Source of the DNA: Xenococcaceae cyanobacterium MO_188.B32 | GTDB lineage: Bacteria > Cyanobacteriota > Cyanobacteriia > Cyanobacteriales > Xenococcaceae | DNA: 64,000 bases | Assembly (NCBI GenBank): GCA_030065635.1 | Contig: JASJDJ010000005.1 | Span: 1 to 64,000 of the forward strand | Reading direction: 5' to 3' | Notes under the pieces: generated by a model | What the model saw: the letters and a program-made list of their open reading frames with translations, nothing else | What the model was told of the DNA's origin: nothing | Database searches by the model: none | Made by a program: the position numbers and the translations under genes | In this document: positions 1 to 64,000 of the stretch, in pieces | Position numbering within the stretch: the first letter of the stretch is position 1 | How the letters are laid out: each line of letters starts with the position of its first letter

Positions 1-135
1 CCCAATCTGGAGGACAGCGATTGGCGATCGCGCTTTGCGTGCCAGGCTTCACCCGCTCGCGGTGGCTAAATTTCGTACGACTTTAGAAAAATTACATGAC
101 TAGCAATTTGTCAAGACCGTTAAGATGCGATTTCC

Positions 136-560
136 CTAGCCAGCTAAGGTCAAAACATCGTTACTCAGCCAATTAATCAGAATGGCTACGTCGTCGGCTA
201 ATTGAATGGCTTGAGCTTCAGCCGCCTGAGCCAGAGTAAGTTTTTTTGAGAGTTTGTGACCTCGACGCTTTTTCTTAGCTTTTTCCATCTGTGTCTCGAG
301 TTTTTGCCGTCGCGTCATCGCTCCAGTAGCTCGGCGTTCTAAAAAGAAAGCCCATCGTGTACATTGATATTGGATGTGAAAAACATCCCCATGACATGGT
401 ATTCTCGGCCAGGCTGCGGCTTGTCCCGCTCTCAGTCCTTTGGCTCCATCAGCAATCGTATACTTCGGGTTAAGTTCTTGTTGTTCTCTCAAATTCAGGA
501 GATGAAAGCCCCAAGTATCTTCCGAAGCGATGCTCGGCGGCCGTTAAAAACAGTGACACT
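136..560 (-). pseudogene. Decayed DDE-type transposase remnant
   Basis: The 118-aa stretch at 136-492 carries a DDE-transposase-like segment: TIADGAKGLRAGQ, then WPRIPCHGDVFHIQY, where Asp and the HGD/H residues look like parts of a transposase core. Reading the same frame upstream gives EDTWGFHLLNLREQQ, which continues the family-like sequence, but a stop codon follows about 25 codons before the ATG. The further-upstream homologous piece (LFLTAAEHR) is in another frame, so at least one frameshift lies near 520-545. No complete gene or terminal inverted repeats were recognised. The assignment to an ISNCY-like group is from memory of similar cyanobacterial transposases and is tentative; that this is inactive IS debris is fairly secure. 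Confidence 0.6.
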
Positions 561-753
561 GGTTTAAATAAGTACTTATACCGATCGATTTTGAGTAAGG
601 CTGGACAGAGCGCGAGTAACTTTTCTCTCGGGGCTTTAAAAGGCGCTTTATTAGACAACACGGAGCTTCACGGTATTAATTACCCCTAATCAAATCTATT
701 CCCAGTCCACACTTGTCAGATTAAGAAGCACAAAATCATCTGTTTATACCCTG

Positions 754-775
754 AGGAAAACACTTGTGTTTTCCT
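754..775. repeat. Perfect 10+10 bp palindrome in the 661-1253 gap
   Basis: AGGAAAACAC and its exact complement GTGTTTTCCT are separated by two bases. The stretch from 661 to 1253 has no convincing gene: a short reverse reading frame (995-1216) has no ribosome-binding site or family resemblance. Apart from this palindrome, the gap holds the conserved motif copy at 1155-1196. Confidence 0.6.
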
Positions 776-1154
776 AAATTCCTAACTTGGCGATCGCATT
801 TAAATCACCAACGACATTTGACCACACCCGTGAACAATTAGGGTATATTTATGCACAATCGAGAGTGTTGCCTGCTCAGATCTTGCACCATTATCCAAAT
901 GGAAAAAAGTTCGCGAACGTCATGATGTCCGCTAACTCACTCCTGTTTTTTTAATTTGAAGCAATGCCTTTTTTCTTGTATTACGTTTTTTGGTTTAAAT
1001 CGCCAATGCAGTTTTTTTTTGTAACCCTAGTTTGAACCATATCCAAAATTGTTTACGTAGAGAATAAGAGCGATTCGGAAAAAATTTATAGAAATTCTTG
1101 ATTTGATGAGATAGATATTGACTATCAGATTTGCTATCGATATTTTTATCTACG

Positions 1155-1196
1155 TAATTTTTGCATAGGATAACTCCGTGAAAAGATATATATATG
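1155..1196 (+). promoter_or_regulatory. Conserved upstream motif, copy A (M10 protease)
   Basis: First of three copies of a ~40-bp sequence with core TAATTTTTGCATAGG, then TAACT and GAAAGATATAT-like blocks. Here it lies 57 bp upstream of the protease start and points toward it. TTGCAT and AGATAT are exactly 17 bp apart in all three copies, so a promoter is one reading; an operator or the end of a mobile element are others. Copies B (29143-29180) and C (25339-25376, minus strand) have the same orientation relative to their genes. Confidence 0.55.
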
Positions 1197-1253
1197 AGCT
1201 TGTGAAATACAAACACAGTTCGAGTTCTTTTCTATCTGTCCAGAATAAAAACT

Positions 1254-2903
1254 ATGAAGACTTTAATAGAAGTATCACAACTACCAAATATTTTGGACTT
1301 ATCGACAGAAAACATAACTGCCGAAATAAACATTGACCGGGGAACGCCGGTCACCGCAGGCACCGTCGTTTTACGGCGGTGTAACGGTGACCTACATCCC
1401 TCAAATATTCAATCGGTAACTCTTGCACGATCTATAGCGCTCCATTTTTTAGATAGTTTAGAGTTAGATTATGCAGAATTATCTAATTTAGACAATACTT
1501 CTCGTGCAGATAACAGTATTGTCACCGAGCTTGCTCAAATAGCTGTTCGATCGACTACTGGTGCAGATTTTACTGGTAATATCTATCTGGACGGAATTCT
1601 TTGGGGTGGTAATTATTGGAATACTAGTGCATCTGGGCAAATAAAGTATTCTTTCTGGAATTCTAGCACTGCCACTTTTGCTGACGACTGGACTACTGCG
1701 GAAAAGAAAGCTATGGTAAAAGCCTTGAATACTTGGGCAGCAGTAGCAGATATTACTTTTGTTGATGCAGGAGATAATAATCTCAATGCAACCCTTGGTT
1801 TTTATAATGTAGATGATTCAGAACTTGACGATTCTATAGGTCGTTTCAGTCCTCCTGGCACTAGTAATGAGGGAATTGGTTATTTCAATTGGCAGGGTAC
1901 TGGTTGGGACTATAACAATGGCAACCGACAGGGTGATTATGGTTTTGTCACCATGATTCATGAATTAGGGCATAGTCTTGGTTTAGCCCATCCTCATGAT
2001 GATGGTGGTGGTTCCTCTATCTATCCTGGTGTAAGTTCGGCATTCGGTGACACTGGTAATTATAGTTTAAACCAAGGTATTTATACCACTATGTCTTATA
2101 ACGATGGTTTAACAGCAAGTGGTGGAGACCCTGGCACTTTAGATTATGGTTATCAGGGAACGCCTATGGCATTTGATATTGCTGCAATTCAGCATCTTTA
2201 TGGCGCGAATAGGAACCATAACAAAGGAAATAATACTTATTTTTTACCGACAGCTAACGCTTCGGGAACTTTCTATTCTTCTATTTGGGATACTGGCGGT
2301 AGGGACAAAATTAGTGGTTCTAGAGCATCTGCTGGAGTTGATATTAATTTAAATGATGCTACTTTAAATATCGCTGATGGCGCAGGTGCAGGGGGTTATC
2401 TCTCTTCTGTCACTGGTATTTTTGGTGGCTTTACTATTGCTAATGGCGTAATTATTGAAAATGCCGATGGTTCTAATTTTAATGATGAGATTATTGGTAA
2501 TGAATTCAATAATAATCTTTTTGGTGACGATGGCAATGATACACTTATAGGAGGGTCTGGCAACGATACGCTTATAGGAGACTCTGGCAACGATCGCCTT
2601 GTTGGTTATGCTGAGGGTAAAGAATATGATGTTTTAAGGGGGGGAACTGGAGTAGACACTTTTGTTCTGGGGAACTCCTCTAATGTTTTTTACCGAGGAA
2701 ATGGTTATGCCACTATCGCTGATTTTAATTGGCTATCCGACTATATAGAAGTTAAAGGAACTTCCAGTCAATATTGGTTAGAATTTGGTAACTGGACTGG
2801 TACTTCTGCTGACGATACGGCTATTTTTTATGGTGAGGATGCCATTGGTGTAGTACAAGATAATATTGATGTGAGTATTACTAGAGACTTTCTTTTTGTG
2901 TGA
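1254..2903 (+). CDS. M10-type (serralysin-like) zinc metalloprotease with RTX repeats
   Basis: This 549-aa protein is predicted to be a secreted calcium-dependent zinc endopeptidase. The zinc site HELGHSLGLAHPHD is at residues ~236-249 (HExxHxxGxxH), followed by a Met-turn (TTMSYNDG, ~278-285), the signature of metzincins. Around residues 417-452 there are hemolysin-type nonapeptides (GDDGNDTLIGGSGNDTLIG), which bind Ca2+ and usually accompany type I secretion; there is no Sec signal peptide. The C-terminus (SITRDFLFV) looks natural. Residues ~29-47 are encoded by a GC-rich palindromic insertion unlike the rest of the gene. No dedicated type I exporter gene lies beside it. Copy A of the shared motif lies just upstream. 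The family call is secure; the substrate is unknown. Confidence 0.9.
   Translation: MKTLIEVSQLPNILDLSTENITAEINIDRGTPVTAGTVVLRRCNGDLHPSNIQSVTLARSIALHFLDSLELDYAELSNLDNTSRADNSIVTELAQIAVRSTTGADFTGNIYLDGILWGGNYWNTSASGQIKYSFWNSSTATFADDWTTAEKKAMVKALNTWAAVADITFVDAGDNNLNATLGFYNVDDSELDDSIGRFSPPGTSNEGIGYFNWQGTGWDYNNGNRQGDYGFVTMIHELGHSLGLAHPHDDGGGSSIYPGVSSAFGDTGNYSLNQGIYTTMSYNDGLTASGGDPGTLDYGYQGTPMAFDIAAIQHLYGANRNHNKGNNTYFLPTANASGTFYSSIWDTGGRDKISGSRASAGVDINLNDATLNIADGAGAGGYLSSVTGIFGGFTIANGVIIENADGSNFNDEIIGNEFNNNLFGDDGNDTLIGGSGNDTLIGDSGNDRLVGYAEGKEYDVLRGGTGVDTFVLGNSSNVFYRGNGYATIADFNWLSDYIEVKGTSSQYWLEFGNWTGTSADDTAIFYGEDAIGVVQDNIDVSITRDFLFV
1335..1392. repeat. GC-rich palindromic insertion inside the protease gene
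   Basis: Nested inverted repeats (GACCGG/CCGGTC at 1335-1352; GGTCACCG/CGGTGACC at 1349-1392; CACCG/CGGTG inside) form a compact hairpin element of GC-rich sequence within an AT-rich gene. It keeps the reading frame and encodes RGTPVTAGTVVLRR-like sequence near the N-terminus. Confidence 0.6.
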
Positions 2904-3592
2904 TTTATCATTTAGTAAAAGGCCAGCCTGATTATCAAGCTTTGCCGAGAAAAGTGAGCCAACAAGTTCTGAGGATTTTAGACCAAAACTGGCAGTCATT
3001 TTTTCAGGCAAATAAAGCTTATCAAGAAAAACACAGTTTATTTACTGGCCGATCTAAATTACCTAAATACAAACATAAAACTAAAGGTCGTAACTTACTG
3101 GTTTATACAATTCAAGCTATAAGTAAAACTTGGCTCAAAAAAAATAAAGTTAAGCTATCTGGCACAAACATAATTGTTTCTACCCAAGTTAAAAATATTG
3201 TTCAAGTTCGGATTATTCCCAAAGTAGGGCAATATGTAATTGAGATAGTTTATGAAAAACCTGAATACCATACGGTCAAAAATCCTGAAGCAATAGCAGC
3301 TATAGATATTGGCGTAAGCAATTTAGCAGCTTTAACATCAAACCAAAAAGGGTTTGTTCCCATTCTGGTTAACGGAAGACCGCTTAAAAGCTTAAATCAA
3401 TTCTATAACAAAACCAAAGCTAAACTTCAGTCTCAATTGAGACAAACTCAGTCAACCTCTAAACTAATTCAAAGGTTAACTGCTAATCGGAATAATCGGA
3501 TAGATACTTATTTACATCAAGCTAGTAGATGGATAATCAATTATCTCGACCAACATGGGATTAGTAAGTCCTATGTTGGTAAAAATAAGTAA
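2904..3592 (+). pseudogene. TnpB (IS200/IS605 OrfB) remnant, truncated at both ends
   Basis: About 230 residues match the N-terminal and central part of a TnpB RNA-guided nuclease/transposase-associated protein: YHLVKGQPDYQALP and VSQQVLRILDQNW, then the RuvC-I aspartate block AAIDIGVSNLAAL. The first ~50 residues of a normal TnpB are missing; sequence starts directly at the stop codon of the protease gene. It ends at YVGKNK followed by a stop, so the RuvC-II glutamate, the zinc finger and the RuvC-III aspartate are absent. It cannot be an active nuclease. The remnant sits exactly between the protease and the CHAT gene, which suggests an old insertion with deletions on both sides. Confidence 0.8.
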
Positions 3593-3608
3593 AAAAAAAT
3601 CTTTGGTC

Positions 3609-6341
3609 ATGAAAACCCATCGTTTAAAATCTCTTGTACTTACTCTACTTTTATTTTGCTTTTCTCTAGCAATACCTTTAGTTAGAGCAGAAATCGCCAT
3701 TTCTCAAGCTTCGGGAATGGAATTAGCTAAAGAAGCGCGATCGCTCTACACTAGTAAAGACTATCAGAGTGCAGTTAGAGTATGGCAAAATGCAGCTACG
3801 ATTTTTGCCCGACAAGAAGACCCACTCAATCAAGCGATGGCGTTGAGTAATCTTTCTCTAACCTATCAGCAATTAGGGGAGTGGCAACAGAGCAAGGAAA
3901 GCATTGAATCGAGTTTAGCTGTTCTAGAACAGCAAGCCCAAACCCCTCAATTATTAAATCTTTTAGCTTCGAGTTTAGAAATACAGGGAAAATTACAGAT
4001 AGCAATAGGAGAAATGGAGTCTGCCTTAGATAGTTGGCAAGAAGCAACCAAGATTTATAACAAAATAAAAGACCAGAATGGTATCACCAGAAGCCAAATA
4101 AATCAGGCTCAAGTCATGCAGAATTTGGGCTTATATCCCAAAGCTTGTCAAACTATTACTAAAGCCTTAGCTTTAGGTATTAAAGATTGTGAAGTTACCG
4201 AATCCGCATTACAGAAATTAACAGCTTCAGAAAATATATCTATGCAAGTAAAAGGGCTAGTTAGTTTGGGTAATATTTTACGGGTGATGGGCAAAAATGA
4301 GCAGTCGCAAAATGTGCTGTTAACAGCTGAAAAGTTAGGCGCAACCAAAAATGTTAATTTAGCTTCGGTTTACCTAGCTTTGGGCAATACATCTCTCTCT
4401 TTAGCCCAAGAAAACGCTTACTTTGCCAGAGGAAAGACAGCTAGGGTTCAAGAAATTGCCAATTACGAGCAGATAGTAACTCAGTATTTAACAGATGCAG
4501 AACAATATTATACTCAGACTATCGAGTTAAGCAATGAACCTATTGCTCGACTTCAAGGAAAAGTCAATTTATTAAACTTATTCATTCAAACCAATAGAAA
4601 CCCCGATAATTTAACTTCAGAGATTAATTCTTTACTACCAACCTTACCCACTACTCCTGAGAAAGTCTTAACCCAAATTAATTTTACTCGTAGTTTACTG
4701 AAATTGAAAAAACAGGAGATTAATACCCCCGATATTGTAGCAGCGATCGATCGGGCGATCGCGCAAGCAAACACACTGGGTTCGGACAGACTTCAAGCTT
4801 TTGCTTATGCTACTCTAGGACAATGGTACGAACAAGAACAAAAGTGGTCAGAAGCAGAAACCGCTACCAAACAAGCCCTGGGTTATACTCTCGGTTACGG
4901 TTCTCAAGATATTGCTTCGGAAGTTTTGTGGCAATTAGGTAGAATCGAACAGGCTCAAGATGAACGGCAAGAGGCGATTCATGCTTACACTAGAGCCTAC
5001 GACTTACTCCAGTCCTTACGCGGTGATTTAGTTGCCACTACCCCAGATACCCAGTTTTCTTTTCGCGACCGCATCGAACCAGTATATCGTCAGTTAGTAG
5101 AGTTATTATTATCTCCAGAAATAGAACCGACTCAAGCAGAATTAGCCCAAGCTCGTCAAGTTATCGAGTCTTTACAATTAGCAGAGTTAGATAATTTTTT
5201 CAACGAAGCTTGTATTCAGGCTAATCCCGTACAAATAGACCAGATTGCCCCGAATACAGCAGTTATCTATTCAATTCTCTTAAAAGACCGTTTAGAAGTA
5301 ATTATATCTTTGCCCGATGGTACTTTATTACATCAATCTACCAAAACAGGCGATCGCATCGAACAGGTAATTGGAGACCTACGCAATACAATTGCTTTTG
5401 ATAACCTTTTTGCCAATCGTGGCTCAGTTCCAGAAGCAGCCAGAAGCAGAGATGAAAACCCTTCAAGGGGTATTGAAATTATTCGCAAAACCAGCCCTCA
5501 AATTACTGAATTTCTTCCTCCTGCCGAACAATTATACAATTGGCTGATTGCACCCTTCACCGCAGAATTAGAACGCAATCAAGTCAACACATTAGTATTC
5601 GTTCTCGATGGGGTACTTAGGAATATTCCCATGGCAGTATTACACGATGGCAAGCAATATATTATCGAAAAATACTCGGTGGTGCTAACTCCTGGGATGC
5701 AGTTACTAGACCCTCAACCACTATTAAGGGCTAAAGTTACCACTCTCACCGCAGGACTCAGCGAACAATCGCCCAATTTTCCCGATTTTGCTCCCTTACC
5801 CAACGTCCACCAAGAGTTAGAAAGTATTGGCGATAATGTGCCTACCAAAACCCTTTTAAATGACTCCTTTACCGAACAGAATCTAGAAACAAGAATAGAC
5901 AACAAGCCTTTTCCCATCGTGCATATTGCCACTCACGGGAATTTTAGCTCGATCGCAGAAGAGACTTATATTTTAGCTTGGGATGAACGCATCAATGCGA
6001 CAGAACTCAACCAAGTCTTACAAGGAAAAGCACGTTCAAATAGACCAATTGAACTGTTAGTTCTCAGTGCTTGTCAAACTGCTCTAGGAGACGATCGAGC
6101 CGTGCTAGGATTAGCAGGAGTAGCCATGCGCGGAGGAGCAAAAAGTACCTTGGCTTCTCTGTGGTTGGTAAATGATGAAGCAACCGCTTTGTTAATGGAA
6201 AAGTTCTATCAAGAACTTGCTAAAAGTAATGTCAGTAAAGCAGAAGCTCTCCGTCGCGCTCAAGTAGCAATTCTTAAATCAGAGAGATTTAACGACCCTT
6301 ATTTTTGGTCAGCTTTTGTTTTGGTAGGTAATTGGTTGTAA
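3609..6341 (+). CDS. Exported TPR-repeat protein with C-terminal CHAT protease-like domain
   Basis: This 910-aa protein starts with a Sec-type signal peptide (MKTHRLKSLVLTLLLFCFSLAIP cleaving after VRA). The ATG at 3609 is preferred over one 18 codons upstream because the extra residues derive from the neighbouring transposase remnant. Residues ~20-500 are helical TPR repeats. The C-terminal third is a CHAT domain with the two dyad positions intact: His in VHIATHG and Cys in LVLSACQTALG. CHAT proteins are caspase/separase-like proteases. In cyanobacteria TPR-CHAT proteins often sit beside two-partner-secretion exoproteins, and two such genes lie nearby (7.4 and 25.7 kb). The proteolytic role here is inferred; the domain call is secure. 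Confidence 0.88.
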   Translation: MKTHRLKSLVLTLLLFCFSLAIPLVRAEIAISQASGMELAKEARSLYTSKDYQSAVRVWQNAATIFARQEDPLNQAMALSNLSLTYQQLGEWQQSKESIESSLAVLEQQAQTPQLLNLLASSLEIQGKLQIAIGEMESALDSWQEATKIYNKIKDQNGITRSQINQAQVMQNLGLYPKACQTITKALALGIKDCEVTESALQKLTASENISMQVKGLVSLGNILRVMGKNEQSQNVLLTAEKLGATKNVNLASVYLALGNTSLSLAQENAYFARGKTARVQEIANYEQIVTQYLTDAEQYYTQTIELSNEPIARLQGKVNLLNLFIQTNRNPDNLTSEINSLLPTLPTTPEKVLTQINFTRSLLKLKKQEINTPDIVAAIDRAIAQANTLGSDRLQAFAYATLGQWYEQEQKWSEAETATKQALGYTLGYGSQDIASEVLWQLGRIEQAQDERQEAIHAYTRAYDLLQSLRGDLVATTPDTQFSFRDRIEPVYRQLVELLLSPEIEPTQAELAQARQVIESLQLAELDNFFNEACIQANPVQIDQIAPNTAVIYSILLKDRLEVIISLPDGTLLHQSTKTGDRIEQVIGDLRNTIAFDNLFANRGSVPEAARSRDENPSRGIEIIRKTSPQITEFLPPAEQLYNWLIAPFTAELERNQVNTLVFVLDGVLRNIPMAVLHDGKQYIIEKYSVVLTPGMQLLDPQPLLRAKVTTLTAGLSEQSPNFPDFAPLPNVHQELESIGDNVPTKTLLNDSFTEQNLETRIDNKPFPIVHIATHGNFSSIAEETYILAWDERINATELNQVLQGKARSNRPIELLVLSACQTALGDDRAVLGLAGVAMRGGAKSTLASLWLVNDEATALLMEKFYQELAKSNVSKAEALRRAQVAILKSERFNDPYFWSAFVLVGNWL

Positions 6342-6418
6342 TCGATTTCTTGTTTAAATTTAGCTGTTAGTTTTTAGTTTTTCTACCTGACTCTTTCGAT
6401 AGGCTTAAACCCCTACTG

Positions 6419-6820
6419 TTATTGGCTTTCTCTCCTGATTTCACCCCTTGCCACATCGATTACTGCTTTGACTTCACATAGAAAATCCATCCCCAATAAC
6501 CCTTCTGTAAAGCTATTGGCTGGTAAATCTAATGCCACTACAGGATAGTTTTCCTGTTTCACTCCCAAACAGTTAAAACTAGGTACAGCGACTATCGGCA
6601 CTACAATCACTCCATTGGCAGTAACAATTTTTTTGTTGCCTAATGGTTGGTTTAAATTACAGCCGATACGTTGCAAAATTTTTCTTGGTAAGACGGTATA
6701 GCTTGCTCCTGTATCGATCAATAGTTTTACTAATAACGGTGTATTATTACTTCCCCTGACTGCTGCTCTTAACCACAGTATATTTTGCTGTCGTTGAACC
6801 CGATAAATTATTTTGCTCAT
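6419..6820 (-). CDS. Retropepsin-like (clan AA) aspartic protease
   Basis: The 133-aa protein has the single-lobe aspartic protease pattern: the catalytic LLIDTGASYTVLP block near residue 34, a middle segment, and the hydrophobic-hydrophobic-Gly motif GLLGMDFL near residue 108. Length and layout fit the small bacterial retropepsin-like proteins that act as dimers. It overlaps the upstream 75-aa gene by four bases (ATGA), indicating translational coupling. No signal peptide or membrane anchor is visible. Substrate unknown. Confidence 0.8.
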   Translation of the reverse strand: MSKIIYRVQRQQNILWLRAAVRGSNNTPLLVKLLIDTGASYTVLPRKILQRIGCNLNQPLGNKKIVTANGVIVVPIVAVPSFNCLGVKQENYPVVALDLPANSFTEGLLGMDFLCEVKAVIDVARGEIRRESQ

Positions 6821-7044
6821 AGAATAAAGGCGATATCTTCGGGTACTTGACCCATATATTCAATTGCCAATGGTCGGTCGCTCGCCGATTCTAGAGCTTG
6901 ATAGATTTCTTCTTTATCGGCTGAATGGGCTACTACCTCACCCTTGATTACCTGTAAATTTTCATCGGTTTCCGTGTAAGCAATTAATACCCATTCCCCT
7001 TCATAATGCTGTTTGATTTCTTCAAAGCTCATTATTTCTGACAT
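6817..7044 (-). CDS. Small acidic protein paired with the retropepsin gene
   Basis: A 75-aa acidic protein (MSEIMSFEEIKQHYEGEWVL start) of unknown function. Its four-base overlap with the aspartic protease gene suggests one transcript and coupled translation. In cyanobacteria small proteins of this type with a W-V-L core often precede retropepsin-like genes, so a partner or regulator role is possible but unproven. A reasonable ribosome-binding sequence (GAGAGGAAAAAG) precedes the start. No motif that fixes a function was found. Confidence 0.7.
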   Translation of the reverse strand: MSEIMSFEEIKQHYEGEWVLIAYTETDENLQVIKGEVVAHSADKEEIYQALESASDRPLAIEYMGQVPEDIAFIL

Positions 7045-7283
7045 TACTTTTTCCTCTCAACTGCCAATCTTTCCATCTTCTCTCTATTTACATTTTAATA
7101 ATTACAGTTAATCTTACTTTGTAAATTAGTCTGGCTGGCTTATTAATTTTTATTCAATTCAGTGAGTAAAGGAACTGGTGGCAGTATTACCATTAATAGA
7201 AGTAGCAAGTAGTATTATCAATACAAAACTACCATAAGGAAATTAATTGGAATGACTATAAAAGTATTTCATATTACTTCCTA

Positions 7284-7370
7284 GATGCTCGATCTTTGGT
7301 ATGGTTGGGCAAATACGCTAATTACTCGCTCGACATAATTCAACTTACACTTACGTAAGATTAGGCGATC
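7284..7370 (+). repeat. Duplicated leader upstream of the first exoprotein gene
   Basis: The sequence from GATCTTTGGTATGGTTGGGC to the GTG start is nearly the same as at 25595-25674 upstream of the second exoprotein gene, including the CTTACGTAAGATTA-type block just before the start. The rest of the 7045-7370 gap holds nothing else recognised. The conservation implies that promoter and 5' leader were duplicated along with the gene. Confidence 0.7.
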
Positions 7371-9462
7371 GTGAAACTAATATTATCTTCTCTATTTTTC
7401 TTCTGTTTACTACCCAGTACTCTCCTTGCTCAAATTACTCCTGACTCTAGTTTAGATAAAAATTCAGTTGTAGAAACTAATGGTAATCGAGATACGATCG
7501 ATGGTGGTGATATTCGGGATGCTAATTTATTTCATAGTTTTAAAGAATTTAATGTAGAAGCAGGAAGAGAAGCTTACTTTAATAACCCCAAGGGCATCAA
7601 TAATATCTTCAGTCGAGTGACGGGGAATAATATTTCTGATATTCAGGGAGTGTTAGGAGTTTTAGGTAATGCCAATTTGTATCTAATTAATCCCAATGGG
7701 ATTCTGTTTGGTGAAAATGCCAGATTAGATGTCAATGGTTCTTTCTTTGCCTAATTTCGGGAGGGGCAATCCAGGAAATATCAAGATTACTGCCACTGAA
7801 AGCATTACCTTAAATAGACGAAGCAGGGGAGGAGGAAGATTAAGTGGGATTAGCAGCATAGTTCTATCAGGCGCAGTGGGGAATGGGGGCAATATTCAAA
7901 TTAGCACTGAAGATTTGTCTATCTCTAATGAGGCCATAATCGATACGACTACAGCAGGTAGAGGCAATGGAGGAAAGATAAATATTACGGCTACCAACCT
8001 TTCTCTTACTAAGGGAGGGGATATAAGTGCCAGCACTTTGGGGAGAAATGCTAACGATATTACTGAAGGCAATGCAGGGGATATTACTCTTAATGTGGCT
8101 GATACTCTTAATCTTAGTGACTCTGCGGGAATTTCCAATAGCAATTTGGGTAATGTAATCAGTGATGCGGAAATTGCCAATAGCATTTTGGGTAATAGAA
8201 TCGGTAATGCGGGCAAGATCGATATTACTGCTAGTAAACTTTTCTTAAGTAGTGGCAGTCAAATTAATAGTTTTACTAGAGGCAGGGGCAATGCAGGAAG
8301 TATCACTATTAATGCCGCAGATTCTGTCTTATTAGATGGAGGAACCGAGTTAGAGGTGGCCACTGTAATCAGTACTGGTGTAGAGAAGGGAGGGGTTGGT
8401 AATGGAGGGGAAATTAAGATTAATACCAACAATCTTTCAGTCCTGAACGGCGCACAAATCGACAACCCTACCCTTGGGGAAGGTAATGCTGGAAATATCA
8501 CCATAAATGCTCGAGAGGCAATTTTCCTCAGCGGTCAAGATAGAGAAGGCTTTCCTAGTGGTATTTTTAGTAGTGTTCAGAAAACAGCACGAGGAAATGG
8601 AGGCAAGATTAACATTACCACCGAAAACTTAGCTCTATTCGAGCATGCTGTTATCTCCGTGGGGAGTCTTGGACAAGGTAATGGCGGAAATATATTTATT
8701 CAGGCTAATTCTTTCAGTCTGGAGCGGGATTCAGCACTTAGGGCTGCTACTTCTTTTGGTACAGGGGGCAATATTACTTTGCGCATTGAGGATGATCTAA
8801 CCCTAAAAGATAACAGTTTGATTTCAGCCCAAGCGATTAATGATGCCGATGGCGGTAATTTAGATATTGATACTAGATTTATTGTGGCTTTCCCCGCCCA
8901 AAATAACGATATCATTGCTAGTGCCGAACGAGGAACTGGTGGCAAGATTGATATTACTGCTGAAGCACTCTTTGGTATAGAAGAAAGGAGTTCGACTCCG
9001 ACCAATCAGACTAACGATATCGATGCTAGTTCTCAGTTTGGTTTATCAGGAACAGTAAATATAACGCAACCAGATGTTAATCCCACTAGTGGTTTATTAG
9101 ACTTGACTCAAGAAGTAGTCAATGCCTCTGACTTAATCGCACAAAATGTCTGTACGCAAACAGCCAATAGTGAGTTTGTCGATATCGGTAAAGGTGGCTT
9201 ACCCCAAAATCCCGAATATATTTTAGTAGAAGATCCTATTGATGTAGAATTAGTTGCACCTATAATTACATCTGGAGAAGAAATTAAATCAATCACCGAA
9301 ACAGAAGCAGTAAAACCACAAAAAACTCTTAAACCTCCCGCTCAAGGTTGGATTTTCCATGAAAACGGCATAGTAGAGTTAGTGGCTTATAATCCCGAGC
9401 GAGTAGGCGATCGACGTACCAGAGATAATTATAGAAGTTGTCAACTCGATCGAAACTCTTAA
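7371..9462 (+). pseudogene. Broken two-partner-secretion exoprotein (filamentous-haemagglutinin type)
   Basis: The first part (7371-7754, GTG start) encodes a signal peptide and the start of a TPS domain ending NPNGILFGENARLDVNGSFF, then a stop. A second frame, open from 7729, continues with ~570 residues of beta-helix repeats (GNGGKINITATNLSL-like) and the conserved C-terminal tail with PAQGWIFHENGIVELVAYNP. The intact paralogue at 25675 shows what is missing: after NGSFFA it continues with the rest of the TPS domain. A deletion with a +1 frame change near 7755 therefore joined the two parts. The product could not be secreted as one chain. The 3' third remains very similar at DNA level to the paralogue. 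Confidence 0.82.
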
Positions 9463-9477
9463 TCAACCTGAGTTCGA

Positions 9478-9575
9478 CGAAGCTAACTCGCGCATTCCCT
9501 TGCTCGGAGAGCGTTCCCTTGCGACTTGCGTCGTCGCGGGGTCTCTCCGCTTACGCTCGACGCGGGGTCGCTCGT
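9478..9575. repeat. GC-rich dispersed repeat between convergent genes
   Basis: A patch of GCGTTCCCTTGCG / GCTCGGAGAGCG / GTCTCTCCGCTTACGC type sequence, much richer in GC than its surroundings. Related pieces occur at 28803-28858 (noncoding) and, inserted in frame, at 57236-57308. It separates the convergent exoprotein relic and the ABC ATPase gene. Confidence 0.6.
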
Positions 9576-9628
9576 CAAAAACTAAGAAGAACAGAAATTT
9601 TAAGAAGGCTGGAATGCTAATTTTATCG

Positions 9629-10414
9629 TTAACTAACATCACGTTTTTCTCTAACTACGAACTCCGAACTACGAACTCCGAACTCACGTTTAACAGGAGG
9701 TTTTAGACGAGAGGGAGGCTCGATAATTGTACCGTCTTGAAACCAAATAATTCGCTGACACGATCGAGCTATTTCCGAGTCATGGGTAACCATCACAATG
9801 GTCATGCCCTCATCATTGAGTTGCTGGAAAATCTCTAGTACTTCTTGGCTAGTGCGAGAATCTAATGCTCCTGTTGGCTCATCTGCCAAAAGCAAAATTG
9901 GTTGATTGACAAGAGCGCGGGCGATCGCTACTCGCTGCTGCTGACCCCCAGAAAGTTGATTGGGACAATAGTACATTCGTTGTTCTAGTCCAACCCTACT
10001 CAACGCATCTATGGCTCGCTTTTGGCGTTCCCGTCGGGGAATTTCTGCATAAACCATCGGCAGCATGACATTTTCTAAAGCAGTTAATTGAGGTAATAAA
10101 TAAAACTGTTGAAAAACAAAGCCGATTTTACGGTTGCGGATGTAGGCTAAATCTCGATCGTTAAGTTGTTCTACTGCCTGGTTTTCTAAGTAGTAGTGTC
10201 CTTGACTGGGTCGATCGAGACAGCCGAGAATATTCATAGTCGTGGATTTCCCAGAACCAGAAGCACCCATAATCGCACAGTACTCTCTTTGACGAATAAC
10301 CAGATCGATCTTGTGGAGAACGTTGACCTCCAAATCTCCCCGACCATAGGACTTTTCCACTTGTTCCAAACGAATAATTTCAGAAGTCATTGGTAACTCA
10401 AACTTGGCTATCAT
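9629..10414 (-). CDS. MacB-type ABC exporter ATPase
   Basis: A 261-aa ATP-binding protein with Walker A GASGSGKST, signature LSGGQQQR, Walker B ILLLADEP and the H-loop VMVTHD. The pattern is that of the LolD/MacB/DevA class that powers tripartite exporters. It is the last gene of the biosynthetic operon, two bases after the permease stop and downstream of a HlyD-type adaptor, so it most likely energises export of the cluster product. The C-terminal tail (EFGVRSSEFVV) is translated from the dispersed GTTCGGA repeat, meaning the original stop was lost or the end was rewritten by repeat insertion. The transported substrate is inferred only. Confidence 0.92.
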   Translation of the reverse strand: MIAKFELPMTSEIIRLEQVEKSYGRGDLEVNVLHKIDLVIRQREYCAIMGASGSGKSTTMNILGCLDRPSQGHYYLENQAVEQLNDRDLAYIRNRKIGFVFQQFYLLPQLTALENVMLPMVYAEIPRRERQKRAIDALSRVGLEQRMYYCPNQLSGGQQQRVAIARALVNQPILLLADEPTGALDSRTSQEVLEIFQQLNDEGMTIVMVTHDSEIARSCQRIIWFQDGTIIEPPSRLKPPVKREFGVRSSEFVVREKRDVS

Positions 10415-10416
10415 GG

Positions 10417-11646
10417 TTAACTCCTCAACGCAACTATGGGTTCGAGACGAGCAGCACTACGGGCAGGAATTACACCAAATCCCAAACCAATAGCTCCAGA
10501 CATACCGACTGCTAAAATAATAGCTACTGGACTTATGACGGCTTCTAAAGGGGTTAAAGTTGCTAGCACTAAAGTACCAGCTACAGCGATCGCAATTCCC
10601 AAGCTTCCTCCAGCCACAGAGAGGATAATTGCTTCAGTAGTGAATTGAACCATCACATCGGTACCAGTAGCCCCAATTGCTTTACGTAAACCAATCTCAT
10701 GGGTGCGTTCGGTTACAGACACCAACATAATATTCATAATGCCTATTCCCCCCACTACTAAGGAGATACCCGAAGTTGCTGCCAGAAAAATAACCAGCAT
10801 ACCAGTGACCAAGTTGGCGGTTTTGAGTAAATCTTGTTGAGAGCGCACCGTAAAATCATTTTCGCCCTTTTTAATGCCGTGGCGTAAGCGCAGCAGATTA
10901 GTAATTTGGTATTGAGCAGCACTAATAGTTTCTGGAGAACGAGCCGAAACCGAAATAGACTGTACCGTTGGACTGGTAAGAGAACCGCCTTTTCCTGTAA
11001 GCTGAGCAGCCATTACTTTAATCGGCACGAACACTATTTCATCCTGGTTGGTACCCATAGATGAACCTTTTTCTGCCATGACACCAATTACTTGGAAACT
11101 TAAGTTACGGATGCGGATTTTTTCTCCTAGAGGGTCGCGATTACCGAAGAGTACACTAGCAGTTTCGTTACCTAAAACAGCAACTCGATGGTTAGATTGC
11201 ACCTCCAATTCATTAAAAAATCGACCTCTAGCCACAGATGCATTACGAACACTAGTGTATATTGGTGTTGTTCCAGTAACGTTCACTTGAGTATCTCTGT
11301 CTGCCCAACCGATCCGAAGCCGTTCGGTTTTTTCTGGAGCTACTGCCAGTACTGCTGGTACTTCCCGCGCGATCGCTTCCGCATCTGCCAGTACTAAAGT
11401 ATTAGCCTCTGCCGTACCTATTTGAGGCCCGCCTTGTTGAATTCCTGGTAGTACGAACAAAACATTGGTTCCCAATGATTCAAACTGTTTGTTAATGAAA
11501 TTTTGAGCCCCCTGTCCCACATTAATCATGGCAATTACCGAAGAATTACCAATAATTATGCCGAGCATAGTCAAACAACTACGCATTTTGTTTGCGCTCA
11601 GGGTTCGCACCGACATATTTATGTTTTCTACAAAATTTACACCCAT
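10417..11646 (-). CDS. MacB-type ABC exporter permease
   Basis: A 409-aa FtsX/MacB-like permease. It has an N-terminal membrane segment after SANKMRSCLTMLGIIIG, a periplasmic MacB_PCD domain (residues ~50-260) and three C-terminal membrane helices with the typical cytoplasmic TERTHEIGLRKAIGAT motif. It lacks its own ATP-binding domain, which is the next gene (two-base gap). With the HlyD-like adaptor 69 bases upstream this makes a DevBCA/MacAB-like exporter. Position at the end of the biosynthetic operon suggests product secretion or self-protection. Confidence 0.92.
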   Translation of the reverse strand: MGVNFVENINMSVRTLSANKMRSCLTMLGIIIGNSSVIAMINVGQGAQNFINKQFESLGTNVLFVLPGIQQGGPQIGTAEANTLVLADAEAIAREVPAVLAVAPEKTERLRIGWADRDTQVNVTGTTPIYTSVRNASVARGRFFNELEVQSNHRVAVLGNETASVLFGNRDPLGEKIRIRNLSFQVIGVMAEKGSSMGTNQDEIVFVPIKVMAAQLTGKGGSLTSPTVQSISVSARSPETISAAQYQITNLLRLRHGIKKGENDFTVRSQQDLLKTANLVTGMLVIFLAATSGISLVVGGIGIMNIMLVSVTERTHEIGLRKAIGATGTDVMVQFTTEAIILSVAGGSLGIAIAVAGTLVLATLTPLEAVISPVAIILAVGMSGAIGLGFGVIPARSAARLEPIVALRS

Positions 11647-11683
11647 TTTTTTTACTCAATTACTATTATTTGTAAGAAGCTAA

Positions 11684-11711
11684 AAGCTAATAGCTAATAG
11701 CTAATAGCTTA
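11684..11711. repeat. Short tandem repeat (GCTAATA unit)
   Basis: AGCTAATAGCTAATAGCTAA-type heptamer tandem in the 69-bp gap between adaptor and permease genes. Similar TTAGTTATTAGTTATTAG runs appear at 39360-39385. Likely slippage-prone filler. Confidence 0.7.
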
Positions 11712-11715
11712 TTCC

Positions 11716-13011
11716 TCAGTTGCTAAAAGCCCCAGGTGCTTGACCTTCAGGAAAATCAACAAATACTTTTTCTCCTAGTTCTAATCCTTCTAAAACTTGA
11801 GTATGACCATCTTGAGTAACCCCAACCTTAATTGGTTGAAATTTGGCTTGTCCTTGTTCGTCTGCTACTAGTACGCCAATCTTTTTATCGCGACTGGTTA
11901 TAGCCACTGTTGGTACCATCAGTACTTCTTTAAGTAAATCTCCTTTAAAAGTTGCATCCACATTCATGCCAGAGAGTAATGCTGACTGTCCAGTGACCAG
12001 TTCTACGCGTACCTCAAAGTAAGTTACATTATCTTCTACAATGGCTTCGGGAGCAATTTTGCGTACTTTACCTGTAAAGGTGCGGTCTGGATAGGAATTG
12101 GCTACTATTTCTACTTCCTGCCCCATTTTAATCCCAGAGATATTGGCTTCTGGTATTTCTACTAATACTTCTACACCCTTTGCCATAGCTAGAATTGAGC
12201 TAGATGTTGCCGAGACTGTACTAGAAGCGGAAGTAGTAGGAGTCACAATTGCACCGATCGAGGCATATTTTTGGGTGATAATACCGTTAAAAGGAGCCTT
12301 AATGAAAGTAGAATTTAGTTGAGCTTGAATCAACTGTACTTGGGCGCGGGCTGCTGAGACACGGGCTGCTGACTGTTGAATATCTTCGGGGCGAGAACCA
12401 CTAGTCAATTCTTGTAGAAGTTGTTGTGCTTCTTGTAAACTAGCTCTAGCACTCTGGTCTTCGCTAATTACTTCATCTAGATCGATTTGGGCTAATGCGC
12501 CTTCTCGAGTAAGAAAGCGATATCGCTTTAACTTTTTAGCATTCAGATCGACCCTCGCCTGGGCAGATGCTACTTGCGCTCTAGCTCTACTAATCTCTTC
12601 TAGACGACTGCCATTGCGAATCAAGGCATACTCTGCTTCAGCCTCGGCTAACTGCGCTTTTGCTTGAGATAGAGATGCTTCTAGTTCTGCCGAATACATT
12701 TGGGCTAAAACTTGACCTGCTTTAACTTCATCCCCCTGATCGACATAGAGGGCGACTAATCTGCCAGTGTTTTCTGGACTGAGATTGACAGTTTCGAGCG
12801 GTTCTACAGTTCCACTAGCTTCAATACGAATGGCTAGCGACTGACTTTCAACGGGAACTGTCAAGTTAGTTAAACTGGGTATCGATCGATCGCTTTGCCG
12901 AGATTTACGCAGTACATTAGTTCCAAACGTACCGAGTAAAACGACAATTGTAATTGATAGCAAGATTGAAATCCAGCGAGGGCGAGAGCGTTTGTAAGCT
13001 GTTGTATTCAT
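11716..13011 (-). CDS. HlyD/MacA-type periplasmic adaptor
   Basis: A membrane-fusion protein of 431 aa with one N-terminal transmembrane helix (ISILLSITIVVLLGTFG), a biotinyl-lipoyl-like half (VDQGDEVKAGQVLAQM), a long Ala/Gln/Glu-rich coiled-coil hairpin, a second lipoyl half (FIKAPFNGIITQKYASIG) and beta-barrel domains. The ATG at 13011 is chosen over a start 14 codons upstream because an AGGA sequence lies about nine bases before it. It joins the inner-membrane ABC pair to an outer-membrane channel (TolC-like), which is not in the window. Part of the biosynthetic operon. Confidence 0.9.
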   Translation of the reverse strand: MNTTAYKRSRPRWISILLSITIVVLLGTFGTNVLRKSRQSDRSIPSLTNLTVPVESQSLAIRIEASGTVEPLETVNLSPENTGRLVALYVDQGDEVKAGQVLAQMYSAELEASLSQAKAQLAEAEAEYALIRNGSRLEEISRARAQVASAQARVDLNAKKLKRYRFLTREGALAQIDLDEVISEDQSARASLQEAQQLLQELTSGSRPEDIQQSAARVSAARAQVQLIQAQLNSTFIKAPFNGIITQKYASIGAIVTPTTSASSTVSATSSSILAMAKGVEVLVEIPEANISGIKMGQEVEIVANSYPDRTFTGKVRKIAPEAIVEDNVTYFEVRVELVTGQSALLSGMNVDATFKGDLLKEVLMVPTVAITSRDKKIGVLVADEQGQAKFQPIKVGVTQDGHTQVLEGLELGEKVFVDFPEGQAPGAFSN

Positions 13012-13065
13012 TGTAGATATCCTAAAGCTAATTAATCTAAAGACTGTCAGCATAAAATAATTAGT

Positions 13066-14157
13066 TCATATCCTCTTGAGAATTTTATTAGTCGACTGGG
13101 AGTCAACCTTTTGGACATATACTTTGGTTTGATACATCCAGTAATAAATTGAGGAGAATAGAACAAATACACACAAAGAAAAAGAAACTAAAGTGGAGTT
13201 GAGAGGAATTAAGAGGAGAGAACTGATCGACTCGATCGAGATCAAACCGATGAGAATTTTCGCAATAGTTTGACGCTTCAAGAGGCTGCATAATATAGCT
13301 CCAGTTGGTGCCCCCACTACAACTACTGGTACCGCTGCCAGCCAGTAATTCCGCACGGGTTCGATAAAGTCACCGATAAAATATTGATGAAGAATAAAGC
13401 CAGTCCAAGCATTGATAGCCATCAAAATTACCGAGGTAGGGGTGCTTACCTTTTCACATAAACCGAATAATAAAACCATCACAGAAAAAGAAAAAATATC
13501 TAGACCACTGCCCACTAAACTACTAATGATTCCCCCTATTAGTCCTACTCCTAGAGAGAAAACTCTTTCCCTCTTTCTCCAAGTGGGGATAGCAAAATTC
13601 CGCGCCCTTCGAGTTCGATTTAAGGCAAATAAAAGAATGGCAAAGCTGCTGACCATCATCGTGAAAGAAATTTTAATTGCTTCTGGGGGCAGAATGGGAG
13701 CCAAAAAGACTGAGCCTAAGACGATGCCAGGAATGCTTCCCAGACCTACCCAACGGATAAACTTCCATTCCACCTTGGTTCTCATAGCCACAATGGTCAG
13801 AGAAGCTGCACCCATACCTATACTTTGAATCGCTAAAGAAAAGACCTTGGCGTCGTGGGGAGGAACTTGAAGCCACTTGGTTAGCACTGGAAAAGCGACT
13901 GCTCCTCCTCCCATGCTCGTACCGCCTGCAACCATAGAACCAAAAATCATGGTCACTGCTACCTGCCAATGAGCGATGAAATTAGCAATTGCGGTAGCAG
14001 GACCCAAAGCAGTTAGCCATAAAGTCCAAGCAGCGATCGCACACAGACAACTGGTTCGCAGAAAGCTTGGTGCAAAAATCTTAGTTTTGGTCAGATTAAA
14101 GTGCTGTCGGGATAGATTGATAGAACAATTAGTTTTGGTAATTCTTGGTGGTGGCAT
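13066..14157 (-). CDS. TauE/SafE-family membrane permease
   Basis: A 363-aa multi-pass protein with the TauE/SafE pattern: SMVAGGTSMGGGAVAFPVLT in the first repeat and GLIGGIISSLVGSGLDI in the second, each followed by several hydrophobic helices. The family moves small anions such as sulfite, sulfonates or organic acids. Inside this operon (42-base gap to the TyrA-like gene) it might export an aromatic or organic-acid intermediate, or be a second exporter for the product. That role is inference; the family call is good. The N-terminus has a ~35-residue extension before the first helix. Confidence 0.8.
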   Translation of the reverse strand: MPPPRITKTNCSINLSRQHFNLTKTKIFAPSFLRTSCLCAIAAWTLWLTALGPATAIANFIAHWQVAVTMIFGSMVAGGTSMGGGAVAFPVLTKWLQVPPHDAKVFSLAIQSIGMGAASLTIVAMRTKVEWKFIRWVGLGSIPGIVLGSVFLAPILPPEAIKISFTMMVSSFAILLFALNRTRRARNFAIPTWRKRERVFSLGVGLIGGIISSLVGSGLDIFSFSVMVLLFGLCEKVSTPTSVILMAINAWTGFILHQYFIGDFIEPVRNYWLAAVPVVVVGAPTGAILCSLLKRQTIAKILIGLISIESISSLLLIPLNSTLVSFSLCVFVLFSSIYYWMYQTKVYVQKVDSQSTNKILKRI

Positions 14158-14199
14158 ACTCTTGTATGGGTTGATTTAAAGTAATTAGGTAACAGCGCA

Positions 14200-15045
14200 T
14201 CAGCTAGATAGTGCTAGGCTTTTCTGAGAAGATTTACTCGTAAATTTTCTTGGTAGATTAGTTGTAGAAGAAACTTGATGCTTCTGTTCCAGCTCTTGAG
14301 CAGCAAGAAGAGTACTTAGGGCATTAATCATATGAGTACTCTCTTTGAAACCACAGGGAATCTCTTGGGCAAAAAAGCTTTGAGAAATCTGAAACTCACG
14401 GAGAAGGGCATCTCGATCGCCATTATTGACTAATTGAGCTAAGCGACTATAATTATCTGCCAAGCGAGAGATGGCTTGTCGGCGCTCTGGTGTAGCCAAA
14501 ATGATATCTACTATCAGAGGGGCAGACTGAGCAAAGAGGCGACTGACTATAGCAATGGTATGACGGTAGAGAGGACTGGCAAAATCTAAACTACGACGGA
14601 TATTAATGTTTTCCTCTGAGAAAAAAGCTCCCATACTCAGAGTGGTAAAGTTGCGAATTGCTTGAATGTCCACCATCATGCGGTCGTGTTCTTCTGGAGT
14701 AGCATAAATTAGTTTGCCTCCATCACTTTGAATCAGGTCTAGCAACCATTGAAAACATCGGTCTCCACGACCGGGACAAACTACAATTTTTTGCGATAAA
14801 AAGGATGTAATACCAGGACCAAACATAGGATGCAAACCCATTACCGGACCAGGATGATATTCCAGCATCGCTTTGACTATGGGAGTTTTGATACTGGCAA
14901 TATCTGCTAAGGCGGTAGTAGGAGAGATATATTGAGCTGCCTGGCGAATTACTTTAACCACGCATTCAATAGGATTTATCGGGTTAGTATTCCATTGGAT
15001 CTGTTGCCAGAAGTGAGGCGTTTTCGGACCATCGGGTAGTTTCAT
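14200..15045 (-). CDS. TyrA-like prephenate dehydrogenase domain lacking the NAD-binding start
   Basis: The 281-aa protein follows the dehydrogenase part of E. coli-type TyrA: ALADIASIKTPIVKAML, LGLHPMFGP-like GLHPMFGPG (His72, the expected catalytic His), the block HDRMMVDIQAIRNF, and SPLYRHTIAIVSRLFAQ. What is missing is the first Rossmann strand with GxGxxG, normally ~90 residues before LHPMFG; here only ~70 residues precede it and none carries the motif. The start is supported by a GGAG sequence upstream, and no earlier in-frame start is open. It may therefore not bind NAD normally. It lies 25 bases after the chorismate mutase gene, so a prephenate-related role is plausible. Either an altered enzyme or a remnant. 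Confidence 0.8.
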   Translation of the reverse strand: MKLPDGPKTPHFWQQIQWNTNPINPIECVVKVIRQAAQYISPTTALADIASIKTPIVKAMLEYHPGPVMGLHPMFGPGITSFLSQKIVVCPGRGDRCFQWLLDLIQSDGGKLIYATPEEHDRMMVDIQAIRNFTTLSMGAFFSEENINIRRSLDFASPLYRHTIAIVSRLFAQSAPLIVDIILATPERRQAISRLADNYSRLAQLVNNGDRDALLREFQISQSFFAQEIPCGFKESTHMINALSTLLAAQELEQKHQVSSTTNLPRKFTSKSSQKSLALSS

Positions 15046-15070
15046 ATAACTATTTCTCCACTTTTTTTGA

Positions 15071-15508
15071 CTAACTTAAGACCGCTAAATCAAGACGTAA
15101 ATGAGCAGCACCACGCAGATAGATATGGCGCAAGTTCTGTTGAGACATTGGAGTGTTAAGGTGGATAAGGACCCGAATGCAGCGTTCCAGGCTATCGGAC
15201 ACCTGCATATGTTGTAAGTCTAGCAGGGGAACGCGATTCCAACCAGGACGGCAACGGGCTATTGAAGCAGGAAACAAAGCATCTAAGTCCCTGGTTATTG
15301 AAAAGGTTACACTTACTATTTCCGCTGGGTTTAACTGATTTTCAGTTTCTAGAATATCGAGTAAATCCTCTACAGCTTCAGCAATTGCTGCTACTGAATT
15401 TTCGCTGGCAGTAGTTGCGCCCCTGAGCCCGCGCACCCGCCATTGAACTTCTGTAGTTGATTTGTGATAAAGCTGGTTTCCTTGGGTAGAAATTCTTAAT
15501 TTGTCCAT
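15071..15508 (-). CDS. aroH: AroH-type chorismate mutase
   Basis: A 145-aa monofunctional chorismate mutase of the trimeric B. subtilis AroH fold: RGLRGATTASENS, then RDLDALFPASIAR, GWNRVPLLDLQHM and LERCIRVLIHLNT. It converts chorismate to prephenate. The internal ATG at 15508 is preferred to a TTG overlapping the previous gene, although a ~23-residue extension precedes the conserved core. In a by-eye alignment the positions equal to B. subtilis Cys75 and Glu78 are Asp and His (LLDLQHM), while the Arg90 region is kept. Placement next to the TyrA-like gene and in an operon headed by DAHP synthase points to dedicated supply of aromatic precursors. Confidence 0.87.
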   Translation of the reverse strand: MDKLRISTQGNQLYHKSTTEVQWRVRGLRGATTASENSVAAIAEAVEDLLDILETENQLNPAEIVSVTFSITRDLDALFPASIARCRPGWNRVPLLDLQHMQVSDSLERCIRVLIHLNTPMSQQNLRHIYLRGAAHLRLDLAVLS

Positions 15509-15552
15509 TTTTGTCGGCCTAATTTCTGCTTTTTCAGTTATTTTTCTACAAA

Positions 15553-16221
15553 TCAATTGTTCTCACTTAACAATGCCACCGGTGCTAGAGGTTCATCGAT
15601 CTTCTCAATACTGGTATTAACCTCTTGTTCAAACTCTACTGGACCCATAGATTTAGGAAAGTTCCAATATGGGTGAACTGACATTAAAGCCTTACTGGGA
15701 ACTATTTTTGGTTGAGCTAGAGAATCAGAAAATATCTCTGGAGGATACCTGAAGCGAATTGTTAATGATAATTCCGACTGACGCTCGTTTTTTGGTATGA
15801 ATAAGACAAACTCATCTTCATTAGAACCATCGAGGGTAATATTAGGATCTGCTTTATAGAAAATGGGAACAAACTCAGGGCGTACCCTATTAACAATAGT
15901 TCTGGCTCGATCGTGATCGTCGATAGTTGTATCAGGATTTTTAGAGCCCTTTTCCACAATCTCGTCTTCAATATTGATGTTGTACTCTACAACTGAAGCA
16001 TCATACTCATTAAAAGCATTGTTAAACAAATCTGGACGCACAAATACCTTTCCTGGGATCGAGTCATCAAAAACAAAATAACCGTTGACTCGATTGTTGT
16101 TGAAACTAAATTTGTACAGGTCAGCTCGGGCAGATGGTGTGTTGACTATTCCCTGTATTAGGAATACGGCGATACTAATAAAAGCTACGAGGGATAATTT
16201 TTTCCAGAATTTCACTTGCAC
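15553..16221 (-). CDS. Exported protein of unknown function in the biosynthetic operon
   Basis: A 222-aa protein with a clear Sec signal peptide (KKLSLVAFISIAVFLIQGIV, likely cleaved after ARA). The mature part begins DLYKFSFNNNRVNGYFVFDD, a pattern that recalls the start of many exported beta-rich cyanobacterial proteins of PEP-CTERM type, but there is no C-terminal sorting signal. No catalytic motif is recognised. Its stop overlaps or abuts the chorismate mutase reading frame, so it is in the operon. A periplasmic role in product handling is possible; no function can be assigned. Confidence 0.75.
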   Translation of the reverse strand: MQVKFWKKLSLVAFISIAVFLIQGIVNTPSARADLYKFSFNNNRVNGYFVFDDSIPGKVFVRPDLFNNAFNEYDASVVEYNINIEDEIVEKGSKNPDTTIDDHDRARTIVNRVRPEFVPIFYKADPNITLDGSNEDEFVLFIPKNERQSELSLTIRFRYPPEIFSDSLAQPKIVPSKALMSVHPYWNFPKSMGPVEFEQEVNTSIEKIDEPLAPVALLSENN

Positions 16222-16313
16222 TATCTCCTTAAGATGTTGAAGGTTGCTTTAATTTTTTTTCCTTGTTGCTCGATCGCCACAAGCGCGATCGAAAAACAAA
16301 AATTCAAGTATTT

Positions 16314-17759
16314 CTATACTGTTGCAGGTACAGTTTCACTCATTTGAGCGACAGGGAATATTCCCAGTTGGGGTTTCTTGCACAAACCTAAGCCATTAAC
16401 TTCGGGTAAATAAGAAAACAGTCCGTTCCAAATCTGGGCAAAAACTTTTTCATGGTGTTCTCGGAGAGCGCTGGCTGGCAAACCCTTTTTCTCTTGCTCG
16501 ATAGCCAAGCGAATACCTTCTTCTCCGAGAGATAGAAGAGAACTCATGTGCTGAGCAACCATCTCGCGCATCTGAGGATCGACTTTCTGGAAATCCGCCA
16601 TCTGGGCAATAAACTCCGACGGTTGAGCTGAGGAGTCGGGTTTATGCATTTTATGGTAGAAGGAAGACACAAACACCATTAAGCTCAGATAGTGGAAACG
16701 GCAGACCCGATCGTAAAACGATAGGGCTCGTTCCTCTGTTATCTCGTTGCGGAAAATACTACTGATACTGGCCGCAGTCATCATGCCAGTGAAAAAGCTC
16801 ATGTGTACGCCAGTAGAGAGTAAAGGGTCTAGGAAACAAGCTGCATCTCCTACCAGGAAGTAACCAGGACCGGAGAAGTTCTCAGCCCAATAGGAGAAAT
16901 CTTGACCGATTTCGATTTTAGAAACTAATTCCGCGGGCTCTACTACTTCTGCAATTGCTGGGCAATCAGCGATCGCTTGAAGGAAAACCTCTTTCATGCT
17001 GGCTTTAGACCTTCTAGCTTTATAGAGCTCGTTGTTGATGACCAAACCGACACTCAGGAGGTCATCATCTACTGGAATTCCCCAAAACCAACCCGAGCCA
17101 TCTTTAGTGGAAGCAGTTATAGTAGCATTATCGGGCTGAATTGGTTTAATTTTGGCGTTCTTGTAATATCCCCAAATAGCTAAGTTTTCAAACTCTTCGT
17201 GATACTGTCGGTTGTGTAAATAATGATTAGCCATCAGACCATAACCACCAGACGCATCCACCAGGTAGTCAAAAGTGATTTCCCCCGATTGTTGCTCGGA
17301 ACCACGACCTCTAGACCAACTTGCTTTGACAGGTCTCTCCCCTGCAAAAGAGATTTCTTTAATTTGAACTCCTTGGAAAACTTTTACTCCCTGGGTTTTT
17401 CCATGGCTCATTAGCAGGTTATCAAACTCGGGACGGCGAACCTGAAAAGTGTAGGTGCTATTGTCATTAACAGCTATATCTTCAAATTTGAAAGACCACT
17501 CTTGAGGGCCCCAATCAAAATAAGCTCCAGTTTTGCGCAAGAAACCATGAGCTTCTACTTTCTCGCGAATTCCCAGTAAGTCAAAAATTTCTAGAGCGCT
17601 GGGCAAAAGAGATTCGCCAATCTTAGTATTAGAGCCTTTGCTCTTTTCTACTAGAGTAACATCAAAACCTTCACGAGCTAAGAGAATAGCCGTAGTAGCT
17701 CCAGCAGGTCCGCCACCAACAACTAAAACTTGGGTAGATGAGGGTAAAATAGACGTCAT
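16314..17759 (-). CDS. Flavin-dependent halogenase
   Basis: A 481-aa FAD-dependent enzyme. The dinucleotide motif GGGPAG is at 15-20. Both halogenase hallmarks are present: a GES-type motif (KIGESLLP, 46-53) and WFWGIP (224-229), matching WxWxIP, which separates halogenases from ordinary monooxygenases. Lys76 (FLRKTGAYFDWG) is in the place of the catalytic lysine. The later GDAACFLDPLLSTGVH block matches phenolic/pyrrole-type halogenases such as PltA and CndH. It would chlorinate or brominate an electron-rich aromatic ring, most simply a phenol-bearing intermediate. It needs a flavin reductase, which is not encoded nearby. It lies 38 bases after the KAS III-like gene. Confidence 0.88.
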   Translation of the reverse strand: MTSILPSSTQVLVVGGGPAGATTAILLAREGFDVTLVEKSKGSNTKIGESLLPSALEIFDLLGIREKVEAHGFLRKTGAYFDWGPQEWSFKFEDIAVNDNSTYTFQVRRPEFDNLLMSHGKTQGVKVFQGVQIKEISFAGERPVKASWSRGRGSEQQSGEITFDYLVDASGGYGLMANHYLHNRQYHEEFENLAIWGYYKNAKIKPIQPDNATITASTKDGSGWFWGIPVDDDLLSVGLVINNELYKARRSKASMKEVFLQAIADCPAIAEVVEPAELVSKIEIGQDFSYWAENFSGPGYFLVGDAACFLDPLLSTGVHMSFFTGMMTAASISSIFRNEITEERALSFYDRVCRFHYLSLMVFVSSFYHKMHKPDSSAQPSEFIAQMADFQKVDPQMREMVAQHMSSLLSLGEEGIRLAIEQEKKGLPASALREHHEKVFAQIWNGLFSYLPEVNGLGLCKKPQLGIFPVAQMSETVPATV

Positions 17760-17797
17760 AATTTTTTTCCAGTTAATGTTTTCTATTGATTTAAGGT

Positions 17798-18940
17798 CTA
17801 ACTATGCACCAAAATTTTTTCCTGGGGTTCTTTGCTCAAACTCAATGCTGGGGAAGGAGCAGGACCTAGAGCAACTTGACCCCAACGCATTACGGTAGCT
17901 GCGCCGTTAGAGGAAGAGCCCATGGTATATACAAGAACTAAATCGTTTTCTTGAATTTTGCCCCACTGTGCTGCGTGATAGAGATTGGCAAAGGGGAAAG
18001 CAGGCCCGATGTTGCCATAAATAGGGTTAAGATTGATGGTGCGTTTTGGATCTACGCCGAGAGCGCGGGTACAAACTTTTGCATACCATGCAGTAGGGGT
18101 ATTGAACACGAAAAAGTCAATATCATCGAAACTTACTCCTGCTTCTGCTGCTGCACCTTCACAGCAATTGCGTAGAAACTTCACTGTGGTATCGACAAAC
18201 ATTTTGCCTGTATTTTTACGAGTCCTCAGATAAGTATGATAGGGAGCTTTTTCGGTAAATTCTTGATAGAATGCACCACAGGTTTCGGCGGTATTAATAA
18301 CTTTGGTACCGAGAATTCCTTGGCTTTCTTCTAGAGTTCCTATTACAAATGCCCCAATACCATCCCCAGATAAGAATGCGAGGCTATCATAAGGATCGGT
18401 AATGCGAGAATAATTAGTTGCTACTACGATCAGTACGTTGCGATACTCTCCGGTGCGTACTAAAGAACAGGCAGTCTGCAAAGAAACTAAACCACTGGTG
18501 CAGGTAGACTCTACATTCCAGGCTGCACCTTTAAGACCTAATTTGCCAGCCAGAAAAGCTGCATCCCCAGGTAAAAGATGGTCGGGAAATAGAGAAGTAA
18601 CTAGCATCAAATCTACTTCCTCGGCAGAAAGCTTAGCAGCAGCTAGAGCATCGCAGGCAGTGCGATATTCGAGGTCTAGAATTGAATCTTCTGGAGTCAA
18701 CACCCGACGTTCGACAGTACCGCGAAAGGGATCGGACATATAGGGCATCATTTCTTCCGTCCAGATGTCCAAGGCTTTGTCCTCAGAATCAGATTTAACT
18801 AGAGAAAAAGTCCGCGCTAGAGTTTTTTCTTCTGCCTTGGCTACTAATTCTGGGTGATGTTGGCGATAATAATCGTTGGTGCGAATGATGCTAGGAAAAC
18901 TAACCGCGATCGCACGGATACCTACTGGTTTAAAATTCAT
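17798..18940 (-). CDS. KAS III-like enzyme, candidate furanolide-type synthase, His replaced by Asn
   Basis: A 380-aa thiolase-fold protein of the ketoacyl-ACP synthase III family. The nucleophile is Cys147 (ESTCTSG) and the asparagine is Asn310 (YGNIGPA). At the position of the catalytic His (30 residues before that Asn, as in FabH 244/274) there is Asn280 in FVFNTPTAW. A C-N-N site argues against ordinary decarboxylative condensation and fits an enzyme that does another C-C or acyl transfer reaction. In furanolide (cyanobacterin) biosynthesis a KAS III-like protein couples a cinnamoyl-type thioester to an acyloin; the neighbours here supply exactly those two partners. A good ribosome-binding site (GGAG) precedes the ATG. 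The specific role is inferred. Confidence 0.85.
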   Translation of the reverse strand: MNFKPVGIRAIAVSFPSIIRTNDYYRQHHPELVAKAEEKTLARTFSLVKSDSEDKALDIWTEEMMPYMSDPFRGTVERRVLTPEDSILDLEYRTACDALAAAKLSAEEVDLMLVTSLFPDHLLPGDAAFLAGKLGLKGAAWNVESTCTSGLVSLQTACSLVRTGEYRNVLIVVATNYSRITDPYDSLAFLSGDGIGAFVIGTLEESQGILGTKVINTAETCGAFYQEFTEKAPYHTYLRTRKNTGKMFVDTTVKFLRNCCEGAAAEAGVSFDDIDFFVFNTPTAWYAKVCTRALGVDPKRTINLNPIYGNIGPAFPFANLYHAAQWGKIQENDLVLVYTMGSSSNGAATVMRWGQVALGPAPSPALSLSKEPQEKILVHS

Positions 18941-18990
18941 GACAAATCTCCTAAAAATAGTTATAATTTACGAAAACTTAGGAAAAAAAC

Positions 18991-20772
18991 TTATATTTTG
19001 GCTCCTTGAGCTTTTAAGCTGTTAATTCGACCGCCAATGGGTGCTTTTTGATTAGGATCGATCCTGATATCCACGACAAAAGGTAGAGGTGAAGCCATAG
19101 CTTGTTCTATTGCCTCTGCTAGTTCGGACTCTCGACGAACGCAAATTCCGTTAGCTCCCATCCCTCTGGCAATTTGAACGAAGTCTGCTTGGGGAATCTC
19201 TGTATCTACCCCAGAGAAACCTTGCATTGCTGCCCCTTGAGCGCACATATTGTAGCTAGCATCATTGAGTACGAGCCAAACTGTGGGAACTCGGAGTTTA
19301 ACGGCGGTACTTATTTCACAGTTCATTAACATAGAACCATCCCCGACGATCGCTACAGCTTTACGGTTGCTACCCAAAGCAGCACCTACTACTCCTGTAG
19401 CAGCGTGACCCATTGCACCTATCCCAGTACTAATTCGATAGCGATTCGATCGCTCAAATTGTAGTAAGTGAGTTGCCCAAGCAAAAGAGTTACCAGCATC
19501 AGCCATAATAAGCGCATCACTGTCTCGGACGATTTGCTGCTGAATCGCTTCCATCAGCACTGCTGGTCTGACAGAGTCAGTGGAGGAGGGGGCTACCGCC
19601 AGCTGGGGTCGAGGAAAGGGAGTACTAGCACCCTTAACCAAATCTTTGGCTAAATTTTGCAGCAAGGTTGTCACAAAATCACCGATTTCAGACTGAATGG
19701 CATGGGTTTCGACACTGGGATAAGCAACTCCCGGCACTTCTGGGTCGAGGTCTACGTGAATAAAGCCTCGGGGTGGAATCATCGCCGGATTCCAGAAAGA
19801 AGTAGGCTCGCCCAGGCGGGTTCCTAGCACCAGTATCCTTTGGGGGGTGTGCTGTTCCATATATTCCAAGACAGAGCTATGTCCTGCAAACCCAGTAACC
19901 CCGATAAACTGAGGATGAGTTTCGGGAAAAATTCCCTTAGCACGGGGAGAACACATTACGGCTGCCCCCGTTCTTTCTGCTAGTTGGCGGATGGGTAGGG
20001 CAGCATGACGAGCCCCAAAACCCAGCCAGATAGCAAAGGAATCTTGAGTCAACCACTCCGTGCATCGATCGATCGCTTTTTGACTGACAGTTGCTATGGT
20101 ACGAGAAAAGTTTAAAGGTGGTAGAGATACCAAAGCAGGACTGGTTTGAACCGCAGTAGGAATGCTGATATGGGCAACAAAACCACCTGGCTTAGTCAAG
20201 CCTAGAGACAACCTCCGCGCAATTTCTGGTAGTTGTTCTCCACTTTCTAAAACAGTAGCGAAATGAAATAGCGAGCTAGAAGTAAAAATCCCTTCTTGGG
20301 GCATGGTATAGGGACTGGTTTCCTGACAAGCCCATCTTCCCCGACTGGCTACCGAAGTAGAAGCCGAGAGTAAAATTACCTTTGCCCCTTCTCCTCTAGC
20401 AGCCAACAATCCCGTTAAAGCATTGGTAATACCAGGGCCAGTAGTGGTAAAAACTACAGTCGGACGATCGCTAGCAAAGTAGGATTCGATCGCAGCAAAG
20501 GCTGCACCAGTTTCATGACGAAAATGAACTACTTGCAGGGGACTTTGGGACAAATTTGCCCATAAAGGACCGATACCACCACCAGAGACACCAAAGGCAC
20601 TGTTTACTCCCAAATATACTAAAATTTTGACTATAAACTCTGCTACGGTAATGGAACCTGGGTGAGAAAAATTAGGCAGTGTCGCGCCAGAAGATTTAGA
20701 AGGAGAAAAAATCGAGGAACCTGGCGATTTTTCGCTAATAACTGAAGAGTTCGTCTGAAATTGAGTACTCAT
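18991..20772 (-). CDS. ThDP-dependent acyloin-forming enzyme (acetolactate-synthase-like)
   Basis: A 593-aa protein of the acetolactate synthase/ScyA superfamily with all three domains. The PYR domain has the catalytic glutamate (FRHETGAAF, Glu87). A central TPP_M domain follows. The PP domain has the ThDP/Mg2+ motif GDGSMLM (477-483) ending in ND (503-504). Such enzymes decarboxylate an alpha-keto acid and join it to another carbonyl. Here the likely donor or acceptor is an aromatic keto acid (phenylpyruvate or 4-hydroxyphenylpyruvate) supplied by the chorismate mutase branch, giving an acyloin. It is not a housekeeping IlvB: no regulatory subunit gene is near, and a ~40-residue Ser-rich extension precedes the domain. 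It lies 31 bases after the CoA ligase gene. Confidence 0.87.
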   Translation of the reverse strand: MSTQFQTNSSVISEKSPGSSIFSPSKSSGATLPNFSHPGSITVAEFIVKILVYLGVNSAFGVSGGGIGPLWANLSQSPLQVVHFRHETGAAFAAIESYFASDRPTVVFTTTGPGITNALTGLLAARGEGAKVILLSASTSVASRGRWACQETSPYTMPQEGIFTSSSLFHFATVLESGEQLPEIARRLSLGLTKPGGFVAHISIPTAVQTSPALVSLPPLNFSRTIATVSQKAIDRCTEWLTQDSFAIWLGFGARHAALPIRQLAERTGAAVMCSPRAKGIFPETHPQFIGVTGFAGHSSVLEYMEQHTPQRILVLGTRLGEPTSFWNPAMIPPRGFIHVDLDPEVPGVAYPSVETHAIQSEIGDFVTTLLQNLAKDLVKGASTPFPRPQLAVAPSSTDSVRPAVLMEAIQQQIVRDSDALIMADAGNSFAWATHLLQFERSNRYRISTGIGAMGHAATGVVGAALGSNRKAVAIVGDGSMLMNCEISTAVKLRVPTVWLVLNDASYNMCAQGAAMQGFSGVDTEIPQADFVQIARGMGANGICVRRESELAEAIEQAMASPLPFVVDIRIDPNQKAPIGGRINSLKAQGAKI

Positions 20773-20803
20773 AATTGATAGGATTGAGTAGTTGATAAAT
20801 TAG

Positions 20804-22315
20804 TTAGAAAGTTGACAGAGATAATTGTTTTTGTCTTAATACTCGCTTGAGTATTTTTCCGCTACCATTTTTGGGAAGGGAATCGACAAACTCGATTTCT
20901 TGGGGTCGTTTGTAAGTGGCGATTATTTCCAAACAGAAAGCATCAATATCTGCTGCGCTGGTGGTATAACCTGGTTTGAGAACGATATCCGCTTTAACGA
21001 TTTCTCCTTTAACCGAGTTGGGAACTCCATAAACCGCTACCTCAAACACGGCAGGGTGTTGATAGATAGCATTTTCTACCTCTGCGGGATACACTTTAAA
21101 TCCAGAGACATTAATCATATCTTTGAGTCGATCGACAATGTAGAAGTAGCCATCTTCATCCCGTCTACCAAGGTCGCCAGTATAAAACCAACCATCGCGG
21201 ATTGCTTTATCTGTATCTAAAGGTCGATTCCAGTAACCCAACATAACGTTAGGCCCCCGTACCGCAATTTCTCCTAATTCTCCCGTCGGTACTTCTCTGC
21301 CATCATCATCGACAATCTTCATTTCTACGTTTTCGATAGGAGTACCAATAGAACCAAACTTGTACTTTAAAGAATGGTTGTAACAAGCGCAAGGAGCAGT
21401 TTCGGTCATACCGTACCCTTCATATACTCTCAGTCCTCTTTGTTGCTCCCATCGGCGGGCAATTTCTACTGGCATGGTAGAAGCAGCAGAGAAGCAAAAG
21501 CGTACCGAACTCCAATCTGATGCAGATAAGTTATCGTTTAGTAGTTTGATGTACACTGTTGGTACACCAAAGAACATGGTTATTTTTTCTCTAGAGATTA
21601 CCTCTAAAACTCCTTCTAAATTAAATCTGCGTTGCAGCACAATGGTGGCGCAGACATTAAATCCAGAGTTGAGAATGGCATTTTGACCGAAACAATGAAA
21701 TAGAGGTAGGTAAAGTAGTAGTCGATCGTCAGCCGTCATTCCACAACAACGGTTTTGAGCATACATATTAGAGATAATATTGCCGTGGGAAAGGGTGGCT
21801 CCTTTAGGAAAACCAGTAGTTCCCGAAGTATAGATAATCGCTGCGGGAGTCTTAGGCTCGATTTTGACGGCTTTAGCTTCAGGAAAAGCATTAATTATTA
21901 AGTGATACAGACTAATACCCTTGCTGGTTTTAACTTCGGCAAAGAACATATGTTCTAAATAGGGTAAGTCTGCTACTTCGACATTTTCTGACAGCGTTTC
22001 TGTAGTAATAATGACTTGAGCAGCACAATCGTTAAGGATATACCTCACCTCGCTACTTTTGAGCATGGCGTTGAGAGAAACCGCGATCGCTCCTAGCTTT
22101 AGAATGGCTAGATAGGAAATCACAAATTCAGGGATATTGGGCAGAAAGAGGGCAACGCGATCGCCTTTACTAACACCTTTTTTGTGCAAGCCATTGGTCA
22201 AGCGATTAACTACGTAATTTAATTGCTCATAGGTGTAAGACCGATTCTCAAAAATCAAGGCAGTTTTGTGAGGGAACAGTGTAGCTCCCCGTTCTATATG
22301 CTTTGCAATATTCAT
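20804..22315 (-). CDS. ANL-family acyl/aryl-CoA ligase
   Basis: A 503-aa adenylate-forming enzyme with the AMP-binding motif YTSGTTGFPKGA, the EGYGMTETAP block, the GWFYTGDLG hinge region and the C-terminal catalytic lysine in PKNGSGKILKR. It activates a carboxylate as acyl-AMP and then the CoA thioester. Sequence alone does not separate fatty acyl from cinnamoyl/coumaroyl specificity, but its position directly after the ammonia-lyase gene (58-base gap) makes the cinnamic or coumaric acid product the best candidate. It would deliver the thioester to the KAS III-like enzyme. Confidence 0.87.
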   Translation of the reverse strand: MNIAKHIERGATLFPHKTALIFENRSYTYEQLNYVVNRLTNGLHKKGVSKGDRVALFLPNIPEFVISYLAILKLGAIAVSLNAMLKSSEVRYILNDCAAQVIITTETLSENVEVADLPYLEHMFFAEVKTSKGISLYHLIINAFPEAKAVKIEPKTPAAIIYTSGTTGFPKGATLSHGNIISNMYAQNRCCGMTADDRLLLYLPLFHCFGQNAILNSGFNVCATIVLQRRFNLEGVLEVISREKITMFFGVPTVYIKLLNDNLSASDWSSVRFCFSAASTMPVEIARRWEQQRGLRVYEGYGMTETAPCACYNHSLKYKFGSIGTPIENVEMKIVDDDGREVPTGELGEIAVRGPNVMLGYWNRPLDTDKAIRDGWFYTGDLGRRDEDGYFYIVDRLKDMINVSGFKVYPAEVENAIYQHPAVFEVAVYGVPNSVKGEIVKADIVLKPGYTTSAADIDAFCLEIIATYKRPQEIEFVDSLPKNGSGKILKRVLRQKQLSLSTF

Positions 22316-22373
22316 GATGAAAAATACTCTTTATCTAGTTTGCTTTTGCTTAATCTTGTGTTGTTCGTAAGAG

Positions 22374-24071
22374 CTAGTTAGACAAAAGTTCGCTGACTGC
22401 TTGGACAATTTCTCCTCCAGCAGCTATATCAGCAGTAATTCTAGCTATATGTTCATCTAAAAATTGCTCGTCATCATTCCAGACATAGGGCTTATCTGCT
22501 GTTGGCGATTTACCAATCACCTTAAGAACAGCCAAGTACAATTGCTGAGTAGCTGGAGACAAGGATTGATAGGCATCGTAATGCCCTTTAATTAAATAAT
22601 TCCGCAAATCTACAGCTTGTACTCCAAACATCAGAGCGATCGCTAAATATTGCCGACCAATTTCTAAAGAACTACGGGTTAAATTAGCCGAACCAAATCC
22701 TTGAGAGTTGATATTTTGATTGAATTGTTCTGCATGGGTGGGAAAGCGGTCTGCTAGAGAATTACCATAAAAACTTAATAGTGGCATGAGAGAGTTGGCA
22801 GTTATTTGCAAACCCTTAAGTCCCATATTCACCGAACGCTGGGGATTGCCTACTAGGGACGCTGGCAGTCCGTGGTTAAATTCTGGTGCTACCAACATGG
22901 CAATTTGCACATCTAAATGCTTGGTTAGTAGACCTAGATAGTAGCGTAGGCTATCCATGCCTGTCCCTATATATTGACCGAGAAAATTTCCACCGTGGTA
23001 ACTGGCTTGATTGTCAACATCGATTAAAGGATTGTCAGTAACCGAGTTAATTTCCGTCTCGATTTGTTTGGCTATCTGTTCTATGCCATCAACTATTGGT
23101 CCTAGATACTGAGGTAAACAGCGCAGAGAATAACGGTCTTGAATCGGTTGGTCTCCCCGATAGTCATGAGAGCCATCTAATTCATTGCGAATTAAAGCGG
23201 AACCAGTTAACAACTCAAGCATTTGAGATGCTGCCCATTTTTGTCCTGGATGGGGTTTACAGCGATGAATAAACTCATGGAAAGATTGATTGGTTCCATT
23301 TAAACCTTGAATCATCAGGGCATGGGCACCCATAGCTAAAGATAAAAGAATACGAGCATCCCAGACACAATTAGCTGCAATTCCCGTCATCACTGAAGTG
23401 CCATTCATCATTGCCAACCCTTCTTTAGGCTGGAGTTGTATCGGTGGCAAACCAAGTCGATCGAGGGCTGTGGGTGCATCTAACTCTTCCCCATTAAAGT
23501 CAACGGTATAGCAGCGATCTAAACCGACCAATGCCCCAGTAATATAGGACAAAGGAACTAAATCTCCGCTAGCACCAATAGAGCCAAACTCGTACACGTG
23601 GGGAGTAACATTAGCATTGAGGAAAGTTTCCATGCGTCGAATCAACTCTAGCCGAATACCAGATGCACCCTGCACATGAGAGTTCATCCTCAGGAGCATC
23701 GCAGCGCGCACATCCGCTAGGGGTAACTTGTTTCCCGTTCCTGTTTTGTGATAGCGAATGAGATTGTTTTGTAGTATGGCAGCCGATTCGGGGGAAATAA
23801 CCACATTGGCCATACCGCCAAAGCCACTAGTAACACCATAAATAGGCTGACCATTTGCTACTGCTTCCGCTATGTAATTAGAGGATGATTCGACTCTTTG
23901 TAATACCTGCTGTTCATCGCTAATACACGCTTGAGTACCATAGCGCGCTACCCGCACAACTTGTTCGACTGTTAAATTTTCTCGACCGACAATTACCGTC
24001 TGATTTGAGGGCTTAATAGTTGATAATTGGACATGGTAAATCTTATTGTCTTTTAAAGATGTGATGTTCAT
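22374..24071 (-). CDS. MIO-type aromatic amino acid ammonia-lyase (PAL/TAL)
   Basis: A 565-aa enzyme closely similar along its whole length to Anabaena phenylalanine ammonia-lyase. It has Tyr78 (PIYGVTSGFGG), the Ala167-Ser168-Gly169 triad that forms the MIO cofactor (GSIGASGDLVPLS), and NPLIDV and NQNINSQGF. It removes ammonia from Phe or Tyr to give trans-cinnamate or p-coumarate. The selectivity pair that is Phe107-Leu108 in the Anabaena enzyme is Tyr107-His108 here (NLIRYHKTGTG), so Phe specificity should not be assumed and Tyr use is possible. Second gene of the operon, 130 bases after DAHP synthase; that gap has a perfect palindrome that may be an operator. Confidence 0.92.
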   Translation of the reverse strand: MNITSLKDNKIYHVQLSTIKPSNQTVIVGRENLTVEQVVRVARYGTQACISDEQQVLQRVESSSNYIAEAVANGQPIYGVTSGFGGMANVVISPESAAILQNNLIRYHKTGTGNKLPLADVRAAMLLRMNSHVQGASGIRLELIRRMETFLNANVTPHVYEFGSIGASGDLVPLSYITGALVGLDRCYTVDFNGEELDAPTALDRLGLPPIQLQPKEGLAMMNGTSVMTGIAANCVWDARILLSLAMGAHALMIQGLNGTNQSFHEFIHRCKPHPGQKWAASQMLELLTGSALIRNELDGSHDYRGDQPIQDRYSLRCLPQYLGPIVDGIEQIAKQIETEINSVTDNPLIDVDNQASYHGGNFLGQYIGTGMDSLRYYLGLLTKHLDVQIAMLVAPEFNHGLPASLVGNPQRSVNMGLKGLQITANSLMPLLSFYGNSLADRFPTHAEQFNQNINSQGFGSANLTRSSLEIGRQYLAIALMFGVQAVDLRNYLIKGHYDAYQSLSPATQQLYLAVLKVIGKSPTADKPYVWNDDEQFLDEHIARITADIAAGGEIVQAVSELLSN

Positions 24072-24124
24072 AGGTTACCATAAAAGTGTGGCGATACTTG
24101 CCATATATGTGTTTTAGAAATTTC

Positions 24125-24147
24125 GCTAATGGATATATTCCATTAGC
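24125..24147. promoter_or_regulatory. Perfect 9+9 bp palindrome between DAHP synthase and ammonia-lyase genes
   Basis: GCTAATGGA and TCCATTAGC flank TATAT. This is the largest gap at the head of the operon and the palindrome lies ~55-75 bases before the ammonia-lyase start. On the coding (minus) strand it is not followed by a T run, so an operator is more likely than a terminator for the operon. Confidence 0.45.
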
Positions 24148-24201
24148 ATTTTTGACGGATGCATCGGAAAAAGTGAAGATTGAGTGGAGAAAAGATGGGA
24201 C

Positions 24202-25302
24202 TTAAACGATGCTGACGGAGTTTTGTAAGTACTGAATTTTGTTAATATCACAAAAAGTATATCGTTCGGGACAACGATCGATAACTTGGCTGACAAGATC
24301 GATTTCTTGCATTAATTCGGCATAACCTTGAGGAGTTAGGGATTGGGGTCCATCAGAAAGTGCTTTGGCTGGATTAGGATGTACCTCAATCATTAGAGCA
24401 TCTGCTCCTGCTACTATGGCTGCTTTTGCCATTGCCGGTACTAATTCTGCTTTACCTGTTCCATGACTGGGATCGACCATAATCGGTAGGTGAGTCAAAC
24501 TACGTAATACTGGTATGGCAGAGATATCCAGAATATTGCGAGTATATTGGCGATCGAAAGAACGAACACCCCGTTCACAGAGAATAACATTGGGGTTACC
24601 TGCTGCCAAAATATACTCGGCTGCGAGTAACCATTCCTCAATAGTGGCTGACATTCCCCGCTTTAACAACACTGGCTTGGGCTGAGCACCCACTTTTTTG
24701 AGTAAAGAGAAATTGTGCATATTCCTCGCACCAATTTGTACCACATCTGCTACTTCTACTACTTTATCTAAATCGGCAGTATCCATAACTTCTGTGATAA
24801 TACCCAAACCTGTCTCTTGACGAGCGAGTGCTAGTAATTCCAAAGCACTTTCACCATGTCCTTGGAAAGCATAGGGAGAAGTACGAGGTTTATAAGCACC
24901 ACCTCTAAGAAACTTTGCCCCCGAAGCTTTTATACTTCTGGCTGTCTCTAAAATCATCTCTTCATTTTCCACTGAACACGGGCCAGCTACAGCCACAATA
25001 GGACAATGTTCGCCAAAACTTACAAGACCATTAGGAGTATCGACAATAACCTCACTGGCTTCTCCATGACGAAATTCACGACTAGTACGTTTAAACGGTT
25101 TTTCTATACGAGAAACCTTTTCGATAAATGGACTGATACTTTCAACCTGTTGAGTAGTAACACTAGTAGTATCACCAATTAGAGCAATTACTACTTTGTA
25201 TTTACCGACTATTTCTTCGGTTGTCAACTTGAAAATTTTTAATTCTTGACTTACTCTGTCGAGTTCTTCTCTGGGAGTGCCAGGCTTCATTACAATAATC
25301 AT
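24202..25302 (-). CDS. DAHP synthase, type I-beta (aroF/aroG-like)
   Basis: A 366-aa 3-deoxy-7-phosphoheptulonate synthase. It carries an N-terminal ferredoxin-like regulatory domain (~1-75, MIIVMKPGTPREELD) as in Thermotoga-type enzymes, then the barrel with AGPCSVEN, LRGGAYKPRTSPY, VLLKRGMSATIEEW and MVDPSHGTGK (metal and phosphate sites). It makes the first shikimate pathway intermediate from PEP and erythrose 4-phosphate. As the first gene of an operon with chorismate mutase, a TyrA-like protein and an ammonia-lyase, it looks like a dedicated copy that raises aromatic supply for the product. Copy C of the conserved motif lies 36 bases upstream and is co-oriented. Confidence 0.93.
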   Translation of the reverse strand: MIIVMKPGTPREELDRVSQELKIFKLTTEEIVGKYKVVIALIGDTTSVTTQQVESISPFIEKVSRIEKPFKRTSREFRHGEASEVIVDTPNGLVSFGEHCPIVAVAGPCSVENEEMILETARSIKASGAKFLRGGAYKPRTSPYAFQGHGESALELLALARQETGLGIITEVMDTADLDKVVEVADVVQIGARNMHNFSLLKKVGAQPKPVLLKRGMSATIEEWLLAAEYILAAGNPNVILCERGVRSFDRQYTRNILDISAIPVLRSLTHLPIMVDPSHGTGKAELVPAMAKAAIVAGADALMIEVHPNPAKALSDGPQSLTPQGYAELMQEIDLVSQVIDRCPERYTFCDINKIQYLQNSVSIV

Positions 25303-25338
25303 AGGCTCTTAATCTCTTTGCAGGTTTTAATACACCCC

Positions 25339-25376
25339 CATATATCTTTCAATTTAGTTAGCCTATGCAAAAATTA
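25339..25376 (-). promoter_or_regulatory. Conserved upstream motif, copy C (biosynthetic operon)
   Basis: Read on the minus strand: CTAATTTTTGCATAGG, CTAACTAAATTGAA, AGATATATGG. It ends 36 bases before the DAHP synthase start and matches copy B at nearly every core base. TTGCAT and AGATAT are 17 bases apart. It probably contains the promoter or operator for the whole operon. Confidence 0.6.
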
Positions 25377-25430
25377 GCGAACATTTGAAATAAGTACCCA
25401 AGCAAAGTAAACTCGTGTACTCCAAAAATG

Positions 25431-25473
25431 AGCAGGGGAGCAGAGGTGCAGGGGAGCAGAGGGGAAAAGACAA
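25431..25473. repeat. G-rich GGGGAGCAGAGG-type repeat
   Basis: Two near-identical units of GCAGGGGAGCAGAGG in tandem within the divergent gap 25303-25674. The same word family appears at 51003-51020. Nothing else but motif copy C and the duplicated exoprotein leader is seen in this gap. Confidence 0.6.
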
Positions 25474-25594
25474 CTATAGCTATGACTAAAAATATACAAA
25501 TAAATTTACCTACCTACTTATTTATGCCAATAACAGAGATAAAAACTAAGTAATTTTTTCTAACAAGTTACTTTCAAGACGATCGATCACGATC

Positions 25595-25674
25595 GATCTT
25601 TGGTATGGTTGGGCAAATACGCTAATTAATCGATCGACATAATTCAAATTGCACTCACGTAAGATTAGACTATC
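25595..25674 (+). repeat. Duplicated leader upstream of the second exoprotein gene
   Basis: Near-identical to 7290-7370. It contains TTTGGTATGGTTGGGC, ATACGCTAATTA, a GATCGACATAATTCAA block and CACGTAAGATTAG before the GTG start. It likely carries the promoter of the exoprotein family. Confidence 0.7.
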
Positions 25675-28671
25675 GTGAAACTAATATTATCTTCTCTAGT
25701 CTTCTTCTCTCTAGCACCCAGTACTGCTGTTGCTCAAATTACTCCCGACTCTAGTTTAGGCACAGAAAATTCGATCGTAGAAACTAATGGTAACCGAGAT
25801 ACTATTAATGGTGGTGCTATTCGGGATGCTAATCTCTTCCATAGTTTCCAAGAATTTAATGTAGATGCATTAAGAGAAGCTTACTTTACTAACCCTGATG
25901 GCATTGCTAATATCTTCAGTCGAGTAACGGGGAATAATATTTCCGATATTCAAGGAGTATTAGGGGTTTTAGGTAATGCTAATTTGTATCTAATTAATCC
26001 TAATGGGATTCTGTTTGGGGAAAATGCCAGATTAGATGTCAATGGTTCTTTCTTTGCCACTACCGCAGATAGTGTGGTGTTTGGGAATGGCTTTGAGTTT
26101 AGTGCGGTAAATCCTGACGCACCACCATTATTGACTATTAATATTCCTATTGGATTGAGGTTTCGAGATAATCCTGGAGATATTGTTAATCGCTCTGTTG
26201 CTCATAACGGTAATGGTTTACAAGTAGCTACAGGAGAAACCATTACTCTGATTGGCGGTAATGTCAATATAGCAAATGGGGGGATTATCTCTGCGCCAGG
26301 GGGAAGGGTTGAACTAGGGAGTGTAGATGATAATGAGCAAGTTAGTTTGACTGCTGTAGATAAAGGTTGGCGGTTAGGTTATGAAGATGTCCACAACTTT
26401 CGCAATATTCAGCTATCTCAAGGAGTAACTGTTGATGCTAGTGGGCAAGGTGGTGGCGAAGTTCAAATCCAAGGGGCTCGATTGGTGATGGGGAATTTAT
26501 CAGAGATTATTGCCGATACATTGGGCAACAGGGATGGAGGTGATATTCTAATCCAAGCGACTGACGAAATTGTTTTAGACAACGCGACCATTAGTGCTGA
26601 GGTCTCAGAGCAGGCCACAGGGAGCGGGGGGAATATAACTATAAAAACTAGACAATTGAGTATTATCAATGGGGAAGAGCTGGGAGTGATTTCAACACCT
26701 ACTCTTGGCGAAGGAGATGCCGGGAATTTGACTGTCGAAACTGAGCGGTTGGTAATCAGAGATGGCGGACAATTAACGGCTGATACTGTCGGCATAGGAA
26801 ATGCAGGGAATTTAACGGTTCGCGCTTCTGAGTCTGTAGAAGTCAGTGGAACCTCTACTGATGGTAGGTTTCGTAGTGGCTTATTCGCTGAGACAAGTTC
26901 TACTGATTCCAACGCTGGAGATGGGGGTGAATTGACAATTACAACTGGGCAACTGCTTGTTCAGGATGGAGCAGCGGTGGCTGTTGAAACTCGGGGTGCT
27001 GGAGATGGGGGCAATCTGAAAATCGATACTAGGCAGTTGAGCATTCGCAATGGCGGACAGGTGTCAGCTGGTACACTTGGTACACCTAGTACAGGTCAGG
27101 GTGGATCTATAACCGTGAACGCCTCAGAGTTTGTAGAAGTTATTGGAACTAGATGTGAAAGTCCGAGTGGCTTGTTTGCTCCGACTTTTGGTGCTGCAGA
27201 TGGGGGCGACTTGACCATTACAACCAGAAGTTTGAGTGTCCGAGAGGGTGGAACGATATCAACCTCCACCCTTGCCGTTTTCGCTGAAGGTCGAGGGGGA
27301 GACTTGACCATCAACGCCTCGGAGTCTGTAGAAGTAATTGGAACCTCAGAAGCTTCTGAAGAGAATAAGTTGTTTAGCAGTATAGTTACTGAAACTGGTC
27401 GTCTGTTGAACGTCGTCTCTGGAACAGAGCCAGCAATTAGAGGAAATTTGACCATTAATACTGGTCGGTTGACCATCAGTGATGGTGCAAGAGTATCAAC
27501 CAGTACCTTTGGACTGGCAGGGAAGGCAGGAAATTTAAACGTAAATGCCTTAGAATCGGTAGACTTGCTTGGAATGGATGAAGATGGTAATATCAGTACC
27601 TTGACTACCACAACAAAAGGTGCTGGAGATGCAGGGACGTTAAGGATTAACACCGGACGATTATTTATCCGCGATGGGGCACAGATATCAGCTGCTACCT
27701 CTGCTGATGGTAATGGTGGCAATGTAATTATTAATGTTAGTGATAGTCTTTTTGTAGATGGAATAGGCAGTGATGGAAATCCCAGTAGCATCTTTGCCAG
27801 AAGTTTTGGCGATGCAGAAGGCGACGCAGGCAGCGTTGACATTACCACCAATTCTCTCTTTGTCACTAATCAAGCTCAAGTAAACGTCAGTGGCAGTGCC
27901 AGAGGCAATGGAGGCAATATAAAAGTCGAGGTTAACTCTATCAAAATAAATCAAGGAACTCTAGAAGCCGAAACTGCATTTGGTGAAGGTGGCAATATCA
28001 TGTTGCAAATTGCTGATGATTTAACTTTGCGTGACAATAGCACCATTTCTGCTCAAGCAACTAGCAATGCTAATGGTGGTAATGTTACTATAAATGCTGA
28101 ATTTATCGTTGCTTTCCCCAATCAAAATAACGATATTATCGCTAGTGCAGAACAAGGAATGGGAGGAAATATTAATATCACTGCTGAAAGTATTTTTGGC
28201 TTAGAAGAAAGACGCTCGACTCCTCCCAATAATACTAATGATATCGATGCTAGTTCCGAATTTGGTTTATCGGGAACGGTAAATATAACACAACCAGATG
28301 TTAACCCCACCAGTGGTTTATTAGACTTAACTCAAGAAGTAGTCAATGCCTCTGACTTAATCGCTCAAAATGTTTGCACACAAACAGCTAATAGTGAGTT
28401 TGTCGATATAGGTAAAGGTGGCTTACCCCAAAATCCCGAATATACTTTAGTAGAAGATGCTACTGAGGTAGAATTAGTTTCACCTGTCATGACATCTGGA
28501 GAAGAAATAGAAACAAAGAGAGAAACAATAGACGTAAAACCCAAGAAAACCCTTAAACCTCCCGCCCAAGGTTGGATTTTCCATGAAAACGGCATAGTAG
28601 AGTTAGTAGCCTATAATCCCGATCGAGTAGGCGAGCAAAGAACTTGGGATAATTATAGAGGTTGTCAGTAG
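25675..28671 (+). CDS. Two-partner-secretion exoprotein, filamentous-haemagglutinin N-terminal domain
   Basis: A 998-aa secreted protein. A signal peptide (MKLILSSLVFFSLAPSTAVA) is followed by a TPS domain with NANLYLINPNGILFGENA (~residues 99-116), the recognition region for a TpsB outer-membrane transporter. Then come ~700 residues of repeated beta-helix strands (GNGGNVTINV-like) and a conserved C-terminal tail with Cys residues (NVCTQTANSEF, YRGCQ). It is expected to be a large surface or released beta-helix protein, perhaps an adhesin. The start is GTG, chosen because the signal peptide begins there and the paralogue uses the same one. No TpsB gene is in the window. The paralogous relic at 7371 lies in direct orientation on the other side of the biosynthetic operon. 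Confidence 0.88.
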   Translation: MKLILSSLVFFSLAPSTAVAQITPDSSLGTENSIVETNGNRDTINGGAIRDANLFHSFQEFNVDALREAYFTNPDGIANIFSRVTGNNISDIQGVLGVLGNANLYLINPNGILFGENARLDVNGSFFATTADSVVFGNGFEFSAVNPDAPPLLTINIPIGLRFRDNPGDIVNRSVAHNGNGLQVATGETITLIGGNVNIANGGIISAPGGRVELGSVDDNEQVSLTAVDKGWRLGYEDVHNFRNIQLSQGVTVDASGQGGGEVQIQGARLVMGNLSEIIADTLGNRDGGDILIQATDEIVLDNATISAEVSEQATGSGGNITIKTRQLSIINGEELGVISTPTLGEGDAGNLTVETERLVIRDGGQLTADTVGIGNAGNLTVRASESVEVSGTSTDGRFRSGLFAETSSTDSNAGDGGELTITTGQLLVQDGAAVAVETRGAGDGGNLKIDTRQLSIRNGGQVSAGTLGTPSTGQGGSITVNASEFVEVIGTRCESPSGLFAPTFGAADGGDLTITTRSLSVREGGTISTSTLAVFAEGRGGDLTINASESVEVIGTSEASEENKLFSSIVTETGRLLNVVSGTEPAIRGNLTINTGRLTISDGARVSTSTFGLAGKAGNLNVNALESVDLLGMDEDGNISTLTTTTKGAGDAGTLRINTGRLFIRDGAQISAATSADGNGGNVIINVSDSLFVDGIGSDGNPSSIFARSFGDAEGDAGSVDITTNSLFVTNQAQVNVSGSARGNGGNIKVEVNSIKINQGTLEAETAFGEGGNIMLQIADDLTLRDNSTISAQATSNANGGNVTINAEFIVAFPNQNNDIIASAEQGMGGNINITAESIFGLEERRSTPPNNTNDIDASSEFGLSGTVNITQPDVNPTSGLLDLTQEVVNASDLIAQNVCTQTANSEFVDIGKGGLPQNPEYTLVEDATEVELVSPVMTSGEEIETKRETIDVKPKKTLKPPAQGWIFHENGIVELVAYNPDRVGEQRTWDNYRGCQ

Positions 28672-28726
28672 AATTCTCACCTAAGTCCCGATTGATTAGT
28701 GCTTTCCCTTCAAAATTGGTTACCCT

Positions 28727-29105
28727 ATACACATAAATTTTTTGTTTCTTGTTTGTCAGGTTTGATATTGATATGAGTATAGCCCCCTAAATCCCCTGCC
28801 CCCTTGACCCTTCTCGCGCGTTCCTTAGCGGAGGAAACCTTCGCAGGGTCGCTCGCCAATCTTGGGGGTAAATTGGGGGACTTTAAATTATCTTTCTCCC
28901 CCAGAATTGCTACCGTGTACACATAAGTCTTTTGTGTTTCGTTTCTGAGATTTTTGCCCCCTAAATCCCCCAATTCTGGGGGACTTTGAGATCTTGTTCC
29001 CCCCAAATTTGGGGGGCTAGGGGGGCTAGATTCAGTATTTTGGGGTTGCTCGGGAGATGTGTGTACATGGCAGCCCAGAATTGGGGGTCGGGGGGCTAAG
29101 ATAAA
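28727..29105. repeat. Cluster of palindromic and direct repeats in a gap
   Basis: The 28672-29432 gap starts with two copies of a unit that runs TACACATAA..TTTTTGT..TTTCGTTT..GCCCCCTAAATCCCC (about 28733-28800 and 28915-28980), a GC-rich piece at 28803-28858, and several G-run/C-run palindromes (CCCCAAATTTGGGG; CCCCCAATTCTGGGGG). Reading frames through it are low complexity and not credible genes. Confidence 0.65.
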
Positions 29106-29142
29106 CGCTAAATAATCCAATAAGATCGATCTTTTTTCTACA

Positions 29143-29180
29143 TAATTTTTGCATAGGCTAACTCAATTGAAAGATATATG
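29143..29180 (+). promoter_or_regulatory. Conserved upstream motif, copy B (54-aa gene and CHAT operon)
   Basis: TAATTTTTGCATAGG, CTAACTCAATTGAA, AGATATATG. An inverted repeat overlaps it: ACTCAATT at 29161 and AATTGAGT 12 bases on, and a wider dyad with AATTTAGTCAGCCTATTATGC at ~29198-29218. It lies about 250 bases upstream of the 54-aa gene. Confidence 0.55.
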
Positions 29181-29432
29181 TAATTGAGTTCTCGTTAATT
29201 TAGTCAGCCTATTATGCGTAGTTCTAAAAGCAATACATATGTAGTTATAAATACAGCTAATAATTATTTGAGTAATAGAAAAAATCTGCAACTGCCACGA
29301 TTTTTTTTCTCTGGTTGTTCTCGATTAATTTCTAACTTGGTAATTATCAAAGGTATATTCATGCTCTTACTACCTTTTGTGAAAACCTAATTCTCAATCG
29401 ATTCTGGCATAGAAAGAAGAGGAGGTTAGCTC

Positions 29433-29597
29433 ATGAACAGTCAATGGCAACATTCAATCTTAAAAATCAGTTTCTGGGTGATAGTCGAACTCCTCCTCAA
29501 TTTACTTAACCTTGACACTTTAGGCGATTATAGTGAATTTATTTTTGAGCAAAAACGCCATTTGACCGATCCTATAATTGCTATGAAAATAGTTTAG
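29433..29597 (+). CDS. Small 54-aa protein of unknown function
   Basis: A short reading frame with an excellent ribosome-binding site (AGAGGAGG, seven bases before the ATG). The product begins MNSQWQHSILKISFWVIVEL, continues with a hydrophobic, leucine-rich amphipathic stretch (LLNLLNLDTL) and then an acidic GDYSEFIFEQK segment. It could be a membrane-associated peptide. I have an impression of similar small cyanobacterial proteins with a D-Y-x-E-F-x-F-E core but cannot confirm it. It lies 108 bases upstream of the sigma-like gene and may be part of the same transcript. Confidence 0.6.
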   Translation: MNSQWQHSILKISFWVIVELLLNLLNLDTLGDYSEFIFEQKRHLTDPIIAMKIV

Positions 29598-29705
29598 GCA
29601 GTTCTGTCAATAAAAAAGAACAGAGGTTACCGTTACTCCACGGTTAGAATTCAAAGGTCGGAAGGTTTAAAAAATAGATGTGAGGATGGATAAATTAGGG
29701 GATCG

Positions 29706-31073
29706 ATGGTAAATCAGGAAAATTACTGGATATTACGAGGCGTTAATAGTTTTTGTCAATGCCAATCCCAGGAGGTTTTAGCAGCTAAGGAATTTTTTCT
29801 GGAATATTTCGATCGACAAATTCAAACAGATAAGATCGAACATAAGGAAATTCACCAACAATTGTTTAGATGGCATTGCGATGAAGAAACAAAGGAGCAG
29901 GTTAAGGCGAGACTCTGCTTGAGATGTTTTGTTTCTAATTGTATCTATCAATTTTGTTTGAATACAGAGCAAAAATATCAAAAAACTTATGGCATAAGTA
30001 GAAATGATTTATTTCCCGTACTTTTAGAACTAATCCCTCCCAATCCTACTACTCGATCGAAATCAGACGATTCTTTAATTAACGAAATAATCTATACTTA
30101 CGATCTTAGTAAAGATGCTAGCTTGTCTACTTGGACGAGTATCAAAGTCAAAGGTAATAAAAAATATAAAATAGTTCTAAAGTTTTATGGTATCGTCGAA
30201 CTTACTGATTGGTTGATTTTAGTTAAAACGACTCCAGGTAAATTAGAACGTAAACTAAAACAACAAGGATATTCAGAATATGAAATTCAAGAGTATGAAA
30301 ATTTACTAGCAGCATTTCATCGAGTTTATCGCACTGAAATTTTAGCCAGACGGAAAGAAATAAATAGGCAAAGACAACAAGAAGGTAGAGGAAAATCAAC
30401 TAAGCCCTATCCATCTCCCACCAACGATCAATTGCAACGAATCGCTGAAATTCTCGATACTTCCAGACGATTAGAATCTCAAGAAGTATTAAACAAGTTA
30501 AAAGATATTGCCGATATCCTCAGAAATAATACTATATCTCGCTCGTTCGCAATTACAGAGCAACCTACCCCCAATCTAGATAAGCAATTAGAAATAGCTA
30601 TTTATAAACAGATTGAAGAAAGTTTGAAAACAGTAACTTGCCAAATAATTGAGACTAAAATTGATTATTTTCTCAAGAAGAAAAAACCCAAAATAGAAAA
30701 AGCTAATAATTTGATTTTAGGACTTAATTTATTTTACTGCCAAGGATATTCTATGGGCGAAATAGCCAAGGAGATGGAGTTATCGGGACAATCACAAGTA
30801 TCTCGTTTACTCAAATTAAAGGAATTGAGAGAAGATGTTTCCAGAAATGCGATCGCTATTTTAAAGAAATCTCTTAAAGAACAATTAACTCAGTTATTAA
30901 CCGCTCCAGAAAAATTAGCTATTCTAGACACTAAAATACAAGATTTTATCGAGCCAGAAATGCAAGAAATTATTCAAGAGGCAGAAATAGAAATTTTTGA
31001 TAGTAAAAACAAAACTAGAAATAGTTTATTTGCTCGTACAGTTTGCCAATGTCTACAACAAAGAGGAACATAA
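29706..31073 (+). CDS. Sigma-70-like / HTH regulatory protein of the CHAT operon
   Basis: A 455-aa protein, largely helical and rich in Lys, Glu and Gln. The block YSMGEIAKEMELSGQSQVSRLLKLKELRED near residues 350-380 is a helix-turn-helix like that of sigma region 4 or related DNA-binding proteins. Other parts do not show a clear region 2. In cyanobacteria proteins of this sort are found ahead of DUF1822 and CHAT/CHASE2 genes, the arrangement seen here (two-base gap to the next gene). It is likely the operon's own transcription factor or an atypical sigma factor; that is inference. The ATG follows GGGGATCG. Confidence 0.6.
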   Translation: MVNQENYWILRGVNSFCQCQSQEVLAAKEFFLEYFDRQIQTDKIEHKEIHQQLFRWHCDEETKEQVKARLCLRCFVSNCIYQFCLNTEQKYQKTYGISRNDLFPVLLELIPPNPTTRSKSDDSLINEIIYTYDLSKDASLSTWTSIKVKGNKKYKIVLKFYGIVELTDWLILVKTTPGKLERKLKQQGYSEYEIQEYENLLAAFHRVYRTEILARRKEINRQRQQEGRGKSTKPYPSPTNDQLQRIAEILDTSRRLESQEVLNKLKDIADILRNNTISRSFAITEQPTPNLDKQLEIAIYKQIEESLKTVTCQIIETKIDYFLKKKKPKIEKANNLILGLNLFYCQGYSMGEIAKEMELSGQSQVSRLLKLKELREDVSRNAIAILKKSLKEQLTQLLTAPEKLAILDTKIQDFIEPEMQEIIQEAEIEIFDSKNKTRNSLFARTVCQCLQQRGT

Positions 31074-31075
31074 TT

Positions 31076-32395
31076 ATGAATACTGGCTTGAATAATTTAT
31101 TAACAGATTTTATTAATTCGTCTGCCATAGTCGAGTTACAACCACAGTGGTTAGACCGAGCTTTAACTATTAGCGAAAATTCATCTAATTATTCTCGGCA
31201 GTTTAATTTATATCTTCAAGCATTAGCTTTATTTTCTTTTGAATCTTGGCTTCAGGTAAGAGAGCCAAATTTAGCGATCGCTCTAGCCGATAGTTCGATA
31301 TTCAAACCAGAATTAGCTAATATTATTGATGTTATTTGTGATTTACAAGTAGGAGATTTTAAAGTTTGTTTGATTCCGATTATTAGTGATAGCGAGCCAG
31401 AAATTACTATACCTAGATATGTAGTAGATCTTCCCGAATTTACCGCTCATTTTTATGTAATAGTCGAAATAGACGAAGAATTAGAACTCAGTTTTATTAA
31501 AAAATTTATCGATCGCGACCGCTTGATTGCTAACAAACCTAATTATCCTTTAGATATTGATTGGAATTATGCTGTTCCTACTAGCTTGTTTGAATCAAGA
31601 ATAGAAAAGTTATTAGTCAATTTACAGTGTTTAGAACCCCAAGGGATTAGCTTACCCGCTCTAAACAGCGATCGAGACAATATTTTAGTTGAAGATCGAA
31701 CAAAATTGCAACAGATTTTACCAGAAGTTAAAACTCAACCTTTATGGAAAAAACTAACTTGGGAACAAGCAGTTGCTACTGTTACTAATCCCGATCTTTG
31801 TAATTGGGTATACCAATCTCTCAACAACAATAATCCTCACTTTAATTTACACTTAAAAGATTTATTTAATCTCTTAACCCAACAAGCAATAAATCTGCGA
31901 GAATGGATTCAAACTCAAATAAACGAGATCGAACAGGAATTAACCTGGCAAATGCTTCCTGCCCCTGCCATGTCTTCTAGTTTTAGAGATATTAGTACAG
32001 ATAATCCCGCTGCTAGGTTGGATAATATTTTGACTCAAATTAGCAATGTTACGAATATTAATATACCTAGTAACGCTGGTCGAGCTTATCAAGAGTTTGC
32101 TTTGGAAACTCCTCTGAGATTATATGCTGTAACCTGGTTAATCTCTGAAACTGAAAAAACCTGGAGTTTACTCTTAATTTTAGGTGGTAATCCCAATAAT
32201 ATTCCTCCTTATGGAGTTAAATTAAGAATAAGCGATCGCCACAGTATTTTACAAGAGCAAGAATTAACTTCAGATTTGGGGGTTGCTTATCTCTGTACTA
32301 AATTAGAAGCTACCGCAGAAGAGAAACTATTAGTAACTATTATTCCTCCTGACGGAAGTCCAGAAATATCTAGATTATTTGAATTTAGTTTTTAA
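31076..32395 (+). CDS. DUF1822 family protein
   Basis: A 439-aa protein of a cyanobacterial family of unknown function. Recognition rests on the C-terminal block WSLLLILGGNPNNIPPYGVKLRISD with the following RLFEFSF end, and on the W-L-x-V region near the N-terminus. The start at 31076 (AGAGGA eight bases before, two bases after the previous stop) is better than one 11 codons upstream inside the previous gene. No signal peptide or catalytic motif is seen. Second gene of the CHAT operon; the next start is 13 bases after its stop. Confidence 0.8.
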   Translation: MNTGLNNLLTDFINSSAIVELQPQWLDRALTISENSSNYSRQFNLYLQALALFSFESWLQVREPNLAIALADSSIFKPELANIIDVICDLQVGDFKVCLIPIISDSEPEITIPRYVVDLPEFTAHFYVIVEIDEELELSFIKKFIDRDRLIANKPNYPLDIDWNYAVPTSLFESRIEKLLVNLQCLEPQGISLPALNSDRDNILVEDRTKLQQILPEVKTQPLWKKLTWEQAVATVTNPDLCNWVYQSLNNNNPHFNLHLKDLFNLLTQQAINLREWIQTQINEIEQELTWQMLPAPAMSSSFRDISTDNPAARLDNILTQISNVTNINIPSNAGRAYQEFALETPLRLYAVTWLISETEKTWSLLLILGGNPNNIPPYGVKLRISDRHSILQEQELTSDLGVAYLCTKLEATAEEKLLVTIIPPDGSPEISRLFEFSF

Positions 32396-32408
32396 TTATT
32401 TATGCGAG

Positions 32409-34823
32409 ATGAATCAACTTAAACTAATAATTAAAAAAATTGACTATATCTGTGATTTTGAATTATGTTGGTCGGGCAATAGTACATTATCTGCTCAAGT
32501 AGAATATCCTCAATCTTTAATTGACTTATATCAAAAATGGCGTAACGCTTATTTTAATCACTATAAAAGTTTACGAGTAAAAGCCGAAACTATAATAATT
32601 ACTCAATCAACTGAAGATTATCATCGTTTATTAAGAGATGCCCATTATCAATTAATAGACGAATTTCAGCGTTGGTTGTTAAGTCCAGAATTGGTAAAAA
32701 TTAGACGAAAAATTGTCAGTATTATTAATCATAATCCCCAAAATGATATCGATTTACTAATTGCTTGTTCTCCTAACGACTTAACTCGCTTACCTTGGGA
32801 AACTTGGGATATTGGTTCCGATCTCGGTGCTAGAAATAAAGTTCGTATTGCCAGAACTACTATTAATAACCCTTCACAGCTAAATAGTATCTCTCGCTTC
32901 CGCAAACCGCGTATATTGACAATTATAGGATACGATCCTCTTTTAGATTTTTCGCAAGATGTCAAAGCAATAGAATCCCTATCTCAGTTAGCAGAAAGTG
33001 ATTTTATCGATGATAAACTAACTCAAAATAATGCCGATCTCAAACAACAAATATTTGATAAAATTACCTCGGTTGATGGTTGGGATATTCTATTTTTTAT
33101 CGGTCATAGTAATGAATCGGATTTTGGAGGTGAATTTCATTTAGCTCCTAATCTTTCTCTAAAAATTGAAGATATTGAAAAGTCTCTCGCTCAAGCAGCT
33201 AAAAACGGATTGCAATTAGCATTTTTTAACTCTTGTAGTGGTATTGATATTGGAGAATCTTTGATTGAGTTAGGGTTGAGTCAGGTTATTGTTATGCGAG
33301 AACGTGTCAATAATAAAGTAGCTTTTCAATTACTAGAAAAATTTATTGCCAACTTATCCGAATATAAAGATGTTCATGAAGCTATTAGAGAGTCTGCTAG
33401 TTTTTTTGAACAAGAAAATATTCAGCAAAAATATCCCAGTGCTTATTTACTTCCTTCTCTCTATCGTCATCCCAATACTAAGCTGTTTCGTTTTTCCAGT
33501 AGAGGAGAAAGATTAAAAAGATGGCTACCAGATAAACGAATTGCTAAATCTTTATTACTGCTATTATTTTTAAGTTTACTTTCCCCCATACAAGATTTAT
33601 TATTAGAAGCTCGGCTTTTTACTCAACTTATATACAGTCAAGCAACCAGACAAATCGATCGAAGCAAACAACCCCCTACTCTGCTTGTGCAAATTGATGA
33701 AGAATCTTTCACTAAAGCTAATTTACCCTGGCGTACTAGAGAAGACCTCGATCGAACATATCTGGCACAATTAATTCATAATTTACATCAAATAAATAAT
33801 ACTCCCAAAGTCATAGGTATTGACTATAAATTGTGGGAACCTAAACCTCAAGAAGATAATACACTCAAGCAAGTAATACAGTCAGCAGAACAACAAAATA
33901 CGCAGTTTATTTTTGCAGCTTCTATTGAAGAAAACAAAACCATAATCCCCGAAATAGCTAATCCTCAGACAAGCTTACAGGGAGATATTTACTTTTATCC
34001 TGGCTATTTAGAGCTTTTAAGCACGAATGATGACCTAAAAAGTCGGGAATTAGCTACCAAGCCTCTTTCAAACAATTCTAACTCCGAACTACTAACTACT
34101 AACTCTGAACTAGAGCGAAGCGAGGTTTTCTGTCAAGAGAGTTGTCCTTTTGCTTATTTATTAACTTTAGTCAGTTCTCAACAACAAGCAAGTACCACTC
34201 AATACCTTGTTACAAATAATAACCAAGATCGAACCATAGCTTTCCTAAAAAGATTGCGCCTTCACCCTCTTTCTTCTTTTGCTGAAAACTTCGGGCAAAT
34301 TTGGTTTCATCCTATTGTAGATTTCTCTATTCCTCCAGAAGAAATATATACCCCTCTTCCTGCTTGGTGTTTATTAGAAAACAATATTACTGATTCTCCC
34401 TGTCAACCTCTCAATAATTTACAACAGCAAATAGCAATTATTGCAGCAGGAGGTTATGAAGAAGCCGATGATAACTTTCCCGTGCCTCTAGCATTACAGT
34501 TTACTCACCCAAAATCCAAGCGTTATCTGACAGGAGGAGAAATTCATGCTTATATGGTGCATCATTTTTTGAATCGACACATAGTAATACCCATACCAGA
34601 TATTTTAGCTATGCTGATCGCTGCCATAATCTCTCAAGCAATCGTTTTAAATATTCGCCCTAGCCAACGACAAAAATGGATTCAAATTTTACTTGCTGCT
34701 AATATTATCTATGTTTTTATCAGTTTACAGCTATACTTATCTCTGAAATTGCTCGTTCCTCTAATCTTCCCTTCCGTCTTATTATGGAATTACATTAGCA
34801 TCTCAAAAGGAAGTGAAATATGA
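32409..34823 (+). CDS. CHAT-CHASE2 membrane protein
   Basis: An 804-aa protein. The N-terminal ~370 residues are a CHAT protease-like domain with its dyad: His in FFIGHSNES and Cys in FFNSCSGID. A membrane helix (SLLLLLFLSLLSPI) follows, then an extracytoplasmic CHASE2 domain (PTLLVQIDEESF, VIGIDYKLWEP, ending in GGEIHAYMVHHFLNR) and three C-terminal helices. The protein is built to turn an external signal into a cytoplasmic proteolytic event. The start at 32409 puts MNQLKLIIKK at the N-terminus. About 35 residues near 34023-34130 (SNNSNSELLTTNSELERSE) come from a dispersed repeat inserted in frame in the CHASE2 part. Confidence 0.87.
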   Translation: MNQLKLIIKKIDYICDFELCWSGNSTLSAQVEYPQSLIDLYQKWRNAYFNHYKSLRVKAETIIITQSTEDYHRLLRDAHYQLIDEFQRWLLSPELVKIRRKIVSIINHNPQNDIDLLIACSPNDLTRLPWETWDIGSDLGARNKVRIARTTINNPSQLNSISRFRKPRILTIIGYDPLLDFSQDVKAIESLSQLAESDFIDDKLTQNNADLKQQIFDKITSVDGWDILFFIGHSNESDFGGEFHLAPNLSLKIEDIEKSLAQAAKNGLQLAFFNSCSGIDIGESLIELGLSQVIVMRERVNNKVAFQLLEKFIANLSEYKDVHEAIRESASFFEQENIQQKYPSAYLLPSLYRHPNTKLFRFSSRGERLKRWLPDKRIAKSLLLLLFLSLLSPIQDLLLEARLFTQLIYSQATRQIDRSKQPPTLLVQIDEESFTKANLPWRTREDLDRTYLAQLIHNLHQINNTPKVIGIDYKLWEPKPQEDNTLKQVIQSAEQQNTQFIFAASIEENKTIIPEIANPQTSLQGDIYFYPGYLELLSTNDDLKSRELATKPLSNNSNSELLTTNSELERSEVFCQESCPFAYLLTLVSSQQQASTTQYLVTNNNQDRTIAFLKRLRLHPLSSFAENFGQIWFHPIVDFSIPPEEIYTPLPAWCLLENNITDSPCQPLNNLQQQIAIIAAGGYEEADDNFPVPLALQFTHPKSKRYLTGGEIHAYMVHHFLNRHIVIPIPDILAMLIAAIISQAIVLNIRPSQRQKWIQILLAANIIYVFISLQLYLSLKLLVPLIFPSVLLWNYISISKGSEI

Positions 34824-35539
34824 GTAAGCTAACAAAAAGTGATAGATTCACACTAGGAACAATAGGGGTATCATTGGTTTTATTGGGAACAACACTACCT
34901 GTAAACGCAGCTAATACCCAAAATATTCACAATTCTTCTTCTGTAGAAGAAAACTCTAGTAACTATCTTGCTTTATCTTGGAACGGAATTTGGCAACGAA
35001 TCAAGAGAAAAAGAGTAGCTGGAGGTTCACGGGGTGATAATGTGTGCTCCAGTTCACCCAATCAACTAAGGAGCGTAAACTCCCAAACAAAAAGTGTTGA
35101 AGAAATTTGGCACCAAAATCCCCTGTTTGCTTGGGAATCAGGAAAACTCGAAGCAGTTAGTCTAAAAGAGGGAAATCGCATTTATTGGCAACAAGAAGTA
35201 GAAGCGACACAAAACCATCTTTTCTATCATGGTAAACCCTTACAACCAGGGACAACTTATACATTAGTAGTTTTTAATCCCTACGAAACAGAAATTCAAA
35301 AAATACAAATAGTCGATCGCCATAAACATCAAAAAATTGCAGCAGACTTAGCAGAGATTGAAGATCGGCTTAAATCCGAGGGTGCAAATAAAGAAGAAAT
35401 CGCTTTCAAAAAAGCCGATTATTTTGCCCAACGACAAATGTGGTCAGATGCACTATGGGAAATTTATTCTATTCCGAATCCTTCTGATGAACTCAAAAAA
35501 ATCTTAGAGCGATCGAATACACATAATTTATGTAGATAA
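34820..35539 (+). CDS. DUF928 family exported protein
   Basis: A 239-aa protein overlapping the CHAT-CHASE2 gene by four bases. It has a signal peptide (LGTIGVSLVLLGTTLPVNA) and the family-typical KRVAGGSRGDNVC motif (~residues 67-79). A beta-rich segment follows (LFYHGKPLQPGTTYTLVVF), then a helical end (DLAEIEDRLKSEGANKEE). DUF928 proteins accompany CHASE2/CHAT genes in cyanobacteria. They are presumed periplasmic; function unknown. The region after the GGSRG motif is shorter than I remember for the family. Confidence 0.78.
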   Translation: MSKLTKSDRFTLGTIGVSLVLLGTTLPVNAANTQNIHNSSSVEENSSNYLALSWNGIWQRIKRKRVAGGSRGDNVCSSSPNQLRSVNSQTKSVEEIWHQNPLFAWESGKLEAVSLKEGNRIYWQQEVEATQNHLFYHGKPLQPGTTYTLVVFNPYETEIQKIQIVDRHKHQKIAADLAEIEDRLKSEGANKEEIAFKKADYFAQRQMWSDALWEIYSIPNPSDELKKILERSNTHNLCR

Positions 35540-35558
35540 GGCTTATGCAAGACTTTTG

Positions 35559-36890
35559 ATGAGTAGAATTAAACGCCGTCATTTTTTACAATTAGCAGGT
35601 TCAACTTTAGCTAGTTTAGGTTGGAGTCAAGGAAATATAGTTAGCCTCAGCAGTAGTTACAGTAAAGTTTTAGCTCAAAATACTTCCCGTAAATTAGCTC
35701 TACTCATAGGAATTAATCAATACGACCTCGATTTTAGCGGTTGGATACCCCTTCAAGGCTGCGTTACAGACGTTCAGTTACGTTCGACTCTTTCCGTAAT
35801 CGATCCCCAAGAAAACCAATTAGCCACAGTAGAATTAGATAATCGTGATGGCTTAATCGGTTATGGTAAATTAGTACTAACCGAGAAAAGCTTATCTAGA
35901 GGTAGCTTACTACAAGAGAAAATTCGCAGTATTCCCGCCGATTTAAACCTGAAAATCGGTATAAATGACTCGGAAATACACCGCTTAACAGAAATACAAC
36001 CAGCCTTTGCTCCTTTAAACCGCATCGAAATATTACCCCTACACCAAGGAGAAGTAGATTATATTTTTGGTCGTTTTACTACAGAAATCCCCTCTACAAC
36101 TTCGACAACACCACCTATTAATAGTTGGGGACTATTTTATTCTGACTTAGTTTTTCTTCCTGGTTCTTTTGCTACCAGCAACGAAAGCATTATATCTGCT
36201 GTCGAACGCTTACAACATAAATTACAGTCTTTATTAGCGATTAAATTAATTAGACTAACCCTCAATCCTCACTCTTCTCGTTTGAAAGTTAGTGCTACTC
36301 TCACTAATCCTTATAATGCTCGACAATTATGGGCAGAAGTCGTAACCACTAGAAGTAATCTTAACTACGTCCCTACCTATCGCAGTGCATCTTCAGCAAA
36401 AACCGAGCAAATTTCTCTCGGTACTCCCCTCCAATTTGCGGTTACCAATCAAGAAGACCGTCCTATTTATATTAATATCCTCGCGATCGATGCCGAAGGA
36501 GAAATAACAGTTATTTTCCCCAATCATTGGACAGATTTAGCCTCACAAATTTCGATTTCCCCCCAAACAACCTTAAAAATTCCCGACTATAATACTGCCG
36601 AATTTGAACTACACACTGGAGAACCTTTAGGAAGCACAGAAATACTAATAGTCTGTAGCACTAATCCCTTAAAGCGTTCTTTACACAAGCTAGAACAACT
36701 AGCCCAACAAAATCAAATATCTCGCGGTGCCATGACATTAAGTCAACCCTGGGAAGTTATCGAAGATTTAATTACCGATTTAGATAATAGAACGAGAAAT
36801 ACTGAAGTTACTGTTGAGAAAAAAACCAACCATTTAATCGATACCACTCAGTTAGCTATCTTGTCTATTCCTTTTGAAGTAGTGCTTTGA
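35559..36890 (+). pseudogene. Caspase-DUF4384 protein with the protease core deleted
   Basis: The N-terminus is a twin-arginine signal (IKRRHFLQLAGSTLASLG), then the first strand and helix of an orthocaspase (RKLALLIGINQY, LQGCVTDVQ). In normal family members the catalytic His and Cys regions come next. Here sequence goes directly from TDVQ to RSTLSVIDPQENQLATV, a segment that belongs after the p20 domain, and continues to a DUF4384-like end (ITVIFPNHWTDL, EILIVCSTNPLKRS). The frame stays open for 444 codons, so an exported, non-proteolytic protein could still be made. The ATG at 35559 is used; a TTG precedes it. Last gene of the CHAT operon. Confidence 0.7.
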
Positions 36891-36928
36891 ATTTCTTTGC
36901 CGACGCTTCCACAGAGATTTTCGATTGT

Positions 36929-37186
36929 TTACTCATAGTGAGACCAAACAGAAACAACTCTAATCGTTTTGGTTTCATCATTGACTGAATAAACCAGACG
37001 ATGTTTAATGTTGATTCGCCGTGAATAGTAGCCTTTTAGATTGCCAGACAGTTTTTCATAAGGAGGCTGATAGGGGTTAGACTTGAGAACTTCAAGCAAT
37101 TCTCTGGTATTGGTTTCCAAATTAGCCGATCTTAACTTTTTAGCATCCTTAATAGCAGTGCGACTAAATTCAATCTTCCATTCCAT
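36929..37186 (-). CDS. Txe/YoeB-family toxin (RelE superfamily)
   Basis: An 85-aa ribosome-dependent mRNA endonuclease toxin. The pattern WKIEFSRTAIKDAKKL, KLSGNLKGYYSRRIN, HRLVYSV and the C-terminal SVWSHYE with His and Tyr matches YoeB. Its start overlaps the antitoxin gene by 17 bases, the usual antitoxin-first order. Cognate pair with the gene at 37170-37433. Confidence 0.92.
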   Translation of the reverse strand: MEWKIEFSRTAIKDAKKLRSANLETNTRELLEVLKSNPYQPPYEKLSGNLKGYYSRRINIKHRLVYSVNDETKTIRVVSVWSHYE

Positions 37187-37433
37187 TTAAGGTTTTCAAA
37201 AAATCTTCCTCTGATACCCAATCATCAGCTTGTTCGGCTTCTCTAATTGATTCGACCAAACCAGGTATAGACTGCAAATAAAGTGTTTCTTGTAAACTTT
37301 CCCAATCGTCTTTGGACAATAAAACGGCATCCCCTTTTTTACTGGTAATCATTCGTGGGAGATGATCTTTATTGACATCCTCTACTAATCTAAATAAATT
37401 AGCCCTAGCCTTACTAGCACTGACAATTTCCAT
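37170..37433 (-). CDS. Phd/YefM-family antitoxin
   Basis: An 87-aa antitoxin: VSASKARANLFRLVEDVN is the DNA-binding N-terminal part, and SKKGDAVLLSKDDWESLQETLYL the dimerisation and neck segment typical of YefM. The acidic C-terminus would wrap the toxin. It precedes and overlaps the YoeB-like toxin gene and likely autoregulates the pair. Confidence 0.9.
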   Translation of the reverse strand: MEIVSASKARANLFRLVEDVNKDHLPRMITSKKGDAVLLSKDDWESLQETLYLQSIPGLVESIREAEQADDWVSEEDFLKTLNGMED

Positions 37434-37638
37434 GGATAGCTCTCATATATGTACAATTAATTGTACCGTGTATAGTCCCTAATAGCTATTGTGCGATCGC
37501 TATCTAGTTACATCCTTCCACTTCTAGCAAATCAACCAACAACCGCAGCGATTTTTTATTTTAGAGCTTAGGAGCAGCAAAAAAGACAATGTTGGCGATC
37601 GCCCATTAAAGCAAGCAAAATTAAGTTTATTATTATCT

Positions 37639-38226
37639 TTAACTAAACTCAATTTCTCTATAAATATCACTTAATTTAATCTCATCATCTAAACTAGCAA
37701 AACTCAAACTATCATCCTCATCTTGATACTCGCTTAACCACCATCTACCATCATCAGCTTTAGCAAACTGTTTAACATAGTAACGATATTGATCGACCAA
37801 AATATATTCCGTAAATTCAGGAATAGAGCGATAGTAATCAAATTTATCTCCCTGGTCGTAATTCTTAGTACTTTTCGATAATACTTCAATAATTAATAAA
37901 GGATTTATCACCGTATCATTGCGATTATTTTGTAAAACAGGCTGTCCTTTAATCACCATAATATCGGGATAAGTATAAACATTGTATTGGGGAATCCATA
38001 ACCTTAGATCGCTCATAAAAACTTTATAACTTTTTCCTCGTAAAGCCAATTTGAGAAAAGTATAAAAATTACCTGCAATTTCATTATGATTAGGTGTTCC
38101 CCCAGTCACTGGTTTAATTTCTCCCTGAATATATTCATTTCTGAACTCAGATTTTTCTTCCAATTCCAAATACTCTTCTGGAGTGTAATTAACCCTTTGC
38201 TTTTCTGCTTTAACTTGCGCCACCAT
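37639..38226 (-). CDS. Uma2 family (DUF820) putative nuclease
   Basis: A 195-aa protein of the Uma2 family, very abundant in cyanobacteria. It has a PD-(D/E)xK-like core: YTPEEYLELEEKSEFRNEYIQGE, NVYTYPDIMV (Asp) and NPLLIIEVLSKSTKNYD (Glu...Lys). Copies are often near repeats or TA genes, as here. Physiological role unknown; catalytic fold is a family-level inference. Confidence 0.88.
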   Translation of the reverse strand: MVAQVKAEKQRVNYTPEEYLELEEKSEFRNEYIQGEIKPVTGGTPNHNEIAGNFYTFLKLALRGKSYKVFMSDLRLWIPQYNVYTYPDIMVIKGQPVLQNNRNDTVINPLLIIEVLSKSTKNYDQGDKFDYYRSIPEFTEYILVDQYRYYVKQFAKADDGRWWLSEYQDEDDSLSFASLDDEIKLSDIYREIEFS

Positions 38227-38358
38227 CGCTTTACTTTCAATATTTTTGATTTCTATTATTAATGCTAAATAAAAGCTGCTAGCTTTCGCTTTATTGATTT
38301 AGCCGACTAGTTAAAGCGAATAGCTAACAGATATTTAACAAGAGGTTACTAAATTTTG

Positions 38359-39354
38359 TTAAAACTGACGTAAAAAGCGCAAATCGCTATTATAAAGACG
38401 ACGAATATCATCAATTTGGTGCAGTACCATGGCAAATCTTTCTACGCCCAAGCCAGCAGCAAAACCAGTATAAACTTCTGGGTCATAACCTACTGCTTTA
38501 AGTACATTCGGATCGACCATGCCACAACCCATTACTTCCAACCATTTACCTTTCCACTGTACATCTACTTCGGCTGAAGGTTCGGTAAAAGGGAAATAAC
38601 TAGCACGGAATTGGACGGTAATATCTTCTCCAAAAATACGCCGTAAAAATTCTTTGATTGTACCTTTAAGGTCAGTAAATTTTAATCCCTTATCTACTGC
38701 TAAAATTTCAATTTGATGGAAAGTTGCCGAGTGGGTAGCATCTACTGTATCGCGACGATAGCATCTACCGGGGGCAACAATACGAACGGGGGGTTCGCGG
38801 TTTTCCATGTGACGAATTTGTACCGATGATGTATGAGTACGTAACAAATTCCCGCCAGGAAGATAAAAAGTATCCTGCATATCTCTGGCAGGGTGGTCTG
38901 GTGGTGTATTGAGGGCTTCAAAGTTGTAATAGTCTGTCTCCATATGGGGACCGGTAGCCACAGTGTAACCTAAACCCACAAAAACCTCTAAAATTCGATC
39001 GATCGTGCCATTGAGGGGATGAACGTGACCGAGAGGACGACTTACCCCAGGCATAGTTACGTCTAGAGTTTCCGCTTTCAGTTGGGCTTCAATTGCTGCT
39101 GCTTGTAAAGCTTGTTTTCGATCTTCTAAATTACTCTGTAGTTCTTCTTTAACTTCATTAGCTAAAGAACCGACACGGGGTCTTTCTTCTGGGCTTAATT
39201 TACCCATCCCCCGTAAAATTTGGGACAGCTTACCCTTTTTCCCTAAATAATTAATTCTTAGTTGTTCTAATTCTTCTAAAGTATTAGTAGCAGCGATCGC
39301 GTTTCCTGCTTCTTGTTGTAGTTCTTGGAGTTGGGTTTCTAGGGAATTAGACAC
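38359..39354 (-). CDS. pheS: Phenylalanyl-tRNA synthetase alpha subunit
   Basis: A 331-aa class II synthetase subunit. An N-terminal coiled-coil tRNA-binding arm (~1-90) precedes the catalytic core with [33 protein letters not shown] (motif 2 region), [23 protein letters not shown] and the C-terminal [12 protein letters not shown] motif 3. It charges tRNA-Phe together with PheT, which is not in the window. Length and motifs are normal. It is divergently oriented to surE. Confidence 0.96.
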
Positions 39355-39499
39355 AGTTATTTAGTTATTAGTTATTAGTTCTTAGTTACCCGCAAACGGT
39401 TATTTGCCCGTACGGCAGCTATTAGGTTGGGATTGAATAAGTCAAACCCTGGCAATTATAAGTATAAGATATCTTTTGAAGCTGATAAATAAAACAGTA

Positions 39500-40336
39500 A
39501 TGCTCCCAGAAAAAAAATTAAAATTACTAATTAGTAACGATGATGGTATTTTCGCTCTCGGAGTTCGTACTCTAGCTAATACTCTGGCACAAATTGGTCA
39601 TGAAGTAACTGTAGTTTGTCCCAACCGCGAACGTTCTGCTACAGGACACGGACTTACTTTACACCAGCCAATTAGAGCAGAACAAGTAGAAGATATTTTT
39701 CATCCTACTGTAGTTGCTTGGTCTTGTTCGGGAACTCCTGCTGATTGCGTTAAATTTGCCCTTAGTGCAGTAATGAAAACTCGTCCCGATCTAGTATTAT
39801 CTGGTATTAATCATGGCCCTAATTTGGGTACAGATATTTTATACTCTGGGACAGTTTCCGCAGCTATGGAAGGAGTATTAGAAGGAATAAATAGTATTGC
39901 TTTTAGTTTGGCTAGTTTTACCTCTCATGAGTTTGAAACCGCAGCTAATTTTGCCCTCAAGCTGATCGGAAAGATAACTACTAAAAAACCACCTCAACCA
40001 ATGCTACTCAGTGTTAATATTCCCCCTGTCTCAGAGTCCGAAATAGCAGGAGTACTAGTTACTCGTCAAGGATTACGTCGCTACATCGAGAATTTTCAAA
40101 AACGTTTCGATCCCCGAGGGAAAAGTTACTATTGGTTGATAGGAGAAATTATTGAAGATATCCAACAGCCTGACGACCCCAACCTACCTCCGCACATTTT
40201 GACGGATGTTCAGGCGATTCGCGACCGCTACATTACCATTACTCCCTTACAATACAATCTTACCGATGCTGCCATTGTTAAATATCTATACCAATGGTCA
40301 GAATGGAATCAGGAGTTAAAGTCAACAGAAGAATAA
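39500..40336 (+). CDS. surE: 5'-nucleotidase SurE
   Basis: A 278-aa nucleotide phosphatase with the metal site [13 protein letters not shown] at the N-terminus, [28 protein letters not shown] and [19 protein letters not shown]. It removes phosphate from nucleoside monophosphates. The start at ATG 39500 is preferred over a TTG eight codons upstream since the family begins just before the first beta strand. Downstream is the DUF3727 gene, 163 bases away. Confidence 0.94.
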
Positions 40337-40499
40337 ATATCATATCTTTTGGTTTAAAGCTTATTTAGTACAAATTCTCAGTTGGGAAGATCGCGTGTCA
40401 TGATATTCTGAAGTTTATTGCTAAACAAAATGAGCTTTTCGCTTGCTTGTTTAGTGCTTATCCCGATCATCTTTTGCAAGCAATACTTCTTCCTAGGAT

Positions 40500-41081
40500 A
40501 TGTCTTCATCTCAATTCGATCCAGAAAATGAGCAATATGAAGCAGAGACAGTAGTTTTAACCGACGAACAAGGGAAGTCTCTTGATTGTTACATAGAGCA
40601 TTCTCTTGAATATGACGGTGTAGTTTATCTACTCTTAATGCCTGTCGATATACCTATAATCATCATTAGTTGGGAAGATGAAAATGAAGATGAAGACGGA
40701 GCATTGGAAGCAATTATCTTGGAAGACCACGCAGAAATAGAAATGGTTTTTGCCGATGCCAAGGCAGTTTTAGCCGAACAAAATCTTTATCTTCAGCATA
40801 CTGCCTACACTTTGACTGCTACGGGAGAATTACCTCCTATAGAAGAAGACAATATTCTAACTCTTAATTTAGATGAAGAGGATAGTCAGTTAGAGGCAGA
40901 AGAGTTACAGTTTTTGGCTAGCTTTTATCACTCTCAGCAAAAATATTCTATTTATACACCAATGACTCCTTTACTATTTTTTGCCAGGCAAAATTGGGAT
41001 GGAGAATTAGAGTTGGTTTCTCCAGATGAAGAAAGGTTTCAACCAATTCTCGAAGAATTATTATTTGAAGAACTAGAATAG
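40500..41081 (+). CDS. DUF3727 family protein
   Basis: A 193-aa, very acidic protein (ENEDEDGALEA) of a family found in cyanobacteria and plastids. Recognisable parts are VVLTDEQGKSLDCYIEH, YLLLMPVDIPI and the end SPDEERFQPILEELLFEELE. It commonly precedes the mltG/yceG gene in cyanobacteria, as here. Function unknown; a cytoplasmic soluble protein. Confidence 0.85.
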   Translation: MSSSQFDPENEQYEAETVVLTDEQGKSLDCYIEHSLEYDGVVYLLLMPVDIPIIIISWEDENEDEDGALEAIILEDHAEIEMVFADAKAVLAEQNLYLQHTAYTLTATGELPPIEEDNILTLNLDEEDSQLEAEELQFLASFYHSQQKYSIYTPMTPLLFFARQNWDGELELVSPDEERFQPILEELLFEELE

Positions 41082-41084
41082 GTG

Positions 41085-41170
41085 GGGTATCAAGAGTTCG
41101 GAGTTCGGAGTTCGGAGTTCGGAGTGACTTTCGGTAGTCGCTTCGCGTACGGAGTTCGGAGTTCAGGATT
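41085..41170. repeat. GTTCGGA tandem repeat
   Basis: AGAGTTCGGAGTTCGGAGTT units, a GTAGTCGCTTCGCGTACG insert, then more GTTCGGA units. The same repeat family is at 9655-9692, 34078-34130 and 59690-59706. It fills the gap before mltG and leaves a spurious in-frame extension of that gene. Confidence 0.8.
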
Positions 41171-41195
41171 TCAGAAGTTCACTATTAAGTTTTTT

Positions 41196-42269
41196 ATGAA
41201 TTCTGCATCAAAAAAAGCTAAATTTCCCATTTTTCGTAGTTTACTTGTTTTAATTCTTGGATTAGGTATTTGGCAAAGTTGGTTTTGGTGGCAGCGAGTT
41301 AATGCTCCAGTTTTAGGCGCAAAAGGAACTAATATTAGTGCTAAACCAACTCAGTTTACGGTTTCTTCAGGAACCCCAGGTCAACAAATTGGCAGAGAAT
41401 TAGCAAAAGCTGGTTTAATTAGTTCGACAGATGCTTGGAAATTGTGGGTTTGGTGGAGACAAAAACAAGACCCTCAAGGAGGTTTTAAGGCAGGAACGTA
41501 TCTTATTTCTCCTCAAGACTCTTTAGCGACGATCGCTGATAAAATTTGGCGGGGAGAGTTGATGCAAACTACCTTTACTATCCCCGAGGGTTGGTCAATT
41601 CGCGAAATGGCCAACTATTTTGAATCTATTGGCTATTTTAGTGCCGATGATTTTGTCGCAGCAGCCAGTAAAATTGACTATGATAAGTATCCGTGGTTGC
41701 CAGCAAATTTACCTCACTTAGAAGGATTTCTCTATCCAGATACTTATAAAATTACTAGCGATCGCATTAACAATCCTCAAGCCATTATTGAGGTGATGTT
41801 AACTCAATTTCAACAAGATGCTCTTCCTGTCTATCAACAAGCACAAACTCAATTAAGTCTAATGGAATGGGTAACTCTTGCTAGTATTGTCGAGAAAGAA
41901 TCTGTAGTAGGAGAAGAACGTCGTTTAATTGCGGGAGTCTTTACTTCTAGACTCCAACGAGGAATGAGATTAGAATCCGACCCTACTGTAGAATATGCCT
42001 TAGGAATTAAACAAACTGCCGATCGCCCTCTTACTTATAAACAAGTAGGTACTCCTGCCCCTCACAATACTTATGTTAATACTGGTTTGCCTCCAACCCC
42101 CATCGCCAGCCCAGGACTTGCTAGCCTCAAAGCTACTCTTAATCCTGAAAGTACGGACTATTTATTTTTTGTCGCTCGTTACGATGGTACTCATGTTTTT
42201 AGTAAAACCCTAGCAGAACATGTGGCAGCTACCAAAAGAATTCGTCGAGAAAGACAACAGAGAAATTAG
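41196..42269 (+). CDS. mltG: Endolytic peptidoglycan transglycosylase MltG (YceG)
   Basis: A 357-aa protein. One N-terminal membrane helix (FRSLLVLILGLGIWQSWFWW) precedes a LysM-like segment (SSGTPGQQIGRELAKAGLI) and the YceG catalytic domain with LEGFLYPDTY, ASIVEKESV (the catalytic Glu), LESDPTVEYALG and YNTYVNTGLPPTPIASPG-like NTYVNTGLPPTPIASPGLA. It cuts nascent glycan strands. The start ATG 41196 is chosen because the upstream 38 codons are made only of the GTTCGGA repeat. The gene order DUF3727-mltG is typical for cyanobacteria. Confidence 0.94.
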   Translation: MNSASKKAKFPIFRSLLVLILGLGIWQSWFWWQRVNAPVLGAKGTNISAKPTQFTVSSGTPGQQIGRELAKAGLISSTDAWKLWVWWRQKQDPQGGFKAGTYLISPQDSLATIADKIWRGELMQTTFTIPEGWSIREMANYFESIGYFSADDFVAAASKIDYDKYPWLPANLPHLEGFLYPDTYKITSDRINNPQAIIEVMLTQFQQDALPVYQQAQTQLSLMEWVTLASIVEKESVVGEERRLIAGVFTSRLQRGMRLESDPTVEYALGIKQTADRPLTYKQVGTPAPHNTYVNTGLPPTPIASPGLASLKATLNPESTDYLFFVARYDGTHVFSKTLAEHVAATKRIRRERQQRN

Positions 42270-42314
42270 CAATTACTAGTACATAAGTTCTTTGCTACTT
42301 ATGTACTAAGGCCT

Positions 42315-42407
42315 TTTCCCGGAAAGAATATACCACCTTTCATAGATGGCTCCAGTTACGCAGCATTAGTTTTACCTTTTTAAAGGTGGTATATTCTTTC
42401 TTGGAAA
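42315..42407. repeat. Large inverted repeat, terminator or MITE-like
   Basis: An 18-bp perfect inverted repeat (AAAGAATATACCACCTTT and its complement), extended to ~26 bp with few mismatches, encloses ~40 bases. It follows mltG by ~45 bases. It can fold into a long hairpin and may end mltG transcription, but its length and AT-rich arms also suit a small mobile palindromic element. Confidence 0.6.
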
Positions 42408-42456
42408 TCACCTAAAATCTAGCGCAACAAATGTTTACATACTATAATTCAAAATA

Positions 42457-42485
42457 TTGACATTTTGCACAAATCCGCATATCAT
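42457..42485 (+). promoter_or_regulatory. Consensus-type promoter of the predicted small RNA
   Basis: A perfect -35 box TTGACA (42457-42462), a 17-base spacer and a -10 box TATCAT (42480-42485, one mismatch to TATAAT). The predicted start is near 42491-42493. No protein gene follows in this direction for several kb; a terminator hairpin follows within 70 bases. Confidence 0.72.
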
Positions 42486-42490
42486 TTCAA

Positions 42491-42558
42491 GCGTGTGAGG
42501 AGCGAACCAGTTAAGGGAGCCGAGACGAAACACGGCAAGTCGTCGGCTCCCTTTCTGA
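42491..42558 (+). ncRNA. Predicted small RNA (~65 nt)
   Basis: A short transcript is predicted from the promoter at 42457-42485 to the terminator hairpin at 42513-42553. Its 5' end (GCGUGUGAGGAGCGAACC) is unpaired and contains GUGUGAGGAG, the exact complement of CUCCUCACAC, the core I remember for the cyanobacterial RNA Yfr1. The hairpin loop holds CGAAACACGG. Size, layout and intergenic setting resemble the abundant Yfr-type RNAs of cyanobacteria (perhaps a Yfr2-like member), but family membership cannot be settled by eye. No open reading frame is present. Confidence 0.6.
42513..42557 (+). terminator. Rho-independent terminator of the small RNA
   Basis: AAGGGAGCCGA and TCGGCTCCCTT pair perfectly (11 bp, with a further GACG/CGTC pairing inside), followed by TTCT. 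Strong GC-rich stem. It may also stop read-through from mltG. Confidence 0.7.
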
Positions 42559-42582
42559 TCTAAAAATACGATCGCTTAACAG

Positions 42583-43563
42583 TTATCGGTGACTAGAGAG
42601 AAAGGCTTCTACTTCTGCTGAAGTTGGTTGAGCAGCGATCGCCCCTGGCTTGGTAGTGGTTAATCCGCCTACGGCACAGGCATAGGTGACTATTTCTCGG
42701 GCAACTTTAGCATCGCTTAGGCTACTAATTTTCTTTTGGCAGAGTTGATGGATAAAACCCGCTAAAAAAGCATCTCCTGCACCAGTAGTATCTCGTACCG
42801 AGACAGAAAAAGGGGTAACTTTACCTTCGTTGTCACTGAGGCAATAGCTAACTGCTGCATCTCCTCCACTGACTAATACTCCTTCCACAGAATCGAGACG
42901 ATAGGCGATCGCCCCTGCATCGGTAGTATTAAAGAGCCATTGAGCTTCTTCTTCGGCAAGTTTGAGAAAATCAATTTTTGACCATAATTTTTCGATTAAC
43001 GGTAAAGCTTCTCGTTCATTGTGCCAAAACATGGGTCGCCAATTTACATCGAGTATTACTTTAATCTCATATTCTTCTGCTAACTCTAAGGCTCGAAAAA
43101 CGGCAGTTCTCGTCTGTAAATAAGCTAGTTCTAAAGTACCTATCACCAAAAATTCTGCTTCTAAAAACAGTTTAGTTGGCAAATTTTCTGCTGATAGATA
43201 GGCATCAGCAAATTCATTCGGAAGGCGATCGCCAAAACCAGCAAAAGAGCGATCGCCTTCTGGTGAGCGAAGGACGTATACTTGTCTTGTGGGGGCAAGG
43301 GGATGCCGTTGCACCCCAACAGTATTCACACCTATAGAGTCTAGGAGTTCTACCAATTTATTACCCGGTTCATCTTGACCGACACAGCCAATAAAAGCAG
43401 AAGGAGTACCTAACTTGACTAAAGCACAAGCAACATTGGCAGGTGCACCTCCTGGATAGGGAGTCCAAGACTGTACTTCTTCTAAAGAACATCCTACTCG
43501 ATCGGCAAGACAATCAAACAATATTTCTCCTAGACAGATAACGCGAGTCTGGGGATTATTCAC
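42583..43563 (-). CDS. PfkB-family sugar kinase (fructokinase-like)
   Basis: A 326-aa ribokinase-superfamily kinase. It has the N-terminal substrate site (GEILFDCLADRVG, TPYPGGAPANVACALVKLG), FIGCVGQDEPGN, and the C-terminal catalytic motif DTTGAGDAFLAGF with the base Asp. Fructose is the most likely substrate by resemblance to bacterial fructokinases, giving fructose 6-phosphate; other hexoses are possible. No sugar transporter or regulator is adjacent. Confidence 0.88.
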   Translation of the reverse strand: MNNPQTRVICLGEILFDCLADRVGCSLEEVQSWTPYPGGAPANVACALVKLGTPSAFIGCVGQDEPGNKLVELLDSIGVNTVGVQRHPLAPTRQVYVLRSPEGDRSFAGFGDRLPNEFADAYLSAENLPTKLFLEAEFLVIGTLELAYLQTRTAVFRALELAEEYEIKVILDVNWRPMFWHNEREALPLIEKLWSKIDFLKLAEEEAQWLFNTTDAGAIAYRLDSVEGVLVSGGDAAVSYCLSDNEGKVTPFSVSVRDTTGAGDAFLAGFIHQLCQKKISSLSDAKVAREIVTYACAVGGLTTTKPGAIAAQPTSAEVEAFLSSHR

Positions 43564-43729
43564 TGAAGTTACTTACAATTTTGCTTTTTTTCTCAGACTA
43601 CCTCCTTGTGTCAATTAAAAAATTAAATCAAAATTAAATTCAGTTATCAGTCAGTTGTTGTATATTGCTAAATAGCTAGTTTGGTCGATGACAAAACCTC
43701 TGCCCAAAGCCCGATAACTGATAACTGTT

Positions 43730-44179
43730 TCAGAGTTCGCCACGAATTTCTTCGACTACGCCATCACGAATTACGACTTCTACATTCAGTTTTTTCACTA
43801 AATTGTCTCCTTTTTCTAGGCGAAAGAAGCTTTCCATTTGGGCTTGAACCACTTCTTGATCTAACTCTAATAACTGTACTTGTTGTAATTGTTGCAGCAA
43901 CTGATTTTTTTTATTGAGTAATTCCCCTTTCTTTTGATTGACTTGCCCTTGAATGTTTTCGATTTGCTTGGTTATTTGAGGACTAGGAGGCTGAGTAGCT
44001 TTTTTTTTGATTTCTTCGAGAGTTCTTTTACCCTGCATTTCCAATTGCTGCGTTTGTTGGTCAATTTGATTAACTTGACTTTGTAATTGCTGCTGAACTT
44101 CCTCTTTCCAACGAGTAGTCACAATAGCTTTAACTGTAACTGGACGTTTTAGAAGTAAGCTGGAAGTTGCATAATCCAT
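43730..44179 (-). CDS. YlqD-like coiled-coil protein
   Basis: A 149-aa protein with a central, glutamine-rich coiled coil (~30-110) between short beta segments (SLLLKRPVTVKAIVT at the start, KLNVEVVIRDGVVEEI at the end). This matches the YlqD family, of unknown function, found in cyanobacteria and Firmicutes. No membrane segment. The next gene upstream on this strand is the acyl-CoA synthetase (143 bases away). Confidence 0.8.
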   Translation of the reverse strand: MDYATSSLLLKRPVTVKAIVTTRWKEEVQQQLQSQVNQIDQQTQQLEMQGKRTLEEIKKKATQPPSPQITKQIENIQGQVNQKKGELLNKKNQLLQQLQQVQLLELDQEVVQAQMESFFRLEKGDNLVKKLNVEVVIRDGVVEEIRGEL

Positions 44180-44322
44180 AAAAGTTTGCTCCTGGTTATT
44201 GTTTGAATTTAGTTAATACAGATTCAAGATACAAGGGGAAATTTAACTAGGGTGAGTATTTCCCTATCATTTAACTTTTCTGTTTTAACCTTAAAAATAG
44301 ATTTAGCAAGGTAAATTTTCGA

Positions 44323-46260
44323 TTATTTTTCGGCAAACATAGTTTCAATTAACTGTTGATAGTGTTTTCTGATGACCGGACGCTTGATTTTAAAGCTTTG
44401 AGTCATCATGCCATTATCCATGCTGAAAGGTTCTAAAATTAGCTGGAAAGTACCGATGCGATCGTCTGGACGATAGCCCGGACGATTTTTGACTTCGCGG
44501 TTTAATTCTTGACGAAATAAGTCTTGAATTGCTCGATCGTTTAAGTCACTATTGGCTATTTCGTTTTCGCTAGCATCAGGACTGGGTAAATTGAGGTCTA
44601 GTTTTTGGCTAGTAACCCATTGTTGGAGAGCTTCTAAATTAGGCACGATTAGCGCACCGAGTGCCTTCTGGTCTTGTCCTACTAACATAATTTGGTCTAT
44701 GTATTTACTGCGGACACAAGCATCTTCTATGGGTTGGGGTTCGATATTTTCGCCATTAGTTAAAACAATGGTATCTTTTGCCCTCCCTGTAAGTACTAAA
44801 TCGTTTTCTGCTGTTACCCAACCGAGATCGCCACTGTCAAACCAGCCTTCTGAGTCGATCGCTTTAGCGGTGGCTTCTGGTTTTTTATAGTAGCCTTGCA
44901 TTACTTGTGGTCCTCGAATGAAAACAAGTCCTGTTTCTCCTTGGGGTAGACTCTTACGAGTTTGGGGATCGACTATTTTGATTTCTGTTTCTGCCAGTGT
45001 TGGTCCTGCCGAGCCTCTCAGGTTTCGATCGAAACGACGAACATTAGTAACTGGAGACGTTTCGGTTAATCCGTAGCCAACTAGAACGGGAATATCGACT
45101 ATCTCATAAAAATTATCCAGATGTTTAGCCAGAGAACCACCTCCGCTTACAAACAATTTTACATTTCCTCCGACAGCATCCCTTACTTTCTGGTAGACTA
45201 TTTTGCTACCTAAGCTATGTAGGGGAGCAAGTAAACTAGCTTGAAGTCTAGCTTTAATTCTTTCTGTCGCTGAAGCATCGAGATGTTCTAAACTCAATCC
45301 ATCCGCAATTCTTTTCGCAGTAATATAATTTTCCGAAAGATTGAAGAAAAAGTTAATTAGTTTTTGTTTACTCGCAGATTGTTCTCGAAATTGTTTTTGT
45401 ACTCCTTCATAAAGAGATTCCCACAAACGAGGAACACCCACCATATAGTGAGGTTTATATTTTTGTAAATCTTGTTTAAATGAGCGTATGTTAGTATAAT
45501 ACATTGTGCAACCTCGGGAAAGGAAAAAATATTCCACAGTCCGTTCGTAGACGTGCCAACTAGGAAGAATACTCAGTACGCGATCGCCAAGGTTAGCATT
45601 GAGAACAGCTTTAAAGTTAATTACTTGATGTAATAAGTTACCGTGAGATAACATTACCCCTTTGGGTTTACCCGTCGTTCCCGAAGTGTAAATGAGGGTA
45701 GCTAAAGTTTCTTTATCTTGTTCTACTGGTTGTAGCTGACGATCTTTTCCCGCAGCCATTAATTTTTCAAAGTTAACAACTTGGTGAGGTATATCCTCAG
45801 GTGGGGTTTCATCAGATAGTAAAACGATCGCATCTAAAGATAGATCGTCTAATTCAGGACGTAGTTTGGCTAAAGTTTTGAGGTCTTCAATTACTAAACT
45901 ACTGCTATCACTATCTTCAAAAATATAGAGTAATTCTTGTCTTTCTGCTTTAGAAGAACGAACTGCATTAGCTGCACCAGCAGTCATAATTCCCCCATCG
46001 GCAATAAACCAACGAGGACTATTATCGGCAAAGAATGCCACTTTACTAGCCGATTTTACCCCTAATGCTTGTAGTCCTGAAGCAAATTGTTGAATTTGTC
46101 GATATAACTCCTTATAAGTGAGAGAAACTTTCGGCTCAGAGTGAGGCGAATCTAGAGCGACAGTATCGCCAAAATTCTTGGCTGCTATCTGCCAAACTGC
46201 GGATAAAGATTGAATTGAAGGATAGTCAACAGGATTGACTAATTTTTGGGACTTATTCAT
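44323..46260 (-). CDS. Long-chain acyl-CoA/acyl-ACP synthetase
   Basis: A 645-aa AMP-forming ligase of the long-chain type: IYTSGTTGKPKGVMLSH, GYGLTETSPVTNVR, GWFDSGDLG, and VLTNGENIEPQPIED, with the FACS-type linker. In cyanobacteria the single enzyme of this kind acts as acyl-ACP synthetase (Aas) to recycle free fatty acids, which is the likely role. It is distinct from the smaller ligase of the biosynthetic operon at 20804. Confidence 0.9.
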   Translation of the reverse strand: MNKSQKLVNPVDYPSIQSLSAVWQIAAKNFGDTVALDSPHSEPKVSLTYKELYRQIQQFASGLQALGVKSASKVAFFADNSPRWFIADGGIMTAGAANAVRSSKAERQELLYIFEDSDSSSLVIEDLKTLAKLRPELDDLSLDAIVLLSDETPPEDIPHQVVNFEKLMAAGKDRQLQPVEQDKETLATLIYTSGTTGKPKGVMLSHGNLLHQVINFKAVLNANLGDRVLSILPSWHVYERTVEYFFLSRGCTMYYTNIRSFKQDLQKYKPHYMVGVPRLWESLYEGVQKQFREQSASKQKLINFFFNLSENYITAKRIADGLSLEHLDASATERIKARLQASLLAPLHSLGSKIVYQKVRDAVGGNVKLFVSGGGSLAKHLDNFYEIVDIPVLVGYGLTETSPVTNVRRFDRNLRGSAGPTLAETEIKIVDPQTRKSLPQGETGLVFIRGPQVMQGYYKKPEATAKAIDSEGWFDSGDLGWVTAENDLVLTGRAKDTIVLTNGENIEPQPIEDACVRSKYIDQIMLVGQDQKALGALIVPNLEALQQWVTSQKLDLNLPSPDASENEIANSDLNDRAIQDLFRQELNREVKNRPGYRPDDRIGTFQLILEPFSMDNGMMTQSFKIKRPVIRKHYQQLIETMFAEK

Positions 46261-46444
46261 GACGATAAAAGGATAATAATTAAATGTTTAACCGATGACT
46301 GATAAATGTTCGCGTTTAAAATACGATCGCTGCAATCATTTTTAACATAGTTATTAATAGTCCAGCTAACGATCTGGGCATGCTAATTAGCAACAGGCTG
46401 ACTCAAACCATTTTGTTTTTTAATTAGTTAGAAAATTTATTTAG

Positions 46445-47461
46445 ATGCTAGATTGCTTTTCCCGATTTAATCACAAAAAGTTTTTGCCTTCAATTTTATT
46501 TATGCTGGTTTTCTTACTGACTATTTTGCTCAAAGGATGTGGTTTAGGTCAAAGCGATCGATTAGCTACTCTAAAAGTCGGGATGAATAATTGGCCTGGA
46601 TATGCGCTCGCTCTATATGCTCAAAAACAAGGTTTATTCGAGCAACGTGGGCTTCAAGTTCAACTAGTCCATTTTAGCAATCAGCAAGATAATATTCGCG
46701 CTACTCTTAGAGAAGCTTTGGATGCTAGTTTTGTTCCTCTTTGGGAAGTAATGCAAGTAGACCCTGGCAACGATACACCAGCTTTTATTCTAGTAGCAGA
46801 TGTTTCTTATGGGTCTGATGGCATAGTCTCTCAGCCTAATATTAAGTCTATCCAACAGCTAAAGGGTAAAAAAGTAGGCACGAAACTTGGCACGGTTAGT
46901 CATCTTATTTTACTGGAAGCTCTCAATGCCTATAATTTGAAACCAGAAAACATAGAAATTACCGATGTTCTCAATTCCACCTCTATACACAAAATCAAAG
47001 ACAAAGAGTTAGATGCAGCGGTATTATGGGAACCTTCTTTGAGTGAAACTGCCCGAGAAATTAACGGCAATATCATTTTTACAACTAAATATGTAGATAG
47101 TTTGGTCATTGATGGGCTGGCTACGCGGAAAAGTTTTGTCGATTCTCACCAAGCAGAATTATCTCAGTTTATTATGGCTTGGTTTGATGCTGTTGATGAG
47201 TTAGAGCGTAACCCAGAGCGAGTCTTTACCGTAATTGCTGACGAATTAAATCAAACTACGGAATCTTTTGCTCGAGATTATAGTGGACTCAAACCGGGCG
47301 ATCGAGCCATGAATCAAAAAATGTTTGCGGGACAACTAAAAAGCTCTAAGCAAAAAATTATTGAGTTATTAGAACAAGACCCCAGACATAGCAGAATGAT
47401 TAGAAAAGATGTGGTCTTTGATGCCAGACCTTTAAATGATGCCCTGAAAAACTGGAAGTAA
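46445..47461 (+). CDS. NMT1/TauA-like solute-binding lipoprotein
   Basis: A 338-aa ABC-type binding protein of the nitrate/sulfonate/thiamine-precursor class: LKVGMNNWPGYALALYAQKQGLF, QLKGKKVGTKLGTVSH, LDAAVLWEPSLSE. The N-terminus is a lipoprotein signal with LLKGC as lipobox. Instead of a permease and ATPase, the next gene (one-base overlap, TAATG) is a histidine kinase, so it may act as the ligand-binding partner of a sensor rather than of a transporter. The ligand is unknown. Confidence 0.86.
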   Translation: MLDCFSRFNHKKFLPSILFMLVFLLTILLKGCGLGQSDRLATLKVGMNNWPGYALALYAQKQGLFEQRGLQVQLVHFSNQQDNIRATLREALDASFVPLWEVMQVDPGNDTPAFILVADVSYGSDGIVSQPNIKSIQQLKGKKVGTKLGTVSHLILLEALNAYNLKPENIEITDVLNSTSIHKIKDKELDAAVLWEPSLSETAREINGNIIFTTKYVDSLVIDGLATRKSFVDSHQAELSQFIMAWFDAVDELERNPERVFTVIADELNQTTESFARDYSGLKPGDRAMNQKMFAGQLKSSKQKIIELLEQDPRHSRMIRKDVVFDARPLNDALKNWK

Positions 47462-50067
47462 TGAGTAAATCGCCTAAAAAAACTGGCTCTATTTTATCTA
47501 GACAATTATTGACTCCTTTAGGAATTTCCCTAGCGATTGTAGGTTTCACCACTTTATGGATCAATTATCATTTCATTAGAACAGACTTAGAAGACAAAGT
47601 ACAACAAAAAGCGCAGTCTATTACTCAAGGAATTGAGTTTGGGACAGAAAGCTTAATTGAATTCGAGCAAACCAGTATTTTACGAAGAACAGTTCAAAAT
47701 TACGCTACCTTAACCGACGTAATCGAAGTTGCCATTGTCAATCCCGATGGTTTAACCATAGCTAATAGTTCAGAGTTCGTTATCGGTCGTCCTTATCGAC
47801 CCGAATTTAGCCAGTGGATGGAGCAAGCAGTTAACACGGGTATAGAAACTAGCTATAAAACAACCATTGAAGGTCGATCGGTTTTAGTCAATATTTTGCC
47901 CTTTAGTAGCACCATTTTTGGCGTGTCTGGACGTCGGGGTCTAATCGTTGTTATTTTAGACCTGCATAAAATGCAACAAAAAGTTAGACGAACTCTATTT
48001 GCCTCAACCGCTACATTTTTGGTAGGAATTATCCTCATTTTAGCCATTCTAGCAATTTTACTAGACAGAAAAATTTTCCGCCCCCTACAAATACTTCATC
48101 AAGCTATTGGCGAGAGCAAAAAGTCGAATGATTTTGTTTTAACCCAACCCATGTCAGCCAATGAAATCGGTTTCCTGGCAGATACTTTGGCAGATACATT
48201 TCAACAACGCAATCAGATAGAAGCAACTCTGGAAAAACAAGTTCGGAGAATAACTTTTTTAGAATACATTACCCAAAAAATTCGCCAAAGTCTAGATATA
48301 CAGACTATTATGTACTCGGCAGCCAATCAGATTGGGTTGAATTTTAATATTAGTTACTGCCACATCTATCTTTATCGAACGAAATCCCTTCCCAAAATTC
48401 CGCTTATTGCCGAGTATGTCGATCGAGATAATCCTTCTTCTAAAAACTTTTTATCTTACCTAGAGGAAAATCTCTACATACAAGAATTACTCAAACAAGA
48501 CCGAGCCATCGCTTTTGCTAATGTAGAAAAAGAACCATTGCTGGAGGAGATGAAACCTCTGTGTCGGGAACTAAAAATCAAGTCTATGCTGGGGGTGCGT
48601 ACTTCTTATCAAGAAAAAACCAACGGAATTATTATACTCAATCAATGCGATCGCTATCGTGAATGGACAAAAGGCGAAATTGATTTATTAGAAGCAGTTG
48701 CTGCTAAAGTAGGAATTGCTCTAGCACAAGCTCAACTTCTCAAGCAAGAAAAAGAACAAAAAATCCAACTCGATCGACAAAATCAACTTTTACAACAAGA
48801 AATTACCGAGCGAGAACAAGCACAACAGACTCTCAAACTTCAACACTTAAAGTTTCAATTATTTGCGGAAATTGCCTTAAAAATTCGCCAATCTTTAGAT
48901 TTTCAAGATATTCTCCAAACTACTGTTACAGAAGTCCAGAAAATTTTACTGGCAGACCGAATTGTAATTTATCGTCTTGAAGATGACGGCAGTGGTTATG
49001 TCCTCCAAGAAGAAATGTTGCCTGAATGGTCTTCGATGCTCGACCTTCACTGCACAGAAGAAGTTTTTCCTTTAAAATGCCAAAAGCAGTATGAACAGAA
49101 TAAAGTAGTAGCTATCGAGTCTACGGAAACAGCTTATGCCGAACAATTACCTTGTATGTATGATTTTGCTCGAAAATGGTCAATTAAAGCCAAACTAGTA
49201 GCAGCTATTTGGCAAGAGCAAAATTTGTGGGGATTTATTATTGCTCATCAATGTTCTGCTCCACGAATATGGAAAGAATTCGATCGAAAACTAGTTCAGC
49301 AGCTAGCAGATCAAGTCGGCATTGCCATTACCCATGCTCAAATCCTAGAGAAAGAAAAAGAACTTAGAACTCTCAAATCTAGCTTTATTTCTATGACTTC
49401 TCATGAATTTCGTACTCCCTTGGCCGTAATTGGATCTTCTACGGAATTGTTACAGCACTATGGAGACAAATTAGATGCAACCAAAAAGCTCAAGCACTTT
49501 GAGCGGATTAAATCTTCAATCAGGCATATGACGGCACTATTAGAAGATGTCTTAATGATTAGTAAAGTAGAAGCTCACAAAATCGATTTTCACCCTGTAG
49601 ACATCGATGTAATAGAATTTTGTCGCGATCTAGTAGAAGAATTGCAACAAAGCAAAACAGAATATCAAATTTTATTGGCCGTTCATGGCTTAGATAATTC
49701 TAGCGAGCAAAAATCTTTCCGTGCTAAACTCGACCCCAAATTATTAAGGCAAATTTTAAATAATTTACTGACTAATGCCGTTAAATATTCACCGATTGGG
49801 AGTAAAGTTTATTTTGATTTAAACTGTAAACGAGATTGCATCTGTTTCCGAGTTCGCGATGAGGGTATTGGCATTCCTGCCGAAGATCTCAAAAATATCT
49901 TTACTCCTTTTCATCGAGCTATCAATGTAGGTAATATTTCTGGGACTGGACTGGGATTAGCAATCGTACATAAGTGTGTCGAACTACATCAAGGAAAAAT
50001 TACCATCGAAAGCGAAGTAGAAGTAGGTACGACCTTTACTGTTACTATTCCTTTAGATGCCAAGTAA
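47461..50067 (+). CDS. Membrane sensor histidine kinase with two GAF domains
   Basis: An 868-aa kinase. A helix near residues 15-35, an extracytoplasmic sensor segment (~36-178), and a second helix (FLVGIILILAILAILL) are followed by HAMP, GAF1 (~270-425), a coiled coil, GAF2 (~465-620), HisKA with the phosphorylated His (MTSHEFRTPL) and HATPase ([30 protein letters not shown]). GAF2 resembles phytochrome-type GAF domains but no chromophore Cys was verified. It is sandwiched between two solute-binding proteins in one operon, with no receiver protein adjacent. Confidence 0.9.
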   Translation: MSKSPKKTGSILSRQLLTPLGISLAIVGFTTLWINYHFIRTDLEDKVQQKAQSITQGIEFGTESLIEFEQTSILRRTVQNYATLTDVIEVAIVNPDGLTIANSSEFVIGRPYRPEFSQWMEQAVNTGIETSYKTTIEGRSVLVNILPFSSTIFGVSGRRGLIVVILDLHKMQQKVRRTLFASTATFLVGIILILAILAILLDRKIFRPLQILHQAIGESKKSNDFVLTQPMSANEIGFLADTLADTFQQRNQIEATLEKQVRRITFLEYITQKIRQSLDIQTIMYSAANQIGLNFNISYCHIYLYRTKSLPKIPLIAEYVDRDNPSSKNFLSYLEENLYIQELLKQDRAIAFANVEKEPLLEEMKPLCRELKIKSMLGVRTSYQEKTNGIIILNQCDRYREWTKGEIDLLEAVAAKVGIALAQAQLLKQEKEQKIQLDRQNQLLQQEITEREQAQQTLKLQHLKFQLFAEIALKIRQSLDFQDILQTTVTEVQKILLADRIVIYRLEDDGSGYVLQEEMLPEWSSMLDLHCTEEVFPLKCQKQYEQNKVVAIESTETAYAEQLPCMYDFARKWSIKAKLVAAIWQEQNLWGFIIAHQCSAPRIWKEFDRKLVQQLADQVGIAITHAQILEKEKELRTLKSSFISMTSHEFRTPLAVIGSSTELLQHYGDKLDATKKLKHFERIKSSIRHMTALLEDVLMISKVEAHKIDFHPVDIDVIEFCRDLVEELQQSKTEYQILLAVHGLDNSSEQKSFRAKLDPKLLRQILNNLLTNAVKYSPIGSKVYFDLNCKRDCICFRVRDEGIGIPAEDLKNIFTPFHRAINVGNISGTGLGLAIVHKCVELHQGKITIESEVEVGTTFTVTIPLDAK

Positions 50068-50111
50068 TTTTACAGTAGGATCGATTTGTTTTTTAGTTGC
50101 AATACATATTT

Positions 50112-50966
50112 ATGGATTATCAAAAGCGCATAAGTTGGTTAGCAATTAGCATTAGTGTTTATGCCAGCTTGTGGGGATGTAGTTTAGCTCCATCAGCAAC
50201 AGATGCAGCAGACTCCAATTTACGGGGAAAGTTAACTATTAATGGATCTAGTACTCTTAAACCACTTGTTGGTCAGATAGCCGAACGTTTTAAAATACAA
50301 AATCCTCAAGTAAAAATTAAAATCAAAACCAAAAGCTCCTCTGAAGGGCTAGCAGACACAGCCGAAGAAAAAGTCGATATTGCTATGGTTTCTCGTGCTT
50401 TGCTCCCATCTGAAAAAAAAGAATTCCAGGATTTTACCATCGCTCGTGAAGGTGTTGGCATTATCGTCCATGAAGATAATCCTATTGATTCTCTCAGCTA
50501 TGAGGACATCTTAAATATATACACGGGCAGAATTGATAATTGGCAAGAATTTGGCGGAACAAATAATACGATCAGAGTAATTAATAAAACCCAAAAAAAT
50601 TCTACCCAAGAGTTATTTTTAGACTACTTTCAACTTGATAATGCACAAATTGAAGCTAATGCAGTAAGCCAGAGTAATCAGCAAAAAATTGAAATTATAG
50701 CTAGTAATCCAGATGCCATTGGCTATGTATCTATTGGCATAGCGGAGTACCATATTGCTCATGGTGTACCGATTAAATTATTATCTATTGACGGTATCAA
50801 ACCTACAATGGCAGCAGTACAAGATGGTAGTTTTCCCATATCTCGTCCTTTGAATTTAGTTACCAACACCGAGCCATCAGGGCTAACCAAAGAATTTATC
50901 GAATTTGCTCGATCCGAAAAAGTTCATGACTTGATTAAAGCAGAAAATTTTGCCCCAATTAAATAA
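50112..50966 (+). CDS. PstS-like phosphate-type binding lipoprotein
   Basis: A 284-aa binding protein of the PstS-like family: LTINGSSTLKPLVGQIAERF, DIAMVSRALLPSEKKEF, INKTQKNSTQELFLDYF and AIGYVSIGIAEY. It has a lipoprotein signal (LWGCS). The ATG at 50112 is chosen as the start of the signal peptide. No pstCAB genes follow. Third gene of a binding protein-kinase-binding protein operon (44-base gap), so a sensory or phosphate-scavenging role is possible. Confidence 0.86.
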   Translation: MDYQKRISWLAISISVYASLWGCSLAPSATDAADSNLRGKLTINGSSTLKPLVGQIAERFKIQNPQVKIKIKTKSSSEGLADTAEEKVDIAMVSRALLPSEKKEFQDFTIAREGVGIIVHEDNPIDSLSYEDILNIYTGRIDNWQEFGGTNNTIRVINKTQKNSTQELFLDYFQLDNAQIEANAVSQSNQQKIEIIASNPDAIGYVSIGIAEYHIAHGVPIKLLSIDGIKPTMAAVQDGSFPISRPLNLVTNTEPSGLTKEFIEFARSEKVHDLIKAENFAPIK

Positions 50967-51004
50967 TAAGCTGGCAGTCATTAACATTGCATAGTGAGGA
51001 ATGC

Positions 51005-51100
51005 AGAGGAGCAGGGGCGGGAAGGGGGGACTTGAAGTTATCTGTCGAACTCAGTAGGTTATCTGTGCTAATATTTCCCCCCTTTCCGGCAGGGGGAGCA
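51005..51100. repeat. Hairpin element, copy 1 (G-run/C-run arms)
   Basis: The arms GCGGGAAGGGGGGA and TCCCCCCTTTCCGGC enclose ~45 bases. A related element is at 61856-61955, flanked by similar CAGAGGG and GGCAGAGGGTTTTA words. Fills much of the 50967-51244 gap, in which no gene is seen. Confidence 0.6.
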
Positions 51101-51244
51101 GGTTTTAGAGCCTGTTTCTAATTAGTAAAGATGCAAGTTAGATGTGGATTAGCTTACTAAAAATGTGTCTATTTCCCAATTATGACGTTAGTATTGGTGA
51201 TGATTCTATACTCTAACCTAATCTACCTATAATGAATCGATTTT

Positions 51245-53263
51245 CTAGGGACTATCGCGAATATGTTCCAGAAATTTTATTAACTGATTTTGATTAAAAC
51301 TTTCCACTAATTTACGGACTTTGTTGACAAAAGGAAGATATTCAGGAGCCAATTGTTCTAGAGAGTTTATTTGGCTCTCAAGTTCTCCCATGTCTCCCAT
51401 TTGAGCTAATTCCCATAATTTTAATAGTTTCTCTTGAGGAGGAGCGACTAAAGAAGCAGAGTCAGATTCTTTAGTATCTTCATGGAAGAGCCATTGCAAG
51501 TGCAAGTGAGTTTGTAGAGATTGGAGCAGTTTGTTGAAGTCTACAGGTTTAGAGAGAAAGTCTTCAAATTCGAGCCTAGAGATTTGTAATTTTTCTGCAA
51601 ATTGAGAGTTAGCAGAGACAAAAATTACCTTTGTCTCTTTGAGTTGAGAATGTTGTCTGAGTTGCTGTAGCATTTCTAGCCCATCCATCTCTGGCATTAA
51701 CGCATCTAACAAAATAACATCGGGTTTGAAGGTTTCGGCTACTGTTAAACCGTGTCGACCATTTTCTGCTTCTGCCAGTTCAAAACCAAGAGGTTGTAAA
51801 TATTGAATCAGTAAGTGGCGATTATCAAAAATATCATCTACTACTAAAACTTTACGGGGTTTACCGTTAAACCCCGTTGGTTGAATTTCAGACTGAAGAT
51901 TGGTAGTAGATACATTAGCGGGGTCACCTTCCAACAAAATTAAATCGAACCAAAAGATACTTCCTTTGCCAACAGTACTGGTAACTTGGATTTGACTTCC
52001 CATCAGTTGAATGAGTTTTTGACTAATAGTTAGTCCTAATCCCGTTCCTCTACGCTCTGATTGCATCTGATGCACCTGCTCGAAGGGTAAGAAGATGCTC
52101 GTTAATTTATTTTCAGGAATACCAATTCCCGTATCTTTAATCTGAAAGCGAATTTTGGGGACTGAAGACTGGGGATTGGGGATTAGGAGTTGGGAAATTT
52201 CTCCCCCATCTCCTCTGTTTTTCTTAGTTTCTAGCTCAAAATCTTCGACGTAACCTATTTGAAAAGTAACTTCTCCTCGCTCGGTAAATTTAATTGCATT
52301 ACTAAGCAAGTTGAGTAATACTTGTCGCAGTCTAGTTTCATCTGCCCGCACTACCTGAGGAAGAGAAGAAGAAAATCGCTCGTGAAAATCGATATTTTGT
52401 TGTTCGGCACGGAGGCGCGACGTGGCAACTAAATTATTTAGAAAATCCCGCAAATCAAAATCTTGTTCCTCTAGTTGAATTTTGTCGGCTTCAATTTTAG
52501 AAAAATTGAGAATATCATTAATCAAATCTAGTAGGTGTCGTCCCGACTGATGAATAAGGTTCAAATTTTGATTTTGTTGGTTAGTAAGTTGGGAATCTTT
52601 TTGCAAAATTTGGGTAAAGCCGAGAATGCCATTGAGAGGAGTTCTTAATTCGTGGCTCATATGAGCGATAAAAGAATCTTTAGATTTATTAGCAGCCTCC
52701 GCTGCTTCTTTGGCACGAGCTAGTTCGGCAGTACGTTCGATTACTTTTTGTTCTAATCCTATCTTCGATCGCTGTAGTAGTTGTTTCGAGTTCTTGAGTT
52801 CTTCTTCAACTTGTTTACGTCTAGAAATTTCTTGTCTTAGCTGTTGGTTTTGTTCGGCAAGACTTCGGCGCATTTTCTGAAGAGTGATATGAGTCTCAAT
52901 GCGAACTAAAACTTCTTCTCGATCGATGGGTTTAGTTAAATAGTCTACAGCTCCGAGTTGAAAACCTTTTACTTTGTTGACAACTTCATGAAGGGCAGAC
53001 ATGAAAATTACCGGTATATCTTTGGTCGATGCTTTAGCTTGTAACTGACGACAGACCTCGAACCCATTAAGACGGGGCATCACAATATCTAATAAGATTA
53101 AGTCAGGCAGTGCATATTCGGCTTTTTCTAAAGCACTTTCTCCATCTTGAGCTACCAAAACTTCAAAACCAGCATTGGCAAGATAAGTAAACAAAACCTT
53201 TAAATTACTGGCAACGTCATCGACGATTAAAATCAAACCTGGTTTTTGCTGCTTATCTGTCAT
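51245..53263 (-). CDS. Hybrid kinase, receiver-HisKA-HATPase-receiver
   Basis: A 672-aa soluble protein. An N-terminal receiver ([30 protein letters not shown]), a coiled coil, HisKA ([21 protein letters not shown]), HATPase ([25 protein letters not shown]) and a second receiver ([28 protein letters not shown]) end with a helical tail. The ATG at 53263 (AAGGA upstream) overlaps the preceding gene by 11 bases. It is the third of three consecutive, related kinases and has no membrane part, so it likely receives phosphate or signals from its neighbours. Confidence 0.9.
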
Positions 53264-56198
53264 CTCGCATCTGTCCTTCAATAAATTGACGAAGTTTCTT
53301 TTCTTGAAAATTTTCAGCGAGTTGACGAGTTAGCCTAGTAAAAGAAAGATATTGAGGATCTAACTGCTCTATTTTCGCTGCTTGTTCCAAAATGCCTGCA
53401 ATATTACCTAGTTTGGCTAGCTCGAGTAAAATCGCCAGTTCCTCTCCAGGAGGAGCAATAATACTGTTACCGATCGAGCCAATGTCTTCTTCTGTCTTCT
53501 CTATATTGTCGTCGGTTGACAAGATTGTCGAGGGACTTAGCTGATAAATCCACTTCAAGTTTAAATAAACCTCGATTATCTCTAGCAATTCATCCACACA
53601 GACTGGTTTAGTCAGGAAAGCATTATAATCTGACTGCTCAGATAAGAATTGTTCTTTCTCAAACACACTGGCAGAAGTAGCTACAATGACTACATCTGTA
53701 AAATGGGAATCTTGTCGCAGTCTTTTCGCCATGGAATAGCCATCAGCTAGGGGCATAACCAAGTCTAGTAAAATTAAATCTGGTCGGTATTTTTGTGCTA
53801 TTGCCCAGCCTTCCTCTCCGTTAGTAGCTTCTAAGACCTCAAAACCTAAAGAAACGAGTAATTGGACGATAAAAGCTCGATTATGAGCTCGGTCATCTAC
53901 TACCAAAATTTTATTTTTATTGCCTTTAAAGCCGACAATCCGATATTCTAAGTTGGTCTGTTTTAATTCATTCGAGGTAGCTATTGCTGGTAAGTCTACA
54001 TCAAACCAGAAAATACTACCTTTCCCTAGTTCACTGCAAACTTTAATTTCTCCTCCCATTTGATGGACTATATTTTGGCTGATCGCCAACCCTAATCCCG
54101 TTCCTTTCCGAGCAAATTGACCCTCAACCGCTTGCTGGAAAGGCAAAAAGACCTCGGTTAATTTATCTGGGGGGATACCAATCCCTGTATCTTCAACTTG
54201 AAAGAGAATTTTACGATTGTGGATTGAAGACTGAAAAATTTCTTCCCCATCTCCCTTGTCTCCCTTATCTTCCCCATCTCCTACTATTCCCTCGTAGCCT
54301 ACTTTAAAAGTAATGCTGCCAATTTCCGTAAATTTGACGGCATTACTAAGTAAGTTGAGCAATACTTGTCGCAGACGTTTTTCATCTCCCCTTACTATAT
54401 TGGGTAGGGAAGATTGAGCTTGATAATTGAAGGTAATGCCTTTTTCCTTAGCTCGAAGGTGGATAATAGCAATTAACTCTTCGATAAAGGAAGAAAAACA
54501 AAAATCGCTTTCCTGTAATTCCAGTTTTTCAGCTTCAATTTTAGCTATATCGAGAATATCTTCAATGAGAGTAAACAGATGGGAGCCACACTGGTGAATA
54601 GTTTTTATACCATTGAGTTGCTCAGAGGTTAAATGAGGGTCTTTTTGGAGAATTTGAGCAAAGCCTAAAATACCATTTAAAGGTGTTCTCAGTTCGTGGC
54701 TCATGTGAGCGATAAAAGTACTTTTGGCTCGATTGGCAGCTTCTGCTGCTTCTTTAGCCTCTTGTAGGGCTTCTAGTAACTGACTTTGAGCCAGGGCAAT
54801 GCCTAGTTGATCTCCCAGTTGTCGGAGCATTTCGATTTCAAAACTAATCCACTGTCGCGGACTGGTACAATGATGAGCAATTAATAGCCCCCAGAGTTTT
54901 TGTCTTTTTAAGATCGGTACGATTAAGTTAGCCTTGACATTAAACTGTTGAAGAAATTGAATATGACAGGGTTGGAGGTTAGATTTTTCTAGATCGGAGA
55001 TCGCGCTAATTCTACCTTGACGATATTGGACTAAGTATTTTTCATCAAAACAAGGATCGACAATGTTTTGTCCGAGTAGGGCAAATTTTCGATCGATTAC
55101 TGCTTCTTGGACTACATTACCTCCTCGATTGTCAAGTTGGAACAGCAACACTCGATCTGCTTGGAGAAACTGCCGTACCTCAGTGACAACGATGGGGAGA
55201 ATTTGGTCTAGTTTAAGAGACTGGCGAATTTTGAGGACTATTTCGGCAAATAATTGCGATCGCTGATGTTGTCGAGATAATTCCTCTTCTTTTTGCTGGC
55301 GGGCAATAATTTCTTGCTCTAATTTTTGATTGGTTTGGGCTAAGGTAGTAGTTTGCTCTTGAATTAACTCTTGTAAAGCTTCAATAGTCGAGTACATTTC
55401 TACAGGTTCTAAAATTTGAAGAATACTCGTTTGCGTTACTATTCCTACTAAATTTCCCGCTTCGTTAACTACTACCAATCGTCGGATATGAAGGCGTTGC
55501 ATCTTTTGGTGGCTCGCCCAGAGAGAATCTTGAGGGGTTATTGGGCTAAGAGGGGTACTCATAACGGTTTTTGCTTGAGTTTGCTCTAAATCCAATTCCA
55601 GGATGCAAAATTGAACTATATCTCTTTCGGTAATGATGCCCAAGGGCACAGTTTGTCCTTCCTCATTAGTCTGGGTAATGACGACGCAGCTTACCCTATG
55701 ATCTGCCATCAGTTGGGCAATTTGCAGGACAGAAGCGATGGAGACGGCTTGAATAACTTTGGTACTCATTACCTCAGCCACTCTCCTGAGTTTGAGCAAA
55801 TCTGTAGGGCGTAGGATATGGCGAATACTTTCTGGAGTAACCATACCGATGAGACTACCATCGTCATCGACAACGGGTAAATGGCGAATGCGATGTTCTC
55901 GCAAGCAGGAAAGAACGGCAAAAATATCGTTAACTTTTGTTAAGGGTAGGGTAACTAGTCGGCTACTCATTACTGATGCTATAGTTACCCCCACCAAGCT
56001 CATTTGTCGGGCAGTAATTTTAACCAAGTCTCGCTCTGTAAAAATGCCTCTCAATTGTCGGTCTTCAACTACCAAAACATAACTACTTCGCTGCTGGCTC
56101 ATAATAGCGATCGCTTCAACCAACAACGTCTCGGGAGCCACCATCGAGGGATTTTTATTGATGGCTTGTTTTAAAAGAGATTGGTTGCTGTCTGACAT
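53253..56198 (-). CDS. Hybrid kinase with four CBS domains, GAF and receiver
   Basis: A 981-aa protein. Residues ~1-270 hold two CBS pairs ([56 protein letters not shown]), which usually bind adenine nucleotides. Then a coiled coil, a GAF domain (~310-475), HisKA ([21 protein letters not shown]), HATPase, a receiver ([27 protein letters not shown]) and a helical tail with [17 protein letters not shown]. It probably couples cell energy state to phosphorelay. Second of the three kinase genes. Confidence 0.9.
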
Positions 56199-56257
56199 GA
56201 TTAGCTGCTGGTAAGAACAAAAAAAACTTAGCGATCGACTCTCTCTATACTTGTCTA

Positions 56258-59200
56258 TTATTTCTCCTCAGCCTCGATCGATTCCTCTATGAATTCACGG
56301 ATTTTTCGTTCCTGAAAACTTTCTCCCAGTTGGCGGAGTATTCTAGCAAAAGGGAAATATTGAGCATTTAATTCTTCAAGGAGTGCTGCTCTTTCAAGAA
56401 TACGGGCAATGTTACCCTGTTTGGCTAATTCCAGTAAAAGGTTTAGTTCCTCATCAGAAGGAATAACCACAGATGAGCTGGCAGAATCTTCGTCTACCTT
56501 TCGCTCGACTGTCTCATCGATTAGGGGAGTTTGGGGACTGCTTTGTTCATAAATCCATTCCAGTTCTAGATGAACCTCGAGCATTTCTAATAGCTGCTCG
56601 AGGTTTACTGGTTTAGAAAGGAAATTATTACAGCCTGCTTGATAAGATAAATACTGATCTTCAGTAAATGCACTAGCTGAGGTAGCAATAATTACTATCT
56701 CCTTGAGATTAGGATCTTTGCGGAGACGTCTACTAGTTTCAAAACCGTCTAGCACGGGCATTACTAAGTCCAGTAATATGAGATCGGGGCAATTTTGTTG
56801 TGCTTGTTGTAAACAATCCTCACCATTAGTGGCTTCTCTGACCTCAAAACCCAAAGGACGGAGTACTTTAACCAAGAAGGCTCGGTTGTTGGCTTGGTCG
56901 TCTGCTACTAAAATTTTGTGCTTTTTGCCTTTAAAACCTATTACTCGACGTTCTGAAATCTTAATGTTTTCATGGTTTTGGATAACTTTTGGTAAGTCTA
57001 GCTCGAAGTAGAAAATACTACCTGTTCCTGGTTTGCTACTTACTCTAATTTTTCCCCCCATCTGTTGCACTATATTTTGACTGATTGCCAATCCTAGTCC
57101 CGTTCCTTCATGAGCAAATTGATATGCACCTGCTTGCTGGAAAGGTAAAAAGATATTTTCTAATTCATCTGCCGGAATGCCAACACCTGTATCTTCAACT
57201 TGAAAGTGAATCTTATAGTTCGGGGATTGGGGATTGCGGTGCGTACGCGAAGCGACTACCGTCAGGTCTCCCGCGTCGGCGTAAGACGCAAGGGAACGCG
57301 CACCGTTGGGGATTGGGAATTGAGAAATTTTTGTCCTATCTCCCCTATCTCCCCTATCTTCCCCATCTTCCCCATCCCTCCACTCTTCCCCATAGCTTAC
57401 TTTAAAAATAACTCCGCCAGTGGTTGTAAATTTGACTGCATTGCCGAGTATGTTGAGTAGCACTTGTCGCAAACGAGTTTGGTCGCATCTTACGATAGCA
57501 GGTAAAGAGGACTGGAGTTGATAATCGAAGGCAATACCTTTTTGTTCGGCACGGAGAGAGACAATAGAAATTATATCCTTGAGAAAAGAAATAAAGTTAA
57601 AGTTAGTCAAGTGCAATTCCATTTTGCCAGCTTCGCTTTTGGCTAGATAGAGAATGTCATTGATTAGATCGAGTAAATGAGAGCCACATTGATGAATGGT
57701 ATTAATTGAGTCCTGTTGCTTAGAATCAAGACTGGGGTCTTTTTGCAGAATTTGGGTGAAGCCCAAAATACCATTTAAAGGAGTTCTCAGTTCGTGGCTC
57801 ATATGAGCAATAAAAATACTTTTGGCTCGATCGGAAGCTTCTGCTGCTTCTTTCGCATGAGTTAATTCTATGGTGCGTTCTTTAACCCTTTGCTCTAGTA
57901 ACTGCTTTGATTGTTTGAGTTTGCTAAAGTTTTGTTTTAAAGTGTAGGTCATCAACTGGAAGTTATCTGTTAAAGACTCGATCTCAGCTACGCTACTAGA
58001 AGGTAAATCGATCGCTACTCCTTCCCAAAGTTTATGAGGCAAATCATTAGTAGCCAAACTCAATTCTTTCAAGGGTCGAACTAATCTCTGACTCAAAATT
58101 GTTGCTAGTATTATTCCCAAGCAGCCAACGCTCAGCATGATAGCCAGATGATTGAGGTAAAGATTTTGCAGAAACTTAATGTGAGGTAATGAAGGAACTT
58201 CGAGAATTAAATCCCAGGGGAGATTATCGCCAAGAGACTGTTGGTGAACATAAATCGATTTTTGCCAACGAGACATGGCGGACAAGTTAGGTGTATTTGG
58301 TAGCTGCTGAAATACGATCGGACTTAAAAGACGAATTTCTCCCTCTTGACGCAAGTCAAAATTGCTAGTGTTTACTCGCGTTTCTAGAGTACTGGCAAGA
58401 ACATAATTGTTTCGGTCTACCACAGTGATTTGCACTTCTTGTTGGTTGATAGTAGCTTTAAGGAGTCGATTGAGGTTCTCTAGCGCGATTTCTCCTACAA
58501 CACAACCAAGATAAGTTTGACCTACAACTATGGGCACATCGAGCTCGAGGATTTTGTTCGAGCGTTCTCGATCGCTTAAACTACGAAACTTAGGAGAATC
58601 TTGACCCGACAATTTGCATTCATGAGCTATTTTTTCCTCTTTTACCCAAGATGGATAAGCAAATAAGAGCTGACGGTCGCGGTCGATAATATAGAGATTA
58701 CGAAAATCTGGGAAACTTCTATGCACTAAAATTGTACTCTGTTCTAGTGCTGACGATGACTCCAGTTGAGACTCGATCGCTACTTGTGCTAGTTGTTCGA
58801 GTATTTGGTGATGAGATTGGCTCCAGAACTGCAATTCTGCGGTAATGACAGAAGAAAGATTCGATAAATTAGCTTGAATGTCTTTTTCCATAAGTTTAAA
58901 AACACGCTGACTATCTAGCACCAAGATAATCAGTACGGGAAAGAAAACAAAAGCAACCAAAAAATTGATTAGGGTTTGTCTGAGAGGAAAAGTAGTATTT
59001 AGTTGAGGACGATTTGCCCACTTGTGCAAGGGTAAATGAGCAATCAGCAAACTAGCAATTAGGGCATTAAACAAGCCATTGACAGGCTGCTTCAACAAAA
59101 TCAGCCAAACTGCGGTGGCGGGCATTTGCATAACACCGCCATAGAAAAGCCAAACCAGAGGCATACCAATACACAGCCAGTAAATGCCATCTAAAAGCAG

Positions 59201-59521
59201 CAGATTTTGGCTTTGTCGGCGCAGCAATAAACCAATAAAAACGGCTTCGCCAGTAAAGATAACAAGTGCATAGGGATGATGCCAGAGAAAGCAGGTGTAG
59301 CTACCAGCGACTAATGCCACTAAGGTTCCCCAAAAAAGTCCGTATAGCCTTATTGTTATCAAAACAGCAATACTGCCAAACAAAAAATCTACACCAAAAA
59401 ACAGTGGCAAACTAACATAGTTACCCATCCATCCTGCTGCAACTAAAACGATCGACAAGAAGTTGGGTTTAGAGAAATAGTAATTTCCTCGTCTTTTCAA
59501 GATTTGATTAATCAAGTTCAT
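56258..59521 (-). CDS. Multi-pass membrane hybrid histidine kinase
   Basis: A 1087-aa protein. Several N-terminal helices (~residues 15-190) form a MASE1-like region, another helix near 205-225 precedes an extracytoplasmic Cache-like segment, and a further helix leads to HAMP. HisKA ([21 protein letters not shown]), HATPase ([13 protein letters not shown]), a receiver ([28 protein letters not shown]) and a helical tail follow. ATG 59521 is used; an earlier start adds 27 residues that look noncoding. Between HATPase strands a ~23-residue piece ([17 protein letters not shown]) comes from a dispersed repeat. First of the three kinase genes. Confidence 0.87.
57236..57308. repeat. Dispersed GC-rich repeat inserted in frame in the kinase gene
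   Basis: GTACGCGAAGCGACTACCGT, TCTCCCGCGTCGGCG and GCAAGGGAACGCGCACC form a palindromic, GC-rich patch in the middle of the HATPase coding region, related to 9478-9575. It is flanked by duplicated GGGGATTGGGGATT/GTTGGGGATTGGGAATT words. Confidence 0.7.
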
Positions 59522-59706
59522 GGGGAAATATATGGGAAAAAAGATTGGTAAATTTTTAGCTCTTAACAATAAAACTCGGGCATTGCCAGGATAGCAAACC
59601 AATTAGTTGATTGGGTTGTATATAAACTTTATTGTTAGTTTTATTGTTAGTTTTCCCTACTTACTTAATTAACGTCTCTCCAGACTTTAAACTTCTAACT
59701 CCGAAC

Positions 59707-61839
59707 TCACACGGAATGGGGTTCGCTAAATAATACTAGGGAACATTTTAATCTACGTACCAAGCGATCGCTCGTATCTCCTACGGCTAAACCCCCAGCG
59801 GTACGATAGTGCATAGCTCCTAACACTACCATGTCATAGGAACTAGCACGGGCAACAATAGCTGTAGCTGCATCATCATAACGAAGAGATTTAATGGCTA
59901 TATCTATTTGTGGTTTGAGCTGGTCGACAAGATTCTTTAAATTGGTTTCAAATAACTTAACTTCCGCTCGGGATGTCTGCCGATTAGCCACATGAAATAA
60001 AGTGATAGCAGCTTGATTTTCTTCGGCAAATAGTTGAGCAAATCTAATCATGCGGATAGCTTGAGGAGTAATACTCTTAATCGGTACTAAAATTTGCTGA
60101 ATATTTATGGGTTCTGCTACTAGTCGGAGGACAGCTACAGGACAATGGGCAGACCAAAAAACGCTGTCTATCACATTACCAAATAAGCGATCGCGGAAGC
60201 GGTTAGGCAGGTTTATGCCCATCAAGATTAAACTAGCATTTTTTTCTCTGGCAGCTCGACAAATTCCCTGGGCAACATCATCATCAATACGCACTACAGG
60301 ATTGCTTTTTACTTGAAATTCTCTGGCAACTTCTAGAGCTTTTTTTAAGAGTTTCCTACTCTGTTTTACTCTTTCTTTTAAGGCAGGATTGCCCATATAC
60401 ACATGAGCTTGAGTAACCGATAAAGGAACAACCACTCCAGATTCATGATGGGCAATTAACGCTCCCATCTCAATTAAATATCTTTCTGTCTGGGGATTGG
60501 CAATCGGTACAACCACTCTAAAGGAAGAAGAGACTGAAGTTTTTGGTTCTACGTTTGTCTCTAATTCGGCTGCTAAATCGCCGTATAAAAAGCCAGAATC
60601 TGGAGGTGCATCTAAATCTAAATTTTTACCTTCGAGTTTATCTGCCGTTAAACTAGGTACTGGTACAGATAAGTTGGAAGCAAATTTAGCTGTTAAAATT
60701 GGCCCAGCAATAGAAGTAACTAGCATTAAAACAATTACTACATTAAAAACCACATCACTAATTAATCCTGAATTTACTCCCACCAAAGCAGCAGCAAGAG
60801 TTGCAGCTACTTGAGGCAGAGATAATGACCACATGGTTAAAGCTTCATTCCAACTGTAACCATAAAGTAATTTAGCAATTAATCCTGCGATAAATTTACT
60901 GGCAAATAATCCCCCGACAATTGCTAACGTCAACCACAATTCTGAGGTCAAAGTAGTCACAAAACCAGGAATATCGAGTAATAAGCCCATATCTACAAAG
61001 AAAAAAGGAATAAATAGGGTACTACCTACAAACTCTACTTTTTCCTCTACTGGACTTCTTCCTACTACATCATTAACTGCTAATCCAGCTAAAAACGCCC
61101 CGACAATTTTATCGACGTTAATAATCTGTGCTCCCACAGCAGCCAAAAATACCGCCAGTAAGATAAATAAAAACTGATTACTTTCCTCATCTCCAGTACG
61201 TTGAAAGTATTCTTTACCAGCTTTATCTAAGCCAAATAAAACCAGTCCGGCATATAGCCCTAAAGTAACTAATTGAATAAATAAACTGGTAGGCGAAAAA
61301 TCTCCAGCATGAATAGAAACACAAATAGCCAATATTAGTAAAGCAGCAATATCTGTAAAAATAGTCGCTCCAATAGTAACCGTCACTGCCTCATTTCCTA
61401 CTACTCCCAACCGATTGACAATGGGATAACCCAAAAGAGTATGAGAAGCTAACAGCGAACCGACTAAGACAGAAGCATTTAAGCCCATACCAAAAGAATA
61501 GGCGATCGCGGTTCCGGTAGCTAGAGGAACAATAAAGGTAGCTATGCCAAAACCAAGGGAACGCTCTTTGGTTTTACGGAACTCTTCGAGATCTATTTCT
61601 AATCCCGCTACAAACATCAAGTAAATTTTGCCAATATCCGATAACAAAGTCATTGTCTCGGTTTCTGCATTTAGCAAATTTAAGCCATTAGGACCAAAAA
61701 TAATTCCCGCAAATAATAACCCCACCAACCCAGGCAGTTTTAATCTTTCAAATAGGGGTGGAAGGGTAAGAATTACTAGCAGTAGTAGAGTAAAAGGAAT
61801 AATCGGACTACTATTAAAAGCGTTGATGAATGATTCCAT
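59707..61839 (-). CDS. CPA2-family cation:proton antiporter with two USP domains
   Basis: A 710-aa protein. The N-terminal ~385 residues form a 12-13-helix antiporter of the CPA2 (KefB/NapA-like) type, with GLVGLLFAGIIFGPNGL, GKIYLMFVAGLEIDLEEF and TIFTDIAALLILAI (the Asp pair region). The rest holds two universal stress protein folds: ALIAHHESGVVVPLSV.. with SLILMGINLPNRFRDRLFGN, and ILVPIKSITPQAIRMI.. with MVVLGAMHYRTAGG. USP domains probably sense nucleotides or stress and gate transport. Na+ or K+ specificity not assignable. Separated by 185 bases from the kinase genes downstream. Confidence 0.9.
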   Translation of the reverse strand: MESFINAFNSSPIIPFTLLLLVILTLPPLFERLKLPGLVGLLFAGIIFGPNGLNLLNAETETMTLLSDIGKIYLMFVAGLEIDLEEFRKTKERSLGFGIATFIVPLATGTAIAYSFGMGLNASVLVGSLLASHTLLGYPIVNRLGVVGNEAVTVTIGATIFTDIAALLILAICVSIHAGDFSPTSLFIQLVTLGLYAGLVLFGLDKAGKEYFQRTGDEESNQFLFILLAVFLAAVGAQIINVDKIVGAFLAGLAVNDVVGRSPVEEKVEFVGSTLFIPFFFVDMGLLLDIPGFVTTLTSELWLTLAIVGGLFASKFIAGLIAKLLYGYSWNEALTMWSLSLPQVAATLAAALVGVNSGLISDVVFNVVIVLMLVTSIAGPILTAKFASNLSVPVPSLTADKLEGKNLDLDAPPDSGFLYGDLAAELETNVEPKTSVSSSFRVVVPIANPQTERYLIEMGALIAHHESGVVVPLSVTQAHVYMGNPALKERVKQSRKLLKKALEVAREFQVKSNPVVRIDDDVAQGICRAAREKNASLILMGINLPNRFRDRLFGNVIDSVFWSAHCPVAVLRLVAEPINIQQILVPIKSITPQAIRMIRFAQLFAEENQAAITLFHVANRQTSRAEVKLFETNLKNLVDQLKPQIDIAIKSLRYDDAATAIVARASSYDMVVLGAMHYRTAGGLAVGDTSDRLVRRLKCSLVLFSEPHSV

Positions 61840-61855
61840 AACAAGGAGAGAATGG

Positions 61856-61955
61856 CAGAGGGCAGAGGGCGTGGAAAGGGGGCTTCAAACAACGAAAACT
61901 AGGGATTCCAACAGATAAACTAGGGATAAAAGCCCCCTTCCACGGCAGAGGGTTT
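61856..61955. repeat. Hairpin element, copy 2
   Basis: GTGGAAAGGGGGCTT and AAGCCCCCTTCCAC enclose ~45 bases; the outer flanks CAGAGGGC and GGCAGAGGG repeat too. Similar to 51005-51100 in design and edge words. Lies in the 61840-62144 gap, which has no gene. Confidence 0.65.
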
Positions 61956-62086
61956 TAAACTGGTTTAAGACTCCTAATTTGAAAGTGAGTTTTAAAAATT
62001 GGATTTAGCTTTTGTGACTATCAAACTATCTCTCAAAAGTCGTGAGAGACGATATTAAATTATAGCCATTCTCAATTAAATTAAAT

Positions 62087-62111
62087 AAGGGTTTGGCATC
62101 ACCAAACCCTT
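62087..62111 (-). terminator. Terminator after chlB
   Basis: AAGGGTTTGG and CCAAACCCTT, perfect 10-bp stem with a five-base loop, followed on the minus strand by ATTTAATTTAATT. It lies 33 bases after the chlB stop. Confidence 0.7.
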
Positions 62112-62144
62112 GCTACAAGTATCGTTTAGATAATAAAAACAGTA

Positions 62145-63671
62145 TTAGGCACCGACTGCTTCTTTGGCTGCATACATTACCTCTAAGGTAATCTCACTCA
62201 TACCTCGTTCGCGGGCAAATTTTTCGGTGTTGCGTTTTACTTTACCGCGGACAAAACCAGGAATTTTATTCAATTCTGCTTTAGCGTCTTTATGCCAATT
62301 TAAGTCAGAATCAGCTGAAATTCCCTTTGTAATAACTTCTTTGGTATCGTGTCCACCGAAGATTTCTAATAAGTGATCTTCCATGCCGAGAGTAAAGGAA
62401 TTGTAGACTAAATCGGCAATTTGATTAGTACCTTCATAACCGACAAAAGGTTTGTAGCCAATAGGGAAGTTTTGAATATGAATAGGTGAAGCAATTACAC
62501 CACAGGGAATATTAAGCCGTTTACCCACATGACGTTCCATTTGGGTACCAAAAATGGCTGAAGGTTCGAGACGAGCGATCGCATCGCCAATTTCTGCGTT
62601 ATCATCACTAATCAGCACTTCATCGCAGTATTCGCTTACCTGTTCTTTAAACCAGTCGGCATCGTATTTGCAGTAAGTACCGGCTAGAACCACATGAATA
62701 CCCATTTCACGGGCTAAAATTTTGGTCATGGCTACCGCGTGGGTATTATCGCCAAAGACAACGGCTTTTTTACCAGTTAAGTTCTGACAGTCGATGGAAC
62801 GAGAAAACCAAGCTGCTTGCGAGACATAGAGAGTTTGGTTATTGATATAGTCTTCGTAGTCTACTTCTGCACCTTGAGCGTTAATTACTTGTTTAATTTT
62901 ACGAATACAACGAGCAGTTTCTACTACACCCATTGGTGTTATATCTACATAAGGCATACCAAATTCTGCTTCTAGATATTTAGCAGTTAGTAAACCTAGT
63001 TCTCTATAGGGTACGAGGTTGAACCAAGCACGGGGCAAGTTTTTGAGATTATGTACAGAAGCACCTTCTGGGATAACTTCGTTTACTTCTATCCCTAAAT
63101 CTGCCATTAAGCGTTTTAATTCGGTACAGTCATGTTGGTTGTGGAAACCAAGGGTAGACATCCCGATGATATTAACAGAAGGTTTTTCTGTTTTATCGGT
63201 AGGTAGTTCGCCTTTTTTCTGTGCTTTATTAAGATAATATTTTACTACTTGCTCGAGAGTGCGATCGGCTGCTTGTAATTCATTAACCCGATAGTGGTTA
63301 ACATCTGCTAACATTACATCGCCCTGAGAATCTAATTGGGCGCGATCGACAAAGTTTTGTAAATCTTCTTGCAAAATGCTCGATGTACAAGTAGGAGTCA
63401 GAATAATTAAATCTGGCTTTTCCTCTTTGTCTTTACGAGTGATATTATCTACTACTTTTTCTTGAGAACCCCTTGCCAAAACATTGCGATCGACTACACT
63501 GGCTGTTACAGGAGTAAAATCTCTCTCCCTCTCCAACATCGATCGCATCACATTAAAGTAGTCATCTCCCAAAGGTGCGTGCATAATTGCATGAACATTT
63601 TTGAAAGAACTGGCAATGCGTAAAGTCCCAATATGAGCAGGTCCTGCATACATCCAGTAAGCTAATTTCAT
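62145..63671 (-). CDS. chlB: Light-independent protochlorophyllide reductase subunit B
   Basis: A 508-aa catalytic subunit of the dark-operative enzyme, which with ChlN binds protochlorophyllide and with ChlL (iron protein) reduces it to chlorophyllide. The N-terminus [31 protein letters not shown] (cluster Cys), [11 protein letters not shown] and [16 protein letters not shown] are typical. The C-terminal domain ends in YAAKEAVGA. Length is normal. chlN and chlL are not in the window. Confidence 0.97.
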
Positions 63672-63773
63672 AAACTGATTTCTCCTCTAGTATTTATTAT
63701 TTAGTCTGTCAAGATGGAAATAGAAGCAATCGATCGCGTCTTTTTAACCTGAGTTAACAGCTTGTTTGTTAAT

Positions 63774-63801
63774 CAATGGGAGTTTAATCAAAATCCCATT
63801 G
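63774..63801. repeat. Inverted repeat upstream of chlB
   Basis: CAATGGGA and TCCCATTG flank 12 bases, about 100 bases before the chlB start. It could be an operator or the end of an upstream transcript. The rest of 63672-64000 shows no gene. Confidence 0.4.
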
Positions 63802-64000
63802 TTGTTTGATTCTCTCAGATTTGACTACTTAGGTTAGTAGAGAAGATATAGATAGTTAATTAAGTTTATTAATCTTTAAATCCTGTTAAAGACGAATTTC
63901 TCTTTGGTGAGATAAATTACTATTTCGTGAGACAGAGATTACAGCCCGAAACCTAAATCTAAAATTAAAATAAAAATCGTTCGGCTTTAAACATTGAGAA

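Follow-up and report, generated by a model that had tools for sequence, protein, structure and literature searches.

The window analysed here, 64,000 nt of the genome of Xenococcaceae cyanobacterium MO_188.B32, carries a gene for a KAS III-like protein in which the catalytic Cys and Asn of FabH are kept and an Asn occupies the position of the catalytic His. In FabH this His, together with the Asn, assists malonyl decarboxylation. The locus raises the questions of which reaction such a protein catalyzes and whether the missing His belongs to this gene or to its family. Our analysis indicates that the protein is very probably a furanolide synthase of the CybF type, encoded in a gene cluster resembling that of cyanobacterin, and that the missing His is an ancient feature of the enzyme family as a whole, not an oddity of the window gene.

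Comparison with solved FabHs by phmmer and with E. coli FabH by MAFFT aligned Cys147, Asn280 and Asn310 with FabH Cys112, His244 and Asn274, respectively, and the three codons were read directly from the DNA; Asn280 and Asn310 are 30 residues apart. As controls, 25 other KAS III-type proteins were picked by Pfam family from related cyanobacterial genomes. All 25, including the host's own FabH, contained C-H-N, and the CybF-type proteins of the same control set contained C-N-N; the missing His is thus neither chance nor an alignment slip, and the residues named in a first-pass annotation of this locus were confirmed. With Asn280 at the His position, the protein lacks the Cys-His-Asn triad of FabH, and its NCBIfam fabH score (108 bits) is below the cut-off of 292 bits. 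As judged from its sequence, it is not a FabH and does not resemble a malonyl-decarboxylating condensing enzyme, as that annotation had held. The protein contains six His residues (28, 29, 121, 235, 322 and 379), among which only His322 is widely kept, being present in 58 of the 71 family members described below and absent from 13. We weighed His322 as a possible replacement base and discarded it, since its FabH counterpart is Glu286 and it lies twelve residues past Asn310. Because it occupies no catalytic position and is missing from those 13 members, no conserved substitute for the His is evident in the alignment.

Structure prediction, proposed earlier as a check, served for the fold and not for the active site. 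The AlphaFold model, built from a five-row alignment, has a mean pLDDT of 69, a modest confidence that is good for the fold and unfit for active-site distances. Its best Foldseek matches were FabHs (E 1e-22), and PqsD, PqsBC and OleA were also among the matches, in agreement with the thiolase-type (KAS III) fold that, together with an active-site Cys, is expected of a furanolide synthase. The fold, the presence of OleA and FabH among the matches and the retained Cys and Asn would also suit a decarboxylative Claisen synthase of the OleA or FabH kind, in which another residue stands in for the His. We regard this as very unlikely because no catalytic position holds a conserved His, all of the controls keep theirs, and the operon has no malonyl or ACP partner and matches furanolide clusters.

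The KAS III gene is the fifth in a series of minus-strand genes in the order DAHP synthase, ammonia-lyase, CoA ligase, ThDP enzyme, KAS III, halogenase, a protein of unknown function, chorismate mutase, prephenate dehydrogenase, TauE, HlyD and a MacB-like ABC transporter (Table 1). CybBCEF are the core furanolide genes, encoding an ammonia-lyase (B), a CoA ligase (C), a ThDP acyloin synthase (E) and the furanolide synthase (F); in the maculalactone (mac) BGC of Nodularia sp. NIES-3585, which yielded maculalactones when placed in E. coli, they are accompanied by a DAHP synthase and a chorismate mutase (PMC13288894). The cyanobacterin (cyb) cluster encodes the flavin halogenase CybI (PMC12481558, PMC8777810). 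The window locus co-encodes B, C and E, as furanolide clusters do, and the operon contains a flavin-dependent halogenase, as in cyanobacterin-type clusters, its likeness to CybI being one of role. Since the combination of DAHP synthase, ammonia-lyase, CoA ligase, ScyA-like ThDP enzyme, KAS III and halogenase is the signature of cyanobacterin-type furanolide operons, we assign the KAS III protein to the CybF type.

Table 1. Features of the window around the KAS III-like gene
Feature	Position	Strand	Basis
MacB/LolD-like ABC ATPase	9629..10414	-	conserved in L003/L084 and L085
MacB-like ABC permease	10417..11646	-	conserved in L003/L084 and L085
HlyD-type membrane fusion protein	11716..13053	-	homologues in L003 and L085 clusters
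TauE/SafE-family membrane protein (possible exporter; uncertain whether part of the cluster)	13066..14157	-	
Prephenate dehydrogenase without NAD-binding N-terminus	14200..15045	-	PDH_N match only from profile position 54; longer homologue in L085
AroH-type chorismate mutase (MacM-like, precursor supply)	15071..15556	-	CM_1, E 1.9e-43
Protein of unknown function	15553..16221	-	no Pfam match; homologues adjoin cybF in L031 and L085
Flavin-dependent halogenase, CybI-like in role	16314..17759	-	Trp_halogenase; GxGxxG and WxWxIP motifs
Probable KAS III-like furanolide synthase (CybF/MacF type), 380 aa	17798..18940	-	Pfam ACP_syn_III and ACP_syn_III_C; tree clade of B-C-E-F loci; operon context
Asn310 codon (= FabH Asn274)	18011..18013	-	codon read directly; kept in 70/71 family members
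Asn280 codon at FabH His244 position (FVFNTPTAW)	18101..18103	-	codon read directly; Asn in 53/71 family members
Catalytic Cys147 codon (= FabH Cys112)	18500..18502	-	codon read directly; invariant in 71/71 family members
ThDP-dependent acyloin synthase, CybE-like (ScyA-related)	18991..20772	-	Pfam TPP enzyme N/M/C; NCBIfam TPP_ScyA_rel 947 bits, cut-off 1000
Aryl/acyl-CoA ligase, CybC-like	20804..22315	-	AMP-binding; copies in other B-C-E-F clusters 58-68% identical
Aromatic amino acid ammonia-lyase, CybB-like	22374..24071	-	Lyase_aromatic, E 2.5e-151
DAHP synthase, CybA-like (precursor supply)	24202..25302	-	NCBIfam above cut-off

Phylogenetic placement agreed with the gene context. The window protein fell in a supported clade (98/95) with four other B-C-E-F loci, including a mac-like cluster, and outside the groups from salicylate, E-F-only and B-C-F contexts. 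The gene content of locus L033 (A-B-C-E-F, chorismate mutase, tyrosinase, NAD(P)-binding reductase and ferredoxin-dependent bilin reductase) is that of the published mac BGC, the two being matched by content, and its KAS III protein (L009, putative MacF) is 59% identical to the window protein and has the same C-N-N. The kinship to Tolypothrix CybF that we propose draws on the gene context and the mac-like cluster. The loss of a classical triad residue might instead point to a KAS III paralogue that has decayed or is not catalytic, a reading that we find scarcely credible: the frame is open throughout within a compact operon, the L003 orthologue is 78% identical, and Cys147 is invariant in the 71 proteins of the family, which span five gene contexts.

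Other features of the locus were also recorded. A fuller copy of the prephenate dehydrogenase is encoded elsewhere in the host genome (G000:C65), and the copy in the operon may be a remnant. No Rfam family was found between positions 9000 and 26000 of the window. The halogenase is rare: of 293 genomes of the order, only two, one of them the host, contained a match at E<=1e-80, and none was found at the other furanolide loci inspected. Its acquisition was therefore probably a separate event. The presence of this rare gene in the cluster points to a probably chlorinated furanolide; by analogy with cyanobacterin, the products would be algicidal and probably chlorinated lactones.

The reported chemistry of CybF indicates how such a protein could act. 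Starting from coumaroyl-CoA and an acyloin acid, CybF was reported to catalyze the whole cascade in vitro, namely O-acylation, a formal Morita-Baylis-Hillman reaction and a 1,4-hydride shift (PMC12395478); its first step was termed a decarboxylative O-acylation (PMC13288894). By analogy, the ammonia-lyase and CoA ligase of the window would provide the CoA thioester of cinnamate or coumarate, and the ThDP enzyme would join two alpha-keto acids into an acyloin beta-keto acid. Cys147 of the KAS III enzyme would then be loaded with the aryl-acryloyl group, the acyloin acid would lose CO2 to give an enediol or enediolate that is O-acylated, and a Morita-Baylis-Hillman-type ring closure with a 1,4-hydride shift would give a butyrolactone, which the adjacent halogenase would probably chlorinate. 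For CybF itself, substrates and products have been published; the same reaction in the window protein, the role of Cys147 and the chlorinated product are inferences.

This scheme would also account for the missing His. Since the carbon nucleophile would not be derived from malonate, the His that serves malonyl decarboxylation in FabH would not be needed, and Asn occupies its position. Spontaneous decarboxylation of the acyloin beta-keto acid to a shunt product has been described (PMC8777810), which makes the His plausibly dispensable. The first-pass annotation had suggested a non-decarboxylative C-C coupling, lactonization or acyl transfer. All three of these reactions match the published CybF chemistry (PMC12395478, PMC13288894); the qualifier "non-decarboxylative" does not, since the published step is decarboxylative (PMC13288894). 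The CO2 is lost from the acyloin beta-keto acid and not from a malonyl group, and the loss of the His therefore does not imply a reaction without decarboxylation.

To place position 280 in a wider frame, we assembled 71 non-identical family members, including the window protein, from two genome searches covering the phylum and the order, whose 386 and 391 genomes overlap in part, together with a plasmid collection; a scan of genome contigs provided three close relatives only, and the remainder came from the wider genome searches. Position 280 was Asn in 53 members, Tyr in nine, His in three, Thr in three, Phe in two and Pro in one, so that His was absent from 68 of the 71, including the distant Streptomyces and Mycetohabitans members. 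By context, the 21 proteins of B-C-E-F clusters had N in 17, H in two, Y in one and F in one. The nine from B-C-F loci without the ThDP enzyme had Y in seven, F in one and N in one; the 18 from E-F pairs alone had N in 13, T in three, H in one and P in one; and the 19 from salicylate clusters all had N. The distant Streptomyces and Mycetohabitans relatives, encoded beside ACP, adenylation and acyl-CoA dehydrogenase genes, both had N, and two members had no clear gene context. Each H of the B-C-E-F clusters belongs to a tandem pair whose partner has N. The loci are L103 and L107, where tandem cybF copies follow B-C-E, one with Asn and the other with His, and they offer a natural comparison within a cluster. 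In another B-C-E-F locus, L094, Tyr takes the place of the His and Val that of Asn310 in the KAS III protein, which so retains only the Cys of the triad.

The occurrence of Tyr, Phe or His in some B-C-E-F clusters indicates that the Asn itself is not essential. It was also common throughout the family, including proteins with salicylate-metallophore and pyrrole-carboxyl neighbours, which runs counter to the earlier view that the Asn was distinctive and hinted at an unusual reaction. Being common family-wide and variable within B-C-E-F clusters, the residue alone is not diagnostic of the reaction; the gene neighbourhood is.

The relatives in other contexts bear on a simpler reading, in which the window protein is an aroyl shuttle like CerJ, ChlB3 or CloN2 that only moves coumaroyl from CoA to an alcohol or a carrier, the ring closing without its help. 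Several relatives are found in carrier contexts, among them KAS III-ACP fusions with a salicylate synthase and ligase, and the set of KAS III, ACP, adenylation and acyl-CoA dehydrogenase genes is that of the clorobiocin route, in which CloN2 transfers a pyrrole-carboxyl group from carrier to carrier (PMC11218499). The parallel with CloN2 is suggested by this shared gene set; in the literature searched, we found no paper naming both CloN2 and KAS III, nor one naming FabH with H244A. Acyltransferase precedents with the first His replaced also exist: the corresponding position is Val in the acyltransferase CerJ and Asn in paulomycin Pau29, which was proposed to be one (PMC4425429). However, the window locus encodes a CybE-type acyloin synthase, no carrier protein was recognized adjoining the KAS III gene, and the homologue CybF was reported to run the whole cascade (PMC12395478). 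We therefore consider a simple shuttle unlikely for the window protein and retain the assignment as a furanolide synthase. The contexts of the relatives nevertheless suggest a shared step, in which an activated aromatic acyl group would be taken on Cys147 and handed on.

CybF-family KAS III proteins occur in salicylate-synthase NRPS/PKS clusters at L035, L036, L038, L041, L043, L046, L047, L049, L050, L052, L056 and L059. In those scanned with Pfam (L041, L050 and L052), a carrier domain is fused to the C-terminus, and in L050 the KAS III, the carrier and a whole C-A-PCP module form one protein of 1585 aa. These proteins are likely counterparts of fatuamide FatG, for which a role as a salicyl shuttle may be proposed by analogy.

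A separate observation concerns the B-C-F loci L034, L051, L053, L098, L109, L110, L111 and L113, as well as L042, where a Ser/Thr kinase-AAA-GAF-histidine kinase of about 1815 aa adjoins the cluster in varying orientation. Kinases of this type number 12-23 copies per genome; the linkage nevertheless looks conserved, since the cluster-adjacent copy is each genome's best match to the L051 copy (53-81%; 45% in the E-F locus L042). A CybF-like B-C-F cluster and its kinase possibly constitute a signal-and-sensor module.

In a tree of 34 proteins rooted on FabH, in which the root branch is long and the deepest order tentative, each context group except E-F fell on one side of a branch. With this root, Asn is the most economical ancestral state at position 280. 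The family as a whole is most economically read as an aroyl-transfer scaffold that would have lost its His before it was recruited for furanolide assembly. We tentatively extend this reading, as a possibility that we do not rate above its alternatives taken together: the CybF type may be one line of a KAS III family without the His (NTPTAW motif) that once shuttled aroyl groups between carriers or CoA and was recruited, already His-less, to form C-C bonds of the Morita-Baylis-Hillman kind, and the B-C-F branches, mostly with Tyr and beside the giant Ser/Thr-His hybrid kinase, may make further aryl products, possibly signals.

Cyanobacterin and similar furanolides inhibit photosynthesis. CybF has been described as the first Morita-Baylis-Hillman enzyme, and the route from a KAS III active site to such chemistry is of interest. 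The natural Asn, Tyr, Thr, Phe, Pro and His variants, each in a known context, constitute a ready-made mutant series for asking which residues are needed. The furanolide synthase type itself was already known; what the present analysis adds is that the loss of the His is a family trait with natural variants.

Among known systems, FabH, OleA and PqsD share the fold, the Cys and the Asn with the window protein. OleA and PqsD carry a catalytic His, as FabH does, whereas the window protein does not, and their substrates and chemistry are different. CerJ, ChlB3 and Pau29 resemble it in using the KAS III fold, or being proposed to use it, for acyl transfer, and the first His is replaced in CerJ and Pau29; however, they keep a His-Asp pair with Cys or Ser (PMC9573744, PMC4425429). 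The Cys-His-Asp triad of CerJ and ChlB3 is absent from the window protein, in which, by way of the FabH alignment, the His and Asn positions are both Asn and no conserved His is nearby. FatG, the KAS III protein of the fatuamide A metallophore cluster, to which no role is assigned in the part of the published account drawn on here (PMC11877528), appears by its size (1524 bp) and context to belong to the salicylate branch. That branch has the NTPTAW motif and keeps the Cys and Asn, but differs from the window protein in its C-terminally fused carrier (in the members scanned) and in the salicylate synthase and NRPS/PKS genes that replace the ThDP enzyme and ammonia-lyase. The closest likeness is to CybF and MacF, with which the window locus shares the B-C-E-F core, the DAHP synthase and a KAS III-type enzyme, C-N-N also in the putative MacF; it differs from them in having a halogenase gene of its own next to the one for KAS III, together with a set of ABC and HlyD genes.

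Follow-up and report, generated by a model that had tools for sequence, protein, structure and literature searches.

A predicted Yfr2-type small RNA with complementarity to Yfr1 in a Xenococcaceae cyanobacterium belongs to a widely conserved branch of the family

The window analysed here, a 64,000-nucleotide stretch of Xenococcaceae cyanobacterium MO_188.B32, carries a predicted small RNA which, judged by its sequence, is a member of the known Yfr2/Cyano-1 family. This copy belongs to a distinct and widely conserved branch of the family, recognized by its sequence model in 105 of the 386 phylum genomes sampled. We consider it probable that the locus is a free-standing Yfr2-family gene whose product sequesters the small RNA Yfr1, a decoy role that appears as the most likely function in our analysis. 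Few small RNAs are retained across cyanobacteria, and Yfr1 and Yfr2 are two of them.

A Yfr2-type RNA between convergent genes

In a permissive scan, the Rfam model RF01701 (Cyano-1) matched over its positions 1–69 of 69 with 38.5 bits against a gathering cut-off of 41, which is a detection threshold and not a biological feature; the E-value was 3e-5 in the local scan and 1.2e-4 for the whole genome. Because its score lies below this cut-off, the RNA is missed by a default scan, and Rfam at gathering thresholds reported nothing in the window. The names Cyano-1 and Yfr2 are tied together in PMC8400943, and the family consists of abundant transcripts of ~65–80 nt. The anatomy given for Yfr2 in PMC2662882 comprises a 5′ end that is open and conserved, a loop of 12 nt and, close to it, a bulge. 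All three are present here: the open stretch GUGUGAGG(AG) lies at 42493–42502, with GUGUGAGG invariant in 30/30 aligned relatives, the long stem carries the 12-nt central loop GAAACACGGCAA (42527–42538), and G42542 is bulged beside the three loop-closing pairs, matching the Rfam consensus line. As for membership of Yfr1 (RF01116), the core CUCCUCACAC is not on the transcribed strand; the window has its complement and Yfr1 lies elsewhere.

The preliminary description of this locus had proposed a Yfr2-like RNA, which the RF01701 score bears out (in other species, 6 of the 37 places of the same lineage exceed the cut-off). It had also called the RNA unannotated, which is overstated: the family is already described, and the score lies below a database threshold. 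The promoter it had reported, TTGACA-17-TATCAT at 42457–42485, was found again with 11 of 12 consensus matches, and it is the sole site in the window, on both strands, that combines an exact TTGACA with at least 11/12. The sequence GTGTGAGGAG, for which base composition predicts ~0.07 copies per 64 kb, occupies 42493–42502, 7 nt past the −10 box. The promoter is a consensus match from which the RNA is presumably transcribed, with a start at ~42492/42493 deduced from promoter spacing and a likely end at ~42558–42562.

Folded from 42492, the RNA reaches −28.5 kcal/mol (shuffles −18.7 ± 3; z −3.3), and the fold predicts a weak 3-bp 5′ helix around the otherwise open 5′ stretch. The 11-bp hairpin described earlier exists as 11 pairs of a larger hairpin, extended by the bulged G42542, three more pairs and the 12-nt loop. 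The "perfect terminator" of the same description had to be abandoned: the tail after the stem is TTTCTGAT, its T tract is weak, the T run lies partly within the stem, and the hairpin and tail are not listed by the terminator scan. On the sequence evidence, the first observation nevertheless mostly holds and its interpretation appears right in substance. The features of the locus are collected in Table 1.

Table 1. Coordinates of the predicted small RNA gene and of its neighbours in the window
Feature	Position	Strand	Basis or remark
−35 hexamer TTGACA	42457..42462	+	Motif scan; best site at least 9/12 in all 30 aligned branch relatives
−10 hexamer TATCAT	42480..42485	+	17-nt spacer; GTGTG begins 7 nt 3′ of the hexamer
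Predicted Yfr2-type small RNA	42492..42562	+	RF01701 match 42489–42559; alignment of the branch
GUGUGAGGAG, complementary to the Yfr1 core	42493..42502	+	Sequence; Yfr1 found in this genome
GAAC, block specific to the branch and able to pair with Yfr1 GUUC	42504..42507	+	C42503 opposite A is a mismatch
CAG, 5′ arm of the 3-bp outer helix with CUG 42555–42557	42508..42510	+	Fold; covariation
Main stem: 11 pairs, bulged G42542, 3 pairs, 12-nt loop GAAACACGGCAA 42527–42538	42513..42553	+	Fold; covariation
Upstream gene mltG (YceG-like, PF02618)	41082..42269	+	
Convergent downstream gene, PfkB-family carbohydrate kinase (PF00294)	42583..43563	−	PfkB downstream at 6/30 branch loci

A MITE-like inverted-repeat element of ~108 bp with long inverted arms lies outside the small RNA, at 42306–42413, ~45 bp 5′ of its −35 box. 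It has 31 local matches at ~16 places in the genome (88–99% identity), and its arm sequence is missing from the sampled locus of a genus mate. Rfam matches to MIR828, mir-547 and similar models at 42306–42416 were rejected, since they correspond to this MITE-like hairpin.

Conservation and setting of the branch

Conservation in relatives had been named beforehand as a point on which the proposal could fail, and it was found at both scales searched. A DNA search with a 146-base query located the sequence at 37 places in 36 of the 60 relatives; RF01701 scored 6 of these places above its cut-off and 29 below, and left 2 unreported. In the alignment of 30 of the 37 places, GTGTGAGG is invariant and the loop is near-invariant, varying at few positions, with insertions of 1–3 nt between the motifs. 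The stem and the outer 3-bp helix are paired in 99.6% of cells and show double changes at 8 of 16 pairs. None of 500 shuffles, and no slid version, gave as high a covariation score or share of paired cells. The covariance model R1, built from this 30-sequence alignment, was run on 386 phylum genomes, with which the training genomes overlap. It matched 130 genomes at E 0.01 or better, and 236 unlisted genomes were without a match. Its scores are split in two: 107 places (105 genomes) reach 71 bits or more, and those that follow score no higher than 62 bits. Among the listed matches of family f41, whose genome size (1.6–3.0 Mb) leads us to take it as the marine picocyanobacteria, the best E-value was 2.2e-6, well short of the branch. 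A single copy is usual; two genomes (G134 and G282) have two branch copies each, at 91 bits or more.

The 30 branch loci were compared with 31 other Yfr2 copies (30 loci from the RF01701 search in relatives and the second copy of this genome). The core GTGTGAGGAG is followed by CGAAC in 28/30 branch loci and by TAAGT in 22/31 other copies. A DALR-domain gene upstream and/or a convergent HAD hydrolase downstream accompanies 22/30 branch loci (DALR 19, HAD 15), and DALR, HAD, PfkB, MltG and YlqD were found near 0/31 other copies, in loci of ~3 kb or less. At the window locus PfkB and YlqD are kept downstream, but the upstream gene is mltG. This gene, which occurs at 2/30 branch loci, is also present in G001, the sole genus mate sampled. 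At least 118 named branch records were retrieved by pattern, a set rich in Nostoc and not independent; among those listed whose flanks were long enough, DALR lies upstream in 60 of 91 and HAD downstream in 52 of 96. The best −35/−10 site scores at least 9/12 in 30/30 branch loci, with a mean of 10.1, and the mean for the 31 others is 7.7, against a baseline of ~6.5 of 12 for mononucleotide shuffles. The others for the most part have no strong promoter of the sigma-70 type. The loop GAAACACGGCAA was tried as a branch marker and rejected, as it is also present in 20/31 other copies.

Names were listed for 80 records, and all but one are labelled cyanobacteria. The exception (JAAUUT010000080.1), a MAG labelled Candidatus Gracilibacteria, has the branch small RNA, and an error of binning or naming is probable.

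Many of the other Yfr2 copies were seen by eye to share TGTCAC(T) ~45–50 nt 5′ of the core (L264, L273, L275, L277, L279, L280 and others), possibly an activator site replacing the −35 box. Some form tandem arrays with two to four members (G001 C105:3189–3593, G044 C29:118871–119890, G037 C9:51848–52079). PMC6778093 describes yfr2 genes as lying at unconserved loci. We tentatively suggest that cyanobacteria other than the small-genome marine group could have two kinds of Yfr2: one with a conserved position and a strong promoter, acting as a standing Yfr1 decoy over 10 + 4 bp, and mobile copies without a strong −35, perhaps under activator control.

Pairing with Yfr1 and proposed function

Yfr1 was detected computationally in 58 of the 60 relatives and in this genome (C258:26711–26774, RF01116 55.2 bits), where a thioredoxin-like (trxA-like) frame, read by eye, lies next to or after it. 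The complementarity to the Yfr1 core noted in the preliminary description is real: the Yfr1 of this genome has CTCCTCACAC. Yfr1 carries GUUCACUCCUCACAC in 84 of 87 genomes examined; opposite it, the branch sequence GUGUGAGGAGCGAAC can form 10 bp and, beyond an A·C mismatch, a further 4 bp. Of 76 branch sequences (74 genomes), a set including five that depart from the initial core pattern (G190, G367, G164, G204 and G039), 62 have GAAC at precisely this offset, as do 0/31 other Yfr2 copies. The mismatch position varies among the 76 (C 69, A 3, G 2, T 2). Most changes in the core preserve pairing: GUGUGGGGAG, found in four sequences, pairs by G·U, and the core of G006 has gained one bulged base and kept the full fit. 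Where Yfr1 is without GUUC, in 3 genomes, GAAC is lost too, and elsewhere it is lost in 10/72 (p 0.004, kinship uncorrected). The losses in those 3 genomes are joint losses, not compensations; seven of the 10 others fall in family f33, six of these in one genus (g44). No compensatory change is visible because the GUUC of Yfr1 is almost invariant (84/87).

Net pairing of the window RNA with its own Yfr1 was predicted at −16.4 kcal/mol, against −3.6 ± 2.6 for shuffles, 0/195 of which were as low; for the second Yfr2 of the genome the prediction was −19.9 kcal/mol, below all 182 shuffles. These values were computed over 17-nt windows with the costs of opening included, a method adopted after a negative result with whole-molecule RNAduplex, which gave long loopy duplexes and no excess over shuffles (net 5.99, 99/500 as low; second Yfr2 495/500). 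The GAAC arm contributes 5.9 kcal/mol of duplex energy (15-mer versus 10-mer) at a cost in opening energy; since opening the 5′ end of the small RNA and the end of the Yfr1 hairpin costs ~8 kcal/mol, the arm need not add net affinity. Both Yfr2 copies are thus predicted to be strongly complementary to Yfr1, and despite its extra arm the window copy is not the better predicted binder. Genome-wide, the 10-mer GTGTGAGGAG occurs 8 times against 6.6 expected from base composition, no clear excess. It lies 8 nt 5′ of the start codon in two squalene/phytoene-synthase-like genes (L002 966–986; L006 1490–1510, minus strand), which are candidate Yfr1 targets.

From these data we infer that the gene is transcribed, that its product acts as a decoy in this organism and that the GAAC arm is used. 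The sigma-70-type promoter would produce an RNA of ~67–71 nt whose 5′ end would display GUGUGAGGAG-C-GAAC, a mimic of the ribosome-binding sites covered by Yfr1. Pairing with 5′-GUUC-A-CUCCUCACAC-3′ of Yfr1, over 10 bp, one A·C mismatch and 4 bp, would sequester Yfr1 and free the mRNAs that it represses, and the covarying hairpin would stabilise the small RNA and probably end transcription. Decoy action has been shown by others for the Yfr2 of Prochlorococcus: Yfr1 is captured in a pull-down with Yfr2, and when the two are co-expressed in E. coli a reporter repressed by Yfr1 is restored (PMC6778093). In Nostoc, Yfr2 binds Yfr1 in gel shift (in vitro) and is raised by nitrogen deprivation (PMC6974561).

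A Yfr2-family RNA could also have a main job other than Yfr1 control, its loop GAAACACGGCAA or its 5′ end acting on mRNAs or binding a protein. The loop is conserved nearly as well as the Yfr1-pairing motif in the 30-sequence alignment, 302 mRNAs were enriched with Yfr2 in Prochlorococcus (PMC6778093), and protein binding through GGA motifs and the bulge has been suggested for Yfr2 (PMC2662882). We regard this reading as unlikely, though worth keeping in mind, and it leaves the GAAC–GUUC match and the co-occurrence with Yfr1 unexplained. It is very improbable that the hairpin is a mere shared terminator of the convergent mltG and pfkB with no independent RNA: it does lie between convergent genes, and the downstream gene is convergent in many species too, but a terminator has no need for a 5′ block that never varies, a 12-nt loop that hardly does, or a promoter ~7 nt upstream (30/30 relatives), the T tract is poor, and mltG is present at so few branch loci. 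A short peptide gene can practically be dismissed. No 40-aa reading frame overlaps the small RNA; just two frames of 32 aa do, and the one at 42465–42563 (+) would speak for such a gene, but it begins 5′ of the predicted transcript, and the changes track stem pairing, with the 1–3 nt insertions falling between motifs. The Yfr1 decoy remains our preferred reading.

Significance and comparison with known RNAs

Cyano-1 is above the cut-off in 49 of the 60 relatives; the other 11 have sub-threshold matches only, all of them copies of the window branch, and would appear Yfr2-negative in default Rfam annotation. The branch in this way explains apparent absences of Yfr2 in database scans. Its recurring locus, a promoter type of its own and the longer fit to Yfr1 would also make it an orthologous handle for genetics. 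The recurrent locus, the kind of promoter, the GAAC arm and the threshold artefact were not found stated in the accessible parts of PMC6778093, PMC2662882, PMC4734099, PMC6974561, PMC8400943 and PMC7368042, and a literature text search with the motif letters returned unrelated matches only. The RNA itself belongs to a known kind. What is of interest is where its branch is located, how it is promoted and how far it can pair with Yfr1, and we do not claim the first description of these features.

Yfr1 (RF01116) is the complementary partner of the window RNA and carries the complementary motif; the window RNA is not itself a Yfr1. With Yfr2/Cyano-1 (RF01701) it shares the 5′ GUGUGAGGAG, the 12-nt GAAAC..GG loop, the long stem bulged three pairs from the loop, a promoter of its own and an RNA length of ~70 nt (the last two here predicted). 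The branch differs in having CGAAC(C)AG after the core, in the stem (CCGAGAC/GUCGUCGG, whereas RF01701 has GGGGUC/GACUCCC), and in its strong −35, its recurrent gene neighbourhood and scores that mostly fall just below the Rfam cut-off. The second Yfr2 of the same genome (C106:9907–9982, RF01701 52.5 bits) matches the window copy in its core and in the class of its loop (GAAACAUGGCAA); unlike that copy, it has UAAGU after the core, lacks a strong −35 and stands among different neighbours.
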